From Leifsonia sp. 466MF (GTDB taxonomy: Bacteria > Actinomycetota > Actinomycetes > Actinomycetales > Microbacteriaceae), in NCBI RefSeq assembly GCF_900100265.1, contig NZ_LT629696.1:2604001-2668000 (forward strand): a DNA stretch of 64,000 nucleotides. The letters run 5' to 3'. Made by a program: the position numbers and the translations under genes. The notes beneath the pieces were generated by a model, which was not told where the DNA came from, made no database searches, and saw only the letters and a program-made list of their open reading frames with translations. Positions 1 to 64,000 of the stretch are shown one piece after another; the first letter of the stretch is position 1, and each line of letters opens with the position of its first letter.

Positions 1-1719
1 GTCGACCAGCTCGCGGGCGTGGGCGAGGCCGCTCTCGGAATCCGGGAGGCCGGAGAGCAGGCGGGCCATCTCGGCGATGCGCTCGTCGCCGTCGAGGCGG
101 CGGACGGACGACTCCGTCACGGCGCCGTCGCTCCCCTTGACCACGGTCAGGTGGTTGGTGGCGAACGCGGCCACCTGGGCCAGGTGCGTGACGACGATGA
201 CCTGCGCGGTCTCGGCGAGCCGCGCGAGGCGGCGGCCGATCTCGATGGCGGAGGCGCCGCCGACGCCGGCGTCGACCTCGTCGAAGATGAAGGTGGGCAC
301 CGGGTCGCTGCCCGCGATGACGACCTCGATCGCCAGCATCACGCGCGACAGCTCGCCGCCCGAGGCTCCCTTGCCGAGCGGGCGGGGCTCGGCGCCGGGA
401 TGCGGCTGAAGCAGGATGGCGACCTGGTCGCGGCCGCTCGCGGTGTAGGCCTGCGGGTCTGCGTCGTCGCGCTGCGTCACCTCGACGACGATGCGCGCGT
501 CGGGCATGGCCAGCGCGGAGAGCTCCTCCGTGACCGCTTCGGACAGGCGTGCGGCGGCGGCCGTGCGCTCGGCGCTCAGGCCGGCGGCGAGCTCGGCGAC
601 CAGCGCGGCATCCGCCTCGACCTCCTGCGTCAGCTCTCCGATGCGGTCGGCGTCGCCGTCGAGCTCCAGCAGGCGCAGGCTGCCCGTCTCGAGCGTGCGG
701 ATGACGTCGTCGAGGGTCGGGCCGTACTTGCGGATCAGGATCGCGAGCTCCGAGCGGCGCTCCTGCACCACCTCCAGCTCGTTGGCCCCGTCGGCGTCGA
801 GCGCCGCGAGGTAGGTCGACAGCTGCGCCGCGATGTCGGAGATCAGGTAGTTCGCTTCCGCGACCGACTCGGCGAGCGGCTGGAGGGCGCTGTCGTGGGG
901 TGCGACGCGCTCCAGCTGGCGGCGTGCGTTGTCGAGCAGGCCTAGGGCGTCCGTGCCCTCGGACTCCTCGGCGCTCAGCAACTCCCGGGCGGCGCCCGCG
1001 GCGAGCCGGAGGTCCTCCAGGTTGGTGAGGCGCTCGGCGCGTTCGGCCAGCTCGTCGTCCTCTCCCGGCTGCGGTGCGACGGACTCGATCTCGGCCATCG
1101 CGACCCGCAGGTCCTCCGCCTCACGCGCGCGGCGGTCTTGATCGGCGATCAACTCGTCGAGTTCGGCGCGGTTGTCGCGCCAGCGGTGGAAGACCTGCTC
1201 GTAGGTGGCCAGCTGCTCCGCGAACTGCGGACCGGCGAACCGGTCGAGGGCGGCCCGCTGGGCGATCGCCGAGCGCAGCCGGATCTGATCGGACTGCCCG
1301 TGGACGACCACGAGCTGCTCGCCGAGCTCGGTCAGCACCGAGACGGGCGCGCTGCGCCCGCCGACGACGGCCCTCGAGCGGCCCTCGGCCGAGACGGAAC
1401 GGCTCAGCACGAGCTCCGCCTCCGCGGTGTCGATGGGGTCGACGTCGCCGCCGGCGTCGCGAACACGTGCGACGACCTCGCCCGACGACGGCACGCGCCA
1501 ACGGCCCTCCACCCAGGCCTGCGGACTGCCGAGGCGGACAGCGCCGGTGTCGGCACGCTCCCCAAGCAGCAGGCCGAGCGCCGAGACCACCATGGTCTTG
1601 CCCGCGCCGGTCTCGCCGGTGATGGCCGTGAATCCCGCGCCGAGCGGGAGGGAGGCGTCTGCGATGACGCCCAGGTCTTTGATCGAGATCTCCTCGATGC
1701 CTCCGCGTGCGTCAGTCAC
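1..1719 (-). CDS. recN: DNA repair protein RecN (3' end cut by window edge)
   Basis: RecN is an SMC-like ATPase that acts on chromosomal DNA in recombinational repair of double-strand breaks. I read it from a GTG at 1719; 573 codons lie in the window and, judged by family length, only a few C-terminal residues are missing. A Walker A motif GETGAGKT sits at residues 35-42; near the C-terminus the ABC signature region (GELSRVMLAIE) and Walker B (FIFDEVDAG) are intact, with coiled-coil-like sequence between. The start overlaps the end of nadK by 8 bases, so the two are translationally coupled. A degenerate SOS-box-like site lies upstream of nadK. Identity is secure; the exact start is less so. 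Confidence 0.95.
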   Translation of the reverse strand, partial: MTDARGGIEEISIKDLGVIADASLPLGAGFTAITGETGAGKTMVVSALGLLLGERADTGAVRLGSPQAWVEGRWRVPSSGEVVARVRDAGGDVDPIDTAEAELVLSRSVSAEGRSRAVVGGRSAPVSVLTELGEQLVVVHGQSDQIRLRSAIAQRAALDRFAGPQFAEQLATYEQVFHRWRDNRAELDELIADQDRRAREAEDLRVAMAEIESVAPQPGEDDELAERAERLTNLEDLRLAAGAARELLSAEESEGTDALGLLDNARRQLERVAPHDSALQPLAESVAEANYLISDIAAQLSTYLAALDADGANELEVVQERRSELAILIRKYGPTLDDVIRTLETGSLRLLELDGDADRIGELTQEVEADAALVAELAAGLSAERTAAAARLSEAVTEELSALAMPDARIVVEVTQRDDADPQAYTASGRDQVAILLQPHPGAEPRPLGKGASGGELSRVMLAIEVVIAGSDPVPTFIFDEVDAGVGGASAIEIGRRLARLAETAQVIVVTHLAQVAAFATNHLTVVKGSDGAVTESSVRRLDGDERIAEMARLLSGLPDSESGLAHARELVD

Positions 1720-2638
1720 GACCGACCGGCCCCCTCCAACCCGTCACGGGGAGGTCGAACTTGTGCACAAGACGGTCGGTGAAGGGCCCAGGGTGGAGCC
1801 GAGCCAGCCGCACCGGGATGGGCGAGCGCCGCACGACGACACGCGCCCCCGGCGGGAGGTCGAACGGACGGCGGCCGTCGCACCAGAGGATGCCGGCGCC
1901 GCCCGCACGGTCGAGCAGCTCGACCGCGAGGGAGGAGTCCGCATCCACCACCAGAGGCCGGGAGAACAGGGCGTGTGCGCTCAGCGGCACGAGCAGCAGC
2001 GCGGCGACGCCGGGCCAGACCACCGGGCCGCCCGCGGAGAACGAGTACGCCGTCGAGCCGGTCGGCGTCGACATGACGACGCCGTCGCAGCCGAAGCTCG
2101 ACATCGGGCGGCCGTCGACCTCGATCACGACTTCGAGCATCCGCTCGCGGCTGGCCTTCTCGACCGTGGCCTCGTTGAGAGCCCAGCTCTCGTAGACGAC
2201 CTCACGGCCGACCTTCACCCGGGCCGACAGCGTCATGCGCTCCTCGACCTCGTAGTCCTTCTCCAGCCCGCGGGCGACCGCGGTCTCGAGGTCGTCGCGC
2301 TCGCTCTCGGCGAGGAACCCGACATGGCCGAGGTTCACGCCGAGGAGCGGGGCCGAGCAGCCGCGCACCAGTTCGGCCGCACGCAGGATGGTGCCGTCGC
2401 CGCCCAGGACGATGACGAGCTCCAGTTCGCTCGGGGCCACGTCGTCGCCGAGCACCGCCACCGCGTCGAGCGACGGATCGGCCTCCAGCAGATCTCGTCG
2501 CTCATCGGCGCTCAGCACCGGGACGACGCCCGCGTCGAGCAGCTGCCGGGACACCCGGACACCCGCCTCGAGGGAGTCCTGACGACCGGTGTGCGCGACG
2601 ACGAGGATGTACCGCGTCGCTGCACCCATCAGTGTCAC
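1712..2638 (-). CDS. nadK: NAD kinase
   Basis: Phosphorylates NAD to NADP in the cytoplasm. The 308-residue protein carries the diagnostic GGDGT motif at residues 79-83, the NLGHVGFLAE segment and the PTGSTAYSFSAGGP active-site region, in family order and at family length. GTG at 2638 is four bases after an AGGAGG Shine-Dalgarno; an in-frame ATG at 2629 is 13 bases from it and is the alternative. It sits between tlyA and recN, an arrangement common in actinobacteria. The 90-base gap to tlyA suggests it may have its own promoter. Confidence 0.96.
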   Translation of the reverse strand: MTLMGAATRYILVVAHTGRQDSLEAGVRVSRQLLDAGVVPVLSADERRDLLEADPSLDAVAVLGDDVAPSELELVIVLGGDGTILRAAELVRGCSAPLLGVNLGHVGFLAESERDDLETAVARGLEKDYEVEERMTLSARVKVGREVVYESWALNEATVEKASRERMLEVVIEVDGRPMSSFGCDGVVMSTPTGSTAYSFSAGGPVVWPGVAALLLVPLSAHALFSRPLVVDADSSLAVELLDRAGGAGILWCDGRRPFDLPPGARVVVRRSPIPVRLARLHPGPFTDRLVHKFDLPVTGWRGPVGRD

Positions 2639-2649
2639 GTTCCCTCCTG

Positions 2650-2665
2650 TCGAAAAGCCGTTCTC
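2650..2665. promoter_or_regulatory. Degenerate SOS-box-like site upstream of nadK-recN
   Basis: The plus strand reads TCGAAAAGCCGTTCTC. Against the actinobacterial LexA consensus TCGAAC-N4-GTTCGA it matches TCGAA and GTTC but misses three positions. It lies 12-27 bases before the nadK start, in the leader that also serves recN, a typical SOS gene. Weak support on its own. Confidence 0.25.
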
Positions 2666-2728
2666 CCATTCTGTCTGTTTTCACGCGCAGGGCGAGGCCA
2701 CGCGGCCAGGTTTGTGGAGAACGTTCAC

Positions 2729-3529
2729 CTAGCGCGAAAGTCGCACGACCTCGTCGCGCAGTCCGGACGGGTCCGGCGCGCCCGAGCGCAACCAGACCAG
2801 GAACTCGCGGTTACCGTGCCCTCCGGCGATCGGCGACGGGATGAGGCCCGCCGTTCCGAGGCCGACGTCGTGAGCCGCCCACAGCACGTCGGACACCGCG
2901 TCGGCCCGGAGGCCCGCATCCCGGACCACGCCCTCGCGGATGCCCTGCCGTCCGACCTCGAACTGCGGCTTGATGAGCAGGAGGAAGTCGGCGCCGCGGA
3001 CGGCCGCGGCCACCAGTGCGGGAAGCACCTGCGTGAGCGAGATGAACGACAGGTCGGCCACCACGAGGTCCGGGCGCACGTCGTCGCCGGTCAGACCGGC
3101 GAGCACCTCGGGCGAGAGGGAGCGGACGTTGACGCCCTCGTACGATTCGAGGCGCTCCTCCCCCGCCAGCGCGGGCGACAGCTGGCCGTGCCCCACGTCG
3201 ACGGCGATCACGCGGGCGGCGCCGCGTTCCAGCAGCACCTGCGTGAAGCCCCCGGTGGATGCGCCGGCGTCGAGAGCGATCCGGCCCGCCGGGTCCACTC
3301 CGAAGCCGTCGAGGGCGGCGATGAGCTTGTGAGCGCCGCGGCTGACGTAGTGGTCGGCTCCGGCGATCCGCAGTTCCTGCCCGTCGCCGACCTTCGCCGC
3401 CGCGCGGACCACCGGCTGCCCGTCGACGGTGACCAGCCCCTCCGCGATCAGAGCGGCCGCGTGCGACCGAGAGCGGGCGAGGCCGCGCTCGGCCAGGGCG
3501 ACGTCGAGCCGCCGCTCAGCTCCGGCCAT
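2729..3529 (-). CDS. tlyA: TlyA family rRNA 2'-O-methyltransferase
   Basis: A 266-residue protein with an N-terminal S4 RNA-binding domain (about residues 5-65) and an FtsJ-like Rossmann methyltransferase domain. The SAM-binding segment LDAGASTGGFTQVLL is clear, and the family's catalytic pattern is represented by VDVGHGQL, VADLSFISL and LLIKPQFE. Actinobacterial TlyA 2'-O-methylates 16S and 23S rRNA, which affects capreomycin sensitivity; that role is from the family, not shown here. The start overlaps the preceding 53-codon ORF by 14 bases. Confidence 0.94.
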   Translation of the reverse strand: MAGAERRLDVALAERGLARSRSHAAALIAEGLVTVDGQPVVRAAAKVGDGQELRIAGADHYVSRGAHKLIAALDGFGVDPAGRIALDAGASTGGFTQVLLERGAARVIAVDVGHGQLSPALAGEERLESYEGVNVRSLSPEVLAGLTGDDVRPDLVVADLSFISLTQVLPALVAAAVRGADFLLLIKPQFEVGRQGIREGVVRDAGLRADAVSDVLWAAHDVGLGTAGLIPSPIAGGHGNREFLVWLRSGAPDPSGLRDEVVRLSR

Positions 3530-3677
3530 GGTCGTCGTCGCCTTCCAGGGTGCGACGGAGCTGCTCGTGGAGGTTCGCGTAGGCGTCGGCCCGTGCGGCC
3601 AGCGGCTGCTCCTCGATCACATCCAGCCGGTCGACGAGGCCGCCCTCGCCGACCGATCCCTGCGGTTCATCGGACAT
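3516..3677 (-). CDS. Small conserved-position protein between tyrS and tlyA (53 aa)
   Basis: A short ORF starting ATG at 3677 and ending TGA at 3518-3516. The product is acidic and hydrophilic, starts MSDEPQGSVGEGG, contains a predicted helix around DAYANLHEQLRRTLE, and ends in an acidic-basic tail. It overlaps the start of tlyA by 14 bases and follows tyrS closely, so coupling with tlyA is likely. It has no signal peptide or membrane segment. Function unknown; a small ORF at this position is something I recall from other actinobacteria, without a known role. Confidence 0.7.
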   Translation of the reverse strand: MSDEPQGSVGEGGLVDRLDVIEEQPLAARADAYANLHEQLRRTLEGDDDHGRS

Positions 3678-3699
3678 GGCTCAACCGTACGTCAGCGCC

Positions 3700-5049
3700 T
3701 CACGCGACGAAGACACCCGCGAGGGTCTTCTTTCCGCGTCGCAGCACCACCATGTCCCCGGGCAGCACCGAGGAGCCGATGGGCTGCTCCGCGTCCTCGA
3801 CCTTTGCGTTGTTGACGGAGACGCCGCCCTGGGCGACCGCGCGCCGCGCCTCGCCGAGGCTCGACGTCAGCCCCGTGTCGACGAGCGCCTGCGCGACCGT
3901 CGTCGACGGCGCGGTGGTGGTCGTGTTGGGGAGTTCGCGGAGGGCGGCCTCGAGCGTCGCCGCGTCCAGGTCGGCCAGTTCGCCCTGGCCGAAGAGCGCC
4001 TGGGAGGCCGCGATGGCCGCCTCGGTCGCCGCGACGCCGTGCACGAGCGAGGTGACCTCGAACGCCAGCCGTCGCTGCGCCTCGCGCTTGAACGGCTCGT
4101 CGGCCACCTTCTGCGCCAGCTCCTCGATCTCGGCCCTGGACAGGAAGGTGAAGATCTTGAGCCGGTCGATCACGTCGGCGTCGTCTGTGTTCAGCCAGAA
4201 CTGGTACATCGCGTACGGCGTCGTCAGCGTCGGATCGAGCCAGACGGCGTTTCCCTCGCTCTTGCCGAACTTGGTGCCGTCGCTGTTGGTGATCAGAGGC
4301 GTCCCGATGGCGTGAACGTGCGCGCCCTCGACCTTGCGGATGAGCTCGGTGCCGCTGGTCAGGTTGCCCCACTGGTCGCTTCCGCCGGTCTGCAGCACGC
4401 AGCCGTACTGGCGGTAGAGCTCGAGGAAGTCCATCCCCTGCAGGATCTGGTAGCTGAACTCGGTGTACGAGATGCCCTCGTCGGAGTTGAGGCGCGCGGC
4501 CACCGCATCCTTCTTGAGCATGGTGCCGACCCGGAAGTGCTTGCCGATCTCGCGCAGGAAGTCGATCGCCGACATCGGCGCCGTCCAGTCGAGGTTGTTC
4601 ACCAGCCGGACGGCGTTGTCGCCCTCGTCGGAGAGGAAGCGGGTGACCTGCGCCTGCAGGTAGCCGACCCACTCCGCGACGGTCTCCTTGGTGTTGAGGG
4701 TGCGCTCGGCCGTCGGCCGGGGATCGCCGATCAGCCCGGTGGAACCGCCGACCAGCCCGAGCGGCCGGTGGCCGGCGAGCTGGAGGCGCCGCATGGTGAG
4801 CAGCTGCACCAGGTTGCCGAGGTGGAGGCTCGGCGCGGTCGGGTCGAAGCCGCAGTAGTACGTGATCGGGCCGCCGGCCAGGAGCTCCTTGAGGGCGGTC
4901 TCATCCGTCGACACGTGGATGAGTCCGCGCCACTTCAGCTCGTCCCAGACGTCGTCGAAGGACGCGTCGTTGGCCTGTGCGGCGAGCCCGTGCGCGCGGA
5001 CGCTGTCTGCGCTGCTGCTCGGATCGCGGGAGAGGGCGGTTTCTGACAC
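3700..5049 (-). CDS. tyrS: Tyrosyl-tRNA synthetase
   Basis: Charges tRNA-Tyr with tyrosine. The 449-residue class I synthetase has the HIGH-type motif HLGN at residues 76-79, the tyrosine pocket around YCGFDPTAPS, a KMSKS-type loop KFGKS at 260-264, and a C-terminal S4-like RNA-binding domain ending with VVLRRGKKTLAGV. The GTG start at 5049 is preceded by TAACCT six bases upstream (5061-5056), which fits a leaderless mRNA; no Shine-Dalgarno is visible. It is divergent from the satD-like gene and shares its intergenic region. Confidence 0.97.
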   Translation of the reverse strand: MSETALSRDPSSSADSVRAHGLAAQANDASFDDVWDELKWRGLIHVSTDETALKELLAGGPITYYCGFDPTAPSLHLGNLVQLLTMRRLQLAGHRPLGLVGGSTGLIGDPRPTAERTLNTKETVAEWVGYLQAQVTRFLSDEGDNAVRLVNNLDWTAPMSAIDFLREIGKHFRVGTMLKKDAVAARLNSDEGISYTEFSYQILQGMDFLELYRQYGCVLQTGGSDQWGNLTSGTELIRKVEGAHVHAIGTPLITNSDGTKFGKSEGNAVWLDPTLTTPYAMYQFWLNTDDADVIDRLKIFTFLSRAEIEELAQKVADEPFKREAQRRLAFEVTSLVHGVAATEAAIAASQALFGQGELADLDAATLEAALRELPNTTTTAPSTTVAQALVDTGLTSSLGEARRAVAQGGVSVNNAKVEDAEQPIGSSVLPGDMVVLRRGKKTLAGVFVA

Positions 5050-5103
5050 GCGTTCAGGTTATCAGCGGGTGTCCCGGCGGATGCAGCGGGGCGGGCGTCC
5101 CTC

Positions 5104-5183
5104 GATCAGGGCAGCAGACCTGATGTGCTGGTCATCAGGCTGAGAGACCTGATATCATGCTCATCAGGCCCACGGCCCTGATG
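5104..5183 (+). promoter_or_regulatory. 29-bp-phased operator array before the satD-like gene
   Basis: Two palindromes of the form CCTGATR-N7-CATCAGG lie at 5119-5139 and 5148-5168. A further left half-site CCTGATG is at 5177-5183 and a right half-site GATCAGG at 5104-5110. Left half-sites start at 5119, 5148 and 5177 and right half-sites at 5104, 5133 and 5162, all exactly 29 bp apart. A TATCAT -10-like box (5153-5158) falls inside the second palindrome, so a bound repressor would cover the core promoter. The adjacent gene encodes a protein with a helix-turn-helix and is the natural candidate ligand. Confidence 0.7.
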
Positions 5184-5195
5184 AAGGAGGCCCGG

Positions 5196-5825
5196 ATGTT
5201 CGTGATCACCGCCGACCAGGTCGACAGCCGACGGCGCGCCGACATCGTCGCCCCGACGCTCGACACCATCCATGAGCGCTACGGCGAGCGCCTCGCCCTG
5301 CCACCGGACCGCAACGCCGGAGACGAGCTGCAGACGCTGACGGCGGATCCGGCGACGGCACTCGACCTCGTCCTCGATCTCACCCGCGACGGGGCCTGGA
5401 GCGTGGGGCTCGGGCTGGGCGACGTGCGCCTCCCCCTGCCGGACAACACCCGGGAGGCCACCGGGGATGCGTTCATCGCGGCGCGCGCGGCGGTCACCCG
5501 CGCAAAACGCGCCCCCGCCCGATTCGCCGTCGAGGCGGTCGCCGCCGAGGAGCCCGCAGCAGATGCGGAGGCGCTGCTCACCCTGCTGCTGACCCTCCGC
5601 GAGGGGCGCACCGCCGCCGGCTGGGAGCTCTACGACCTCGTCTCGTCCGGACTCACCCAGGCCGAGGCGGGCGCCCGGCTCGGCATCACCCCGCAGTCGG
5701 CCAGCGATCGTGCGCGGGCCGGGGCGCTCCGTGCAGAACTGGCGGCCATCCCGGCGCTGACTAGGCTGTTGGCACGTGCCGACGCGGCCCAGGCCGATCG
5801 GCGGACAGCCGAGGAGGACGCATGA
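5196..5825 (+). CDS. SatD-like protein with C-terminal helix-turn-helix
   Basis: A 209-residue protein starting MFVITADQVDSRRR. The ATG at 5196 is chosen because AAGGAGG lies five bases before it; longer reading frames would run into the operator. The N-terminal two thirds resemble SatD-family proteins (ITADQVDS start, RNAGDELQTL core). Residues near the end (GLTQAEAGARLGITPQSAS) look like a winged or simple helix-turn-helix. It overlaps the next gene by ATGA. Together with the phased palindromes upstream this suggests an autoregulated two-gene operon. The cellular role of SatD proteins is not settled. Confidence 0.8.
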   Translation: MFVITADQVDSRRRADIVAPTLDTIHERYGERLALPPDRNAGDELQTLTADPATALDLVLDLTRDGAWSVGLGLGDVRLPLPDNTREATGDAFIAARAAVTRAKRAPARFAVEAVAAEEPAADAEALLTLLLTLREGRTAAGWELYDLVSSGLTQAEAGARLGITPQSASDRARAGALRAELAAIPALTRLLARADAAQADRRTAEEDA

Positions 5826-6427
5826 CCACGTGGCCGCCGGTGCCAGTGCTGCTGAACCAGGTGGCGCCGCACGCGCTCTGGGTGCTCGCCCTCCTCCTGC
5901 TGCTCGCCTCACTCGGCTGCATCGTGGCCACGTTGCGGACACCGCGTCGCCCGCTGGTCTACTGCGCGACCGCATTGCTGGCCGCTTCCCTGGTGATCGT
6001 CCTCATCCCGGCGCAGCACGCGCCCTTCGTGCTCAGACTGCTGATCGGTGCAGCCACCCTCGCCCTGGCGGTGCTCGGCGGCTGGCCCGTCTCGCAACTG
6101 GTCCTCGCGCTGGCCACACGCAGCACGACCGAGCCGAGCGCCCACGGCGGCATCCTGGTGCGAGCGGTGACGCCGGAAGGCGGCACGACCACCCGCGAGG
6201 TACTCCGAGGCGGCACCACCATCGGCCTTCTGGAGCGGCTGGCCGCGGCCGGGACGATCATGGCCGGCTTCCCCGAGGGGCTGGCCGTCCTGGTCGCCAT
6301 CAAGGGCGTCGGCCGGTTCACGGAACTCGAGGAGGCCGAGGCGCGCGAGCGCTTCATCATCGGCACCCTGACCAGCATCATCTGGGCGTGCGTCTGCGCG
6401 GCCGTCTTCCGGATCGTGGCCGGCTGA
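5822..6427 (+). CDS. Integral membrane protein, partner of the SatD-like protein
   Basis: A 201-residue hydrophobic protein with about four transmembrane segments: roughly residues 15-37, 45-62, 67-90 and 178-199. The stretch around residues 110-170 is soluble and includes an Arg/Glu-rich helix before the last membrane segment (FTELEEAEARERFIIG). It overlaps the satD-like gene by four bases (ATGA), so the two are co-translated. A membrane protein next to SatD is a recurrent pairing in actinobacteria as far as I recall; no enzymatic motif is visible and I assign no function. Confidence 0.78.
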   Translation: MTTWPPVPVLLNQVAPHALWVLALLLLLASLGCIVATLRTPRRPLVYCATALLAASLVIVLIPAQHAPFVLRLLIGAATLALAVLGGWPVSQLVLALATRSTTEPSAHGGILVRAVTPEGGTTTREVLRGGTTIGLLERLAAAGTIMAGFPEGLAVLVAIKGVGRFTELEEAEARERFIIGTLTSIIWACVCAAVFRIVAG

Positions 6428-6449
6428 ACCGCGCCGCCACGGCATCCCG

Positions 6450-7079
6450 TCAGTCGTCGGACTTGGGATGCCGCTTGTACAGCGAAACGGTGGGGTCGCC
6501 CGTCAGCCAGTAGCGCCACGGGTACGCGAGTCCGCCGCCCGCCCCGGAGACTCCCGTCCTCGGTCCGGTCGAGTACTCCGCCTGCTCCGTCGGCAGCAGC
6601 AGCTCGAACGGCGGGCCGAAGAGGTCGGCGCCGTCGTCGGCGAGGCTCATCCCGGCGGCGACGACGAGTCGTGCCGGTCCCCGCGCGAGGTCGCGGTGCG
6701 GGATGCGGCGGCCGCTGCCCCCGACGCGCCGCAGCTCGGCGAGGTCCTCCCCCTCGATCACCTCCGCCGCGCGCAGCAGCACGGCGGTCGCCTCGCCCTC
6801 GGGCGAGCACACGACGTTGGCGCACACATGCATCCCGTACGTGAAGTAGGCGTACAGATGGCCGGGCGGCCCGTACATGACGGCGTTGCGGCGGGTGCGG
6901 CCGCGGAAGGCGTGCGACCCGGGGTCGAGGCCGTCGCCGATGTACGCCTCCACCTCGGTGATCCGCAGCCCGACCGTCCCCTCCGGCGTCTCGTGCCGCA
7001 GAACGGCGCCGAGCAGCTGCGGCGCGACCTCGAGCGACGACGCCAGGAAGACGTCGCGCTCGGGCCGGTACAGCGTCAC
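6450..7079 (-). CDS. 3-methyladenine DNA glycosylase (AAG/MPG family)
   Basis: A 209-residue base-excision repair enzyme that removes alkylated purines. Family landmarks are the EVEAYIGDGLDPGSHAFRG segment, with the catalytic Glu and the SHAFRG turn, then RNAVMYGPPGHLYAYFTYGMH, and GVGV-region equivalents near LARGPARLV. Length matches bacterial AAG. It starts on GTG one base after the stop of the 40-residue membrane protein and ends the argH-side operon, so it probably rides on the arginine transcript. Starts and boundaries are supported by tight spacing on both sides. Confidence 0.92.
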   Translation of the reverse strand: MTLYRPERDVFLASSLEVAPQLLGAVLRHETPEGTVGLRITEVEAYIGDGLDPGSHAFRGRTRRNAVMYGPPGHLYAYFTYGMHVCANVVCSPEGEATAVLLRAAEVIEGEDLAELRRVGGSGRRIPHRDLARGPARLVVAAGMSLADDGADLFGPPFELLLPTEQAEYSTGPRTGVSGAGGGLAYPWRYWLTGDPTVSLYKRHPKSDD

Positions 7080-7080
7080 G

Positions 7081-7202
7081 TCAGAAGATCCGGCCGCCCG
7101 CGGCGACGGCGACGACCAGCCCGATCACGATGACCGCGACGGCGAGCACCACGACGGCCGGGATGATCCAGGGTCGCTTCCGCTCCGGTTCGAAACGCGC
7201 CA

Positions 7203-7203
<1 letters not shown>
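7081..7203 (-). CDS. 40-residue single-pass membrane protein downstream of argH
   Basis: A 40-codon ORF starting ATG at 7203, sharing an A with the argH stop (TGATG). The product has a basic N-terminus (MARFEPERKRPW) followed by one strongly hydrophobic segment rich in Val, Ile and Ala (residues 13-36), so it should insert in the membrane with the N-terminus inside. It is followed after one base by the DNA glycosylase. Overlap on one side and one-base spacing on the other make it a believable gene. Function unknown. Confidence 0.65.
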
Positions 7204-10898
<3,695 letters not shown>

Positions 10899-10902
<4 letters not shown>

Positions 10903-11846
10903 GCGGGCACCACCTCCGTCCCGATGCCGGACTGCGTGAACACCTCGAGCAGGATCGAGTGCGGCACCCGCCCGTCGATGATCGCCGCTTTCTCCACTCC
11001 ACCGTCGACCGCGTCGAGGCACGCCGCCATCTTCGGGATCATGCCCGATTCCAGCGACGGCAGCAGGTCGCGGAGCTCGTCCGCACCGATCTTCGACAGC
11101 AGCGAGTCGCGGTTCGGCCAGTCGCTGTACAGCCCGGCGACGTCCGTCAGGATCACCAGCTTGGCGGCCCCCAGCGCGACCGCGAGCGCCGCCGCCGCCG
11201 CATCCGCGTTGACGTTGAGCGCCTGGGCCGCGTCGTCGATGTCCGGCGCGATCGACGACACGACGGGGATGCGTCCGGCGGCCAGCTGCGCCAGCACGGC
11301 CTCGGGATCCACAGCGACGACGTCTCCGACGAGGCCGAGGTCGACCTCTTCGCCGTCGATCACCGCCGCGCGGCGCCGGCCCTGGAAGAGCCCGGCGTCC
11401 TCGCCCGAAAGTCCTGCCGCGAGCGGGCCGTGCTTGTTGATGTTGCCCACGATGTCGCGGTTGATCTGCCCGGTCAGCACCATCCGGACGACCTCCATGG
11501 CCTCCGGGGTCGTGACGCGGTAGCCGCCGCGGAACTCCGAGTCGATGCCGAGCCGGTCGAGCATGGCGGAGATCTGCGGACCCCCGCCGTGCACGACGAC
11601 CGGGCGGAGACCGGCGTAACGCAGGTAGACCATGTCCTCGGCGAAGGTGCGCTGCAACTCCTCGTTCACCATGGCGTTGCCGCCGAACTTCACCACGATG
11701 ATGCGGTCGTGGAAGGTCTTGAGCCACGGCAGCGACTCGATGAGGGTCTCGGCCTTCGCCGCCGCGGCCGCGTGGTCGCGTTCGGCTGCGTCCGCAGCCA
11801 GGTCTCTCTCGGTCTGGTCGGTGTCCATGTCGTCCGTCGCGGTCAT
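10899..11846 (-). CDS. argB: Acetylglutamate kinase
   Basis: Phosphorylates N-acetylglutamate; usually the feedback-controlled step when arginine-sensitive. The 315-residue amino-acid-kinase fold shows the KFGGNAM phosphate loop, [10 protein letters not shown], and [15 protein letters not shown]. An N-terminal helix rich in Ala, Asp and Glu (about residues 1-35) precedes the core; such an N-helix is typical of arginine-inhibited hexameric NAGKs. ATG at 11846 overlaps the argJ stop (TGATG). Confidence 0.97.
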
Positions 11847-13000
11847 CAGCTGGCGTACGCGCTGTTCTCGTGCACGTAATCGTGCGTGAGGTCGTTGGTC
11901 AGGATGGTCGCCGTCTCCTCGCCCGCGTGCAGGTCGATGAGGATGTGGACCGCGCGCGGCGTCAGGTCCACCAGCTCGCGGGGCTGGTCGGGCTCGCCCG
12001 CCGTGCACACCTGCACGCCGTTGATCGCGACGTCGATCCCGTACGGGTCGAACTCGGCGTCGGTCGTGCCGACGGCGGCGAGCACGCGGCCCCAGTTGGG
12101 GTCGTTACCGAAGATCGCGGCCTTGAACAGGTTGCTGCGCGACACCGCCCGGCCGACGACGACCGCGTCGTCCTCGCTGGCGGCGTTCACGACCTCGATC
12201 GCGATGTCGTGGGACGCGCCCTCCGCATCGGCCTGCAGCTGCTCGGCAAGGTCGCGGCAGACGTCCGTGAGCGCACGCGCGAACTCGTCGTCGCCCGGCT
12301 CGACACCGCTCGCTCCGGAGGCGAGGAGCGCGACGGTGTCGTTGGTCGACATGCAGCCGTCCGAGTCGAGGCGGTCGAACGTGACGCGCGTCGCCCGGCG
12401 TAGGGCCGCATCCAACTGGTCAGAGGTCCGCACGGCATCGGTCGTGATGACGACGAGCATGGTGGCGAGACCGGGCGCGAGCATCCCGGCGCCCTTCGCC
12501 ATGCCGCCGACCGTCCAGCCGTTCGGCGAGCGGAACTGCGCCTCCTTGGCGCGGGTGTCGGTGGTCATGATGGCCTCCGCCGCGCCGAGGCCGGCATCGC
12601 GGGCGAGCGCGTTGGCGGCCGTCGAGACACCGGCGACCAACTTGTCCAGCGGCAACTGGTCGCCGATCAGACCGGTCGAGCAGACGAGGACGTCACCGGC
12701 CGAGACCCTCAGTTCGGTGGCGACGGCCTCGGCGGTCGCGTGCGTCACCTGGAAGCCCTGCGAGCCGGTGTAGCAATTGGCCCCGCCCGAGTTGAGGACG
12801 ATGGCGGAGACCACGCCGTCTTGGATGACCTGCTCGCTCCAGAGCACCGGGTTGGCCTTGCACCTGTTGGTGGTGAAGACCGCGGCCGCAGCGTTCAGCG
12901 GGCCGAGGTTCTTCACGAGGGCGAGGTCGCGCCGCCCGCTGGCCTTGAGGCCGGCGACGACGCCCGCCGCGGCGAACCCGGAGGCTGCGGTGACGCTCAC
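11846..13000 (-). CDS. argJ: Bifunctional ornithine acetyltransferase / N-acetylglutamate synthase
   Basis: Recycles the acetyl group between N-acetylornithine and glutamate, giving the cyclic arginine pathway. The 384-residue proenzyme has the self-cleavage region [14 protein letters not shown]; Thr-180 is the nucleophile that becomes the N-terminus of the beta chain. The C-terminal [10 protein letters not shown] motif is intact. The start is GTG 13000, with GGGAG seven bases upstream. It is 55 bases downstream of argC. Whether it is bifunctional or monofunctional cannot be decided from sequence alone. Confidence 0.96.
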
Positions 13001-13055
13001 GAGTGTGCTCCCGTCGCCGGCGGTTCCGCCGTCTGGGCAGGGCTCAACGTTCGCG

Positions 13056-14114
13056 TCACGGTGCGACTCCGTTCACGGTCAGGCCCGCGGTCTCGTCGAG
13101 TCCGAGGGCGATGTTGACGGATTGGATGGCCGCTCCGGCCGTCCCCTTGTACAGATTGTCGATCGCGAGCACGGTCACGACCCGGCCCGCTGCGGCATCC
13201 AGCGCCACTCCGATCAGCACGGTGTTCGCTCCGAGCACGTCGGAGGTGCGCGGCACCACGCCTGCCGGCAGCACCTGCACGAACGGCTCCCCGGCGTACG
13301 CCTCCTCCCACGCGGCCTGGACCTGGGCGGCGGTGACGCCGGGCTTCACCCGCGCGGTCGAGGTCGCGAGGATCCCGCGTGACATCGGCACCAGCACCGG
13401 CGTGAACGACAGCGTCGGCGATCCGGCGCCCGCCTTCCGCAGGTTCTGCTGGATCTCGGGGATGTGCCTGTGCGTTCCGCCCACCGCATACGGGTTGGCG
13501 GAGCCGAGAATCTCGCTGGCCAGATACATCGTCTTCAGCGACTTGCCCGCGCCCGACGGGCCGACCGCGAGAACCGCCACGATGTCCTCGTCATCGATCA
13601 GCCCGGCCTGGATGCCGGGAGCGAGGGCGAGAGAGACCGCGCTCGCGTTGCAGCCGGGAGCGGCGATCCGCCGTGCGCCGACGAGGTGGTCGCGCTGCTT
13701 GCCCGACACTGCGGCGCCACTGCCAACGGGCAGCTCCGGCACGCCGTACGCCCAGGCGCCGAAGTGCTCGCCGCCGTAGAACGCCGCCCAGTCGGCCGGG
13801 TCCTCCAGCCGGTGGTCGGCGCCGCAGTCGACCACGACCGTGTCGTCCGGCAGCTGCGCCGCGATCTCGCCGGACGTGCCATGCGGGAGCGCCAGGAAGA
13901 CGACGTCGTGCCCGCTGAGCGTCTCCGGGCTCGTCTCCTGCAGGGTGAGGTGCGCGAGCGAGCGCAGGTGCGGCTGGTGCGCGATCAGCGGATGGCCCGC
14001 ATTCTGGTGCGCGGTGACGGTGCGGACCTCGAAATCGGGGTGCCCGGCGAGGATGCGCAGCAGTTCACCGCCCGCGTATCCGGAAGCGCCTGCGACGGCG
14101 ACCGAGAAAGTCAT
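13056..14114 (-). CDS. argC: N-acetyl-gamma-glutamyl-phosphate reductase
   Basis: NADPH-dependent reduction of N-acetylglutamyl phosphate, first structural gene of the arginine operon. The 352-residue protein starts [20 protein letters not shown] (Rossmann motif) and has the catalytic cysteine in APGCNAS. The ATG at 14114 has AAGGA six bases upstream. The mRNA leader before it, about 175 bases, carries an arginine-rich ORF and competing hairpins, suggesting control of the whole operon here. Confidence 0.97.
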
Positions 14115-14155
14115 GCTTGTTCCTTGTTCGAGTGGACGACGGTTGTCTCGGCGAC

Positions 14156-14217
14156 GGCGGCGCCCACGTCGATCCACTGGTCAGGACCGCCCGGAACGCC
14201 GCCTAGCTTCGGCGGTC
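14156..14217 (-). promoter_or_regulatory. Competing hairpins between the arginine leader ORF and argC
   Basis: Read on the minus strand, the last leader codons contain GACCGCC (14217-14211), which can pair with GGCGGTC (14191-14185); its inner CCGCC can also pair with GGCGG just after the leader stop (14203-14199). The same post-stop block, GGCGGCG (14203-14197), can instead pair with CGCCGCC at 14162-14156. The pairings that use 14203-14197 exclude each other, so ribosome position on the Arg codons could choose the structure. No U-run follows, so a classical intrinsic terminator is not evident. The rest of the 331-base gap between pheT and argC holds the promoter and a tandem repeat. Confidence 0.55.
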
Positions 14218-14289
14218 GCGCAGGCGTCGGCGCATGGCGCGGGCGGCGAGAGCCGCACGCGTCGAAACGGTGCACCGGACGGAAAGCAT
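14203..14289 (-). CDS. Candidate arginine leader peptide (28 aa) upstream of argC
   Basis: An ORF of 28 codons from ATG 14289 to TAG 14205-14203. Nine codons are arginine; six fall in the last nine residues (RRRLRDRRS at the end, preceded by AM), and two of these are the uncommon CGA. The ATG is six bases after a TAGGGT -10-like box, so it would be translated from the first base of a leaderless mRNA. It is the only ORF between the apparent promoter and argC. Codon content, position ahead of an arginine operon and the adjoining competing hairpins all fit ribosome-mediated attenuation. No homologue comparison was possible. Confidence 0.6.
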   Translation of the reverse strand: MLSVRCTVSTRAALAARAMRRRLRDRRS

Positions 14290-14295
14290 GGGACA

Positions 14296-14322
14296 ACCCT
14301 AGCGCTCCTGCCCGGGCGGTCA
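14296..14322 (-). promoter_or_regulatory. Promoter of the argC operon
   Basis: TAGGGT at 14301-14296 is a TANNNT -10 box placed six bases before the leader ATG at 14289. TGGTGA, 18 bases upstream, is a plausible weak -35. Transcription from here would start at or next to the leader ATG. Confidence 0.55.
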
Positions 14323-14338
14323 CCAAATCCGGACCGGG

Positions 14339-14368
14339 ATGCACGCGACCGGTATGCACGCGACCGGT
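14339..14368 (-). repeat. Tandem 15-bp repeat upstream of the argC promoter (ARG-box candidate)
   Basis: The unit ATGCACGCGACCGGT occurs twice without a gap (14339-14353 and 14354-14368), about 50-80 bases before the inferred transcription start of the arginine operon. On the operon strand each unit ends with TGCAT, a core seen in some actinobacterial ArgR sites. The link to ArgR is inference. Confidence 0.45.
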
Positions 14369-14445
14369 CCGGGTCCGCGGCGAAGGGATGTGTCTCGCTG
14401 CGGTCCGGGACCGGTCGGGTGTGTCGCGTCGGGATCGCGTGACGG

Positions 14446-16989
14446 CTACTCGCGGATCGTGGCGCCGAACAGCTCGCCGGCGCGCGCGGCTCCGGCCAGC
14501 TTGGCCTCGCTCGCCTCGGCGGCGGTGAGGGTGCGGTCGTCCGCGCGGAAGCGCAGAGCGAAGGTCAGGCTCTTGTGCCCGTCCGGGAGTCCTGGGCCGC
14601 GATAGTCGTCGACCAGCCGGATGTCTTCGAGCAGCTCACCGGCACCCGCGCGGACGGCGCGAAGCAGCTCTCCTGCCGGGACGTCCTCGCGCACGACGAG
14701 CGAGAGGTCCTGCGTCGCGGCCGGGAAGCCCGCGATGACACCGGCGACGATGTCGACCGGTGCAACGGCGATCAGAGCGTCGAGGTCGAGCTCGAACACG
14801 GCGACGACGCGTGGCAGGTCGAGGTCGTGGGCCAGGGCCGGGAGCAGCTCTCCGGCGTAGCCGACCGGGACCTCGGCTCCGTCGGCGCCGAGGGCGACCA
14901 GGCGCGCCGTGCGGCCCGGGTGCAGCGCCTGGTGAGATGACTGCACGAGGTCGACCGTCACGCCGACGGCTGCGGCGGTCTGCCGCACCATGTCGAGCGC
15001 ATCCACCAGTCCGGCCGGCACGGCGGTCAGGCCCGGCTGCTTCTCGACGGCGTTGCCGACGACGAGGCCCGCGAGGTGGCGCGGCTGCGCCGGGATGCCC
15101 GCGTTCAGCCCGGCGAGGATGTCGGCTCCGGGAAGCGCGGCGCCCGGCGGGAGCGTCTCGCTGCCGATCGACCCCTCCGAGGGGCGGAAGACGGTGCCCA
15201 GCTCGTAGACCTTGAGGTCGACGAGCCCGCGCGCGAGGTTGCGCTTGGCCGCATCCAGCAGGCCAGGCAGCAACGACGTGCGCAGGTACGGCGCGGTGGC
15301 GTCGAGCGCGTTCGCCAGCCGTACGGCGAGCACGCCGCCCGCCTCGGCGGAGCCGAAGAGGTCGTTCTGGGCCTCGCTCACGAACGGGAAGGACAGCACC
15401 TCGGTTGCGCCATTGTCGGCGAGCGTCTGCGCGACGGCGCGACGCAGGCGCTGCTCGCGCGTGAGCCCACGGCCGGGAGGCGCGACCGGCAGCACCGACG
15501 GGATGCGGTCGTAGCCGACGATGCGGGCGACCTCCTCCGCCAGATCGGACTTGTCGCGGAGGTCGGGTCGCCACGTCGGCGGCACGACCAGCAGGTCGTC
15601 GCCCGACTCGGTCACCGTCCCGCCGATCTCGGCGAGCGCTCCGCGCACCTCGTCGTCGGTGAAGTCGACGCCGATCAGCGAGGCGATGTACCCCTTCGGC
15701 AGGCGGATGGCCTCGGCGGTCTCCGAGGCGTCCAGCAGCGAGCCGAGGTCATCCGCGCGGCCGCCGGCGAGCTGCTCGAGCAGCTGGACGACGCGTGCCG
15801 CCGCGGCGACGGCGACCTGCGGGTCGACCCCGCGCTCGAAGCGCTTGGACGCCTCGCTGGGCAGCTTGTGACGGCGTGCCGTCCGCGCGATCGACACCGG
15901 GTCGAAGTTGGCGGCCTCGATGAGCACGTTGCGAGTGCCGTCGCCGATCTCGGTGGAGGCGCCGCCCATGACGCCCGCCAGGCCGATCGCGCCGGAGTCG
16001 TCGGAGATGACGAGGTCTTCCGGGTCGAGGGTGCGGGTCTGGTCGTCGAGGGTGACGAGCTTCTCCCCCGGCGTCGCGCGTCGCACGACGATGCCGCCGG
16101 ACAGCTTGTCGAGGTCGTAGCCGTGGATCGGCTGGCCGAGCTCGAGCATGACGTAGTTGGTGATGTCGACGATGAGCGAGATCGACCGGATGCCGGCGAG
16201 CTTGAGGCGCGCGATCATCCACGGCGGGGTTGGGCGGGACCCGTCGACGTCACGGACGACGCGGGTCACGAAGACGCTCGCGCCGACACGGCCGCGGATC
16301 GGCGCGGTGTCGTCGACCGTCACGCTGAAGCCGCTCGGGTGATCGGCCACGGAACCGACGGGCACCGCATCGGCCGGGTCGCGGAAGGCCGCGCCGGTCG
16401 CGTGCGAGTACTCGCGGGCGATGCCGCGGATCGAGAACGCGTACCCGCGGTCGGGCGTGACGTTGACCTCAACGGCAGCGTCGTCCAGCCCGAGGAGGGC
16501 AACGGCGTCCGTCCCCACCTCCGGGTCGAGACCGAGCGTCGACAGGCGGAGGATGCCGTCGTGGTCCTCACCGAGGCCGAGCTCGCGGGCCGAGGCGATC
16601 ATCCCGTCGGAGACGTGCCCGTAGGTCTTCCGCGCGGCGATCGGGAACGGACCGGGCAGCACGGCGCCGGGCAGGGTCACGACGACCTTGTCACCCTCGA
16701 AGAAGTTGCGGGCGCCGCAGACGATGCCGCGCACGTCGGCACCGCCGTCGGCGGCGCTCTGACCCTCGGGGGCGACGCGCACCTGGCACCAGCGGATGGT
16801 CTTGCCGTTGCTCTGCGGCTCCTCGACGAACTCGAGCACCTGGCCCACCACGATCGGGCCGCTCAGCTCGAAGGTGTGGATGTCCTCCTCCTCGAGTCCG
16901 ACGGACACGAGGGCGGCGTGCACCTCCTCCGGGGTCGTGCCGGGCTCCAGGTCGACGAACTCGCCGAGCCAACTCAGGGGGACGCGCAT
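14446..16989 (-). CDS. pheT: Phenylalanyl-tRNA synthetase beta chain
   Basis: Large subunit of the alpha2-beta2 PheRS. The 847-residue protein starts [17 protein letters not shown] and shows the EMAP-like tRNA-binding domain (about residues 40-155), B3/B4 editing domain, B5 domain, and a C-terminal ferredoxin-fold anticodon-binding domain (about 750-847). Length is normal for the family. The ATG overlaps the pheS stop (TGATG), so the two subunits are co-translated in fixed ratio. Confidence 0.98.
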   Translation of the reverse strand: MRVPLSWLGEFVDLEPGTTPEEVHAALVSVGLEEEDIHTFELSGPIVVGQVLEFVEEPQSNGKTIRWCQVRVAPEGQSAADGGADVRGIVCGARNFFEGDKVVVTLPGAVLPGPFPIAARKTYGHVSDGMIASARELGLGEDHDGILRLSTLGLDPEVGTDAVALLGLDDAAVEVNVTPDRGYAFSIRGIAREYSHATGAAFRDPADAVPVGSVADHPSGFSVTVDDTAPIRGRVGASVFVTRVVRDVDGSRPTPPWMIARLKLAGIRSISLIVDITNYVMLELGQPIHGYDLDKLSGGIVVRRATPGEKLVTLDDQTRTLDPEDLVISDDSGAIGLAGVMGGASTEIGDGTRNVLIEAANFDPVSIARTARRHKLPSEASKRFERGVDPQVAVAAAARVVQLLEQLAGGRADDLGSLLDASETAEAIRLPKGYIASLIGVDFTDDEVRGALAEIGGTVTESGDDLLVVPPTWRPDLRDKSDLAEEVARIVGYDRIPSVLPVAPPGRGLTREQRLRRAVAQTLADNGATEVLSFPFVSEAQNDLFGSAEAGGVLAVRLANALDATAPYLRTSLLPGLLDAAKRNLARGLVDLKVYELGTVFRPSEGSIGSETLPPGAALPGADILAGLNAGIPAQPRHLAGLVVGNAVEKQPGLTAVPAGLVDALDMVRQTAAAVGVTVDLVQSSHQALHPGRTARLVALGADGAEVPVGYAGELLPALAHDLDLPRVVAVFELDLDALIAVAPVDIVAGVIAGFPAATQDLSLVVREDVPAGELLRAVRAGAGELLEDIRLVDDYRGPGLPDGHKSLTFALRFRADDRTLTAAEASEAKLAGAARAGELFGATIRE

Positions 16990-18035
16990 CAGACCACCAT
17001 TCCGAACTGCTGGGAGAACCGGACATCGCCCTCGGCCATGTCGCGCATGTCCTTGACGTCGTTGCGGAACATCAGGGCCCGCTCAACGCCCATCCCGAAC
17101 GCGAAGCCGGAGTAGACGTCCGGGTCGATGCCGGCGGAGCGCAGGACGTTGGGGTTGACCATGCCGCAGCCGCCCCACTCGATCCAGCGGGCGCCTCCCT
17201 TGAACGTGGGATGCCACAGGTCGAGCTCTGCGCTCGGCTCGGTGAACGGGAAGTAGTTGGGGCGCAGGCGCACGCGCGCCTCGTCGCCGAACAGCGTCTT
17301 GACGAAGTGGTCGAGCGTTCCGCGCAGGTGGGCCATGGTGAGGCCCTTGTCGACCGCGATGCCCTCCGTCTGGTGGAACACCGGGAGGTGCGTCGCGTCG
17401 AACTCGTCGGTGCGGAAGACCCGGCCCGGGGCGATCCGGTACACCGGCAGGTCGTCGCCCAGCAGGGCGCGCAGCTGCACCGGGGAGGTGTGCGTGCGCA
17501 TCACGAGGTGCGCGTCCGTCGGCTCGACGAAGAAGGTGTCCTGCATGGCGCGCGCCGGGTGGTCGGCGTCGAAGTTGAGCGCGTCGAAGTTGTACCACTC
17601 GCTCTCGAGCTCCGGGCCCTCCGCGACCTCCCAGCCCATGCCCACGAAGACATCGGCGATGCGCTCCTGGAGCAGGCTGAGCGGGTGCCGGGCGCCGGGC
17701 GTCCAGCGCGACGGGAGCGCCGTGACGTCGACGGCCTCGGCGGTGAGCTGAGCCGCCTCCTCCGCCGCGGCGATCTCGGCCTCCTTGGCGGTGAACGCCT
17801 GGGTGACGCGTGCGCGTGCGCCGCCGACGAGCTTGCCCGCGGCCGCCTTCTGATCGCCCGGGAGCGAACGGATGCTCGCGTTCAGCCGGGCGAGGGGCGA
17901 ACCCTCGGCCGTGTGGTCGTGGCGCACCGCCTTCAGGGCCGCCGAGTCGTGTGCGGCGTCGATCGCGGCGAGCGCCGCGCTGACCGCCGACTCGACCGCG
18001 GATTCGGTGATCTCCGTGGAATCTGACACGGTCAC
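16989..18035 (-). CDS. pheS: Phenylalanyl-tRNA synthetase alpha chain
   Basis: Catalytic subunit that activates phenylalanine. The 348-residue class II synthetase has motif 2 around [16 protein letters not shown] and motif 3 in [13 protein letters not shown], preceded by the [16 protein letters not shown] segment. The N-terminal ~90 residues form the usual tRNA-binding coiled coil. Starts at GTG 18035 or GTG 18029; TAGACT just upstream makes the second compatible with an almost leaderless mRNA. It follows the rRNA methyltransferase gene by 79 bases. Confidence 0.97.
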
Positions 18036-18114
18036 CCAGTCTAGTCGGCGCGAGCCCGCGGTCTCGGCGCGGCGACCGGCCTGTGGATGGAGCCTGTCTG
18101 TGGAGAAATCGCGC

Positions 18115-18915
18115 TCAGGAGCGCTGTGCGAACGCCGACTCGTACAGGCAGACGGAGGCGGCCGTCGCCAGGTTCATCGACTCGGCCTTGCCGTAGATCG
18201 GGACGGTGACCACCCGATCCACGAGCTCGAGCAGCTCGTCGGCGAGCCCATGCGCCTCGTTGCCGAACACCCACGCGGTCGGCCGCGCCAGCTCGCCGTC
18301 ACGGCGGGCGGACAAGAGGTCCTCCCCCTTGATGTCAGCCGCGAGCACCTGCAGGCCCGCAGTGTGCGCCCGTCCGACGACGTCGCCCAGGTCGGCGCCG
18401 ACTGCGACCGGCAGGTGGAAGAGAGATCCGGTCGTCGAACGGACCACCTTGGGGTTGTAGAGGTCGACCGTGCGGCCGCTCAGCACCACCGCATCCGCCC
18501 CCGCCGAGTCGGCCGCGCGGATGATCGTGCCCGCGTTTCCGGGATCGCGCACCTCCTCGAGCACGGCGACGAGCCGGGGCGAGCCGGCGAAGATGTCGCG
18601 GATCGAGGTCGGGAACTGCCGCGCCACGGCCACGAACCCCTGCGGCGTGACGGTGTCGGCCATCGCATCCAGCACGTGCTCGGAGACGAACTCCACCTCG
18701 ATCCCGGCGTCGGCCGCCGCGCGGGCGATCTCCGGGTACCGCTCGAGCGCCGTCGGCGTCGCGAACAGATCGACGACGAGTTCCGGACGGAAGGCGAGGG
18801 CCTCCTCGACGGCCTGCGGCCCCTCCAGGAGGAACAGCCCGGTCTCGGCACGGGCCGGGCGCTTGGCGAGCTTGGCGACGGCCCTGACGCGCGGTGAGCG
18901 CGGGTTGTCCAGCAT
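18115..18915 (-). CDS. TrmH/SpoU family RNA 2'-O-ribose methyltransferase
   Basis: A 266-residue SPOUT-class enzyme. The knotted C-terminal domain carries the SpoU motifs: [18 protein letters not shown] (motif 1), VFGNEAHGL (motif 2) and [17 protein letters not shown] (motif 3). The N-terminal ~95 residues form the L30e-like substrate-binding domain. Position between rplT and pheS suggests a ribosomal RNA target, but a tRNA target cannot be excluded. The ATG at 18915 has TAAGCT six bases upstream and no Shine-Dalgarno, a leaderless arrangement. Confidence 0.9.
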
Positions 18916-18948
18916 GGCACCAGCTTAGGGGCGGACGGCCCCGCGCCC

Positions 18949-19001
18949 GTGGGTCGCAACACGCCGTTATGACCAGGCCATAACGGCGTGTTGCGACCCA
19001 C
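18949..19001. repeat. Perfect 23-bp palindrome with 7-base loop
   Basis: Arms 18949-18971 and 18979-19001 are exact reverse complements (GTGGGTCGCAACACGCC is the outer 17 bases of the left arm); the loop is ACCAGGC. It lies between the end of rplT and the next gene, next to a separate terminator-like hairpin. Both strands would form the hairpin. It may stop transcription or belong to a dispersed palindromic family. Confidence 0.85.
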
Positions 19002-19020
19002 AGCAGTCCCGCGGCACGCA

Positions 19021-19056
19021 GAACGGCCCGGCCGACGTGAGTCGACCGGGCCGTTC
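19021..19056 (-). terminator. Terminator-like hairpin after rplT
   Basis: An 11-bp perfect stem, GAACGGCCCGG at 19021-19031 and CCGGGCCGTTC at 19046-19056, with an inner GAC/GTC pair. It lies 14 bases past the rplT stop. There is no long U-run, which is usual in GC-rich actinobacteria. Confidence 0.65.
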
Positions 19057-19069
19057 GTGGATGCGTGTG

Positions 19070-19462
19070 TTACGCCGCGGCGTCCGCCTTCGGGGCCGAC
19101 GTGTCGGCCGGCAGTGCCTTCTTGGCGGTCTCGACGAGGGCCGCGAAGGTCGCGGGCTCGTTCACGGCCAGCTCGGCGAGGATGCGACGGTCCACCTCGA
19201 CGCCCGCCAGGGCCAGGCCCTGGATGAAGCGGTTGTAGGTGAGGCCGTTGGCGCGGGAGGCCGCGTTGATCCGCTGGATCCACAGACGACGGAAGTCGCC
19301 CTTGCGCTTGCGGCGGTCGTTGTAGGAGTAGACCAGGGAGTGGGTGACCTGCTCCTTGGCCTTGCGGTACAGGCGCGACCGCTGACCGCGGTAGCCCTCG
19401 GCGCGCTCGAGGATGACCCGACGCTTCTTGTGGGCGTTGACCGCCCTCTTCACTCTTGCCAT
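19070..19462 (-). CDS. rplT: 50S ribosomal protein L20
   Basis: Binds 23S rRNA early in 50S assembly. The first 115 residues are typical L20 ([19 protein letters not shown], then [16 protein letters not shown] and [11 protein letters not shown]). The last 15 residues are an Ala/Lys/Asp tail ([10 protein letters not shown]) beyond the usual end. In Firmicutes and enterics L20 represses its own operon; whether it does so here is unknown. Confidence 0.98.
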
Positions 19463-19495
19463 TAGTCGATTTCCTTCTTAAGTGCGTGTCGGGGG

Positions 19496-19689
19496 TTACT
19501 TGCCGAGCATCCGGCGGATGACCTTGGCGTCCACCTCGGGGACGACCTGCTCCTGGTTCAGCCGGCGGGTGCGACGGCTGGACTTGAGCTCCAGGTTGTG
19601 GCGCATGCCGGACTGCTGCTTCATGACCTTGCCGCTGCCGGTGATCTTGAAGCGCTTCTTGGCGCCGGAGTGGGTCTTCTGCTTGGGCA

Positions 19690-19690
<1 letters not shown>
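19496..19690 (-). CDS. rpmI: 50S ribosomal protein L35
   Basis: A 64-residue basic protein of the large subunit, with the family start [20 protein letters not shown] and the RRTRRL core. Its ATG shares bases with the infC stop (TAATG), so the two are co-translated. Confidence 0.98.
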
Positions 19691-20346
<656 letters not shown>

Positions 20347-20419
20347 GTCTGTCTCCTCTGATCAAGCGATTCTTCGCGAGCCACGGGCCGTCGGTGACGG
20401 TCCGGCGAAAGAGGAGGTT

Positions 20420-20458
20420 CCACGCACCAGCGTGGCCTGCGATCTGACGATCACAGGC
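20420..20458 (-). promoter_or_regulatory. Tandem stem-loops in the infC leader
   Basis: Two adjacent hairpins lie 74-112 bases upstream of the infC start. One pairs CCACGC (20420-20425) with GCGTGG (20430-20435). The other pairs GCCTG (20435-20439) with CAGGC (20454-20458), continued by GATC/GATC inside. They fall in the 268-base divergent gap between infC and the DUF1844 gene. A role in infC or L20 control is only a possibility. Confidence 0.4.
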
Positions 20459-20614
20459 CTGGTACAGCACCCTGACTACCCTCGCGTTCGCACGCGGTGG
20501 CGGAGTGCAACGACCCGGTAACCTATAAAACGGTCAAGCGCGGGTGGGAGGAATCTCCACTTTCGTACCGGGACAGAAGTCCCGGAGCCCGAACGATTCT
20601 AACAGAGGAATGCA

Positions 20615-20989
20615 GTGAGCGACACATCCTTCACCTTCGACGACTCCGGCCACGACGAGGATGGTGTGGCCGAGGCCACCCGTGACATCGCCGAGGTGCC
20701 CGCCGTCGAGGTGATCACCACCACCGCAGTGCACCTGATGAGTGCCGCCGCCGTCAAGTGCGGCCTCGCGGACGACCCGGAGCACCAGACGGATCTGGAT
20801 GAGGCGCGCAAGCTGATCGACGCCCTCGCCGGCCTCGTCACGGCGAGCGCGCCGCACGTGGGCGACCAGCACGCCAGGAGCCTCCGCGACGGACTCCGCT
20901 CGCTGCAGCTGGCCTTCCGCGAGGCGTCCGCGATCCCGGACGAGATCGGCGAGGGCCCCGGCGAGAAGTACACCGGCCCGGTCAGCTGA
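20615..20989 (+). CDS. DUF1844 family protein
   Basis: A 124-residue soluble protein starting on GTG 20615 with GAGG six bases upstream. The core (VITTTAVHLMSAAAVKCGL, then DLDEARKLIDALAGL and LRSLQLAFREAS) matches the DUF1844 family, whose function is unknown. Its place divergent from infC is conserved in actinobacteria. A small hairpin (CCGGGAC/GTCCCGG, 20568-20585) and a TATAAA box (20524-20529) precede it. It is followed after two bases by the gamma-glutamyltransferase homologue. Confidence 0.88.
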   Translation: MSDTSFTFDDSGHDEDGVAEATRDIAEVPAVEVITTTAVHLMSAAAVKCGLADDPEHQTDLDEARKLIDALAGLVTASAPHVGDQHARSLRDGLRSLQLAFREASAIPDEIGEGPGEKYTGPVS

Positions 20990-20991
20990 CC

Positions 20992-22788
20992 ATGGCGTTC
21001 ACGCCGCCTCCCGCGTTCACGACGCGTCCCACCCTGCAGGGGACGTTCGGCATGAGCGCGTCGACGCACTGGCTCGCGACAGCGGCCGCCCAGGCCGTGC
21101 TGGAGCGCGGCGGCAACGCCTTCGATGCGGCAGCGGCGGGCGCCTTCGTGCTGCACGTCGTCGAACCGCACCTGAATGGCCCGGGCGGCGACCTCGTGGC
21201 GCTCTTCGCCACGGCGGAGGACCCGACGCCGGTCGTGCTGTCCGGCCAGGGCCCCGCACCCGCCGGAGCAACCCGCGAGCATTACCTCGCCGAGGGGCTC
21301 GAACTGGTGCCCGGTTCCGGCGCGCTGGCCACGGCCGTCCCCGGCGCGGTGGATGCGTGGCTCCTCCTGCTGAAGGACCACGGCACCTGGGAGCTCGCGG
21401 ACGTGCTCGCGTTCGCCATCGGTTACGCCGAGGGTGGGCATCCCGTACTCGAGCGGGTGTGCGCGACGATCGAACGCGTCGCACCCCTGTTCACCGAGCA
21501 CTGGCCGACGTCGGCCGAGCGCTGGATGCCCGGCGGCCGCATCCCGGTGCCCGGCGAGCTGATCGTCGACCCGGCGTATGCGCGGGTGCTGCGCGGCCTC
21601 ATCGCCGCGGGCGACGGCGCAGCGAGCCGGGAGGAGCGGATCGAGGCGGCGCGCACGGAGTGGGCGACGGGATTCGTCGCCCGGGCCGTCGAGGAGTTCG
21701 TGCGCACCCCGCACCGCCATTCCGACGGAGGCGACCATGCCGGCGTCATCGCGGCGTCGGACTTCGCGGGGTACCGCGCGTCGTACGAGCCGGCGGTGAC
21801 CCTCGAGTTCCGCGGGAACACCATCGCGAAGACAGCCGCGTGGAGCCAGGGGCCGGCACTGCTCGCGACCCTCGCCATCCTGGACGGCTTCGACGACGAC
21901 CGCCTCGATCCGTCGACCGAGCTCGGCGCGCACACGGTGCTGGAGGCGCAGAAGCTCGCCTACGCCGACCGCGACGCCTACTTCGGCGACGACGATGTGC
22001 CCCTCGGCACGCTGCTCTCGCCCGCCTATGCGGCCGAGCGTCGCGCGCTGATCGGCGACCGGGCGTCCGCCGAGTTCCGCCCGGGGGTGCTCCCCGGCCG
22101 CGAGCCCTTCACACCGCCACTGCGCACGGCGTACACCCCGCCGTCCGGCGTCGCGGCGGAGGGCGTCGGAGAGCCGACGGTGTCGCGGACCGGCGAGACG
22201 CGCGGAGACACCTGCCACATCGACGTCGTGGACCGCTGGGGCAACATCGTCTCGGCGACGCCGTCCGGCGGCTGGTTGCAGTCGTCCCCGACCATCCCGG
22301 AGCTGGGGTTCTGCCTCGGCACCCGCCTGCAGATGACCTGGCTGGAGGAGGGCTCCGCGTCCACCCTGACGGCCGGGCGCCGGCCCCGCACGACGCTGAC
22401 GCCGACCCTGGTGCTGCGCGACGGCGTCCCGGTGACCGCACTCGGCTCCCCCGGCGGCGACCAGCAGGATCAGTGGCAACTGCTGTACCTGCTGCGCACG
22501 ATCGTGGGCGGCTACTCCCCGCAGCAGGCCGTCGACGCTCCGGCGCTGCACACCACCTCCATCGCGGAGTCGTTCTGGCCGCGCACCTGGGTTCCCGCCG
22601 GCGCGGTGGTCGAGGATCGCCTCGGCGACGACGTCATCGCGGGTCTGGAGGCGCGCGGCCACCAAGTCACCCGCGCCGGCGAGTGGACGCTGGGCCGCCT
22701 GTCGTCCGTCGGCCGCGACCCGCAGACGGGCGTGCTGAGCGCCGCCGCCAACCCGCGCGGCCAGCAGGGCTACGCGGCCGGTCGCTGA
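20992..22788 (+). CDS. Gamma-glutamyltransferase family protein, no signal peptide
   Basis: An Ntn-hydrolase that in the family cleaves gamma-glutamyl bonds after self-processing. The 598-residue protein has the N-terminal GGNAFDAA and GPGGDLVALF segments and an apparent autocatalytic Thr-407 in GDTCHIDVVD, followed by GSPGGDQQDQWQ near the C-terminus, in family order. There is no signal peptide, unlike periplasmic or secreted GGTs, so a cytoplasmic role is implied. The residue after the nucleophile is Cys rather than the usual Thr or Ser. Substrate unassigned. Confidence 0.88.
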   Translation: MAFTPPPAFTTRPTLQGTFGMSASTHWLATAAAQAVLERGGNAFDAAAAGAFVLHVVEPHLNGPGGDLVALFATAEDPTPVVLSGQGPAPAGATREHYLAEGLELVPGSGALATAVPGAVDAWLLLLKDHGTWELADVLAFAIGYAEGGHPVLERVCATIERVAPLFTEHWPTSAERWMPGGRIPVPGELIVDPAYARVLRGLIAAGDGAASREERIEAARTEWATGFVARAVEEFVRTPHRHSDGGDHAGVIAASDFAGYRASYEPAVTLEFRGNTIAKTAAWSQGPALLATLAILDGFDDDRLDPSTELGAHTVLEAQKLAYADRDAYFGDDDVPLGTLLSPAYAAERRALIGDRASAEFRPGVLPGREPFTPPLRTAYTPPSGVAAEGVGEPTVSRTGETRGDTCHIDVVDRWGNIVSATPSGGWLQSSPTIPELGFCLGTRLQMTWLEEGSASTLTAGRRPRTTLTPTLVLRDGVPVTALGSPGGDQQDQWQLLYLLRTIVGGYSPQQAVDAPALHTTSIAESFWPRTWVPAGAVVEDRLGDDVIAGLEARGHQVTRAGEWTLGRLSSVGRDPQTGVLSAAANPRGQQGYAAGR

Positions 22789-22800
22789 CCTCGCGGCGCG

Positions 22801-24177
22801 TCAGGCCACGGCCTCGACCGCGCGACGGACGGCGGCGACCGTTCGGCCCGCCTCCTCCGCGTCGGTCAGCCAGTTGCTGACGGAGAAGCGCAAGACGGCC
22901 CGGCCCTGCCAGGTGGACGGGGAGGCGAGGGCGACACCATCGGTGAGGAGCGCCGCCCCGACCCCGCGAGTGCGGTCGTCGCTCCCGAAGGACGCGCACA
23001 CCTGCGTGTAGACGACCTCGTTGAGCACCTCCGCACCGGGCATGCCGCGGATGCCGTGGGCGATCACCGTCGCCGCGTCCGCCAGCTGCTGGACCAGCTC
23101 GGCCACGCCGAGGCGGCCGAGTTGCGCGAGCGTCGCGTACGTCGTCAGCCCGCGGGCGCGGCGAGACAGCTCCGGGACGCGGTCGCTCGGGTCGGCCACG
23201 TCGGCGGAGGAGGCGAGGTACGCCGCGTGCTGGGCCATCGCACTGTGCAGGGCGGCGGGGTCGGCGACGACCGCGATGCCGCAGTCGTAGGGGACGCTCA
23301 GGGTCTTGTGCGCATCCGTCGCCCACGAGTCCGCACCCTCGATGCCGTCGGTCAGCGCGCGCAGGCCCGGGGCGGCGGCGGCCCAGAGCCCGAAGGCGCC
23401 GTCCACGTGCACCCAGGCGCCGGCGTCGTGCGCAATCTCGATCAGTTCCGCGAACGGGTCGAACGCGCCCGAGTGGATGTTGCCCGCCTGCAGCACGACG
23501 AGTGCCGGGCCATCGCCGTCCGCCAGGGCCTCGCGCAGGGCGTCCGGCAGCATCCGCCCCTGCGCGTCGGCCGCCACGACCCTCCCGCGCCCGAGCCCGG
23601 CGAGGTGGGCGGCACTGTCCACCGAGCCGTGCCGCTCGGCGCCGACCAGCACGCGGATGCGCGGCGACCCCGCCAACCCGTCGCCTGGGTCCCATCCGGC
23701 CCGTCGCAGCAGTTCGTCGCGGCCGCAGGTCAGTCCGACGACGTTCGCGACCGTCGCGCCCGTGACGAACCCCACTTCCGCGGTGTCGGGCAGCGCGAGC
23801 AGGTCGAGGAGCCACTCGGCCGCGAGCTCCTCCGCGCCGGCGACACCGGGCGTGACGGAGCGGAGACCCGTGTTCTGGTCCCACGCCGACGTCAGCCAGT
23901 CGGCGGCCAACGCGACCGGCTGCGCGCCTCCCATCACCCAGCCGTGGAACCGGGGCGAGTGGATGCGCATGAGCCCCGGCTCGATCGCCGCCGACATCCT
24001 GCGGATAACCTCGACGGGGGCCGGGCCGCGGTCGGGCAGGGCGCGGCCCAGCGCATCCTTCACCCGCTCCACGTCGGTCTCGGGCGGGATGCGCCCGTCG
24101 CGGATGCCGCCGAGCCAACGCTCCGCCGACCGCACCGCTTCGTCGAGCGGCTCCCGAAATCCCTCCGGATCAGTCAC
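22801..24177 (-). CDS. Group II pyridoxal-5'-phosphate-dependent decarboxylase
   Basis: A 458-residue fold-type-I PLP enzyme of the aromatic/glutamate decarboxylase family. The cofactor Asp lies in VHVDGAFG (Asp-259) and the Schiff-base lysine is Lys-291 in TDAHKTLSVPYDCG. The pattern HSPRFHGWVMGG and QNTG near the N-terminus resembles aromatic-L-amino-acid decarboxylases. Substrate not known. The start is GTG at 24177, six bases after TAGCAT, so leaderless. Convergent with the GGT homologue, 12 bases apart. Confidence 0.88.
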   Translation of the reverse strand: MTDPEGFREPLDEAVRSAERWLGGIRDGRIPPETDVERVKDALGRALPDRGPAPVEVIRRMSAAIEPGLMRIHSPRFHGWVMGGAQPVALAADWLTSAWDQNTGLRSVTPGVAGAEELAAEWLLDLLALPDTAEVGFVTGATVANVVGLTCGRDELLRRAGWDPGDGLAGSPRIRVLVGAERHGSVDSAAHLAGLGRGRVVAADAQGRMLPDALREALADGDGPALVVLQAGNIHSGAFDPFAELIEIAHDAGAWVHVDGAFGLWAAAAPGLRALTDGIEGADSWATDAHKTLSVPYDCGIAVVADPAALHSAMAQHAAYLASSADVADPSDRVPELSRRARGLTTYATLAQLGRLGVAELVQQLADAATVIAHGIRGMPGAEVLNEVVYTQVCASFGSDDRTRGVGAALLTDGVALASPSTWQGRAVLRFSVSNWLTDAEEAGRTVAAVRRAVEAVA

Positions 24178-24255
24178 ACGCGCATGCTAGTGCGGCCCGT
24201 GGTGCTCGTTGATGCTGCGTTTCGGGGGCCGAATGCCGCGCCGTCGAGCGCCTCG

Positions 24256-25683
24256 TCACCAGACGGGCGGGCGGCGATCCGTCCAGCGGAGGCGGCGCTC
24301 CAGCTGCGCGGCCAGCGAGAGCAGCGTCCGCTCGCCGCCGGGGCGCCCGATCAGCTGCACACCCATCGGCAGGCCGTCGGCGGTCTGCGACACCGGGAGG
24401 ACGATCGCCGGGAGGCCGGTGACGTTCAGCATGGACGTGAAGGGCGTGTACTGCACCTGCTGCTCGAAGTTGCGCTCCCCGTCCTCCTGGTCGTACCAGC
24501 CGACCGGGCGCGGGGTGAGCGCCATCGCGGGCGTCAGCACGGCGTCGAACGACGACAGCTGGCGGATGAAGGACCGCTCGTACGCGGTGAGCGCCGAAAG
24601 GGCCTCGCTGAGCTCGCGGGCGCTGAGCGCGCGGCCGCGCCCGACCAGCCACGCCGTCAGCGGCTCGAGCAGCGCGAGCGTCTCCCCCTCGGCCGGGATG
24701 CGCGCCGCGCCCGCCTGCCAGATCGTGCGGAACGCCGGAGCGTATGTGTCGTCCGGCTCGAGCGCCGTCTCCTCGACGCCATGCCCGAGGGCCGAGACGG
24801 CATCGACGGCCACGGCGAGCGCCTCGCGCGCCTCCGGCGAGAGGTGGATGTCGTAGGCGCTGTCCCAGGCGGACGTCGTCATCACGCCGAGCTGGAACCT
24901 GCCCTCCCCGCGCACGGCGGTCCCGAGGAACGGACCATCGTCGTCGTAGGGCGCGCGCAGCGTGTAGTGGTGGTCGATCCGGCCGTTGCGCTTCGCTATG
25001 ATCCCGTCGAGCAGCAGCGCCGCATCCGCCGTGGTGCGCGCGATCGGCCCGTCGACGACGAGCCCCGCGAGCGACTCGATCCCGCTGCCGGCGGGCACCA
25101 GCCCGCGGGAGGGCTTCAGTCCGACGAGTCCACACGCGGCGGCGGGGATGCGGATGCTGCCGCCGCCGTCGGACCCGGGGGCGAAGGGCAGCATCCCGGC
25201 CGCCACCGCGACCGCGGCCCCGCCGCTGGACCCGCCAGCGCCGAGGTCCGGATTCCAGGGGTTGCGGGCGGGCGGCGCGGCGAGCGACTCCGTGTAGGCC
25301 GGGAGCCCGAACTCGGGCGCGTTCGTCTTGCCGAGGCTCACCGCACCCGCCGCATCGAGGGTCTCGACGATCTCGTCGCTCGTGTCGGGAACGAAGCCGG
25401 CCATCGCGCGGGAGCCGAACCCGGTGGGAACGCCGGCGCGCATCCACAGGTCTTTGTCGCCGGAGGGCAGCCCCCACAGCGGGGCGGTCTTGGGCACGCG
25501 CTCGGCCACCTCGTCGGCCCGCTCGAGAGCCCGCTCGCGGGTGACGGTGACGAATGCTCCCAGCTCGGGGTTCAGGCGTTCGATGCGGTCCAGGTAGTGA
25601 GTGGCGAGCTCCCGGGGCGACACCCGCCCGGACTGGAGTTCCTGCCAGAGTGCGAGCGCCGTCAGCTCGTGGAGGTCGGCCAT
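24256..25683 (-). CDS. Amidase (amidase signature family)
   Basis: Hydrolyses amide bonds with a Ser-cisSer-Lys triad. The 475-residue protein shows Lys-77 (SGDKD), the GGSSGG loop at 151-156 and the nucleophile Ser-176 in SDGGGSIRIPA. Absence of GatB/GatC neighbours and the divergent C-terminus argue against a GatA role. ATG at 25683 lies six bases after TAGCCT, so a leaderless transcript is likely. The hydrolase gene upstream ends only nine bases before it, so it may also be read through from there. Substrate unknown. Confidence 0.9.
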   Translation of the reverse strand: MADLHELTALALWQELQSGRVSPRELATHYLDRIERLNPELGAFVTVTRERALERADEVAERVPKTAPLWGLPSGDKDLWMRAGVPTGFGSRAMAGFVPDTSDEIVETLDAAGAVSLGKTNAPEFGLPAYTESLAAPPARNPWNPDLGAGGSSGGAAVAVAAGMLPFAPGSDGGGSIRIPAAACGLVGLKPSRGLVPAGSGIESLAGLVVDGPIARTTADAALLLDGIIAKRNGRIDHHYTLRAPYDDDGPFLGTAVRGEGRFQLGVMTTSAWDSAYDIHLSPEAREALAVAVDAVSALGHGVEETALEPDDTYAPAFRTIWQAGAARIPAEGETLALLEPLTAWLVGRGRALSARELSEALSALTAYERSFIRQLSSFDAVLTPAMALTPRPVGWYDQEDGERNFEQQVQYTPFTSMLNVTGLPAIVLPVSQTADGLPMGVQLIGRPGGERTLLSLAAQLERRLRWTDRRPPVW

Positions 25684-25692
25684 GGGGCCAGG

Positions 25693-26850
25693 CTAGCCGA
25701 CCGCGCCGTCCTCCCGCGCCGGCTGCAGGAACTCGATCACGGCGACGTTGAACGCAGCGGGGTCGACGTTGTACTCCCACGTGTGCTCGGCGGGAGGGAG
25801 TTCCACGAGCCGGACCAGGCGCGGGTTGGCCATGGCGAACAGGAGGGACGACGACAGCGGCACTTCGCGGTCGCCATCGGAGTGCAGCACGAGTGTCGGG
25901 ACGGTGAGTCTCCCCGGTCGCGACCAGTCGAGCAGGTCGAAGTCGATCGGCTCGGGCAGGCCCGACTTCGCGGCCGCGACCGGATCGGCGAGCGCCCGGA
26001 TCGCGAGCGACCCGACCCACCCGGGAAGCCCGCGCTCGGCTGCCACGTTGCGGATCGCCGCGCGCCAGTCGGTGACCGGCGCGACGAGCACGAGCCGATC
26101 GATGGCCGCCCGGTGCGCGCTCCGCTCGGAGAGCTGCAGTGCGAGCGCTCCCCCGAGCGACCAGCCGACGAGCACTACCCGCTCGGCGCCGTGCGCGAGC
26201 GCGAAGGCGATCGCCGCATCCACGTCCTCCCATTCGCTCTGCCCGAGCTGGGAGGCGCCGCCCGGCACGGTCGGCCCCTCCCCGTCGCCGCGGAACGAGA
26301 CGACCAGGGAGGTCATGCCGAGCGCGTCCGTCGCCGGCACGGAGCGGAGGGCCGTCACGCGCGTGCTGTTGTGCCCGTGGATGTGGATGGCCCAGGTGAC
26401 CGGATGCCGGGGCTCCTCCGGCACGATCACCCACGCCGGCGCCGCTCCGCCCGGCACCGGGAGCAGAACCTCCCCGTATCGCCGCCGGAGCGCGGCCGGA
26501 TCGGGGTGGAGGTGTCCCGTCCACACCCCCTCGTCCGCCGCCGACAGGTCGCCGGTGACCTCCAGCAGTTCTCGGGCGACGGTTCCCGCGTCGCGGTCGT
26601 AGGCGACGGCGTGACCGACGACGGCGTGCCCGCCGTCGCCGAACCAGAGGCCGAACTGGCCCCGGTGGAGCGTGCGCCGGTCGGCCTCGAGCGTGACGGT
26701 CGTGTCGGTGCTGCCGTGGATGCGGGTCTGCGGCCGCGGGCCGGGCGCGACGATTGCACGCGCGAGCGCGACTCGGGCACGCCGGACGCACCACAGCCCG
26801 CCGGCCCAGAGCAGGCCGGCCGCTGCGACGGCCACGAGAATCCACCCCAT
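25693..26850 (-). CDS. Membrane-anchored alpha/beta hydrolase
   Basis: A 385-residue serine hydrolase. Residues 3-20 form a hydrophobic N-terminal anchor; the alpha/beta-hydrolase core follows with HIHGHNS as the oxyanion region, nucleophile Ser-231 in GWSLGG, then Asp-325 (LHSDGDREVPL) and His-356 (PPAEHTWEY). The order and spacing are normal for the fold. It is divergent from the GntR-ABC operon. No Shine-Dalgarno is seen before ATG 26850. Substrate unknown. Confidence 0.82.
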   Translation of the reverse strand: MGWILVAVAAAGLLWAGGLWCVRRARVALARAIVAPGPRPQTRIHGSTDTTVTLEADRRTLHRGQFGLWFGDGGHAVVGHAVAYDRDAGTVARELLEVTGDLSAADEGVWTGHLHPDPAALRRRYGEVLLPVPGGAAPAWVIVPEEPRHPVTWAIHIHGHNSTRVTALRSVPATDALGMTSLVVSFRGDGEGPTVPGGASQLGQSEWEDVDAAIAFALAHGAERVVLVGWSLGGALALQLSERSAHRAAIDRLVLVAPVTDWRAAIRNVAAERGLPGWVGSLAIRALADPVAAAKSGLPEPIDFDLLDWSRPGRLTVPTLVLHSDGDREVPLSSSLLFAMANPRLVRLVELPPAEHTWEYNVDPAAFNVAVIEFLQPAREDGAVG

Positions 26851-26898
26851 ACCCGGGGGACGAGACGAGGTGCCGCTTCGTGACGCGGAAACCGGCTC

Positions 26899-26947
26899 TT
26901 GACATTGCCACTTCAGCCTGGTTGGTTAGTTACATGAGTAATGAACC
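26899..26947 (+). promoter_or_regulatory. Promoter and GntR-type operator of the gntR-ABC operon
   Basis: A perfect TTGACA -35 lies at 26899-26904. Seventeen bases later comes a poor -10 (TTGGTT, 26922-26927). Overlapping it is an inverted repeat GGTTAGTTAC-N4-GTAATGAACC (26924-26947; 8 of 10 positions pair). The regulator gene starts 12 bases further on, so autorepression by the YtrA-type regulator is likely. Confidence 0.65.
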
Positions 26948-26959
26948 GGTGAAGCTCGC

Positions 26960-27382
26960 GTGATCGACGAAGGCAAGCCGATCTTCGTCCAGATCGCCGA
27001 GCAGATCGAAGACGACATCATCGACGGGGTCTACCCCGCCGAGACCCAGGTGCCGTCCACGAACGAGTTCGCCGCCTTTTACCGGATCAACCCGGCGACG
27101 GCGGGCAAGGGCGTGAACCTCCTGGTCGACGACGGAATCCTCTACAAGAAACGAGGCATCGGAATGTTCGTCTCCGACGGCGCCCGCGAGCGGCTCGTCG
27201 CCAAGCGCCGCGACGCGTTCAGCGACGAGTACCTCCGCCCGCTGCTCGCCGAGGCCGCGAAGCTCGGCATCGGCGCAGAGCAGCTGACCCGCATGATCCA
27301 GACGGCCGCCGATGAGCGACCGGCCACCCCGCACATCCAGACGACGCCGACGGCGTCCCCGTCGAAAGGAGTGAGCGCATGA
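26960..27382 (+). CDS. GntR family regulator, YtrA subfamily
   Basis: A 140-residue transcription factor with a winged helix-turn-helix at about residues 8-72 (PIFVQIAEQIEDDIIDGVY, then VPSTNEFAAFYRINPATAGKG). The short C-terminal part without a metabolite-binding domain places it in the YtrA subfamily, which normally represses a linked ABC exporter. Starts on GTG 26960. It overlaps the ATPase gene by four bases (ATGA). Confidence 0.92.
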   Translation: MIDEGKPIFVQIAEQIEDDIIDGVYPAETQVPSTNEFAAFYRINPATAGKGVNLLVDDGILYKKRGIGMFVSDGARERLVAKRRDAFSDEYLRPLLAEAAKLGIGAEQLTRMIQTAADERPATPHIQTTPTASPSKGVSA

Positions 27383-28296
27383 GCGCCGCCCCCGCCCCGA
27401 CCTCCATCGCTCCGGCGGTGCAGGTGTCGGGCCTGACCAAACGGTTCGGATCGTTCACCGCGATCGACGACGTGTCCGTCACCATGAAGCCGGGCCGCAT
27501 CCACGGCCTCCTCGGCCGCAACGGCGCAGGCAAGACGACGCTGATGCAGCTCATCACCGGGCAGGACTTCGCCACGCAGGGCGACATCCACGTCTTCGGC
27601 GAGAAGCCGACCGAGAACCCGCACGTGCTGCAGAACGTCTGCTTCATCAAAGAGAGCCAGCGGTACCCCGAGGACTTCCAGCCGAAGCACGTCCTGCGCA
27701 GCGCGCCCTGGTTCTTCGAGAACTGGGACGCCGAGTACGCGGAGCAGCTCGTGGACGAGTTCCGGCTGCCCCTCAACCGGCGCATCAAGAAGCTCTCCCG
27801 CGGGCAGCTGTCGGCGATCGGCGTGATCGTCGGACTGGCGTCGCGCGCGCCGCTGACGTTCTTCGACGAGCCCTACCTCGGGCTGGACGCCGTCGCGCGC
27901 CAGCTCTTCTACGACCGCCTCCTCGAGGACTTCTCCGAGCATCCACGGACCGTGGTGCTCTCGACCCACCTGATCGACGAGGTGGCGAACCTCCTGGAGC
28001 ACGTCATCGTCATCGACCAGGGCCGCATCCTGATGGATGAGGACGCCGAGACCCTGCGCACCTCCGCCACCACCGTGGTGGGCCCGCGCGGAGCCGTCGA
28101 CGAGTTCGTCCGGGCCCACGACGTGCTGCACCGCGACGGCGTCGGCGGCCTCGCCTCCGTGACCGTCGCCGGCCTCAGCGCCTCCGACCGTTCCCAGGCA
28201 GCGGCAGCGGGGCTCGAACTCGCGCCGGTGTCCCTCCAGCAGTTGATCGTCCGCAGGACGGATGTCCGTGAGACAGGAATCGAGCAGACCGCATGA
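27379..28296 (+). CDS. ABC transporter ATP-binding protein
   Basis: A 305-residue nucleotide-binding subunit. Walker A is GRNGAGKTT, Walker B LTFFDEP with the switch His in LSTHLIDE. The signature motif is LSRGQ, not LSGGQ, a variant seen in YtrB-like exporters. The C-terminal ~80 residues are an extra domain. It overlaps both neighbours by ATGA, so regulator, ATPase and permease are one operon. Probable export of an envelope-active peptide or other compound, by analogy only. Confidence 0.92.
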   Translation: MSAAPAPTSIAPAVQVSGLTKRFGSFTAIDDVSVTMKPGRIHGLLGRNGAGKTTLMQLITGQDFATQGDIHVFGEKPTENPHVLQNVCFIKESQRYPEDFQPKHVLRSAPWFFENWDAEYAEQLVDEFRLPLNRRIKKLSRGQLSAIGVIVGLASRAPLTFFDEPYLGLDAVARQLFYDRLLEDFSEHPRTVVLSTHLIDEVANLLEHVIVIDQGRILMDEDAETLRTSATTVVGPRGAVDEFVRAHDVLHRDGVGGLASVTVAGLSASDRSQAAAAGLELAPVSLQQLIVRRTDVRETGIEQTA

Positions 28297-29066
28297 CCAT
28301 CGCGAACCCCGCACCCGCGCTGATCGCCGCTCCCGCGCTGGGGCGCCGCGTCTGGCGCGTCGTGCGCCTCAATCTCGTCAACAAGTGGACCGTGATCTGG
28401 ATCCCGGCCATGATCATGCTCTTCATCGGGCTGGTGAACTGGCTGATCTGGTGGATCATCTGGGCTGCGGCCGCCCCGGCCGACCGTGCGGACGCCGTCG
28501 ACGGCACGCAGTGGAACGGCGGAGCGTTCTACATCTTCGTCTACATGCTGGTCGTGGCCGCCCAGGTCATCACGGGGACGTTCCCCTTCGCGCTCGGCTA
28601 CAGCACAACGCGGCGCGACTTCGCACTCGGCTCCGGGCTGACCTTCCTGATGCTCGCCGCCGGCTATGCCGTCGGGTTCACCCTGCTGTCGGCCATCGAG
28701 GAGTGGACGAACGGCTGGGGCCTCGGCGGCCACCTGTTCACGTCGGTCTACTTCGACGGGGAGAGTCTGGGCGGCCGCCTCTTCACGGTGTTCGCCGCCA
28801 TGCTGTTCTTCTTCGCCGTCGGTGCGTTCTCCGCTGCGCTCTTCATGCGCTGGCGGATGAACGGCATCCTCGCTGCCGGTGCGGTCTTCATCCTGCTCGT
28901 GGTCGGCGCCATCGCGCTGATCACCCTCACGCAGAGCTGGCCGGCTGTGGGCGACTGGTTCGCCGCGAACGGCCCCTTCGGTGTCTCCGCGTGGCTACTG
29001 CTCCCGACCGCGGTGGCGGCGATCGCCGGGTACGCGGTGCTCGGGCGGGCGACCCCGCGCAGTTGA
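28293..29066 (+). CDS. ABC transporter permease, six-helix type
   Basis: A 257-residue hydrophobic protein with about six membrane segments (approximately residues 38-62, 79-102, 112-135, 158-182, 188-208 and 224-246). The conserved-looking GYSTTRRDFALG loop between the second and third helices resembles that of YtrC/YtrD-like permeases. It overlaps the ATPase by four bases and completes the operon. Only one permease is encoded, so it would act as a homodimer. Confidence 0.85.
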   Translation: MTIANPAPALIAAPALGRRVWRVVRLNLVNKWTVIWIPAMIMLFIGLVNWLIWWIIWAAAAPADRADAVDGTQWNGGAFYIFVYMLVVAAQVITGTFPFALGYSTTRRDFALGSGLTFLMLAAGYAVGFTLLSAIEEWTNGWGLGGHLFTSVYFDGESLGGRLFTVFAAMLFFFAVGAFSAALFMRWRMNGILAAGAVFILLVVGAIALITLTQSWPAVGDWFAANGPFGVSAWLLLPTAVAAIAGYAVLGRATPRS

Positions 29067-29093
29067 GCGGACCGGCGGATGCCGGGCATGGAC

Positions 29094-29122
29094 GTGGCCG
29101 GGAGTCTCGCGCTCCCGGCCAC
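29094..29122 (+). terminator. Terminator after the gntR-ABC operon
   Basis: An 11-bp perfect stem, GTGGCCGGGAG (29094-29104) and CTCCCGGCCAC (29112-29122), with a 7-base loop, followed by GGTTTC. It lies 28 bases after the permease stop. Confidence 0.8.
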
Positions 29123-29237
29123 GGTTTCATGCCATCGGCCTCACTCGGCCGGCGCGGTCTCCACGCCGTCCGACGATGTCGTCGAGGTCAGGCTAAGCCG
29201 CTCCTGCGACGCGCGACAGAACGTGCGGTGAACTCAT

Positions 29238-29274
29238 AGCGGGATGCGAGATCCCGCTCACCGTTCGCTAGCGT
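29238..29274 (+). promoter_or_regulatory. Inverted repeat and -10 box before the SMR gene
   Basis: AGCGGGAT (29238-29245) and ATCCCGCT (29251-29258) form an 8-bp inverted repeat with a 5-base gap, 11 bases before TAGCGT (29269-29274). The GTG start is seven bases after TAGCGT, so the mRNA is probably leaderless and the repeat would sit over the -35 region, as an operator would. No linked regulator gene is seen. Confidence 0.45.
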
Positions 29275-29281
29275 GTCTTCC

Positions 29282-29617
29282 GTGCTGGGCTACCTGTTTC
29301 TCGCCGTCGCCATCGCGACCGAGGTCGTCGCGACGACGTTCCTCAAGTTCACCTCCGGCGACAACCCGAAGTGGTGGGCCTTCGTCATCGTCGTCGTGGG
29401 CTACGTCGCGTCGTTCTTCGCGCTGTCCCTGGCTCTCGGCCGCGGCGTGCCCCTCGGCATCGCCTACGCGATCTGGTCGGCCGTCGGCGTCGCGGCGATC
29501 GCGATCATCTCCTGGGTGTTCTTTAAGGAGTCGCTCACCTGGGTGCAGATCGCCGGACTGGTGCTCGTGATCGGCGGCGTCGGACTGCTCGAGCTGGGCG
29601 CGAAGCACCCGGCCTAG
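29282..29617 (+). CDS. Small multidrug resistance (SMR) family transporter
   Basis: A 111-residue proton-coupled exporter with four membrane helices. The start MLGYLFLAVAIATEVVATTF contains the essential membrane Glu (Glu-14, EVVATT), and later segments GIAYAIWSAVGV and LVLIGGVGLLEL fit EmrE/SugE proteins (the latter reads LVIGGVGLLELG here). Functions as a dimer, single or paired; no second SMR gene is adjacent. It could be a quaternary-ammonium exporter or guanidinium exporter; the sequence does not decide. Start GTG 29282 preferred over GTG 29273. Confidence 0.88.
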   Translation: MLGYLFLAVAIATEVVATTFLKFTSGDNPKWWAFVIVVVGYVASFFALSLALGRGVPLGIAYAIWSAVGVAAIAIISWVFFKESLTWVQIAGLVLVIGGVGLLELGAKHPA

Positions 29618-29632
29618 CGGTCGGTCAGGCCG
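29610..29632. terminator. Hairpin spanning both stop codons of a convergent pair
   Basis: CGGCCT (29610-29615) pairs with AGGCCG (29627-29632); the stem overlaps the stops of the SMR gene and of the 76-residue ORF. A short stem, so only a modest candidate for a shared terminator. Confidence 0.4.
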
Positions 29633-29855
29633 AGCCGACGAACGCGCCGAGCGCCTCGTCCAGCGTCCGGGCGGGGGCGATGTACTCGTAGCGGGCGCCC
29701 TCCCCGGACGGGATGTACTCCCCCTCCGGCGTAACGGTCACCGCGCCGAGCAGACGGCCGCGGCCGAGCTCCGCATCCTCGTCCGGGAACGAGTGGTCGT
29801 AGACGTCGTAGCGATCGCCGTCCTCGTAGACGGTCAGGTCTTCCAGCAGCGGCAT
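29625..29855 (-). CDS. Hypothetical protein (76 aa)
   Basis: A small acidic soluble protein starting MPLLEDLTVYEDGDRYDVYD and containing an EGEYIPSGEGARYEYIAP segment that looks beta-rich. Its ATG overlaps the stop of the upstream membrane protein gene (TGATG), so it is co-translated with it. No cysteine, no signal peptide, no membrane segment. I do not recognise the family. Confidence 0.7.
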   Translation of the reverse strand: MPLLEDLTVYEDGDRYDVYDHSFPDEDAELGRGRLLGAVTVTPEGEYIPSGEGARYEYIAPARTLDEALGAFVGSA

Positions 29856-30406
29856 CAGAACCTCCTCGTGAACGGCAGCGGTTTGCGCATCCGGATGAGC
29901 AGCAGCAACGGCACCAGCACGTACGGCCCGTTGTAGAGCAGGAAGACGACCGGGTTGGGCGTGCGCTGCCCCACCGGACCGAAGAACTCGACCCCGAAGA
30001 TCGGGATGGCCGTGAGGCTGATGATCATCGTCGCGTAGATCACGGCGAACAGCTGGATCCAGTTGAAGCCCTTCACGAGGCAGATGACCAGGAGCACGTA
30101 GAACGGCAGATAGACGAAGGCGCTCGTCCCGGTGATGAACCGCAGCCAGAGCGGCTCCTGCATGTAGAGCGGGTCGTACTGCGACGAGTACGTGTAGTTC
30201 CACTGCGCCAGGATGTTCGTCGTCGTCGCGGTCTGCGGGATCCCGAGCGTCGGGATCGCGTCGCTGATGATGCAGGTCACGATGAACAGCGAGAACATCA
30301 CGATGAAGAAGATGTCGACCGGACGCTTGCGCAGAGGCAGGTTGGCGGGCGTCACCGGTGCGGTGGCGACTCCGCTCGTCGCGGTTCCAGGGGTCACGGT
30401 GCTCAC
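29855..30406 (-). CDS. EXPERA-domain-like four-helix membrane protein
   Basis: A 183-residue protein with four membrane segments (about residues 31-52, 93-113, 118-140 and 153-172). The RKRPVDIFFIVMFSLF start, the Asp at the end of helix 1 (ISDAIPTLG), and a DPLYMQEPLWLRF loop before helix 2 resemble the EXPERA/TMEM97-like family (sterol isomerase and sigma-2 receptor relatives), known also in actinobacteria. This is recognition by pattern, not by alignment. GTG at 30406 follows TAGGCT by six bases, so leaderless. Co-translated with the 76-residue protein. Confidence 0.6.
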   Translation of the reverse strand: MSTVTPGTATSGVATAPVTPANLPLRKRPVDIFFIVMFSLFIVTCIISDAIPTLGIPQTATTTNILAQWNYTYSSQYDPLYMQEPLWLRFITGTSAFVYLPFYVLLVICLVKGFNWIQLFAVIYATMIISLTAIPIFGVEFFGPVGQRTPNPVVFLLYNGPYVLVPLLLLIRMRKPLPFTRRF

Positions 30407-30425
30407 GCGGCGAGCCTAGCGCCCG

Positions 30426-31478
30426 TCAGCCGGTGTAGCCGACGTTGAGGAGCACCTGTTTCGCCAACGCCGTCTGCTGCTCGGGCGTGACGCCGTCGTA
30501 GCCGTGCACCTGTACCCAGCCGCCGTCCGCGATCACATTCAGCTCGCCGTCCGGGCTCCGGTACGCGGATGCCCCGACTCCCGGAACGTCGACGGATCCC
30601 GCTGGGCGCACCTTCTTCGCGTACTCCGCCCCTCCTGGCAGTACGCTGACGCTGATCGAGGCAGTGTCCGATGCATCCTCAGACAGCCACGTGCACCAGT
30701 ACCCGCCGACCTGGCGGTCGATGTCGAAGAGCGACACCGAGTATTCCCCGGCATCGCTCTTGACCACCCGCGCGGAAGGCAGGCCGCCGAGAGAACCGAG
30801 CTGGTCCGCCGTGGCCAGCCCGTCGCATCCCGTCGCGCCGGTCAGGGTCGGAGACGGCGTCCACAGCGGACCAGGGGATGCGAGAGCGGAGACCACGCCG
30901 GAGACCTGGCTCAGGGCGATGGCGTCCGCGTCGGACGGGAAGTGTGCACCCAGGCCGGCCACGAGATTCGCGGCGACCCCGTAGTGCGGGGTCAGGAAAA
31001 GGAAGCCGACGGGCCTGTCCTGCACCCGCAACGTGTACGAGTCCGGTCCGCCCGCCGGGTAGTGGATCCCTGAGCCCTGCTCTCCGTTGAGGAATCCCTC
31101 GAAGCCCTCGCGCGTGACCTCGGGGCCGATCGTCACGACGAGTCGCAGAAGGTCGGCGCTGGAGTCGCCCGCACCGTTCGACCACGAACAGGTGAGCGCG
31201 CCGACGCGTTCGTTCATCCACGACGACAGGTACGGGGTGTGCGACGCCTCCTCGGGAACGAGACCCGTACCGATCCGCGCGAGCACTCCCGCCGGCACGA
31301 GCTGGTCGCACGTGGTCGGGACGCGGACGGGCTGCGTCGTGATGACCGGGGTCGGCGTCGGAGTGGGCGACGCCGTATGAGGCGTCGGCTGAGCCCCGGG
31401 AACGCTGTGTGCACATCCGGTCAGGATCAGCGCCAGCGCAGCGGAAACCACGAGACTTCGAGCAATGCGGCCGTTCAT
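30426..31478 (-). CDS. Secreted lipoprotein with duplicated Cys-containing domain
   Basis: A 350-residue protein with a lipoprotein signal peptide: basic MNGRIAR, a hydrophobic run and the lipobox LTGC (Cys-22). A Pro/Thr-rich linker (residues ~30-50) follows. The remainder looks like two copies of one domain, each opening with a C-D-x-L element (TTCDQLVPAG and TGCDGLATAD) and each holding a later Cys-x-Trp (TCSWSNG and WCTWLSE), so an intradomain disulphide is likely. The layout recalls DUF3558-type actinobacterial lipoproteins. Function unknown. Shine-Dalgarno AGGGGGG present. Confidence 0.78.
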   Translation of the reverse strand: MNGRIARSLVVSAALALILTGCAHSVPGAQPTPHTASPTPTPTPVITTQPVRVPTTCDQLVPAGVLARIGTGLVPEEASHTPYLSSWMNERVGALTCSWSNGAGDSSADLLRLVVTIGPEVTREGFEGFLNGEQGSGIHYPAGGPDSYTLRVQDRPVGFLFLTPHYGVAANLVAGLGAHFPSDADAIALSQVSGVVSALASPGPLWTPSPTLTGATGCDGLATADQLGSLGGLPSARVVKSDAGEYSVSLFDIDRQVGGYWCTWLSEDASDTASISVSVLPGGAEYAKKVRPAGSVDVPGVGASAYRSPDGELNVIADGGWVQVHGYDGVTPEQQTALAKQVLLNVGYTG

Positions 31479-31565
31479 ATTCCCCCCTCGGCATGCGCCC
31501 GGAACGGGCGCTCAGGAGAACGCTAGTGGATGCCCGAGCCCGTGATACCGGGCGTTGCCGAAGCG

Positions 31566-32144
31566 TTACTTCAGCGACTTCTGCATCAGCACCGTGCCGA
31601 GCCAGCGATCGAACTTGTAGCCGACGCGGCCCATCCGGCCGATCTCGGTGAACCCGAAGTTCTCGTGCATCCGGATGGACGCCTCTGCGCCCTTGTCGGC
31701 GATCACCGCGATGATCTCCTTGAGACCCGCCGCCTTGGATCGGTCGATCAGCTCCTGCATCATGACCGGACCGAGGCCCTTGCCGGTGGATGCGGCGCCC
31801 AGGTAGATCGAGTTCTCGACCGTGAACCGGTACGCGCGCTTCTGCTTCCACGGCTGCACCAGCGCGTACCCGAGGATCTGGCCGGAGGGCGACTCGGCGA
31901 CGATGAACGGCATCCCGAGCTTCTTGAGGTAAGCGTACTTGCTCTTCCACTCGCGCAGCGTCATCGCATCCTCGTCGAAGGTGACGGTGCTGTTGGCCAC
32001 ATAGTGGTTGTAGATCTCACGGATGTGCGGGAGATCCTCGGGCCGCGCCTCGCGGATCGCGTACTCGAACGGCGCCTCCGTGGGCGCGGGCTTCCGCAGG
32101 TGCCGCGGCAGCACCCGACGTTCCTGGTATTCCTCTTCCAGCAC
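31566..32144 (-). CDS. GNAT N-acetyltransferase, phosphinothricin-acetyltransferase-like
   Basis: A 192-residue protein; residues ~25-185 are a GNAT domain beginning IREARPEDLPHIREIYNHYV, with the STVTFDED segment and the acetyl-CoA pyrophosphate loop GKGLGPVMMQEL (normally GxGxG/A). The relation to phosphinothricin or methionine-sulfoximine acetyltransferases is by pattern. The first 25 residues are a basic extension. GTG at 32144 follows TAGGCT by six bases, so leaderless. Confidence 0.82.
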   Translation of the reverse strand: MLEEEYQERRVLPRHLRKPAPTEAPFEYAIREARPEDLPHIREIYNHYVANSTVTFDEDAMTLREWKSKYAYLKKLGMPFIVAESPSGQILGYALVQPWKQKRAYRFTVENSIYLGAASTGKGLGPVMMQELIDRSKAAGLKEIIAVIADKGAEASIRMHENFGFTEIGRMGRVGYKFDRWLGTVLMQKSLK

Positions 32145-32178
32145 CCGTCAAGCCTACGTCGCGCGTATTGCGTGCGGG

Positions 32179-32871
32179 TTACGGTTCGAGCGACCAGTCG
32201 ACCGGTTTCTCGCCCAGCTTCGTGAGCAGGGCGTTGGCGCGCGAGAAGGGCTTCGACCCGAAGAAGCCGCGCGACGCCGACAGCGGGCTGGGGTGCGCCG
32301 ACTCGATCACCGGGTTGCCGTCGAGCAGCGGAGTGAGCGTCGCCGCATCCCTCCCCCACAGGATGGACACGAACGGCCGGCCGCGCGCGACGAGCGAGCG
32401 GATGGCGTGCTCCGTCACGGCCTCCCATCCCTTCCCGCGGTGCGAAGCCGGCTCCCCTGGCCGGACCGTGAGCACCCTGTTGAGCAGCATGACCCCGTGG
32501 TCGGCCCACGCGCCCAGGTCGCCGTGCGGAGGCGGCACCACGCCCAGATCGTCGCGCAGCTCGCGGTAGATGTTCTGGAGGCTGCGCGGCAGCGGGCGCA
32601 CGTGCCGGTCGACGGCGAACGACAGCCCGATGGGATGCCCGGGCGTCGGGTACGGGTCCTGTCCGACGATCAGCACGCGGACGTCGGCGAGCGGAGCGCG
32701 GAACGCCCGCAGGACGGCGTCGCCGGCGGGCAGGTAGGGGCGCCCGGCAGCCACCTCGGCGCGGAGGAAGTCGCCCATCGCGGCGATGCGGTCGGCGACC
32801 GGCTCGAGGGCGGCCGCCCATCCCGGGTCCATCGAACCGTCGGCGGCCAGCTCCGCCAGCGTCTTCGGCAC
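32179..32871 (-). CDS. ung: Uracil-DNA glycosylase
   Basis: Removes uracil from DNA in base-excision repair. The 230-residue family 1 UDG has the catalytic [16 protein letters not shown] water-activating loop, [18 protein letters not shown], and [18 protein letters not shown] near the C-terminus. Start at GTG 32871 (VPKTLAEL) follows the phosphoribosyltransferase stop by eight bases and preserves the usual N-terminus; ATG 32833 would cut it short. Confidence 0.96.
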
Positions 32872-32879
32872 GGTCCCGC

Positions 32880-33401
32880 TCAGTGGGTCGCGGCCGTCAC
32901 CGGCGGGAGGGCGGACCACGGGAAGGTGATCCAGCGGTCGGTGCGTCGCCAGACGAAGTCGGGCTCGAGCACGGTCCGCGGCTTGGAGTAGAGGCACACG
33001 GTGCGGACGTCCGCGCCGGAGGCCGCGATCAGGTCGACGACCATCGCGAGGGTCCGGCCGGAGTCGGACACGTCGTCGACGAGCAGGACGCGCTTCGACT
33101 GCAGGGCCGCGGAGTCGAGCATCGGCGGGAGGACGACGGGCTCGGGGAGACGCGTGTCGACGCCCGTGTAGAACTCGACGTTCAGGGCGCCGCACGCCTT
33201 GATGCCGAGGGCATACGAGATGGCTCCGGCGAGCAGCAGGCCGCCGCGGGCGATCGCGACCACCATGTCCGGCTCGAACCCGGACTCGACGACCTCGCCG
33301 GCCAGATGACGTGATGCTTCACCGAACTCCAACCAGCCGAGGACCTCCCGTTCCGCCTCCTGAAGGACGTCTGCACCGGAATCGTCGAGTTCGCTGGCCA
33401 T
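32880..33401 (-). CDS. Phosphoribosyltransferase, xanthine/hypoxanthine type
   Basis: A 173-residue type I PRTase. The PRPP loop is [17 protein letters not shown], preceded by [13 protein letters not shown], the pattern of xanthine-guanine or hypoxanthine phosphoribosyltransferases. Purine salvage is the likely role; the base cannot be inferred. TACGGT lies six bases before ATG 33401, a leaderless start, back to back with the divergent MFS promoter in a 42-base gap. ung follows eight bases after its stop. Confidence 0.85.
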
Positions 33402-33443
33402 TGCTCTACCGTACCGGGGCCACCCGGGTGTTAGCATCCGCGC
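33402..33443. promoter_or_regulatory. Divergent leaderless promoters in a 42-base gap
   Basis: On the minus strand TACGGT (33413-33408) is six bases before the phosphoribosyltransferase ATG; on the plus strand TAGCAT (33432-33437) is six bases before the MFS ATG. The -35 regions of each must overlap the other's core promoter. Confidence 0.6.
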
Positions 33444-34904
33444 ATGACTTCGGAGAAGACGTCGGCCCAACGCCGGGCGGCGGTCGTGATCGGCACCACG
33501 GCGGGCCTGATCGGCTGGCTCGCCCTCGTCGAGCTGACCAGCGGCATCCTGCAGGGGTACTACGTCCCGCTGATCTCCGACATCGTGAAGCATCTCGGCA
33601 TCCACGACGCCGACTACAACTGGTTCGAGGCCGCCCAGCTGCTCGTCTCCGCCCTGGTGGTGCCCGTGCTGGCGAAGCTCGGCGACATGTTCGGGCACAA
33701 GCGGATCCTGCTCATCGCCACCGCCGTTACCGCCCTCTCGACGTGGTGGCTCGCCTTCGCGGGCGACTTCACGACCTATCTGCTGGCGTTCGCGCTGCAG
33801 GGCTTCTATGTGGTCTGGCTTCCGCTGGAGGTCGCCCTGATCTTCGACCGTGGACGCCGCACCGGGACGGCCGCGTCGGGCACGCGACGGGCGGCCGGTC
33901 TGCTCGTCGTCGCCCTGGAGGCCGGGGCGATCGTCGGCGCGGTGGGCGCCGGACTGCTCTTCGAGGCGCTCGGCGGGGATGTGACGCTCACCCTCCTGGT
34001 GCCGGCGGTGGCGGTCACGCTCGTATTCTTCGCGATCCTCTTCGGCGTTCCCGAGTCTGAGCCCGTCCCCGGCCGCAGCCTCGACGGCGTCGGCTTCAGC
34101 CTGCTGGCGCTCGGCCTGCTGCTGATCACCTCCGGGCTCACGTTCCTCCGCCTCAACGGGGTCGGGACGTGGTGGGTGTGGGTGCTCATCGCCGTCGGCG
34201 TGCTCGCGTTCCTCCCGTTCGGGCGCTGGGAGCTGCGCCAGGCCGACCCCGCCATCGACCTGCGCGTCCTCCGGCGCCCCACCATGTGGCCGGTGCAGCT
34301 CACCGCCGGCCTGATCGGGATCAGCCTCCTCGGCGCGCAGGCGCCGCTCAGCACGTATGCGGGCACGGATCCGGCGAACGGCTACGGGCTCGGGCTCTCG
34401 GCCGGCCAGCGCAGCATCCTGATCGGCGCGTACCTCATCTCGATGATCGTCGGAGCGCTGCTGTTCCCGCTCGTGTCGTCCTGGCTGACGCCGCGGGTGA
34501 CCCTGATCGGCGCCGCCTTCCTCGTGGCGATCGGGTACCTGATGTTCCTGCCGTTCCACCTCCAGACCTGGGAGGTGTTCACCAACATGGCGATCGCCGG
34601 AATCGGCTCCGGAGCGCTCGTCGGCGCGCTCCCCGCCGCAGCCGCGGCCGCCGCACCGCGCGGGCAGACCGGCGTCGCCACCGCCCTGACGAACACCACC
34701 AAGACCATCGGCGGATCGTTCGCATCCGCCGTCTTCGGCGTCGTGCTGCTCGCCGGCGCCGCCACCGTGACGGCCACGGCCGCCAGCCTCTTCGGCTACA
34801 TGCTCGTCTGGACCATCTGCGGCCTCGGCGCTCTCGTCGCCGCGGTGCTCCTCTTCTTCGTGCCGCGGCTCGCGTTCGCGGATCCCGAACCCGCCCTGGA
34901 GTGA
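33444..34904 (+). CDS. MFS transporter, DHA2-like (14 helices)
   Basis: A 486-residue inner-membrane drug:proton antiporter candidate. About 14 hydrophobic segments are visible, starting at residue 12; motif A between helices 2 and 3 reads LAKLGDMFGHKRILL. The loop GTRRAAG and the later segment GATALTNTTKTIGGSF (ATALTNTTKTIGGSF in the protein) are DHA2-like. It is followed after two bases by a nucleotidyltransferase gene, so the two are one unit. Leaderless start (TAGCAT, six bases). Confidence 0.85.
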   Translation: MTSEKTSAQRRAAVVIGTTAGLIGWLALVELTSGILQGYYVPLISDIVKHLGIHDADYNWFEAAQLLVSALVVPVLAKLGDMFGHKRILLIATAVTALSTWWLAFAGDFTTYLLAFALQGFYVVWLPLEVALIFDRGRRTGTAASGTRRAAGLLVVALEAGAIVGAVGAGLLFEALGGDVTLTLLVPAVAVTLVFFAILFGVPESEPVPGRSLDGVGFSLLALGLLLITSGLTFLRLNGVGTWWVWVLIAVGVLAFLPFGRWELRQADPAIDLRVLRRPTMWPVQLTAGLIGISLLGAQAPLSTYAGTDPANGYGLGLSAGQRSILIGAYLISMIVGALLFPLVSSWLTPRVTLIGAAFLVAIGYLMFLPFHLQTWEVFTNMAIAGIGSGALVGALPAAAAAAAPRGQTGVATALTNTTKTIGGSFASAVFGVVLLAGAATVTATAASLFGYMLVWTICGLGALVAAVLLFFVPRLAFADPEPALE

Positions 34905-34906
34905 CC

Positions 34907-35701
34907 ATGTCCGAGCAGCAGCTCCCGCCCGCCGTCGCCGACGCGCTCACCGCGTTCCTCCTGGAGCAGAGACGCCTCGCGCCCGGACTCGTGAGCCGCG
35001 CGATCGTCACCGGATCCGCTGTGGCCGGGGACTGGCATCCGGGGGTCAGCGACATCGATGTGGTGTTCGTGGTCACCCGCGACCCGGTCGACGACCTGCC
35101 CGCCCTCGCGGAGCTTCACGCCTCCTCCCAGCCGCACATCGACGGCGTCTACCTGACCGAGTCGGAGATCGCACGCGGGCCGGATGTGGTCCAGACCGCT
35201 CCCCAGGTGGTCGAAGGCGTGCTGGTCTCCGCGCTCGCGGGCGCGCAGCTCAGCTGGATCACCTGGCGGGAGCTGGAGTCTGGCGTTCAGGGCATCGTCG
35301 ACGGCGGCGACGTCATCTGGTCGCCGGTCGCCGACCGCCACCCGCAGACCGCGGAGGGGGTCGTCGCGTTCTCGCGCGACAACCTGCTCGACTACTGGCA
35401 GCGGATCGGCGACGGCCTTGAAGCCGAGCTCGCCGACAGGCCGGACGACGGCCCCGTGCGCGCGGAGACCGTGCGCTGGGTGGCGCTCGGCCCCATCCGG
35501 CTGGTCGCCACCATCGAGACGGGCGAGGTGCTCTCGAAGACCGCCGCTGCCGCGTTCGCCGCCGAACGCTGGCCGGAGCACGCCGAGCTGCTGGAGCGGG
35601 CGGTGCGCGACCGGGCGGGCGAGCGTCAGGAATTCACGGTGCGGGACGCGCGCCAGGCCATCCAGCTGCTGCGGGCGTGCGTGGCCGTCACCGACGGCTG
35701 A
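34907..35701 (+). CDS. Nucleotidyltransferase, aminoglycoside-adenylyltransferase-like
   Basis: A 264-residue protein with an N-terminal nucleotidyltransferase fold: GSAVAGDW followed by DIDVVFVV, the G-S-x10-D-x-D metal-binding pattern (Asp-46 and Asp-48 approximately). The C-terminal helical half (residues ~140-260) resembles that of AadA-type enzymes (DUF4111). Whether it modifies an antibiotic is not known. It starts two bases after the MFS stop, so it is co-transcribed with the efflux pump. Confidence 0.78.
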   Translation: MSEQQLPPAVADALTAFLLEQRRLAPGLVSRAIVTGSAVAGDWHPGVSDIDVVFVVTRDPVDDLPALAELHASSQPHIDGVYLTESEIARGPDVVQTAPQVVEGVLVSALAGAQLSWITWRELESGVQGIVDGGDVIWSPVADRHPQTAEGVVAFSRDNLLDYWQRIGDGLEAELADRPDDGPVRAETVRWVALGPIRLVATIETGEVLSKTAAAAFAAERWPEHAELLERAVRDRAGERQEFTVRDARQAIQLLRACVAVTDG

Positions 35702-35723
35702 CGCGCGTGGGCCGCGGCGTCAG
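35698..35723. terminator. Hairpin spanning both stop codons of a convergent pair
   Basis: CTGACGC (35698-35704) pairs with GCGTCAG (35717-35723) across a 12-base loop; the stem contains both TGA stops of the nucleotidyltransferase and ion-channel genes. Three of the seven pairs follow from the stops themselves. Confidence 0.5.
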
Positions 35724-36424
35724 CGCGGGGCGTCGTTCTGCTCCTCCGGGCCAGGATGCGCGTCGTCCTGCCGCGGCTCGTGGCGGCGCAGGTGCTGCGT
35801 GCGGTCGTTCAGGTAGCTGACGATCGTCGCGCTCGCGGTTCCGACGATCGCGACGCCGCCGATCATGAGGACGACCGCGAGGACCCGGCCCGGGATGGTG
35901 ACCGGGTAGTAGTCCCCGTAACCGACCGTCGCCATGGTCACGCACGCCCACCACACCGCGTCGCCGAAGGAGCGGATGTTCGATCCCTGCGCGTAGCGCT
36001 CGGCTTGAAACTCGGCCAGCGCGATGACATAGATGAACATGACGATGAAGCTCGATGCGATGATGACGATGCGACGCCGCAGGTGAGACCCGCTGTTGCC
36101 CTGCAGCCCGTTCAGATGGCGTAGCCCGGTCAGCAGGCGGAAGGGTCGCGCCATCGGGATGAACACCGACAGCAAGTCGACCGGATTGCGGCGGACGAAC
36201 TCTCGCTTGTGCTTGGCAAGCAGCAGGCGCATCACGTAGTCGATCAAGAAGAACAGCCACACCGCAACGAGCACCACGATCAGTGTCGCGTGCACGGCGG
36301 TCGATTGGGACTCGTCCAGGATGTTCCAGGAGTAGGCGACGAGGAAGAGCGCGCTGGCGGCGATTCCGGGCCAGGCGGTCGCGCGCTCCCAGCGGAGGCG
36401 CTTCGCGTCGTCCTCGTCGGTCAT
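35720..36424 (-). CDS. Potassium channel family protein
   Basis: A 234-residue ion channel subunit. The selectivity filter TVGYGD is preceded by a pore helix (FGDAVWWACVTMA) and flanked by two membrane helices; further hydrophobic segments before it (about residues 19-35 and 45-68) and an Arg-rich stretch (RPFRLLTGLRHL) suggest a voltage-sensor-like six-helix layout, shortened. The C-terminus ends in a short charged tail with no RCK domain. One base separates it from the SDR gene upstream, so the two are co-transcribed. Confidence 0.9.
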   Translation of the reverse strand: MTDEDDAKRLRWERATAWPGIAASALFLVAYSWNILDESQSTAVHATLIVVLVAVWLFFLIDYVMRLLLAKHKREFVRRNPVDLLSVFIPMARPFRLLTGLRHLNGLQGNSGSHLRRRIVIIASSFIVMFIYVIALAEFQAERYAQGSNIRSFGDAVWWACVTMATVGYGDYYPVTIPGRVLAVVLMIGGVAIVGTASATIVSYLNDRTQHLRRHEPRQDDAHPGPEEQNDAPR

Positions 36425-36425
36425 G

Positions 36426-37199
36426 TCAGCCGCGGACCGTCAGCTCGCCCTTGTGCAGCCGGTACGGCGCCGCCTGGGCGACCGGCTTGACCACGATCAG
36501 GTCGAGGTCGACGTGGCGGGGGCGGGTGAGCGCGTGGACGATCGTGTCGGCGACGTCCTCGGCCGAGAGCGGCTCGGGCACATCCTCGTAGACCGCGTCC
36601 CTCCTGGCCTTGTCGCCGCCGAAACGGACCAGCGAGAACTCCTCCGTCGCCACCATCCCCGGCGCGATCTCGACGACGCGGATCGGCTCGCCGTTCAGCT
36701 CCAGCCGCAGCACCTCGGTGAGGGCGTGCTCGGCGAACTTCGCGGCGTTGTACCCGCCGCCGCCCACGTACGTGGTCAGGCCGGCGATGGAGGTGACGAC
36801 CGCGATGTCCGCGTGGCCCGTCTCGGTCGCGCCGTCCCGCAGCAGCGGGAGGAGGGCGGAGATGACCCGCTTCGTGCCGATGACGTTGATCTCATACATC
36901 CACACCCAGTCGTCGACGCTGGAGGCCTCAACGGAGTCGAGCCCGTGCGCGCCTCCCGCGTTGTTGACGAGCGCGTGGATGCCGCCGGTCGACGCCAAGT
37001 GGTCGCGGAGCGCATCCACGTCATCCTGCTTCGTCAGGTCGGCGACAACGAATTCGGCGCCGGTCTCGTCGGCCAGCGCCCGCAGGCGGTCCTCCCGGCG
37101 GGCCACCGCCACCACGTCCCAGCCCTCGCTGCGGAAGGCGCGGACCGTCGCCGCCCCGATGCCCGAACTCGCTCCCGTCACGACCACACGTCTGCTCAT
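36426..37199 (-). CDS. Short-chain dehydrogenase/reductase (YdfG-like)
   Basis: A 257-residue NAD(P)-dependent oxidoreductase. The cofactor motif is TGASSGIG at residues 8-15, Arg-35 region (VARREDRL) favours NADPH, NNAGG follows at ~90, and the catalytic Ser-Tyr-Lys are in VTSIAGL and GYNAAKF. The GMVATEEFSLVRF segment resembles serine/3-hydroxy acid dehydrogenases like YdfG. The ATG follows GACAAT by six bases, compatible with a leaderless mRNA. Substrate not known. Confidence 0.9.
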   Translation of the reverse strand: MSRRVVVTGASSGIGAATVRAFRSEGWDVVAVARREDRLRALADETGAEFVVADLTKQDDVDALRDHLASTGGIHALVNNAGGAHGLDSVEASSVDDWVWMYEINVIGTKRVISALLPLLRDGATETGHADIAVVTSIAGLTTYVGGGGYNAAKFAEHALTEVLRLELNGEPIRVVEIAPGMVATEEFSLVRFGGDKARRDAVYEDVPEPLSAEDVADTIVHALTRPRHVDLDLIVVKPVAQAAPYRLHKGELTVRG

Positions 37200-37237
37200 G
37201 CCCTCATTGTCGCGGGTTACGGCGTGTTTCGGATACG

Positions 37238-37266
37238 TTGCCCGCGTGGGACGGCGCGTCTAGCCT
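37238..37266 (+). promoter_or_regulatory. Promoter of metY
   Basis: TTGCCC (37238-37243), a 17-base spacer, and TAGCCT (37261-37266) form a well-spaced promoter. The mRNA leader of about 67 bases holds a near-perfect 12-base direct repeat (CGCTCRCAGACC at 37289-37300 and 37313-37324). Confidence 0.6.
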
Positions 37267-37339
37267 GCTGACAACGGCGGTGGCCGACCGCTCGCAGACC
37301 CTGCGCATCATGCGCTCACAGACCCGAAGGAGAGACGCC

Positions 37340-38662
37340 ATGACCGACGCCGCAGACTGGCAGTTCGAAACCAAGCAGATCCACTCCGGCGCTGCTCCCG
37401 ACCCGGTGACCAACGCCCGCGCGACCCCGATCTACCAGACCACGTCGTACGTGTTCAACAACGCGGAGCACGCGAAGAACCTGTTCGCCCTCGCCGAGTT
37501 CGGCAACATCTACACCCGCATCCAGAACCCGACCCAGGCGGTCGTCGAGGAGCGCGTCGCCGCGCTCGAAGGGGGCACAGGGGCCCTCCTCGTCGCCTCC
37601 GGTCAGGCCGCTGAGACCTTCGCGGTGCTGAACATCGCGCAGGCCGGCGACCACATCGTCTCCTCCAGCTCGATCTACGGCGGCACGTACAACCTGTTCA
37701 AGTACACGCTCGCGAAGCTCGGCATCGAGACCACCTTCGTCGAGAACCAGGACGACGCCGAGGAGTGGCGCCGCGCGGTCCGCCCGAACACCAAGCTGTT
37801 CTTCGCCGAGACCATCGGCAACCCGAAGATCAACATCCTCGACATCGCCCTCGTCGCCGAGGTCGCGCACGAGGCGGGCGTCCCGCTGATCGTCGACAAC
37901 ACGATCGCGACGCCGTACCTGATCCGCCCGTTCGAGCACGGCGCCGACATCGTCGTCCACTCGGCGACCAAATTCCTCGGCGGTCACGGCACGGTCATCG
38001 GCGGCATCATCGTCGACGGCGGCTCGTTCGAGTGGTCGAAGAACGTCGAGAAGTTCCCGGGCCTCACCGAGCCGGACCCGTCGTACCACGGCGCCAGCTA
38101 CACCGCAGCGGTCGGAGACGCCCTCGCTTACATCATCAAGGCGCGCGTGCAGCTGCTCCGCGACCTCGGTGCGGCGATCGCACCGGCGAGCGCCTGGCAG
38201 CTCATCCAGGGCATCGAGACGCTGTCGCTCCGCGTCGAGCGTCACACGCAGAATGCGCAGGAGATCGCCGAGTTCCTCGAGTCGCACCCCGATGTCGCGT
38301 CGGTCAACTACTCGGGTCTGCCGACCAGCCCGTGGTACGCGACCGCCAACAAGTACGCCCCGAAGGGTGTCGGCGCGGTGCTCTCGTTCGAGCTCAAGGG
38401 CGGTGTGGATGCGGGCGCTGCCCTCGTCGACAACCTCTCGCTGTTCAGCCACCTGGCGAACATCGGCGACGTCCGCAGCCTCGTCATCCACCCGGCGTCG
38501 ACCACGCACTCGCAGCTCACGCCCGAGCAGCAGCTGACCGCCGGCGTCACCCCGGGCCTCGTCCGCCTCTCGGTGGGTCTGGAGAACGTCGACGACCTGA
38601 AGGCGGACCTCTCCGCGGGCCTCGCCGCTGCGCGCTCCGTCGCCGAGGCCGCCCGCGCGTAA
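37340..38662 (+). CDS. metY: O-acetylhomoserine sulfhydrylase
   Basis: Makes homocysteine from O-acetylhomoserine and sulfide in direct-sulfhydrylation methionine synthesis. The 440-residue PLP enzyme has TRIQNPTQAVVEERVAALE, GSGQAAETFA-type cofactor contacts (VASGQAAETFAVL), and the Schiff-base Lys-211 in HSATKFLGGHG. The long MetY-type insert in the middle and IHPASTTHSQL separate it from cystathionine gamma-synthases. ATG 37340 has GAAGGAG upstream. metX, which makes its substrate, follows. Confidence 0.95.
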   Translation: MTDAADWQFETKQIHSGAAPDPVTNARATPIYQTTSYVFNNAEHAKNLFALAEFGNIYTRIQNPTQAVVEERVAALEGGTGALLVASGQAAETFAVLNIAQAGDHIVSSSSIYGGTYNLFKYTLAKLGIETTFVENQDDAEEWRRAVRPNTKLFFAETIGNPKINILDIALVAEVAHEAGVPLIVDNTIATPYLIRPFEHGADIVVHSATKFLGGHGTVIGGIIVDGGSFEWSKNVEKFPGLTEPDPSYHGASYTAAVGDALAYIIKARVQLLRDLGAAIAPASAWQLIQGIETLSLRVERHTQNAQEIAEFLESHPDVASVNYSGLPTSPWYATANKYAPKGVGAVLSFELKGGVDAGAALVDNLSLFSHLANIGDVRSLVIHPASTTHSQLTPEQQLTAGVTPGLVRLSVGLENVDDLKADLSAGLAAARSVAEAARA

Positions 38663-38684
38663 CCCTCCGCCCCTCCGCTCGGCG

Positions 38685-38758
38685 CCCACCGTCGAGTACG
38701 CAAAAACTGCACGCGAAACTCCGGTTTCGCGTGCAGTTTTTGCGTACTCGACGGTGGG
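38685..38758. repeat. Perfect 35-bp palindrome between metY and metX
   Basis: Arms 38685-38719 and 38724-38758 are exact reverse complements with the 4-base loop TCCG. The inner core CGTCGAGTACGCAAAAACTG recurs at 54300 with a single change that is matched in the opposite arm. It lies 22 bases after the metY stop and could end or attenuate transcription ahead of metX, or be a dispersed mobile-like palindrome. Confidence 0.92.
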
Positions 38759-38817
38759 TGGGCGTGCGCGGCGTAACAGAGCGAGGGCGGAGCGCGGCGT
38801 CCGGGAGAATGAGCGGT

Positions 38818-40023
38818 ATGGAGTGGCAGACATCCGCCGACACGGCGCCGTCGAGTTTCATCACGGAGGCGCAGGCGAGGACGCTGCTCGGGAAGCCGCC
38901 GGCGAGCGGCGCCTGGAAGGAGTCCGATCCGGCCGGCGACCGGCAGTTCGCGGGGATCGGCGCGTTCTCCTTCGAGAGCGGCGAGACCCTCCCGTTCGTC
39001 CGGGTCGCCTACGAGACCTGGGGCACGCTGTCGCCGGAGCGCGACAACGCCGTGCTCGTGCTGCACGCCCTGACCGGTGACTCGCACGCGGTCGGGCCCG
39101 CCGGCCGCGGACACCGCACGGCCGGCTGGTGGCAGGGCATCATCGGACCCGGCAAGGCGATCGACACCGACCGCTGGTACGTCGTGGCGCCGAACATGCT
39201 GGGCGGCTGCCAGGGCACGACCGGTCCCGCCTCCCTCGCCCCGGACGGCGCCGAGTGGGGCGCCCGCTTCCCGTTCACGACCATCCGCGACCAGGTCGCC
39301 GCGCAGGCCGCCCTCGCGGACGCCATCGGGCTGGACCGCTGGGCTGCGGTCGTCGGCGGCTCGATGGGCGGGATGCAGGCGCTGGAGTGGGCGGTCATGT
39401 TCCCGGAGCGCGTCGAGCGGCTCGCGGTGATCGCCGCTCCCCCGTATTCGACCGCCGACCAGATCGCCCTCAACTCGGTCCAGATCGAGGCGGTGCGCAC
39501 CGATCCGCTGTTCCGCGGCGGCCAGTACTACGACGCCGAGGACGGCGACGGCCCGCACCGCGGACTCGCGCTCGCGCGGCGGATGGCCCTGCTGAACTAC
39601 CGCAGCCCGTCCGAGCTGAACGAACGCTTCCAGCGGGCATGGCAGAGCGAGATCAGCCCGCTCGGCGGCGGCGGACGGTTCGCCGTCGAGTCGTACCTCG
39701 ACTTCCACGGCAACAAGTTCACGCGCCGCTTCGACGCGAACAGCTACATCACGCTGGTGGAGGCGATGAACTCCCACGACGTCGGACGCGGCCGCGGTGG
39801 CCTCGCCGCAGCGCTGTCACGGGTGACGGCGCGCACCCTTGTCGTCGGCATCGACAGCGACCGCCTGTTCCCGGTCGAGGGACAGGAGCAGATCGCCTAC
39901 CATGTTCCGGTCACGCTGGACGGTAGAGTTCCAGTGGTGATCCGGTCGGACTTCGGCCACGACGGGTTCCTGATCGAGGACGACGCCGTCAGCGCCCAGC
40001 TGAGGCGACTGCTCGACGTGTGA
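38818..40023 (+). CDS. metX: Homoserine O-acetyltransferase
   Basis: First committed step of methionine synthesis through O-acetylhomoserine. The 401-residue alpha/beta-hydrolase-fold enzyme has nucleophile Ser-182 in GGSMGGMQALEW, Asp in GIDSDRLFP and His in FGHDGFLIE. NMLGGCQGTTGP is the diagnostic MetX loop. I use ATG 38818, ten bases after GGGAG; ATG 38809 would add three residues. It follows metY across the long palindrome. Confidence 0.95.
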   Translation: MEWQTSADTAPSSFITEAQARTLLGKPPASGAWKESDPAGDRQFAGIGAFSFESGETLPFVRVAYETWGTLSPERDNAVLVLHALTGDSHAVGPAGRGHRTAGWWQGIIGPGKAIDTDRWYVVAPNMLGGCQGTTGPASLAPDGAEWGARFPFTTIRDQVAAQAALADAIGLDRWAAVVGGSMGGMQALEWAVMFPERVERLAVIAAPPYSTADQIALNSVQIEAVRTDPLFRGGQYYDAEDGDGPHRGLALARRMALLNYRSPSELNERFQRAWQSEISPLGGGGRFAVESYLDFHGNKFTRRFDANSYITLVEAMNSHDVGRGRGGLAAALSRVTARTLVVGIDSDRLFPVEGQEQIAYHVPVTLDGRVPVVIRSDFGHDGFLIEDDAVSAQLRRLLDV

Positions 40024-40039
40024 CGGAGGACGGAGGGGC

Positions 40040-41206
40040 ATGTCGCGCATCCAGAAGGAGCGTGATCGACTCCTCGCTGCGACGGCCCGCACCGTCGGGC
40101 TGACGGCCACGGTCACAGCGCTCTTCTGCCTGAGCATCCCGGGCTCCCTTCCGCTCCCCCTGTACCTCGCGTCGCTGGTGCTCATCGTGTGCCTCGGCTA
40201 CGCGCAGTGGCAGCTGGCCGGCCTGCTGCGACTGACCCTGTGGATGTGGGTCATCGTGGTCGCGGGCGTCGCGCTCATCCTCATCCACCTGCTGCCGGGA
40301 ACCGCGCTCGGGCCGTCCGCGATCAGCGCTGTCAGCGTGATCGGCGCGGCATCGGTCGCGTGCGTGTGCGTTGTCGGCGTGAGCTCCCGCAGCCGGCTCG
40401 TGCTGCTGGTGGCGGCCGCGGCCGTGACGGTGACCGCGCAGGGCGTCACTCTCGGGGTGACCCAATCCCGCATGGTCGAGACGCTCGTGTTCACGATGAC
40501 CGGGTGGATCGCCCTGACCGCCACCGGCGTCTGGCTCTCCCGCACCGTCCCGCGGACCCTCAAGCGCATCTCGACGATGAGCCGCGCCTACCGGGTCGAA
40601 CGCCAGGCGAGCGAGACGGAGGCCCGCCGTCGCCAGAGCGCGCGACTGCTGCACGACACGGTGCTGGCGACGCTCACGCTCCTCGCGCACTCCGGTGTCG
40701 GCGTCAGCCACGGCGCCCTCCGCGAGCAGGCCGCCGAGGATGCTGCTCTTCTGCGCCAGCTGCGGCTCGGCTTCACGCCCGACCCGGCCCGGTCCGGCGA
40801 CTACAAGCTCAAGCCGGTCGAGGAGTCCACGCTGGGCAACACGCTCGAGTCGGTGAAGCAGCGCTTCCGCCGCATGGGGCTCGAGGTGAACTGGCACGGC
40901 GCCGGTCAGGTGCTGCTCCCCAGCGACGTCCTCGACGCGTTCCTCCTCGCCCTCGGCGAGTGCCTGGAGAACGTACGCAGGCATTCGGGCGTTCTCGAGG
41001 CGCACGTGACGATCACGGACGACGAGACGAACGTGCGCGCCATGGTGACGGACGCCGGCAAGGGCTTCGACGTCGCCTCCATCGACACCGGGAGGCTGGG
41101 CTTCACCGAGTCGATCGTGGCGCGCCTCCGCGATGTGGGCGGCAACGCCCGCCTGTTCTCGTCGCCCGGCAGCGGGACGACCGTCGTGCTGGAGGTGCCG
41201 AAGTGA
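40040..41206 (+). CDS. Sensor histidine kinase, NarL-type
   Basis: A 388-residue membrane kinase. The first ~165 residues contain about six hydrophobic segments. The dimerisation helix has His-205 followed by Asp (RLLHDTVLATLTLL), the HisKA_3 arrangement. The ATPase domain shows an N-box LGECLENVRRHSG near residue 306, G1 VTDAGKGFD near 335 and G2 SSPGSGTTVVLEV at the end. It overlaps the next gene by four bases (GTGA) and is 16 bases after metX. The cognate regulator lies two genes downstream. Confidence 0.92.
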   Translation: MSRIQKERDRLLAATARTVGLTATVTALFCLSIPGSLPLPLYLASLVLIVCLGYAQWQLAGLLRLTLWMWVIVVAGVALILIHLLPGTALGPSAISAVSVIGAASVACVCVVGVSSRSRLVLLVAAAAVTVTAQGVTLGVTQSRMVETLVFTMTGWIALTATGVWLSRTVPRTLKRISTMSRAYRVERQASETEARRRQSARLLHDTVLATLTLLAHSGVGVSHGALREQAAEDAALLRQLRLGFTPDPARSGDYKLKPVEESTLGNTLESVKQRFRRMGLEVNWHGAGQVLLPSDVLDAFLLALGECLENVRRHSGVLEAHVTITDDETNVRAMVTDAGKGFDVASIDTGRLGFTESIVARLRDVGGNARLFSSPGSGTTVVLEVPK

Positions 41207-42420
41207 CCCGGGTCGACGAGCGGACCGTTCCCCGCAGCCCGCTGGCGCGCGGCGCCGCCGGGGACGAGCGGGATGCGCTCGGCCGCGCACGCCTCGACCT
41301 CGGCTTCAACGTGGCGACGGTCGCCTTCATCGCGTTCCTGCTCACGCTGTTCGGCCTGAACATCGCCGAGTACCCGCTGCTGGGCTTCACGGTGACCGCC
41401 TGGGTGCTGGTGGCCGTGACCCTCGTGGCCGCCCTCGTCCTCCGTTTCCGGCTGCCCGACGAGCTGCCGTCGTGGCTCTTCCTGGGCGCCTTGGGCGTCT
41501 GGGCCGCCGCCGTGGCGCTGGACATCGCGGGCACCTGGCCGATCGGCGGGGCCATCGTCCCCCTGACGGCGGCCGCCGCCGTCGGCCCGACGCTCCTGCT
41601 GTGCGTTCCGGTGCGCCCGGCGCGCGACATCGTCCTCGCCACGGCGGTGCTGGGCGTCGTGCTCGCCGTCGTCGAGATCTGGCGGTCGCTGCCGAACCTG
41701 CAGCTCCTCGGCCCGGGTCTGGTCACGGTCGCCATCGCGGTCGCGCCTCCGCTCGTCGGCGTGCAGATCGTGCGGTCGCTCCGCACACTGGTGCAGCTGG
41801 AGCTCGACCTCGTCCAGGTGCAGAGCACCGTGGTCTCCCCCGGCTACGCCATCGGGATGCTGGCCTCCGAAGAGCTCGCCCGCCTCGACCTCGCCGCCGA
41901 GCGACTGCTCGACGGCGTCGCCACGGGCCGCACGGCGCTGCCGCTCGACGAGGACACCGCCGACGCCGCGGCCTCGATCGCGACGGAGCTGCGCCTCCAC
42001 CTCATCCAGGGCCGCCGGGAGACGTGGCTGTACCACGCCGTCACGGAGTCCGCCCTCCTCGGGCCGTCGGTGACGCTGACCGACCCGGACGGGCTCGCCG
42101 CCGGCCTCAACCGCGAGCAGCGCGACGGCCTCCTCACCGCGGTCTGGCTGCTCATCAGCGACCCGGTCCGCAGCGGGGCCGGCCAGCCGCGGACGCTGAC
42201 GCTCGATCTGACACGACCGGTCGGCACCTACCCGAGAACGGCGAATCCTGGGGCCACAATGGCTATCGTGATCTCGACCAGCGGTGTGCCGCGAAACGGG
42301 GTAGACCCCGCGGCATGGCAAGCTATCCGTAAAGTGGGCCGCTACGTCGAGTCGTTCTCGGGTTCGACCCTGCGCATCGAGATCACGACGGTGAGCGACA
42401 CATCAGCCGAGCTGGTCTGA
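41203..42420 (+). CDS. Membrane protein with a degenerate kinase-like domain
   Basis: A 405-residue protein starting on GTG 41203 inside the stop of the histidine kinase. Residues ~30-195 hold about six hydrophobic segments in the same arrangement as the kinase. The C-terminal 200 residues seem to follow the outline of a histidine-kinase domain but lack the key residues: no phosphorylatable His-Asp pair, AVWLLISDPVRSG in the place of the N-box, STSGVP instead of a DxGxG motif, and VESFSGSTLRIEI at the G2 position. I infer a pseudokinase partner or inhibitor of the kinase. Function not known. Confidence 0.75.
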   Translation: MTRVDERTVPRSPLARGAAGDERDALGRARLDLGFNVATVAFIAFLLTLFGLNIAEYPLLGFTVTAWVLVAVTLVAALVLRFRLPDELPSWLFLGALGVWAAAVALDIAGTWPIGGAIVPLTAAAAVGPTLLLCVPVRPARDIVLATAVLGVVLAVVEIWRSLPNLQLLGPGLVTVAIAVAPPLVGVQIVRSLRTLVQLELDLVQVQSTVVSPGYAIGMLASEELARLDLAAERLLDGVATGRTALPLDEDTADAAASIATELRLHLIQGRRETWLYHAVTESALLGPSVTLTDPDGLAAGLNREQRDGLLTAVWLLISDPVRSGAGQPRTLTLDLTRPVGTYPRTANPGATMAIVISTSGVPRNGVDPAAWQAIRKVGRYVESFSGSTLRIEITTVSDTSAELV

Positions 42421-42452
42421 CCCAGCTGGTTCGATACAGAGAGAGGCACCCC

Positions 42453-43106
42453 ATGGCCGAGGAACCCCCGATCCGGATCGCGATCGTCGACGACCACAAG
42501 ATGCTGCTGGGAGCACTGACCGAGTGGATCCGCAGTGCAGCGGACGACATCAGCATGGTCGCAGCCGTCGCGAGCTGGCCGGAGCTGCTGACGCATCCCG
42601 AGTTCCCGGTGGACGTCGTCCTCCTCGACCTCGACCTCAAGGACAACATCCCGATCTCGCTGAAGCTCTCGACGCTGAAGACGACCGGTGTCGCCACGGT
42701 GCTGATGAGCACCTACTCGGAGCCCGCGGTGGTCCGGGAGGCGCTAGCGGCCGGAGCGATGGGCTACCTGGTGAAGAGCGAGGATGCGGAGATGATCGTC
42801 GAGGCGATCCGCGCCGCCCGCAAGGGCGAGTCGTTCATCTCGGCCGAACTCGACCTGGCGCTCAACGCCGGCGAGGTCGGCGGCGCCCCCAAGCTGAGCG
42901 CGCAGGAGCGTCGCGTGATGGCGCTCTACGGCGCCGGTGAGCCGGTCAAGGCGGTCGCCTTCCAGCTGGGCATCTCGGACGAGACTGCCAAGAGCTACCT
43001 CAAGCGTATCCGCGAGAAGTACCGCGTGGCCGGCTACGACGTCGGCACCAAGGTCGCCTTGCGCAAGCGCGCCATCCAGGACGGCATCCTGCTGCAGAAC
43101 GACTGA
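42453..43106 (+). CDS. Response regulator, NarL/FixJ family
   Basis: A 217-residue regulator. The receiver domain shows Asp-13 and Asp-14 (IVDDHKMLL), phospho-acceptor Asp-59 (VVLLDLDL), the switch Ser in LMSTYSE and Lys in YLVKSED. The C-terminal LuxR-type helix-turn-helix reads SAQERRVMALYGAGEPVKAV then LGISDETAKSYLKRIREKY. It follows the pseudokinase by 32 bases and completes the three-gene signalling unit. Targets unknown. Confidence 0.93.
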   Translation: MAEEPPIRIAIVDDHKMLLGALTEWIRSAADDISMVAAVASWPELLTHPEFPVDVVLLDLDLKDNIPISLKLSTLKTTGVATVLMSTYSEPAVVREALAAGAMGYLVKSEDAEMIVEAIRAARKGESFISAELDLALNAGEVGGAPKLSAQERRVMALYGAGEPVKAVAFQLGISDETAKSYLKRIREKYRVAGYDVGTKVALRKRAIQDGILLQND

Positions 43107-43127
43107 CGGAACCCGCGTCCGTCAGTC
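43101..43127. terminator. Ten-bp hairpin spanning both stop codons of a convergent pair
   Basis: GACTGACGGA (43101-43110) and TCCGTCAGTC (43118-43127) form a perfect stem with a 7-base loop; it includes the stops of the response regulator and the MFS gene. A likely bidirectional terminator. Confidence 0.7.
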
Positions 43128-44414
43128 GACGGGCGCGGAGACCGGAGTCCGCTCCGGCCGCTGAGCCGCGACCGAACCGGTGGCGACACCGCGCCGGATG
43201 CGCGAGCGGTCGATGCCGAACGAGATCAGCGCCAGCGCGATGCCGCCGAGGGCGAGCAGTCCGCCGACGACGACCGGCGACAGGTAGCCGAGACCGGCCG
43301 CGATCGTCAGGCCGCCGAAGAACGCTCCGGCGGCGTTCGCGATGTTGAGCGCCGAGTGGTTGAGCGCCGCGGCGATCGACTGGCTGTCGCGCGCAACATC
43401 CATGAGCCGGGTCTGGATGGTCGGCGAGAGCGCCGAGCACGCTCCGGACACGACGAACACCGAGATCAGCAGGCCGGGGATGGTGGATGCGGTCAGCCAG
43501 AGGGCCGCAAGGCCGACCAGCAGGATCGCGAAGAACAGCAGCATGCTGCGCGGGACGCTGTGGTCGGCCGCACGCCCGCCGAGGATGTTGCCGACCGTCA
43601 TTCCGAGGCCGGCGAGCACGAGGACCAGCGGAACGGTCGACTCGGGCATCCCGGTGATCGTCGTGACGATGGGCGCGATGTACGTGTACACGGCGAAGAA
43701 GCCGCCGAAGCCGACAGCGCCGATGAGCAGCGCGAGCCACACCTGCAGCCGGGTGAACGCCCGCAGCTCGTTCTTCATGGTCGCCTTGGCGTCGCCCGCC
43801 TGCCAGGGCACCAGTAGCGCGACGGCGACGAACGTCAGCGCGAAGATCGCGGCGACGACGAGGTAGGCGATGCGCCATCCACTGTGCTGGCCGATCCAGG
43901 TGATCGTCGGAACGCCGATCACGTTGGCGATCGTCAGGCCCGACAGCACGAAGGCGACCCCGCGCCCGCGCTTGCCCGGCCCCATCAGCGAGGCGGCGAC
44001 GAGCGAAGCGATGCCGAAGTAGGCGCCGTGAGGCAGCGCAGAGATGAAGCGCGCGAGCATCACGAGCTGGAACGTCGGGGCGACCGCCGAGGCGAGGGTG
44101 CCGACGGTGAACGCCACGAGCAGCCAGAGCAGCAGCTTCTTACGCGGCCAGCGCGCGGCGACCGCCGCGATCGTGGGCGCGCCGACGACCACGCCGAGCG
44201 CGTACGCCGAGATGATCCAGCCGGCCTGCGCGTTGGCGTCGGTCGGCGAGGCGGCGTACAGCTGCGGCAGCAGGTCGTGCGCGATGTTGGGCAGCAGGCC
44301 CATCGCGACGAACTCGGTCGATCCGATGCCGAATCCACCGAGGGCGAGCGCCAGCAGCGCAAGACGGATACGGGCCGACGACAGCTTCGTCGGCCCGTCG
44401 ATAAGCGGGGTCAC
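43122..44414 (-). CDS. MFS transporter, DHA1/AraJ-like (12 helices)
   Basis: A 430-residue inner-membrane exporter candidate. About 12 hydrophobic segments; helix 1 carries GGFGIGSTEFVAMGLLP, the pattern of the AraJ/Cmr/PbuE branch, and motif A appears as AAVAARWPRKKLLL. The mid-loop (WQAGDAKATMKNELRAF) separates two six-helix halves. The start is GTG 44414, six bases after TAGGCT, so leaderless. Chloramphenicol or sugar export is possible for the branch but unproven. Confidence 0.88.
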   Translation of the reverse strand: MTPLIDGPTKLSSARIRLALLALALGGFGIGSTEFVAMGLLPNIAHDLLPQLYAASPTDANAQAGWIISAYALGVVVGAPTIAAVAARWPRKKLLLWLLVAFTVGTLASAVAPTFQLVMLARFISALPHGAYFGIASLVAASLMGPGKRGRGVAFVLSGLTIANVIGVPTITWIGQHSGWRIAYLVVAAIFALTFVAVALLVPWQAGDAKATMKNELRAFTRLQVWLALLIGAVGFGGFFAVYTYIAPIVTTITGMPESTVPLVLVLAGLGMTVGNILGGRAADHSVPRSMLLFFAILLVGLAALWLTASTIPGLLISVFVVSGACSALSPTIQTRLMDVARDSQSIAAALNHSALNIANAAGAFFGGLTIAAGLGYLSPVVVGGLLALGGIALALISFGIDRSRIRRGVATGSVAAQRPERTPVSAPVD

Positions 44415-44460
44415 CGCACCAGCCTATATCGAATCGTTTCGACCCGCGGCGGTCCCCCTC

Positions 44461-44516
44461 GCACATTCGGCACGAAAGTGCGGAATGCGCGGCGCAAAGC
44501 GCACATTCGGCACGAA
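44461..44516 (-). repeat. Direct repeat with opposing arm upstream of the MFS gene
   Basis: GCACATTCGGCACGAA occurs at 44461-44476 and again at 44501-44516, 40 bases apart. Between them GTGCGGAATGCGC (44478-44490) is nearly complementary to either copy, giving an arm-antiarm-arm pattern. It lies 47-102 bases upstream of the leaderless start of the MFS gene, in a 137-base gap that otherwise shows nothing. Confidence 0.6.
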
Positions 44517-44551
44517 TCTCGCGACCGCGGGAGAGGAGGAGGCGGAGGAGG

Positions 44552-44788
44552 CTAGGCGCGGCGGTCGCCGGCGGCGGCGGCCGCGGCCGTCTGCTCCTCG
44601 AAGAACTGGGCGACATCCACGTCGCGGGTCTCCTCGGGCTTCGACACCCCGGCCCGCACCGCGCCGACGATGGCGACGACGACGCAGCCCAGCAGGACGC
44701 CGCCCACCAGCACCGCGACGATGATCAGGAAGGGTCCGAACTGCACGAACAGGCCGAAGAGCAGGAGCAGGAGGGTGTCGACATCCAC
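44552..44788 (-). CDS. Small membrane protein (78 aa)
   Basis: One or two hydrophobic segments occupy residues 4-47 (LLLLLFGLFVQFGPFLII then VGGVLLGCVVVAIVGAV), followed by a charged tail with VDVAQFFEEQTAAAAAAG. Starts one base after the stop of the MTH1187-type gene, so it is in the same operon. Function unknown. Confidence 0.72.
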   Translation of the reverse strand: MDVDTLLLLLFGLFVQFGPFLIIVAVLVGGVLLGCVVVAIVGAVRAGVSKPEETRDVDVAQFFEEQTAAAAAAGDRRA

Positions 44789-44789
44789 G

Positions 44790-45098
44790 TCAGTCGCCTC
44801 GCTCCAGCGCGGCTTCGAGCCGCTGGACCTTGCCGTCGAGCTCGCCGGAGTACCCGGGACGGATGTCCGCCTTCAGCACGAGGGAGACGCGCGACCCGTA
44901 TCGGCCGACCGCCTCGGTGGCGCGGCGGACGACGTCGAAGACCTCGTCCCACTCCCCCTCGATCGTCGTGAACATCGCGTCCGTACGGTTCGGGAGGCCC
45001 GACTCGCGCACCACGCGCACGGCCGCGGCGACCGCGTCGTGCACCGACGCGTCCGCTCCCTCACCGCCGCTCGGCGCAACAGAGAACGCCACCAGCAT
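44790..45098 (-). CDS. MTH1187/thiamine-binding (DUF77) family protein
   Basis: A 102-residue protein with the ferredoxin-like fold of the UPF0045/DUF77 group (MLVAFSVAPSGG start, TIEGEWDEVFDVVRRATEAV, SRVSLVLKADIRPG). Members such as YqgV bind thiamine or a precursor; that role is not shown here. The true start is ATG 45098; the ATG at 45110 lies inside the GGAGGA ribosome site. It follows the glycosyltransferase by 15 bases. Confidence 0.8.
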   Translation of the reverse strand: MLVAFSVAPSGGEGADASVHDAVAAAVRVVRESGLPNRTDAMFTTIEGEWDEVFDVVRRATEAVGRYGSRVSLVLKADIRPGYSGELDGKVQRLEAALERGD

Positions 45099-45113
45099 GT
45101 CTTCCTCCATCTT

Positions 45114-46454
45114 TCAGCGTGCGCTTCCGCCGACCGGCTCGGGATGCGCTCCCGGGGCCGAGCGGAACGGCCACGCGTGGGCCGGAACCAGGTCGCCTGC
45201 CGCCTCCTGGCGGTGACGCCGGCGCCAGAGCGCCGCAACGGTCCACCCCAGTATCACGAAGTACATGACGTTGCGCACGGTCAGCACGGCGACCATCCCC
45301 GGGTCCGGCACGAGCAGCCAGTCGTACAGGAACGGATAGAAGACCTGGGTGAGCCCCGCGGTGACCAGCACCAGGAGCGCCGGGATGCGGAACCCCCGAC
45401 CCTGATAGACCAACCCGATGACGACCGGTGCGGCCAGCCACACGACGTACTGCGGTGAGCCGACCTTGTTGAAGGCGATGAATGCGGTCACCAGAGCGAG
45501 CGACAGCTCCGGGAGGATGCGCGTGTACGGGGTGCCCCTCCGGTACGCCCGGACGCCGATCAGCAGCACGACGATCGCGGTCGCCGCGAACAGCGGGTTC
45601 ATGAGCGCGCCGGCCGCGGCGGTCCCCTGACCGCTGACCTGGAACGTGAGCAGCTGACGGTCGTAGTAGACCTCCGCACCTGGCACGTGGAACGCGGCCT
45701 GCCACATCCAGAACGTGCTGACCGGCGCCTCGATCTGGAGCCCGCGGTCGGTCTGCATGGTGATGAAGCTCAGGATGTGCCAGCCTGCACCGAAGATCAG
45801 CGGCACCGCCGCGATCACCGCGGAGGTTGCCACGGCGACGAGCACGATGTGCCGGCGCGAGCGGAGGGCGACGACCGCGGCGAGCAGGACGGCGGCCGGC
45901 CACACCTTGATCCACGTGGCCGCGGTGAGCACGACGACCGCCGCGCGCTCGTGCAGGGTCAGCCAGAGCAGCCCGACGATCGCGAGCGACGCCGAGACCG
46001 AGTCCAGGCGCCCGACGGCGATCGGCCCCAGCAGGAGCAGGAAGGCCAGCCACCACCAGGCCGCGATCAGCCGGCGCCGCTCACGCCCGACGATCAGCAC
46101 GGCGAAGGCCGCCGCGTTCAGCAGCAGCACCATGTTCAGCCACGCCCAGACATAGCCGTCCGCGCCGAACAGCAGCGGCAGCATGACCGGCACGATCGCG
46201 CCGAAGGGATACACCCAGTCGGAGTCGACGCCGACGATCTGGGTGCCCTGCGCCGCGAGCTGGGCCCAGGGCTTGTAGACGAGGAAGACGTCGCCGAGGC
46301 CCTTGCCCTGGTCGAGGGCGAGGCCGCTGATGATCAGGTGGACGGCGAGGAACGCGATCCACAGGGACAGCGGGCTGTAGGCCACCCGCTGCAGCAGGCC
46401 GGGCTGTGCCCGAGGGGTCGGCGCGGCGCTCAGCGGCACCGCATCCATCCCCAT
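45114..46454 (-). CDS. GT87-like integral membrane glycosyltransferase
   Basis: A 446-residue polytopic membrane protein with about ten hydrophobic segments. An Asp in the first extracytoplasmic loop (LALDQGKGLGDVFLVYKPWA) and the WVYPFGAIVPV segment fit DUF2029/GT87 enzymes, which use polyprenyl-phosphate-mannose to add mannose to envelope lipids. That function is the family's and not proven. TAGGAT lies eight bases before ATG 46454. It heads an operon with the DUF77-type gene and the small membrane protein. Confidence 0.72.
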   Translation of the reverse strand: MGMDAVPLSAAPTPRAQPGLLQRVAYSPLSLWIAFLAVHLIISGLALDQGKGLGDVFLVYKPWAQLAAQGTQIVGVDSDWVYPFGAIVPVMLPLLFGADGYVWAWLNMVLLLNAAAFAVLIVGRERRRLIAAWWWLAFLLLLGPIAVGRLDSVSASLAIVGLLWLTLHERAAVVVLTAATWIKVWPAAVLLAAVVALRSRRHIVLVAVATSAVIAAVPLIFGAGWHILSFITMQTDRGLQIEAPVSTFWMWQAAFHVPGAEVYYDRQLLTFQVSGQGTAAAGALMNPLFAATAIVVLLIGVRAYRRGTPYTRILPELSLALVTAFIAFNKVGSPQYVVWLAAPVVIGLVYQGRGFRIPALLVLVTAGLTQVFYPFLYDWLLVPDPGMVAVLTVRNVMYFVILGWTVAALWRRRHRQEAAGDLVPAHAWPFRSAPGAHPEPVGGSAR

Positions 46455-46511
46455 AGCGCCACATCCTAGGGGATGCGATGGGCGCCTTCCTGAACCGCGC
46501 TGCGCGGTCTC

Positions 46512-47369
46512 TCAGCCCGCCGCACGCACCAGCTCGCGCACCACCCCGGGGAGCTCCCCAACGATGTCGAGGGCGACGATCGGCCCGCCGTCGGACGCCC
46601 GCTCCCCCGCCCGGCCGTGCACCCACGCGGCGGTCGCGGCGAGCGCGGCGAGCGCCGTGTGGCCATCCTCGTCGATCTCGCGGGCATGCGTCGCCACGAG
46701 GGCGCCCAGCACGCCGCCCAGCACGTCTCCGCTCCCGGCCGTCGCAAGCCACGCAGGACCGGCGGTGACGGCGTACCGCGGGCCTCCGGGCGCCGCGACG
46801 TAGGTCGTGTGGCCTTTGAGCAGGACGGTCACGCCCAGGCTCTCGGCGGCACGGATGGTCCAGCCGGCCGGGTCGGCCGCGATGTCGTCGGCGGTCACCG
46901 CGTCCGAGTCGTCGTCCGCCCCGGCGGCGAGCACCGTCGCCAGCTCGCGGAAGTGCGGCGTGACGACCACCGGTGCGGAGGCGCGACCGACGAGGTCGAG
47001 CGCTCCCGCGTCGATCACGAGCGGCGTCCCGTCGCGGAGAGCCGAACGCAGGCGCTGGGCGTCATCCGCTGGACGACTGGCCGCATCCATGCCGGAGCCG
47101 ATCAGCCAGCCCTGCACGCGTCCGGGGGCGGTCACGACCTCCGGTCGGCGGCGCATCACCTGCTCGGCCGGGCGGTCGGCGCCGAGATAGCGGATCATGC
47201 CGACACCGGTGCGCGAAGCGCCCTCCACCCCGAGCACCGCCGCGCCGGGGTAGCGGTCGGATCCGGTCACCACCCCGAGGACACCGCGCGAATACTTGTC
47301 ACTCGACTCCTGCGGCACGGCGATCCATGCCGCGGCATCCCGTTCGTCCCAGTTCTGCCAGTCGGTCAT
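46512..47369 (-). CDS. nnrD: ADP/ATP-dependent NAD(P)H-hydrate dehydratase
   Basis: Repairs the damaged cofactor NAD(P)HX. The 285-residue protein is the C-terminal (YjeF_C) half only; conserved elements are VVTGSDRYPGAAVLG, GSGM, VVVTPHFRELATVL and the catalytic region TAGSGDVLGGVLGAL. The epimerase half (NnrE) is absent and no partner is adjacent. A Shine-Dalgarno (GGGAGG, five bases) precedes ATG 47369. Confidence 0.92.
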   Translation of the reverse strand: MTDWQNWDERDAAAWIAVPQESSDKYSRGVLGVVTGSDRYPGAAVLGVEGASRTGVGMIRYLGADRPAEQVMRRRPEVVTAPGRVQGWLIGSGMDAASRPADDAQRLRSALRDGTPLVIDAGALDLVGRASAPVVVTPHFRELATVLAAGADDDSDAVTADDIAADPAGWTIRAAESLGVTVLLKGHTTYVAAPGGPRYAVTAGPAWLATAGSGDVLGGVLGALVATHAREIDEDGHTALAALAATAAWVHGRAGERASDGGPIVALDIVGELPGVVRELVRAAG

Positions 47370-47453
47370 CGGCGCCTCCCGTCGTCACTCCTGTCGGCCG
47401 CACACCGGCCCAGGCCCATCGAACCCCTACCGACCTCACGATAGGTTGTGAGC

Positions 47454-48071
47454 ATGGCGATCAGCATCCCCGGAAAGGTGATCGTGTTCGACTACGGCGA
47501 GGTCATCTCGGTGACCCCGTCCGACGAGGACCGCGCCGCCCTGACCGAACTCGCGGGCGGCGACCCGCACGTGTTCTGGCCGGCGTACTGGCGACACCGG
47601 GATGCGCTCGACCAGGGCACGCTGAGCATCCAGTCGTACTGGCGCGGCATCGAGCGCGAGCTCGGCGAGAACTGGGGCGACGCGAAGATCCACCGGCTGT
47701 GGCTCGCCGACTTCCGGAGCTGGCTGACGATCGACCACGACACCCTCCAGGTCCTCCTCGACCTCAAGCTGGGCGGCACGCGGATGGCGCTGCTCTCGAA
47801 CGCCGGCCGCGACTTCGGCTCCTACTTCCGTCATGGGACCCTCGGCGACCTGTTCGAGAAGGTGTTCGTCAGCGGAGAGCTCGGCACGATCAAGCCCAGC
47901 CCGGAGATCTTCCAGCACGTCCTCTCCGAACTCGGGGTGACGCCGGAGCAGACGGTCTTCATCGACAACAAGGAGGCGAACGTCCGCGGCGCCGAAGCGC
48001 TCGGGATCTCCGGGCACGTGTTCACATCGCCGAGCGGCCTCCGGGCATATCTGGAAGGTCTCGGCGCTTAG
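47454..48071 (+). CDS. HAD superfamily phosphatase (YihX-like)
   Basis: A 205-residue haloacid-dehalogenase-fold hydrolase. Motif I is FDYGEVIS, motif II LLSNAGRDF, motif III Lys in GTIKPSPEIFQ, motif IV FIDNKEANVRGA. The DxG-type motif I matches sub-family IA members such as YihX. Substrate is unknown. ATG 47454 is six bases after TAGGTT, a leaderless arrangement; GTG 47448 is less likely. The old-yellow-enzyme gene follows after eight bases. Confidence 0.87.
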   Translation: MAISIPGKVIVFDYGEVISVTPSDEDRAALTELAGGDPHVFWPAYWRHRDALDQGTLSIQSYWRGIERELGENWGDAKIHRLWLADFRSWLTIDHDTLQVLLDLKLGGTRMALLSNAGRDFGSYFRHGTLGDLFEKVFVSGELGTIKPSPEIFQHVLSELGVTPEQTVFIDNKEANVRGAEALGISGHVFTSPSGLRAYLEGLGA

Positions 48072-48079
48072 ATGGAGGT

Positions 48080-49159
48080 ATGCCCTCTCTCTTCGATCCC
48101 CTGACCCTGCGCGGCGTCACCGCCCGCAACCGCATCTGGACCTCGCCGATGTGCCAGTACTCGGTGCTCGACCAGTCGGGCGTCCCCGGCACGTGGCACC
48201 TGATCCACCTGGGATCGTTCGCGACCGGCGGCAGCGGCATCGTCTTCACCGAGGCCACCGCGGTCAACCCGGAGGGGCGGATCAGCCCGCGCGACACCGG
48301 CATCTGGACAGACGAGCAGCGGGACGCCTGGAAGCCGATCACCGCGTTCATCGAGAGTCAGGGCGCCGTTCCCGGCATCCAGCTCGGGCATGCCGGCCGC
48401 AAGGCGTCGTCGTGGCCGGCGTGGGGCTTCGAGGGCCGCACCGGCTCCGTCCCCGAGGCGGAAGGCGGCTGGCGGACGGTCGCACCGTCTCCCATCGCGT
48501 TCGACGGGCTCGACACTCCCGACGAGCTGGATGCGGCCGGTCTCGACACGATCGTGGACGACTTCCGCTCGGCCGCGCGCCGGTCGGTTGAGGCGGGCTT
48601 CCGCGTGATCGAGCTGCACGCGGCACACGGCTACCTGCTGCACCAGTTCCTCTCCCCGATCTCCAACCGGCGGACCGACGAGTACGGCGGATCGCTGGAG
48701 AACCGCGCTCGGCTGCTCCTTCGCATCATCGCGGCGGTCCGCGAGGAGGCGCCGGACGCGCCCCTCTTCGTCCGCTTCTCCGCGAGCGACTGGACCGAGG
48801 GCGGATGGGACGAGGACCAGACCGCGACGGTGGCCGCGTGGGCCGAAGAGGCCGGAGCCGACTTCTTCGACATCTCCAGCGGCGGCATCCAGGCCGGCAT
48901 CCGCATCCCGCTCGGCCCCGGCTACCAGGTGCCGTTCGCTCACCACGTGCGCAGCACATCCGACGTGGATGTGAGCGCGGTCGGGCTCATCACCTCGCCG
49001 CAGCAGGCGGCGGAGATCGTGGAGAGCGGCCAGGCGGACGCGGTCATGCTGGCGCGCGAACTCCTGCGCGACCCGCACTTCCCGCTGCGGGCCGCTCACG
49101 AGCTCGGCGTCGAGATCGGCTACTGGCCGCCGCAGTACCTCCGCGCGCGCTGGCGCTGA
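48080..49159 (+). CDS. NADH:flavin oxidoreductase, old yellow enzyme (YqjM-like)
   Basis: A 359-residue FMN-dependent ene-reductase. Cys-25 in TSPMCQYS is the YqjM-type redox-tuning cysteine; Gln and the His pair lie in IQLGHAGRK and ELHAAHGYLLHQFLSP; SNRRTDEYGGSLENR is the family signature. Probably reduces electrophilic alkenes. It is co-directional with the HAD gene. Confidence 0.93.
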   Translation: MPSLFDPLTLRGVTARNRIWTSPMCQYSVLDQSGVPGTWHLIHLGSFATGGSGIVFTEATAVNPEGRISPRDTGIWTDEQRDAWKPITAFIESQGAVPGIQLGHAGRKASSWPAWGFEGRTGSVPEAEGGWRTVAPSPIAFDGLDTPDELDAAGLDTIVDDFRSAARRSVEAGFRVIELHAAHGYLLHQFLSPISNRRTDEYGGSLENRARLLLRIIAAVREEAPDAPLFVRFSASDWTEGGWDEDQTATVAAWAEEAGADFFDISSGGIQAGIRIPLGPGYQVPFAHHVRSTSDVDVSAVGLITSPQQAAEIVESGQADAVMLARELLRDPHFPLRAAHELGVEIGYWPPQYLRARWR

Positions 49160-49180
49160 GCTGCGCGCCGGCCGGCGTCA

Positions 49181-49197
49181 ACCGTCGGACCGACGGT
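49181..49197. terminator. Short hairpin between convergent genes
   Basis: ACCGTCG (49181-49187) pairs with CGACGGT (49191-49197) over a 3-base loop, between the oxidoreductase and VOC stops. Candidate bidirectional terminator. Confidence 0.5.
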
Positions 49198-49574
49198 CAG
49201 GCCGGTTCTGTGAGGCAGAGGTAGTTGCCCTCGCTGTCCTGGAACCACGCCGACCGGCCCATGTCGTCCGTCGCGATCCCGTTCTCGGTGTGCAGACCGG
49301 GGAAGTCGTAGTCCGCGAACGTGACTCCCCGCTCCCTCAGGTGGGCCATCGTGGCCTCGATGTCCGGCGTCAGCCAGCACATCGCCGTGTTCTGTGCGGT
49401 GCCGGCGTTCCCGGTCTCATACACGAAGATCTTCGCCTCAGACCCGGTGCCGTACAGCACACCGCCCTCGGTCGTCCGCTCCGGTTCGAGTTCCAGCTTG
49501 TCGCGGTACCACTCGATGGCCCGCTGCAGGTCGGAAGCAGGAAGGACGGAGTACGTCACATAAGACTCCAACAT
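49197..49574 (-). CDS. VOC (glyoxalase-fold) family protein
   Basis: A 125-residue protein with one vicinal-oxygen-chelate unit: YSVLPASDLQRAIEWYRDKLEL at the N-terminus and DDMGRSAWFQDSEGNYLCL at the C-terminus. His in the usual first metal position is replaced by Ser or Val, so metal binding is uncertain. GGAGG six bases before ATG 49574. Function unknown. Confidence 0.85.
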   Translation of the reverse strand: MLESYVTYSVLPASDLQRAIEWYRDKLELEPERTTEGGVLYGTGSEAKIFVYETGNAGTAQNTAMCWLTPDIEATMAHLRERGVTFADYDFPGLHTENGIATDDMGRSAWFQDSEGNYLCLTEPA

Positions 49575-49700
49575 GGGGATCCTCCTTCATCCAGGCGGCA
49601 CCATACGCGCGTGCGTCGCGTTCGGGGCCACTGGAATCGCGGGTCTACGCCGCCTGGGAATCCGCCCCGGAAACCCCGGCTCCAGCGCTCTCCGCCTCGA

Positions 49701-49706
49701 TATACT
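49701..49706 (+). promoter_or_regulatory. -10 box TATACT before the CNNM genes
   Basis: A near-consensus TATACT lies at 49701-49706, nine bases before the ATG of an upstream ORF and about 70 bases before the first CNNM start. No good -35 is seen 16-18 bases upstream. Confidence 0.55.
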
Positions 49707-49715
49707 GGCGGGCAA

Positions 49716-49796
49716 ATGGACGACCCTCCCTCTGCCAGCCCGTTGCCCGTGTCGAGCCCGCTGGGATGCGAGCGAGGTGACGGCCGTGCTCTATGA
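49716..49796 (+). CDS. Upstream ORF overlapping the first CNNM gene (26 aa)
   Basis: ATG 49716 to TGA 49794-49796. The peptide begins MDDPPSASPLPVSSPL, acidic then proline-rich, and ends with GDGRAL. Its ATG sits nine bases after the TATACT box, so it is the first ORF on the mRNA, and it overlaps the CNNM start region in another frame; its stop comes after the candidate CNNM starts (GTG 49777 and GTG 49786). This resembles leader ORFs such as enterobacterial mgtL, whose acidic/Pro-rich N-terminus senses low Mg2+, and the gene behind it is of a Mg2+/Co2+ transport family. No sequence homology is claimed. Confidence 0.45.
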   Translation: MDDPPSASPLPVSSPLGCERGDGRAL

Positions 49797-51126
49797 GTGG
49801 ATCATGCTCGCCGTCGGCCTGCTGCTGACGGTCGGGACCGGGCTCTTCGTCGCCAGCGAGTTCGCCCTCGTCAACCTCGATCGCGGTGATCTGGAGGCAC
49901 GTCGCGAGCGGGGCGAGTCGCGCCTCAGCATGACCATCGCCGCGCTGAAGATCACCTCGACGCACCTGTCGAGCGCACAGCTCGGCATCACGCTGACAAC
50001 GCTGCTCACCGGTTACACGATGGAGCCGGCCATCAGTTCTCTGCTGCGCGGACCGCTCACCGCGACCGGGCTGCCGGAGGGCGCCGTCACGCCGATCGCG
50101 TCCGTCGTGGCGATCGCGGTCGCGACCCTGCTGTCGATGATCCTCGGCGAACTCGTGCCCAAGAACTTCGCCCTCGCCCTTCCGCTCGCGACGGCCAAGC
50201 TGGTGATCCCGTTCCAGACGGTGTTCACGACGGTGTTCCGGCCGTTCGTCGCCCTGCTGAACGGCACCGCGAACGGGATCCTCCGTCTGCTCGGCATCGA
50301 GCCGAAGGAGGAGCTGTCCGGTGCGCGCACCGCCGACGAGCTGTCGTCGCTGGTGCGCCGGTCGGCGAGCGCGGGTGTCCTCGAGGAGGACACCGCCACC
50401 CTGCTCAGCCGCACGCTGGCCTTCTCGAGCCGCACCGCCTCGGATGTGATGACGCCACGGCCGCGCATCGAAGCGGTGCAGCGCACCGATCCGGCCCAGG
50501 CGGTCAGCGAGCTGGCGAGAAAGACCGGATACTCGCGGTTCCCGGTGATCGGCGACGACATCGACGACGTGCTCGGCGTCGTCCACGTCAAGCAGGCCGT
50601 CGCCGTCCCCCGGCAGCGACGCTCGCGTGTGCCCGCTTCCGCCCTGATGACCGACCCACTGCGCGTTCCCGAGACGATGGGTCTCGACACGCTGCTCGGC
50701 GAGCTGCGCGCCCGCGGGTACCAGCTCGCGGTCGTCGTCGACGAGTACGGCGGCACCTCGGGCATCGCGACGCTGGAGGACCTCGTCGAGGAGATCGTCG
50801 GCGAGGTGGCGGACGAGCACGATCGCACGCGAGCGGGCGTCATCCGAGGGCGAGACTCGATCACCTTCCCCGGCATCCTGCGCCCGGACGAGCTGGAGGA
50901 ACGCGCCGGCGTCACCGTCCCCGAGGAGGGGCCGTACGAGACCGTCGCCGGCTTCGTCATGAACGAGCTCGGCCGGCTGCCGAAGGTCGGCGACGAGGTC
51001 GTGATCGACGGCGGCACCCTGCGCGTCGAGCGCCTGGACGGCCGCCGGGTCGACCGCATCCGCTACACGCCCGATCCGGTGCCCGTCACAGAGGGCATGA
51101 ACGGAGAGGGGGCGGCTCATGAGTGA
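49777..51126 (+). CDS. CNNM/CorC-type transporter (DUF21-CBS-CorC_HlyC)
   Basis: A 449-residue membrane protein of the hemolysin-C/CNNM group, associated with Mg2+ and Co2+ export. The DUF21 domain takes residues 5-190 with three or four helices (MLAVGLLLTVGTGLFV start and the MILGELVPKNFAL signature); two CBS motifs follow (DVMTPRPRIEAVQ and ALMTDPLRVPETM), then the C-terminal CorC_HlyC domain (DEYGGTSGIATLEDLVEEIVGEV). Starts GTG 49777 or GTG 49786. It is co-translated with the second CNNM gene. Confidence 0.9.
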   Translation: MTAVLYEWIMLAVGLLLTVGTGLFVASEFALVNLDRGDLEARRERGESRLSMTIAALKITSTHLSSAQLGITLTTLLTGYTMEPAISSLLRGPLTATGLPEGAVTPIASVVAIAVATLLSMILGELVPKNFALALPLATAKLVIPFQTVFTTVFRPFVALLNGTANGILRLLGIEPKEELSGARTADELSSLVRRSASAGVLEEDTATLLSRTLAFSSRTASDVMTPRPRIEAVQRTDPAQAVSELARKTGYSRFPVIGDDIDDVLGVVHVKQAVAVPRQRRSRVPASALMTDPLRVPETMGLDTLLGELRARGYQLAVVVDEYGGTSGIATLEDLVEEIVGEVADEHDRTRAGVIRGRDSITFPGILRPDELEERAGVTVPEEGPYETVAGFVMNELGRLPKVGDEVVIDGGTLRVERLDGRRVDRIRYTPDPVPVTEGMNGEGAAHE

Positions 51127-52156
51127 CTGGGCCGGAATCGCCTGGCTGGTCGTGCTGCTCGCGGTCAACGCCTTCTTCGTCGGCGCCGAGTTCGCCGTGA
51201 TCTCCGCACGCCGCTCCCAGATCGAGCCCCTGGCGGAGCGCGGGAAGCGCAGCGCCAAGACCGCTCTGTACGCCATGGAGCACGCGACGCTGATGCTCGC
51301 CACGACGCAGTTGGGCATCACCGTGTGCTCGCTGCTGATCCTGAACGTCTCGGAGCCGGCGATCCACCACCTGCTGGAGGTGCCGCTGCACGCGACCGGG
51401 TGGTCCGAGGAGGTCATCGGCACCATCGCGTTCATCGTCGCGCTGATCGTCGTGTCGTTCCTGCACGTCGTGTTCGGCGAGATGGTCCCGAAGAACATCT
51501 CGTTCTCGATGCCCGATAAGGCCGCGCTGCTGCTGGCTCCGCCGCTCGTCGGCATCGGCCGTGCTGTCCGCCCGATCATCGTCGCCCTGAACGCGACGGC
51601 GAACGCGGTGCTGCGCCTGTTCCGGGTGGAGCCGAAGGACGAGGCGGCCAGCACGTTCACCCTCGACGAGGTCGCGACGATCGTGTCGCAGTCGACCCGG
51701 GAGGGCGTGCTGACGGATCGCACCGGGGCCCTGACGGCGGCATTCGAGTTCACCGAGAAGAAGGTGCGGGATGTCGCGGTCGCGCTCGACGCGCTCGTGA
51801 CCCTTCCGTCCGCCCCGACTCCCGCCGACGTGGAGAAGGCCGTCGCCAAGCACGGCTTCTCGCGCTACGTCGTGCCGGACGCCGACGGCGAGCCGACCGG
51901 CTACCTGCACCTCAAGGACGTGCTCGACCTGGAGGAGACCGGCTTCGAGCTCCCCGTGCCGGCCAAGCGCATCCGTCGCCTGGTGACCGTCTTCGCCGGC
52001 AGCGACCTGGAGGACGCCCTGGCCACCATGCGCCGGTCCGGCAGCCACCTGGCCCGGGTCGTCGACGCGGAGGGCGCCACCGCCGGAGTGCTGTTCCTGG
52101 AGGACATCATCGAGGAGCTCGTCGGCGAGGTCCAGGACGCGACCCGGCGCACCTGA
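51119..52156 (+). CDS. Second CNNM-type protein, lacking the CorC_HlyC domain
   Basis: A 345-residue relative of the preceding protein. DUF21 (residues ~1-185) carries VFGEMVPKNISFS; CBS repeats follow (DVAVALDALVTL to LEDIIEELVGE). The sequence stops shortly after the second CBS unit, so the C-terminal regulatory CorC_HlyC domain of its neighbour is missing. ATG 51119 overlaps the upstream stop by 8 bases. The two proteins may form a heterodimer, as two-gene DUF21 pairs often occur in actinobacteria. Confidence 0.88.
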   Translation: MSDWAGIAWLVVLLAVNAFFVGAEFAVISARRSQIEPLAERGKRSAKTALYAMEHATLMLATTQLGITVCSLLILNVSEPAIHHLLEVPLHATGWSEEVIGTIAFIVALIVVSFLHVVFGEMVPKNISFSMPDKAALLLAPPLVGIGRAVRPIIVALNATANAVLRLFRVEPKDEAASTFTLDEVATIVSQSTREGVLTDRTGALTAAFEFTEKKVRDVAVALDALVTLPSAPTPADVEKAVAKHGFSRYVVPDADGEPTGYLHLKDVLDLEETGFELPVPAKRIRRLVTVFAGSDLEDALATMRRSGSHLARVVDAEGATAGVLFLEDIIEELVGEVQDATRRT

Positions 52157-52179
52157 GCCGGCTCTCCCCCACAAACTTC

Positions 52180-52216
52180 TTGACCTCGTCGCAAGAGTGA
52201 GTGTACAGTCACTCAC
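52180..52216 (+). promoter_or_regulatory. TetR promoter and operator
   Basis: TTGACC (52180-52185), an 18-base spacer, TACAGT (52204-52209), then ATG seven bases later. The operator GTGAGTG-N6-CACTCAC (52197-52216) is a perfect palindrome with the -10 box at its centre. The same site is at 52809-52828. Confidence 0.8.
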
Positions 52217-52768
52217 ATGGCACGAACACTCTCCACCGCAGACGACCGCCGCGAGGCGGTGCTCGACAGCGCCATCGCAGTTTTCGCCGTCGGCGGTTAC
52301 CTGGGCACCCCCATCGCGGCGGTCGCCAAGGATGCGGACATCTCCCCCGCCTACGTCTTCAAGCTCTTCCCGAGCAAGGAGGGTCTGTTCGTGGCCGCGC
52401 TGGAGCGCTGCTTCGAGCGGATCGAGAACGCGCTGGAGTCCGGCGCCCGGAGCGCCGACGGCGAGACGCCGACGGTGATCCTCGACCGGATGGGCGACGC
52501 GTACGCGGAGCTCATCGGAGACCGCTCGCTCCTGATGCTGCAGGTGCACGCGCAGTCCGCTTCGGACGTCCCGGAGATCCGGGAGGCGCTCCGGCGCGGA
52601 CTCGCCCGGATCACCCGCTTCGCCACGATCCGATCGGGCGCCGAGCCCGACGCCGTCCAGCGCTTCATCGCCTACGGGCAGCTGTGCCACCTAGTGGTCA
52701 CGGCCGGCCTGGAGGACGTGCCCGAGGAATGGGCACGAACGCTCACGAACGGCATCCAGCACCCCTGA
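52217..52768 (+). CDS. TetR family transcriptional regulator
   Basis: A 183-residue repressor. The N-terminal helix-turn-helix spans residues ~10-55 (REAVLDSAIAVFAVGGYLGT then FKLFPSKEGLFVAAL). The C-terminal ligand domain is family-specific. The promoter is leaderless and the operator surrounds its own -10 box. The same operator precedes the MFS gene 77 bases downstream, so the pair is a self-regulating efflux unit. Confidence 0.92.
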   Translation: MARTLSTADDRREAVLDSAIAVFAVGGYLGTPIAAVAKDADISPAYVFKLFPSKEGLFVAALERCFERIENALESGARSADGETPTVILDRMGDAYAELIGDRSLLMLQVHAQSASDVPEIREALRRGLARITRFATIRSGAEPDAVQRFIAYGQLCHLVVTAGLEDVPEEWARTLTNGIQHP

Positions 52769-52808
52769 TCCCCCCTTCGACCCCACCGCCATCACCCGGC
52801 TCCCAAGA

Positions 52809-52828
52809 GTGATTGATCGATCACTCAC
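52809..52828 (+). promoter_or_regulatory. TetR operator before the MFS gene
   Basis: GTGATTG-N6-CACTCAC differs from the tetR operator by one base. AAGAGTGA flanks both copies on the left. It lies 17 bases before the MFS ATG; AAAGGACA serves as ribosome site. Confidence 0.75.
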
Positions 52829-52845
52829 AACGAAAGGACAGTCCC

Positions 52846-54279
52846 ATGGAAACGTCTCTCGCCACCGCGGCGGCACCTGCCGCCGCGACCACTCCCCGCA
52901 GCACGCACCGCTGGTGGGCGCTCAGCGTGCTCGCCCTCGCACAGTTCCTGGTGGTGCTGGACGCATCCATCGTCAACATCGCACTGCCGACCGTCGGCAC
53001 CGCCCTCGGTCTCGACACCGCGGCGCTCGCCTGGGTGGTGACCGCCTACGTCCTGCCCTTCGGCGGTCTCCTCCTGCTCGGCGGACGTCTCGCCGACCGG
53101 TTCGGGCACCGCCGGGTCTTCCTCATCGGCGTCGCCGGCTTCGCACTGGCGTCGCTCGCGGCCGGTCTCGCCGTGAACGGCACCATGCTCCTGGGTGCAC
53201 GAGCCGTGCAGGGCGCGTTCGCCGCCCTGCTGGCGCCCGCATCCCTCGCTCTCCTCACGCAGCTCTTCCCCGACGCCGAGGCGCGCGGGAAGGCACTGGG
53301 CCTCTGGGGTGCGGTGGCCGGGATGGGCAGCGCGGCCGGCGTTCTGCTCGGCGGTGTGCTCACCGCGGCCTTCGGCTGGTCCGCCGTCTTCTTCGTGAAC
53401 GTGCCCGTCGGCATCCTCGTGCTCGCGGTCATCCCGTTCCTCATCAACCGCGACCCGGCCGGCGATGCCGAGCGGATGGATGCGGCGGGAGCCGCGACCG
53501 CGACCCTCGGACTCGCGGCGGCCGTCGCAGCCCTCAGCGAGGGCGGCACGCTCGGCTGGACGAACCCGATCGTCCTGGGGCTCGCTGTCGCCGCGGTGGT
53601 CCTTCTCACCGCATTCGTGCTGATCGAACGCCGCACCGCCCACCCCCTGCTGCCGTTCTCCTTCTTCCGCAATCGCGACGCCCTCGCCGGCGACATCGTG
53701 ATGCTGCTGGTCGGCGGCGCCACGGTCGCGCTGTTCTTCGCGCTCTCGGTCTACCTGCAGGAGGTGCTGCACCTGGATGCGCTGTCCGCCGGACTCAGCC
53801 AGCTGCCCCTCGCCATCGCGCTCGTCGCGATCGCCGGTGTGATCCCGGCCGTCGTCGCCCGGGTGGGCCTCCGCACGACGCTCGCCGGTGCGCTCGTCGT
53901 GCTCGCCGCCGGGGTCGTATGGTTCGCCCTCGCCGGGAGCACCGGATTCATCGCCGGGTTCATCCTGCCGAGCATCGTGATCGGTCTCGGTCTGGGCGCC
54001 TCCTTCGTCACTGTCACCCAGCTCGCCGTCCGTGGTGTGCCGGAGTCGGAGTCCGGCCTGGCCAGCGGTCTGGTCAACACCGCGCAGCAGATCGGCGGCG
54101 CGCTCGGCCTCGCCGTCCTCGGCGGCATCGCCTCCGCCCGGACCTCCGCGCTGTTGGACGCGGGAAGCAGCGGGTCCGACGCCGCCGCCGGCGGATTCCT
54201 CCTGCTGTTCCTGGGCACCGCGGTTCTCGCGGTCGTCGGTGCGGCGATCACGGCACTGGTCCGCTCCCGCTCCAACTGA
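52846..54279 (+). CDS. MFS drug exporter, DHA2 family (14 helices)
   Basis: A 477-residue proton antiporter. The first helix carries LAQFLVVLDASIVNIALPTV, the DHA2 motif D1, and motif A is GGRLADRFGHRRVFL. About 14 hydrophobic segments are spread evenly. Operator and regulator upstream indicate induction by substrate of the TetR protein. Substrate unknown. Confidence 0.93.
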   Translation: METSLATAAAPAAATTPRSTHRWWALSVLALAQFLVVLDASIVNIALPTVGTALGLDTAALAWVVTAYVLPFGGLLLLGGRLADRFGHRRVFLIGVAGFALASLAAGLAVNGTMLLGARAVQGAFAALLAPASLALLTQLFPDAEARGKALGLWGAVAGMGSAAGVLLGGVLTAAFGWSAVFFVNVPVGILVLAVIPFLINRDPAGDAERMDAAGAATATLGLAAAVAALSEGGTLGWTNPIVLGLAVAAVVLLTAFVLIERRTAHPLLPFSFFRNRDALAGDIVMLLVGGATVALFFALSVYLQEVLHLDALSAGLSQLPLAIALVAIAGVIPAVVARVGLRTTLAGALVVLAAGVVWFALAGSTGFIAGFILPSIVIGLGLGASFVTVTQLAVRGVPESESGLASGLVNTAQQIGGALGLAVLGGIASARTSALLDAGSSGSDAAAGGFLLLFLGTAVLAVVGAAITALVRSRSN

Positions 54280-54298
54280 CCCTCCGGCCTCCGTCCCT

Positions 54299-54364
54299 CC
54301 GTCGAGTACGCACAAACTGCACGCCAGCCACACGCTCGGCGTGCAGTTTGTGCGTACTCGACGG
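54299..54364. repeat. 27-bp palindrome with 12-base loop, relative of 38685-38758
   Basis: Arms 54299-54325 and 54338-54364 are exact complements; the left arm starts CCGTCGAGTACGCACAAACT. It matches the palindrome at 38685-38758 except one base, and that change is matched in the other arm. It lies between convergent MFS and guaB1 genes, so it can end both transcripts. Confidence 0.9.
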
Positions 54365-54386
54365 GGGGGGATGGAGGCGCCGGGGG

Positions 54387-55826
54387 CTACCAGCTGACGG
54401 GGAGCGCCTTGCCCTCCTCGTAGCCGGCGGCGGACTGGATGCCGACCAGCGCGCGCTCGTGGAACTGCGCGAGGGTACGTGCGCCGGCGTACGTGAACGA
54501 GCTTCGCACACCGGTCGTGATCATGTCCAGCAGGTCCTCGACGGACGGCCGCAGCGGGTCCAGGTAGATGCGCGAGCTCGAGATGCCCTCGGCGAAGAGC
54601 TCCTTTCGGGCGAGCTCGTAGGCGTCGAGCCGCTCGAACCGGCCCTTCACCGCCTTCGTGGACGCCATGCCCCAGCTCTCCTTGTAGAGGCCGCCGTTCG
54701 CGTCGCGGTCGAGCATGCCGGGCGCCTCGATCGTCCCGGCGAACCAGGAGCCGATCATCACGGATGCGCCACCGGCGGCGAGCGCCAGCGCGACGTCGCG
54801 GGGGTAGCGCACACCGCCGTCCGCCCAGACGTGCGCCCCGAGCTCGCGCGCGGCGGCGCTGGTCTCGAGCACCGCCGAGAACTGCGGACGGCCGACGGCG
54901 GTCATCATGCGCGTCGTGCACATCGCGCCGGGGCCGACGCCGACCTTCAGGATGTCGGCGCCCGCCGCGACCAGGTCGCGGACGGCCTGCTCGGTGACGA
55001 CGTTCCCCGCGACGATCGGCAGGCCGAGACCCAGCTCCTTGACGGTGCGGATCGCGCGGATCATTCCGTCCTGGTCGCCGTGCGCCGTGTCGATGACGAG
55101 CACGTCGACGCCCGCTGCGGCGAGCGCCTTCGCCTTGCCGGCCACGTCGCCGTTGATGCCGACCGCCGCGGCGACGCGGAGCCGGCCGTGCGCATCCAGC
55201 GCCGGCGTGTAGATGGTGGAGCGGAGGGCGCTGCGCTTCGACAGCGTTCCGACCACACGGCCGTGGTCGAGGACCGGCGCGAAGTCGATGCCGGCCGCAT
55301 CCATCACCTGGAACGCCGCGCGCCCATCGGAGAGGTCCTCCGCATCGAGCGAGGTCAGGGCGCCGTGCAGCAGGTCGCCGACCCGCGCATCGGCGAGCGC
55401 CGACCCGAGCTGGACGGCCGCGAGGCAGCCGAGGTACGCGCCGTCGTCGCCGGTGACGACGATGCCGTGCCCTTCGACGGCCGGGATGCGGCGGAGCACG
55501 TCGGCGACGCTCTCATCCGGGTGGGCCTCGTACGGGGTGTCGAACATCACCGGCTGCGCCTTCACCCAGCGGATCGCCTCGTCGAGGTCCTGCAGGTGCA
55601 TGTCCTGCGGGAGGACGCCGAGACCGCCGCGACGGGCGAGGGTGGCGGCGAGCCGCTTCCCGGTGACCGAGTTCATGTTCGCGGACACGATCGGGATGGT
55701 CGCGCCGGTGCCGTCGTTGGGGGCGAGGGACACGTCGAGACGGCTCGTGACGTTCGACCGCGACGGCACGAGGAAGACATCCGAGTAGGTGAGATCGTGG
55801 CGCGGCGATGTTCCATAGAACTGCAT
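54387..55826 (-). CDS. GuaB1-type IMPDH/GMP reductase family protein
   Basis: A 479-residue TIM-barrel enzyme with inserted CBS pair (residues ~95-205). The active-site cysteine loop reads GVGPGAMCTTRMMT, with IVSANMNSVTG near the N-terminus and the ADGGVRYPRDVAL phosphate site. This actinobacterial group (GuaB1) is distinct from true GuaB2; a mycobacterial member was shown to be a GMP reductase, so GMP reduction is more likely than IMP oxidation. Start ATG 55826 lies seven bases after TAGCGT, leaderless. Confidence 0.88.
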   Translation of the reverse strand: MQFYGTSPRHDLTYSDVFLVPSRSNVTSRLDVSLAPNDGTGATIPIVSANMNSVTGKRLAATLARRGGLGVLPQDMHLQDLDEAIRWVKAQPVMFDTPYEAHPDESVADVLRRIPAVEGHGIVVTGDDGAYLGCLAAVQLGSALADARVGDLLHGALTSLDAEDLSDGRAAFQVMDAAGIDFAPVLDHGRVVGTLSKRSALRSTIYTPALDAHGRLRVAAAVGINGDVAGKAKALAAAGVDVLVIDTAHGDQDGMIRAIRTVKELGLGLPIVAGNVVTEQAVRDLVAAGADILKVGVGPGAMCTTRMMTAVGRPQFSAVLETSAAARELGAHVWADGGVRYPRDVALALAAGGASVMIGSWFAGTIEAPGMLDRDANGGLYKESWGMASTKAVKGRFERLDAYELARKELFAEGISSSRIYLDPLRPSVEDLLDMITTGVRSSFTYAGARTLAQFHERALVGIQSAAGYEEGKALPVSW

Positions 55827-55880
55827 GGGAATAACGCTATCCCGCTCGGCTGAGCGCCCGCACGCGAGTACCGATGGGAT

Positions 55881-55886
55881 TAGGCT
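55881..55886 (+). promoter_or_regulatory. -10 box of kgd
   Basis: TAGGCT at 55881-55886, about 77 bases before the preferred kgd start and ten bases before an in-frame ATG at 55897. The opposing guaB1 box TAGCGT is at 55839-55834. Confidence 0.5.
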
Positions 55887-55962
55887 TGAGGATCGGATGG
55901 AAGCGGGCGGTGACAGGCCGCCCGGTCACGACGAAATCGATGGAGAGAGTGGGCGATCGGCT

Positions 55963-58900
55963 GTGTCGAGCCAATTGACCGGAGTAGGGACCGAAGACGG
56001 CGCCGCGGGCGAATTCGGAGCCAACGAATGGCTGGTGGACGAGCTGTACGAGCAGTTCGTGCACGACAAGAACTCGGTCGACAGGTCGTGGTGGCCCATC
56101 CTCGAGAACTACCACCCGGCGGTGAAGGACGAATCCATCCCGTCGCCCGGTGAGACCCCCACGGAGACGCCGTCGGAGCCCACCATCCCGACCCCGTCGG
56201 AGCCGACGGCCCCGAGCCCGGCCGAGCCGACGGTCCCGACCCCGTCGGAGCCGACAGCGCCCGGCCCGTCCGAGCCGTCGACACCGGCTCCCCCGGCGGG
56301 CGGTGCCCCCGCCCCGCACCCGAACGAGCCGAAGCCCGTCACCACGCCCATCCCGGTGATCGGTCAGCAGCCCGTCGCCCGCACGACCTCGGTCGCGCCC
56401 AAGCCGCAGCCGGTTCCCGCCGACGCCCCGGTGACCGCCCCGAACGCCACCGTCGAGGCCGCCGAAGAGGACAAGGTCACCCCGCTGCGCGGCATGTCCA
56501 AGACGCTCGCCACCAACATGGATGCGTCGCTCACGGTGCCGACCGCGACCAGCGTCCGCACCATCCCGGCGAAGCTGATGATCGACAACCGCATCGTCAT
56601 CAACAACCACCTGAAGCGCGCCCGCGGCGGCAAGGTCTCCTTCACCCACCTCATCGGCTGGGCGCTCATCCAGGCGCTCAAGGAGTTCCCGAGCCAGAAC
56701 GTCTACTACGACGAGGTCGACGGGAAGCCCTCCGTGGTGGCCCCGGCCCACATCAACCTCGGCATCGCGATCGACATCCCGAAGCCCGACGGCACGCGCG
56801 CGCTGCTCGTCCCGAGCATCAAGCGGGCCGACACCATGCGCTTCGGCGAGTACCTCGCCGCGTACGAGGAGCTCGTCAGCAAGGCCCGCAACAACAAGCT
56901 CGCCGCCGGCGACTTCGCGGGCACCACGCTCTCGCTCACCAACCCGGGCGGCATCGGCACCGTCCACTCGGTCCCGCGTCTCATGAAGGGGCAGGGCTGC
57001 ATCATCGGCGCCGGCGCCCTCGAGTACCCGGCCGAGTTCCAGGGCTCCAGCGAGAAGACGCTCGCCGGCCTCGCGATCGGCAAGACGATCACGCTGACCA
57101 GCACCTACGACCACCGCGTCATCCAGGGCGCCGGCTCGGGTGAGTTCCTCAAGATCGTGCACGAGATGCTGATCGGGAAGCGCAACTTCTACGAGGACAT
57201 CTTCGCCGAGCTGCGCATCCCCTACATGCCGATCCACTGGAACCCGGACATCAGCGTCGACCTGGCCAGCGCCGTCGACAAGACGGCCCGTGTCCAGGAG
57301 CTGATCAACTCGTTCCGCGTGCGCGGCCACCTGATGGCCGACATCGACCCGCTCGAGTACAAGCAGCGGTCGCACCCCGACCTCGAGATCGAGAGCCACG
57401 GCCTCACCTTCTGGGACCTCGACCGTGAGTTCGTCACCGGCCAGTTCGGCGGCGACAAGCGCAAGATGAAGCTGCGCGACATCCTCGGCGTGCTGCGCGA
57501 CTCCTACTGCCGCACCGTCGGCATCGAGTACATGCACATCCAGGACCCGGCTCAGCGCAAGTGGTTCCAGGACAAGCTGGAGCGGCCGTACGAGAAGCCG
57601 ACCCACGACGAGCAGCTGCGCATCCTCGGCAAGCTCAACGAGGCCGAGGCGTTCGAGACCTTCCTGCAGACCAAGTACGTCGGCCAGAAGCGCTTCAGCC
57701 TGGAGGGCGGCGAGTCCACGATCGCGCTGCTCGACTCCATCCTGCAGGGCGCTGCGGAGGCCGGGATGGACGAGGTCGCCATCGGGATGGCGCACCGCGG
57801 CCGCCTCAACGTCCTCACCAACATCGCGGGCAAGACCTACGGTCAGATCTTCCGCGAGTTCGAGGGGACGCAGGACCCGCGGACCGTCCAGGGCTCCGGC
57901 GACGTCAAGTACCACCTGGGCACCGAGGGCACCTTCAAGGGTGCCGGCGGCGAGGAGATCCCGGTCTACCTGGCCGCGAACCCCTCGCACCTGGAGGCTG
58001 TGGACGGCGTCCTGGAGGGCATCGTCCGCGCGAAGCAGGACCGCCGCCCGGCGGGCACGTTCCTCACCCTGCCGATCCTCATCCACGGCGATGCGGCGAT
58101 GGCCGGTCAGGGCGTCGTGGTCGAGACCATGCAGATGTCGCAGCTGCGGGCGTACCGCACCGGCGGCACCATCCACGTCAACATCAACAACCAGGTCGGC
58201 TTCACCACCCCTCCCGGCGAGGCCCGCAGCTCGGTGTACTCGACCGACGTGGCCAAGACCATCCAGGCGCCGATCTTCCACGTGAACGGCGACGACCCCG
58301 AGGCCGTCGTCCGCGTCGCGGAACTCGCGTTCGCCTATCGCCAGGAGTTCAAGCGCGATGTCGTCATCGACCTCGTCTGCTACCGCCGCCGCGGACACAA
58401 CGAGGGCGACGACCCCTCGATGACCCAGCCGCTGATGTACAGCCTCATCGAGGCGAAGCGGTCCGTCCGCCGCCTCTACACCGAGGCGCTCGTCGGCCGC
58501 GGCGACATCACCGAGGAGGAGTACGAGCAGGCGCACCGCGACTTCCAGGACCGCCTCGAGCGCGCGTTCATGGAGACGCACGCGGCTCAAACCAACTCCA
58601 CGCCGGTGCTGAACTCCGACGAGTCCGCGGATCTGGAGAAGCCGGCGCAGTCGGACGCCAACGACAACGTCGGCGAGCCGGAGACGACGGCGGTCAGCGA
58701 GCAGGTCATCGGCATGATCGGCGACGCGTTCAACAACCCGCCTGCCGGCTTCACCGTCCACCCGAAGCTGCAGCAACTGCTCAACAAGCGCAGCGAGATG
58801 AGCCGCAACGGCGGCATCGACTGGGGCTTCGGCGAGTTGCTGGCCCTGGGCTCGCTGCTGGTGGAGGGCACCCCGGTGCGCCTCGCCGGACAGGATGCGC

Positions 58901-59835
58901 GCCGCGGCACCTTCGTCCAGCGCCACGCGGTGCTGCACGACCGGGTCAACGGCCAGGAGTGGCTGCCGCTCGCGAACCTCAGCGACAACCAGGCGAAGTT
59001 CTGGATCTACGACTCGCTCCTCAGCGAGTACGCCGCGATGGGCTTCGAGTACGGCTACTCGGTCGAGCGCGCGGACGCCCTCGTGCTGTGGGAGGCGCAG
59101 TTCGGCGACTTCGCCAACGGCGCCCAGACGATCATCGACGAGTTCATCTCCTCCGCCGAGCAGAAGTGGGGCCAGCGCTCGTCGCTGGTGCTGCTCCTCC
59201 CCCACGGCTACGAGGGACAGGGACCGGACCACTCCAGCGCCCGCATCGAGCGCTACCTGCAGATGTGCGCCGAGAACAACATGACCGTGGCGCGTCCGTC
59301 GACGCCCGCGTCGTACTTCCACCTGCTGCGCCGCCAGGCGTACGCCCGTCCGCGCCGGCCGCTCGTCGTCTTCACCCCGAAGGCGATGCTGCGACTGCGC
59401 GGCGCGGCGAGCAACGTGGAGGACTTCACCAACGGCCGCTTCGAGCCGGTGATCGACGATGCGCGCATCAGCGACAAGGGCTCGGTGAAGCGGGTGCTGC
59501 TGATGGCCGGGAAGCTCTACTACGACCTCCTCAACGAGCTCGAGAAGAATCCCAACCCGGAGATCGCGCTGGTGCGGGTGGAGCAGTACTATCCGCTGCC
59601 CGCCGCCGAGCTGAAGGCGGTCGTCGACTCGTACCCGAACGCCGAACTGGTCTGGGTGCAGGACGAGCCGGAGAACCAGGGCGCCTGGCCGTTCATGATC
59701 CTCGAGACGTCGAAGCTCGGCCCGCGGCCGCTCGGTGTGGTGTCGCGTCCGCCGTCGGCGTCGCCCGCCGCTGGGTCGGCGAAGCGTCACGCTCAGGAGC
59801 AGCAGGTGCTGATCCAGCGGGCGCTCACGCTGTAG
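55963..59835 (+). CDS. kgd: Multifunctional 2-oxoglutarate dehydrogenase (SucA/Kgd)
   Basis: The fused E1o/E2o-like enzyme of actinobacteria: decarboxylates 2-oxoglutarate in the TCA cycle. The 1290-residue protein has an E1 N-terminal helix (ANEWLVDELYEQF), a Pro/Glu/Thr repeat linker (residues ~70-109), an E2o acyltransferase domain with DHRVIQGAGSGEFL near residue 383, and the E1 domain with GMAHRGRLNVL (~607) and thiamine-diphosphate motif GDAAMAGQG to INNQVGF. The start is GTG 55963 (VSSQLTGVGTEDG), by comparison with known N-termini; ATG 55897 is possible. Confidence 0.96.
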   Translation: MSSQLTGVGTEDGAAGEFGANEWLVDELYEQFVHDKNSVDRSWWPILENYHPAVKDESIPSPGETPTETPSEPTIPTPSEPTAPSPAEPTVPTPSEPTAPGPSEPSTPAPPAGGAPAPHPNEPKPVTTPIPVIGQQPVARTTSVAPKPQPVPADAPVTAPNATVEAAEEDKVTPLRGMSKTLATNMDASLTVPTATSVRTIPAKLMIDNRIVINNHLKRARGGKVSFTHLIGWALIQALKEFPSQNVYYDEVDGKPSVVAPAHINLGIAIDIPKPDGTRALLVPSIKRADTMRFGEYLAAYEELVSKARNNKLAAGDFAGTTLSLTNPGGIGTVHSVPRLMKGQGCIIGAGALEYPAEFQGSSEKTLAGLAIGKTITLTSTYDHRVIQGAGSGEFLKIVHEMLIGKRNFYEDIFAELRIPYMPIHWNPDISVDLASAVDKTARVQELINSFRVRGHLMADIDPLEYKQRSHPDLEIESHGLTFWDLDREFVTGQFGGDKRKMKLRDILGVLRDSYCRTVGIEYMHIQDPAQRKWFQDKLERPYEKPTHDEQLRILGKLNEAEAFETFLQTKYVGQKRFSLEGGESTIALLDSILQGAAEAGMDEVAIGMAHRGRLNVLTNIAGKTYGQIFREFEGTQDPRTVQGSGDVKYHLGTEGTFKGAGGEEIPVYLAANPSHLEAVDGVLEGIVRAKQDRRPAGTFLTLPILIHGDAAMAGQGVVVETMQMSQLRAYRTGGTIHVNINNQVGFTTPPGEARSSVYSTDVAKTIQAPIFHVNGDDPEAVVRVAELAFAYRQEFKRDVVIDLVCYRRRGHNEGDDPSMTQPLMYSLIEAKRSVRRLYTEALVGRGDITEEEYEQAHRDFQDRLERAFMETHAAQTNSTPVLNSDESADLEKPAQSDANDNVGEPETTAVSEQVIGMIGDAFNNPPAGFTVHPKLQQLLNKRSEMSRNGGIDWGFGELLALGSLLVEGTPVRLAGQDARRGTFVQRHAVLHDRVNGQEWLPLANLSDNQAKFWIYDSLLSEYAAMGFEYGYSVERADALVLWEAQFGDFANGAQTIIDEFISSAEQKWGQRSSLVLLLPHGYEGQGPDHSSARIERYLQMCAENNMTVARPSTPASYFHLLRRQAYARPRRPLVVFTPKAMLRLRGAASNVEDFTNGRFEPVIDDARISDKGSVKRVLLMAGKLYYDLLNELEKNPNPEIALVRVEQYYPLPAAELKAVVDSYPNAELVWVQDEPENQGAWPFMILETSKLGPRPLGVVSRPPSASPAAGSAKRHAQEQQVLIQRALTL
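56170..56289 (+). repeat. Five 24-base repeats encoding the kgd linker
   Basis: Five consecutive 24-base units encode PSEPTIPT, PSEPTAPS, PAEPTVPT, PSEPTAPG and PSEPSTPA. They form the flexible linker between the N-terminal helix and the E2-like domain. The DNA copies differ mostly at third positions, suggesting old amplification with selection for the peptide. Confidence 0.85.
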
Positions 59836-59850
59836 TCCGCACGCGCGTCA

Positions 59851-59885
59851 CGGGAGCCCCGGTCCGATCAGGACCGGGGCTCCCG
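59851..59885. terminator. Bidirectional terminator between kgd and the FGE gene
   Basis: A perfect 15-bp stem, CGGGAGCCCCGGTCC (59851-59865) and GGACCGGGGCTCCCG (59871-59885), with a 5-base loop, 16 bases after the kgd stop and 24 before the stop of the convergent gene. Confidence 0.88.
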
Positions 59886-59908
59886 CCGTTGCACCGCGTG
59901 CCGGCGAC

Positions 59909-60814
59909 TCAGACGTCGGCCGCGCAGCGGAACCCGATATGGGTGGTCGCCGTGTCCTCCGCCTGCGGCGACCGTGCCGCCGGCCGGAAGCGGAGGCAGT
60001 ACTCGGGGCTGCACAGGTACGAGCCGCCCTTCAGCACCCGGCGAGGGATGTCCGACCCGGGCTCCGCACTGCTCGCCCCGAGCAGGTTCAGCCGTCCGCC
60101 GGCGTCCGGTGCGCTCTGGCCGGGGATGACATGCCGCGGCGTGTAGTAGTCGCTCGTCCACTCCCACACATTGCCGATCAGGTCGTGCAGCCCATAGCCG
60201 TTCGTCGGGTACGACCCGACGGGCGCCGGGGTCGCCCCGAAGCGTCCCTGGTTGTCGTAGGGGAAGTGCCCGATCCACGAGTTCGCCTGCGCCTCCCCGC
60301 CCGGGTAGGCCTCGTCGCCCCACGCGAAGCGGGCGCCGTCCACGCCGCCTCGGGCCGCGTACTCGTACTCCACTTCGGTCGGGAGGCGCTTCCCGGCCCA
60401 GGCGGCGTAGCGGACCGCATCCTCATAGGCGACCTGCACGACCGGCCGGTCCATCCGCTCGTCGATGCCGGACGTCGGCCCCTCGGGATGCCGCCAATCC
60501 GCTCCCGGCTCCCATCGCCACCACTGCCGCCACTCGGAGAGGTCGACCGGCCCGTCCGTCGCCGTGAACACCAGAGCACCCGGGAGGAGGTCGTCGTCGG
60601 GCAGCTCAGGAAACTCCGCCGCGTCGAGGGGACGTTCGGCGACGGTGACGTAGCCGGTGTCGGCGACGAACGCGGCGAAGTCGGCGTTCGTCACCTCGAA
60701 CCGGTCGATGCGAAACGCGTCGACAGAGCGCTCATGGACGGGCTGCTCGTCCGGATAGAACTCGGCGGAGCCCATCCGGAACCGTCCGCCCGGCAGGGGA
60801 ACCATGTCGTCCAT
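59909..60814 (-). CDS. Formylglycine-generating enzyme
   Basis: Oxidises a cysteine in a C-x-P-x-R motif of sulfatases to formylglycine. The 301-residue protein shows the whole SUMF1 domain, starting MVPLPGGRFRMGS, with RLPTEVEYEYAARGG and NVWEWTSDYY. It retains the redox-active cysteines: Cys-268 and Cys-273 in KGGSYLCSPEYCLRFRPAAR, and Cys-297 near the C-terminus. These residues separate a true FGE from look-alikes such as EgtB. No sulfatase is encoded nearby. ATG 60814 follows TAGCGT by six bases, leaderless. Confidence 0.9.
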   Translation of the reverse strand: MDDMVPLPGGRFRMGSAEFYPDEQPVHERSVDAFRIDRFEVTNADFAAFVADTGYVTVAERPLDAAEFPELPDDDLLPGALVFTATDGPVDLSEWRQWWRWEPGADWRHPEGPTSGIDERMDRPVVQVAYEDAVRYAAWAGKRLPTEVEYEYAARGGVDGARFAWGDEAYPGGEAQANSWIGHFPYDNQGRFGATPAPVGSYPTNGYGLHDLIGNVWEWTSDYYTPRHVIPGQSAPDAGGRLNLLGASSAEPGSDIPRRVLKGGSYLCSPEYCLRFRPAARSPQAEDTATTHIGFRCAADV

Positions 60815-60900
60815 GGCCTCACGCTATCGACCCCGGAGGCTCGCGGACAGACCGCCGTCACCGCTGGCCGGTCCGGCGGCCTGCGGCGTATGGTGAGCGC

Positions 60901-61683
60901 ATGACCGTCGTCACCACCCACCGCCTCGGCGAGCCCTGCTGGGTCGACTACACCAGCTCCGACGTTCCGCGCGCGACCGAGTTCTACACGAGCCTGTTCG
61001 GCTGGACGGCCGAGACCGCCGGCGAGGAGTACGGCGGCTACGTGACGTTCCGGCGAGACGGACGTACGGTCGCGGGCCTCGGTCCGACGATGGGCGACGC
61101 CCAGGCGAACACGTGGCTCACCTACCTCCTCGTCGAGGATGCGGACACGGCCGAGAAGGCGGCGCTCCAGGCCGGCGCACAGGTGATCGCTCCAACCATG
61201 ACGGTCGGCGACCAGGGCCGGCTCGCGGTCATCGCCGACCCGGGCGGAGCGGTCGTCGGACTGTGGGATCCCGAGCAGCACCGCGGCTTCGAGCTGGTCG
61301 CCGAGGTCGGGGGCATCGCCTGGCATGAGCTCTATGCGCGCAACTACGCTGCGCAGGTCGACTTCTACACCCGGGTCTTCGGCTGGAGGACGCAGGTGCT
61401 CGGCGACACCGCCGACTTCCGGTACGTCACCTTCGGCGACCCGGACTCGCCCGCCGGCGGCGTCTACGACGCGGACGGGATGCTCCCGCCGGGCGTCCCG
61501 TCGCACTGGGTCGTCTACTTCGGGGTCGCGGACGCGGCGGCCGCCTCACAGCGCGTGATCGAGCTGGGCGGGACCGTCATCCGCGATCCGTGGGACAGCG
61601 AGTTCGGCCGCTTCGCGCAGGTCACCGACCCGCTGGGCGGCCTGTTCTTCCTCCACGAGGTCGGGACGGGCGGCTCCGCTTAG
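60901..61683 (+). CDS. Two-domain VOC (glyoxalase-fold) protein
   Basis: A 260-residue protein with two vicinal-oxygen-chelate halves: residues ~8-118 (CWVDYTSSDVPRATEFYTSLFGW) and ~133-255 (IAWHELYARNYAAQVDFYTRVFGW). The second half keeps His and Glu candidates (WHELY). Similar proteins have been called hydroxylases or hypothetical; I assign none. ATG 60901 is six bases after TATGGT, leaderless. Confidence 0.87.
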   Translation: MTVVTTHRLGEPCWVDYTSSDVPRATEFYTSLFGWTAETAGEEYGGYVTFRRDGRTVAGLGPTMGDAQANTWLTYLLVEDADTAEKAALQAGAQVIAPTMTVGDQGRLAVIADPGGAVVGLWDPEQHRGFELVAEVGGIAWHELYARNYAAQVDFYTRVFGWRTQVLGDTADFRYVTFGDPDSPAGGVYDADGMLPPGVPSHWVVYFGVADAAAASQRVIELGGTVIRDPWDSEFGRFAQVTDPLGGLFFLHEVGTGGSA

Positions 61684-61726
61684 GCGGTCGCAGCCGGGCG
61701 CACCGCGCTGACAGCGCTGAATGGGC

Positions 61727-61972
61727 TCAGTGCACGCTCGCCTGGAACGAGCGGATGCGCAGCAGCACCTCGGTGCGCAGCGTCTCGGGCGCCGTCTCCT
61801 TGCACGCCCGCTGAACCACCTCGGTGAGCACCACATTCAGGTGCGCCTCGTCGGAGCACCCGGTGCAGTTCGCCAGGTGCTCGCGCACGTCGGCAGCATC
61901 CTCGCTGCACAGTTCGTTGCGCAGGTACTCTTCGAGTTCGGCCTTGGCCTTCTCACAACCGCAGTCGGTCAT
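61727..61972 (-). CDS. rsrA: Zinc-associated anti-sigma factor (RsrA-like)
   Basis: An 81-residue redox-sensing anti-sigma factor. The ZAS motif H-x3-C-x2-C is at His-32, Cys-36 and Cys-39 (EHLANCTGC); further cysteines are at 4, 6, 22 and 57. In the family, oxidation forms a disulphide, releases zinc and frees the sigma factor. It overlaps the sigR stop by four bases, the standard sigma/anti-sigma arrangement. Confidence 0.9.
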
Positions 61973-62580
61973 CTCTTGCTCCTGGGGGTCTGCACGGCCC
62001 GGTCCCCCTGGACGGCGGAGAGACCGCGCTCGTGCGCGTAGTCGGTCAGAAGCTCCCGGAGCATCCGACGGCCGCGGTGGAGGCGGCTCATGACGGTGCC
62101 GATCGGGGTCTTCATGATGTCGGCGATCTCCTGGTAGGAGAATCCCTCGACATCGGCGAGGTACACGGCCAGCCGGAAGTCCTCCGGGATGGCCTGCAGC
62201 GCGTCCTTGACGGCGCTGTCCGGCAGGTGGTCGATCGCCTCGGCCTCAGCCGAGCGGCTGGACGACGAGGACATGGACTCCGCGCCGCCGAGCTGCCAGT
62301 CTTCGAGCTCATCGATCGTCCCCTGGTAGGGCTCACGCTGCTTCTTGCGGTACGTGTTGATGAACGTGTTGGTGAGGATGCGGTACAGCCACGCCTTCAG
62401 GTTCGTGCCCTGCTGGAACTGGCCGAACGCCGCATAGGCCTTCACGAACGTCTCCTGCACGAGGTCCTGCGCGTCGGACGGGTTGCGTGTCATGCGCAGG
62501 GCAGCCGCGTACAGCTGGTCCATGAAAGGCAGGGCCTGATCCTCGAAGAGGTGGCCCAGATCCTCGGTCTCGGTGCTCAT
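61969..62580 (-). CDS. sigR: ECF sigma factor of the SigR/SigH group
   Basis: Directs transcription of the thiol-oxidative-stress regulon. From ATG 62580 the product is 203 residues: region 2 begins [22 protein letters not shown] and includes [14 protein letters not shown], region 4 ends with [24 protein letters not shown] at 62688 with AAGGA seven bases before gives an in-frame 36-residue N-terminal extension ([14 protein letters not shown]...). TAGACT lies eight bases before ATG 62580. Both forms may be made, as for sigmaR and its unstable long form in Streptomyces. Confidence 0.93.
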
Positions 62581-62730
62581 CACCGGCCAGTCTAGTTGCG
62601 ACGCCAGCGACGCGCTGAGAAGGCCTTCGGGGTCGACGAGGTCGTGCGATGTGTCGCTGGGGGCGTCGAGCACGGCGGTGGCGGCCACGGGCGGATCCTT
62701 CCTGATACCGGGAACACGGATAATCTGGAC

Positions 62731-62755
62731 AACAATGCTGATCTCGAAATATTCC
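62731..62755 (-). promoter_or_regulatory. SigR-type autoregulatory promoter
   Basis: GGAAT (62755-62751) and GTT (62733-62731), 17 bases apart, match the SigR/SigH consensus GGAAY-N17/18-GTT. It is 43 bases before the GTG of the long sigR form, and its -35 half lies inside aroA. Confidence 0.8.
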
Positions 62756-64000
62756 GCCCCCGACTTCGACCCGTACGGCGACAACCGCGTCGAGGAGCCG
62801 AACACGCTGTGGCCCGCCCCGGTGGCCGGCGGTCCGGTCGCCGCGACCGTGTCCCTGCCCGGCTCGAAGTCGCTGACCGCGCGGGAGCTGGTGCTCGCCG
62901 CCCTCGCCGACGGACCGTCGCTGCTGCGGGCGCCTCTGCACTCGCGCGACAGCGCCAACATGGTGGAGGCCCTCCGCGCCCTGGGCGTGACGGTCGAGGA
63001 GAAGCCGGGCGACGGCGAGTTCGGCGCTGACCTGCTGGTCACGCCCGCGGAGGAGCTGCTCGGCAGCACGACGATCGAATGCGGTCAGGCCGGCACCGTG
63101 ATGCGGTTCGTCCCGCCGATCGCGGGGCTGGCGCTCGGTCCGACCATGTTCGACGCCGACGACTCGGCCCGCGGCCGTCCGATGGGCGCGATCATCGCCG
63201 CCCTGCGCGCGCTCGGCGTCGACGTGAACGATGACGGCCGCGGCTCCCTCCCGTTCACCGTTCACGGCACCGGCCGGGTCGCGGGCGGCGCGGTCGAGGT
63301 GGATGCGTCCAGCTCCAGCCAGTTCGTCAGCGCGCTCCTGCTGTCGGCCAGCCGCTTCGACGACGGTCTCGATCTGACGCACGCCGGCGAGCGGCTCCCC
63401 AGCCTCCCCCATATCGAGATGACGATCGCGGCCCTCGCCGCCCGCGGTGTGACCGTCGAGTCGCCGGAGGTCGGCCGCTGGATCGTCTCGCCTGGCACGA
63501 TCGCCGCCCGCGACGTCGACATCGAGCCGGATCTCTCCAACGCCGCCCCCTTCCTCGCCGCGGCCGTCGTGACGGGTGGGACGGTGACCATCACCGGGTG
63601 GCCCGCGTCCACCACCCAGGTCGGTGCGGACCTCGCCGACCTGCTGCCGCTCTTCGGGGCGACGGTCACGCGCCAGGGCGACCGCCTCACCGTCACCGGG
63701 CCCGACCGCCCGACGGGCATCACGCTCGACCTCACGACGGGCGGCGAGCTCGCGCCCGCCCTCGTGGCGATCGCCGCCCTCGCCGACGGCCCGAGCGAGA
63801 TCACCGGCATCGGCCACATCCGCCACCACGAGACGGACCGCCTCGCGGCCCTCGCCGCCGAGATCAACGGCCTCGGCGGCGCCGTCACGGAGCTGGAGGA
63901 CGGCCTGCGCATCGACCCGCGCCCGCTCCACGGCGGCGTCTGGCGCAGCTACGAGGACCACCGCATGGCGACGGCCGGCGCGATCGTCGGGCTCGTCGTC
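62735..64000 (+). CDS. aroA: 3-phosphoshikimate 1-carboxyvinyltransferase (EPSP synthase), 3' end cut
   Basis: Joins shikimate-3-phosphate and PEP on the way to aromatic amino acids. From ATG 62735, 422 codons are in the window and about 20-30 are missing. Landmarks are [17 protein letters not shown] (SLTAR), [17 protein letters not shown] (GTxxRF), [13 protein letters not shown] and [15 protein letters not shown]. Lys and Arg that contact glyphosate and PEP seem normal. A TAATCT box (62721-62726) eight bases before ATG fits a nearly leaderless start. Divergent from sigR. Confidence 0.95.

Follow-up and report, generated by a model that had tools for sequence, protein, structure and literature searches.

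How is the supply of arginine read at the arginine biosynthesis operon of Leifsonia sp. 466MF? Arginine biosynthesis is usually under the control of ArgR, which acts with ARG boxes on the same genes and in answer to the same signal in other Actinomycetes, and attenuators of the leader-peptide kind have been described for many amino acids. The operon lies in the window analysed here, a stretch of 64,000 nucleotides from a genome of 4.14 Mb in a single contig; the organism is a Leifsonia-type member of the Microbacteriaceae, and its ArgC has its nearest named matches in Leifsonia (91% to Leifsonia sp. C5G2 and L. virtsii, its own species being possibly outside the comparison). A first reading made from the letters of the DNA, hereafter the sequence-only reading, had placed a candidate ribosome-mediated attenuator before argC, and this proposal is supported by a conserved leader, a fixed CGA codon, a hairpin named S1 and the absence of ArgR. 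We conclude that the leader is under clear selection, that it is very probably translated, and that it most probably works as an arginine-responsive attenuator; we put at about three in four the probability that it is a ribosome-mediated attenuator of argCJBDFH reading the charging of arginyl-tRNA.

The argC leader in a family without ArgR

All features of the locus are on the minus strand, where pheT (ending at 14446) is followed by the leader ORF, by argC (13056-14114, start at 14114), the leading gene of the operon, and by argJ, argB, argD, argF and argH. The leader ORF (14203-14289) has 28 codons, encodes MLSVRCTVSTRAALAARAMRRRLRDRRS and ends in MRRRLRDRRS; counted from its codons, it holds nine Arg, six of them among the last nine residues and two of these CGA, as the sequence-only reading had stated. 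The same holds for its start, since the ATG indeed comes six bases after a -10-like TAGGGT (14296-14301). A -35-like TTGGTG (14321-14326), read from the sequence 19 bases upstream of the -10, is weak. Across 57 non-redundant representatives from 33 genera, to which 106 leaders were reduced (L046, L060, L061, L093, L100, L229 and L235 having been left out of this structure set), TANNNT lies 6 bases ahead of the leader ATG in 42 and 7 bases ahead in 13, and at the -35-like place T is the commonest base at two consecutive positions, again a weak signal. We infer that transcription starts at the leader ATG itself, so that the leader mRNA would be translated leaderless. A short ORF stands between a promoter, recognised by motif only, and the first structural gene, and its clustered codons for the amino acid that the operon makes are conserved in relatives. 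The peptide had no Pfam match at E up to 1.

The gap between pheT and the leader contains, at 14332-14421, a pair of 15-base repeats in tandem together with an inverted repeat of 27 bases (85%), perhaps the end of the pheST transcript. In another genome of the genus (L016, 657-1306), about 15 copies of a 20-base stretch with the palindrome ATTCGTGACGAAT are placed between pheT and the argC leader, mostly at 40-base spacing; other members of the genus show one or few copies of this type of stretch.

We also looked for ArgR in the family. With TIGR01529, a model that matched the controls E. coli, B. subtilis and C. glutamicum and all 63 genomes tried from other families (48 above the curated cut-off), none of the 131 Microbacteriaceae genomes (76 + 55), this one included, gave a match; PF02863 gave none in 30 genomes, nor in this genome. 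What had been noted as a lack of argR nearby thus extends to the whole genome, and this makes it plausible that the leader is the main arginine sensor. The known system of ArgR with ARG boxes differs accordingly from the leader in being a DNA-binding protein, which the Microbacteriaceae miss.

The leader was counted by a fixed rule (TANNNT, 6-8 bases, ATG or GTG, 8-45 codons with at least 4 Arg and a group of four inside a span of ten residues). The conserved run of Arg codons in close relatives, on which the sequence-only reading had made its case depend, is present: the leader was found in 28/28 genomes of the genus and, over the family, in 121/166 genomes belonging to 42 of 80 genera. Of the 107 family genomes first taken from other genera, 83 carry the leader by rule and 85 after adding two by hand (L064, L090); they came from the best-scoring matches, so this sample leaned to close relatives. 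A later sample, one genome for each of the 31 remaining genera, gave 8/31 and reduced the spread that we claim for the leader from most genera to about half of them (34/49 genera in the first sample and 8/31 in the later one, with 38/80 lacking it). Outside these counts are L099, L418 and L428, where no ArgC start was recognised, the fragment G194, 14 genomes in which nothing matched ArgC and further species of genera already sampled; L028 is also a fragment, its genome being represented by L029, the pair L095 and L096 are duplicates, and L112, L191 and L200, from other families, were not anchored.

Could such an ORF arise by chance, considering that CGN codons are common in GC-rich DNA? The rule was satisfied by only 14 of 2700 first-order Markov resamplings of the family upstream regions, and by none of 105 genomes from 37 other families of the same class; 22 family genomes have no such leader upstream of argG, and one codon of the leader is constant (see below), all of which speak against chance and leave it hardly credible. 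The argG gene itself, as seen at G000:C1:272091-273311 (L267) and in L251-L272, is of two sorts in the family: one with a MAERVVL-like start, a few kb from argC, and one with an MSKVL-like start, located elsewhere in the genome with a leaderless-looking start, which is the type of this genome.

With a slightly looser ORF rule applied to named records, the leader appeared in all 12 Leifsonia loci and in Plantibacter, Gryllotalpicola, Pseudolysinimonas and one MAG labelled Frigoribacterium, and in none of six Cryobacterium, two Frigoribacterium isolates and the Curtobacterium records. One Clostridia record (L352) also matched, by chance as we think.

Among the 45 family genomes without leader, 33 (17/22 + 16/23) have a leaderless-looking argC, with TANNNT 5-9 bases before the start, and 12 have neither leader nor this motif, several of these with argC only a few bases from the pheT stop. 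In six Microbacteriaceae (L414, L421, L423, L426, L427 and L430) argC begins a few bases from the apparent pheT stop and may for this reason be cotranscribed with pheST. Some leader-free genomes, for example G058, G317, G041 and G074, lack both ArgR and the leaderless argC motif. About half of the sampled genera have neither ArgR nor leader; as leader-free genera are without ArgR too, the loss of ArgR would have come before the leader reached its present distribution, or have no connection with it.

A TANNNT 5-9 bases ahead of argC is also frequent where the leader exists, as it was found in 72 of the 83 further family genomes with a rule-found ORF and in 4/28 within the genus. Mostly it reads TAAGGT and overlaps the ribosome-binding site, and in this genome the site is ACAAGGAACAAGC, which does not fit TANNNT. 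A second, leaderless start of argC, to judge from this motif, is thus possible in many relatives. In this genome a Shine-Dalgarno-like AAGGAA (14120-14125) precedes argC. AAGG stands before argC in 110/113 family genomes with leader vs 6/22 without (first sample), and because it is kept together with the leader, a ribosome-binding role is favoured for it where the leader exists.

Arginine codons and the CGA ahead of S1a

The position of the codons was read relative to S1a (segment 2, GGCGGCGTT, 14195-14203), the strand of S1 whose first base in this genome is the G of the TAG stop. A first Arg cluster, CGC CGA CGC (14224-14232), occupies codons -9 to -7, and a second one, CGC CGA (14209-14214), ends with the CGA of codon -2 (14211-14209). 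In the representatives the peptide has a length of 18-42 residues and its N-terminal part is free to vary. By sequence, a nascent-chain arrest peptide does not fit, as a conserved peptide in the exit tunnel would be expected of it.

Codon -2 is the feature that varies least. It specifies Arg in 57/57 representatives and is CGA in 56; of all 106 leaders, 104 have CGA there and the other 2, which belong to a single genus, have CGT, and in the eight later genera, which had been held out, it is CGA in 8/8. Altogether CGA is kept at this place in 41 of the 42 leader-bearing genera. Codons -9, -8 and -7 are less constant, with Arg in 43, 38 and 38 of the 57. CGA is rare elsewhere: in the argC genes of 23 representatives it accounts for 13 of 331 Arg codons, and six genes of the window use it for 2 of 157.

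The choice of synonymous codons also differs from that in argC. The 444 leader Arg codons comprise 213 CGC, 112 CGA, 92 CGT and 27 CGG; CGC, CGA and CGT together account for 417/444 in the leader vs 210/331 in argC, and AGA/AGG for 0/444 vs 19/331. This genome has 45 tRNAs, among them one tRNA-Arg each with anticodon ACG, CCG, TCT and CCT, and tRNA-Arg(ACG) decodes CGC, CGT and CGA through inosine.

S1a starts at the G of a TAG stop in 38/57; in the other representatives TCG, TGG, CAG, GAG or GGG replaces the stop and the ORF continues, often as -SATP-. In L080, L237 and L088 we placed S1a by hand; leaders with an ORF passing S1a were at first required to be in codon phase, and the analysis was then repeated without the phase rule. 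With no phase imposed, 28 of the 30 leaders with an ORF extending beyond S1a have their last GGCG at one and the same codon position (third base), the exceptions being L097, out of phase, and L060, without GGCG. The spacing from the Arg codons to S1a is therefore kept where the stop has moved, which we take as the strongest sign that the position of the ribosome against S1a matters.

Leader RNA pairings and the proposed switch

The sequence-only reading had described two exclusive pairings of the block 14203-14197 (GGCGGCG), either back to the Arg codons (CCGCC over the stop) or forward to CGCCGCC (14162-14156). Both can form in this genome, and the forward one lies within S1, in which S1a and S1b (segment 3, GGCGCCGCC, 14156-14164) make 9/9 pairs. 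Across genera the competition stood in part: the forward pairing is kept, while the backward one is present in Leifsonia and some others and absent in leaders ending ERR. As those leaders have no complementary CGCC, the pairing of Arg codons with S1a was rejected as the universal alternative; its permutation score is z -2.9 vs -1.4 for the reversed control. The sequence-only reading had also overlooked that the Arg codons can pair with a stretch just upstream of the ribosome-binding site of argC. This stretch, segment 4 (14128-14141), is pairable either with the Arg codons at 14227-14214 or with segment 3.

S1 is supported over the family. S1a reads GGCGACG, GGCGGCG and variants; a first search for S1b was anchored on [CT]GCC at 33-50 bases from argC, and when repeated without any position limit the best partner of S1a still ended 34-47 bases before argC in 54/57. 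Its z score vs mononucleotide shuffles is -3.34 in the mean and below -2 in 48/57, and the hairpin inside S1 varies in sequence (mean z -1.50). The compensatory change for which the sequence-only reading had proposed a test turned out modest in S1: with kinship uncorrected, the five outer pairs are formed in 218/285 cells vs 209.3 (sd 3.5) with swapped partners, a value reached by 64/5000 permutations. Slid partners gave 58-164 cells, and position 5 is an A-C mismatch in 18/57.

Permutations of partners, also with kinship uncorrected, gave z -5.7 vs swapped partners when segment 4 was paired to the Arg codons (reversed controls -2.8 and -2.9) and z -3.9 for segment 3 with segment 4 (controls -2.2 and -2.5), and values of -1.3 to +1.5 for five unrelated segment pairs. 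The stability of segment 3 with 4 over the family does not exceed that of shuffles (z -0.25). In this genome the free fold of 14289-14100 combines the backward pairing of the Arg codons and S1a with segment 3 paired to 4, which is the textbook arrangement, and folds starting near the hairpin strand adopt the forward pairing; the whole leader of the window is only mildly above shuffles in stability (z -1.14, with 25/200 shuffles as stable). By eye, a candidate H-type pseudoknot can be drawn in Leifsonia and some genera between GUGGG before S1b and UCCAC before the ribosome-binding site.

A riboswitch, a protein-binding hairpin or another structured RNA that works independently of translation would account for the strength of S1. 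It would leave unexplained that frame-locked Arg codons, the choice of CGA and the leaderless start are kept despite the drift of the RNA sequence, and a search of Rfam, T-box included, found no family fitting 13500-15000 (two sub-threshold microRNA models only). We regard such an RNA as very improbable.

We compared by computation the states that a ribosome on the leader would impose. Results showed that segment 4 is unpaired at 0.58 with the Arg codons occupied and S1a free, vs 0.49 in the free RNA, 0.50 when a terminating ribosome masks S1a and 0.50 when S1a is shuffled; counting differences of more than 0.1 from the masked state, it is more open in 22 representatives and less open in 3. 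Opening segment 4 costs 5.12 kcal/mol with the ribosome at codon -7, vs 6.30 in the free RNA, 6.15 at CGA(-2) and 6.02 at the stop. The ribosome-binding site stays nearly constant (0.45 with the Arg codons occupied vs 0.42 and 0.42). On this computation the position of the ribosome would shift the pairing of segment 4, for which segment 3 is a weakly supported partner, and not that of the ribosome-binding site; a simple sequestration of the Shine-Dalgarno sequence was not supported as a rule for the family, considering how little the site changes between states.

The following direction of the switch is plausible. When charged tRNA-Arg is scarce, the ribosome would stall on the first Arg cluster, leaving S1a free to pair with S1b; with S1 formed and the Arg codons occupied, segment 4 could pair with neither the Arg codons nor S1b, and argC would be expressed. 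When arginine is plentiful, the ribosome would reach the fixed CGA and the stop, cover S1a and then leave, after which the stretch before the ribosome-binding site would become paired and expression would fall. What can be seen directly is the -10-like box six bases before the ATG, the frame-locked Arg array, S1 starting from the stop codon and the absence of ArgR.

On the contrary, it is the masked state, supposed to be OFF, that leaves the start codon of argC most open (0.68 vs 0.58 and 0.48), and this speaks against the polarity chosen. The same sensor might work with the opposite geometry: a starved ribosome would stall at CGA(-2) and mask both S1a and the Arg codons, turning expression ON, and OFF would be the ribosome-free RNA, closed by S1 and by the pairing of the Arg codons to segment 4, as in erm-type leaders. 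Codon -2 being the most constant feature would agree with this, as would the cost of opening the initiation region, 12.1 kcal/mol in the free RNA, which any ribosome bound on the Arg codons or stop lowers (to 10.7-11.0). That this cost is alike in all ribosome-bound states counts against the preferred model. A starved ribosome would nonetheless meet several Arg codons ahead of CGA(-2), and a ribosome at that codon does not open segment 4 (the 6.15 above vs 6.30 free and 5.12 at codon -7). We therefore hold the opposite geometry to be unlikely.

What would the switch act upon? The sequence-only reading had seen no U-run, in agreement with our search, which found no intrinsic terminator of a classical transcription attenuator and not one terminator-like site in 14050-14450. 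As no terminator was found, the output is probably translational or Rho-dependent; most likely it is the translation of argC, with Rho possibly acting on untranslated RNA. An attenuation in which the leader ribosome decides Rho termination would have as its place the C-rich, G-poor stretch from S1b to the ribosome-binding site (42% C and 18% G in the 57 representatives). The lack of an intrinsic terminator fits it, and so does the Salmonella speF leader, where, in the available text of that study, an Arg-codon leader is coupled with Rho (PMC6386406). A rut site is however not recognisable by sequence, and the preferred model, with its stall on the first Arg cluster, has this stretch open when expression is on, the wrong way round for Rho. 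Rho-dependent attenuation is for us a doubtful account of the leader, with perhaps a small minority of the odds.

Known designs and the meaning of the leader

The leader shares features with several known systems. Polycysteine short ORFs of mycobacteria, reportedly described by Canestrari et al. in 2020, are said to be likewise leaderless, with cognate codons near their end, before a biosynthetic operon and with no clear terminator; those concern cysteine and another family, while here a hairpin strand lies at the stop and one codon is fixed as CGA. For argL, a name for an arginine leader, no paper was found among open-licence PubMed Central papers, and the accessible part of PMC7815308 has no mention of it.

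The nearest known design is the LEU element of leuA. In the accessible text of the 2005 survey of actinobacterial amino-acid RNA elements (Seliverstov et al., PMC1262725), which lists no conserved RNA structure before arginine operons, this element has, like the argC leader, a leader ORF with a run of cognate codons, no terminator, and a base stem from the codon run to the ribosome-binding region of the next gene around inner helices. Unlike the argC leader, the LEU element concerns leucine and leuA, has a base stem reaching the Shine-Dalgarno box itself and has a pseudoknot as its inner part (PMC1262725). Membership of the argC leader in the LEU element was rejected, considering that Arg codons before argC, and not leucine codons before leuA, are found here; only the design is similar.

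Arg codons of a short upstream ORF sense the arginine supply in the Salmonella speF leader orf34 (PMC6386406), and Arg codons do so in the Staphylococcus aureus rbf leader rbfL (PMC13009471). According to the accessible portions of these papers, they control polyamine synthesis and a biofilm regulator, unlike the argC leader, which precedes arginine biosynthesis; each has a Shine-Dalgarno site and is not leaderless, both are from other phyla, and rbfL represses on arginine shortage (PMC6386406, PMC13009471). Our searches of open-licence PubMed Central papers brought up no Arg-codon attenuator that controls the biosynthesis of arginine itself, which leaves standing, within this literature, the suggestion that an arginine leader may be new.

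In conclusion, a family without ArgR that carries a conserved Arg-codon leader in about half of its sampled genera looks like a case in which a DNA-binding repressor was exchanged for a sensor of tRNA charging. We incline slightly towards the full form of this reading, to which the later sample made us give lower odds, in which ArgR was lost and around half of the sampled genera use instead a leaderless Arg-codon switch with a near-invariant slow CGA two codons before the hairpin. An arginine biosynthesis operon would then, for the first time, be seen to have an attenuator built on arginine codons. It raises two testable questions: how leaderless translation would drive attenuation with no terminator, and why a single rare CGA is held across 41/42 leader genera. 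Moreover, the distribution of the leader predicts which Microbacteriaceae would be without arginine control at argC.
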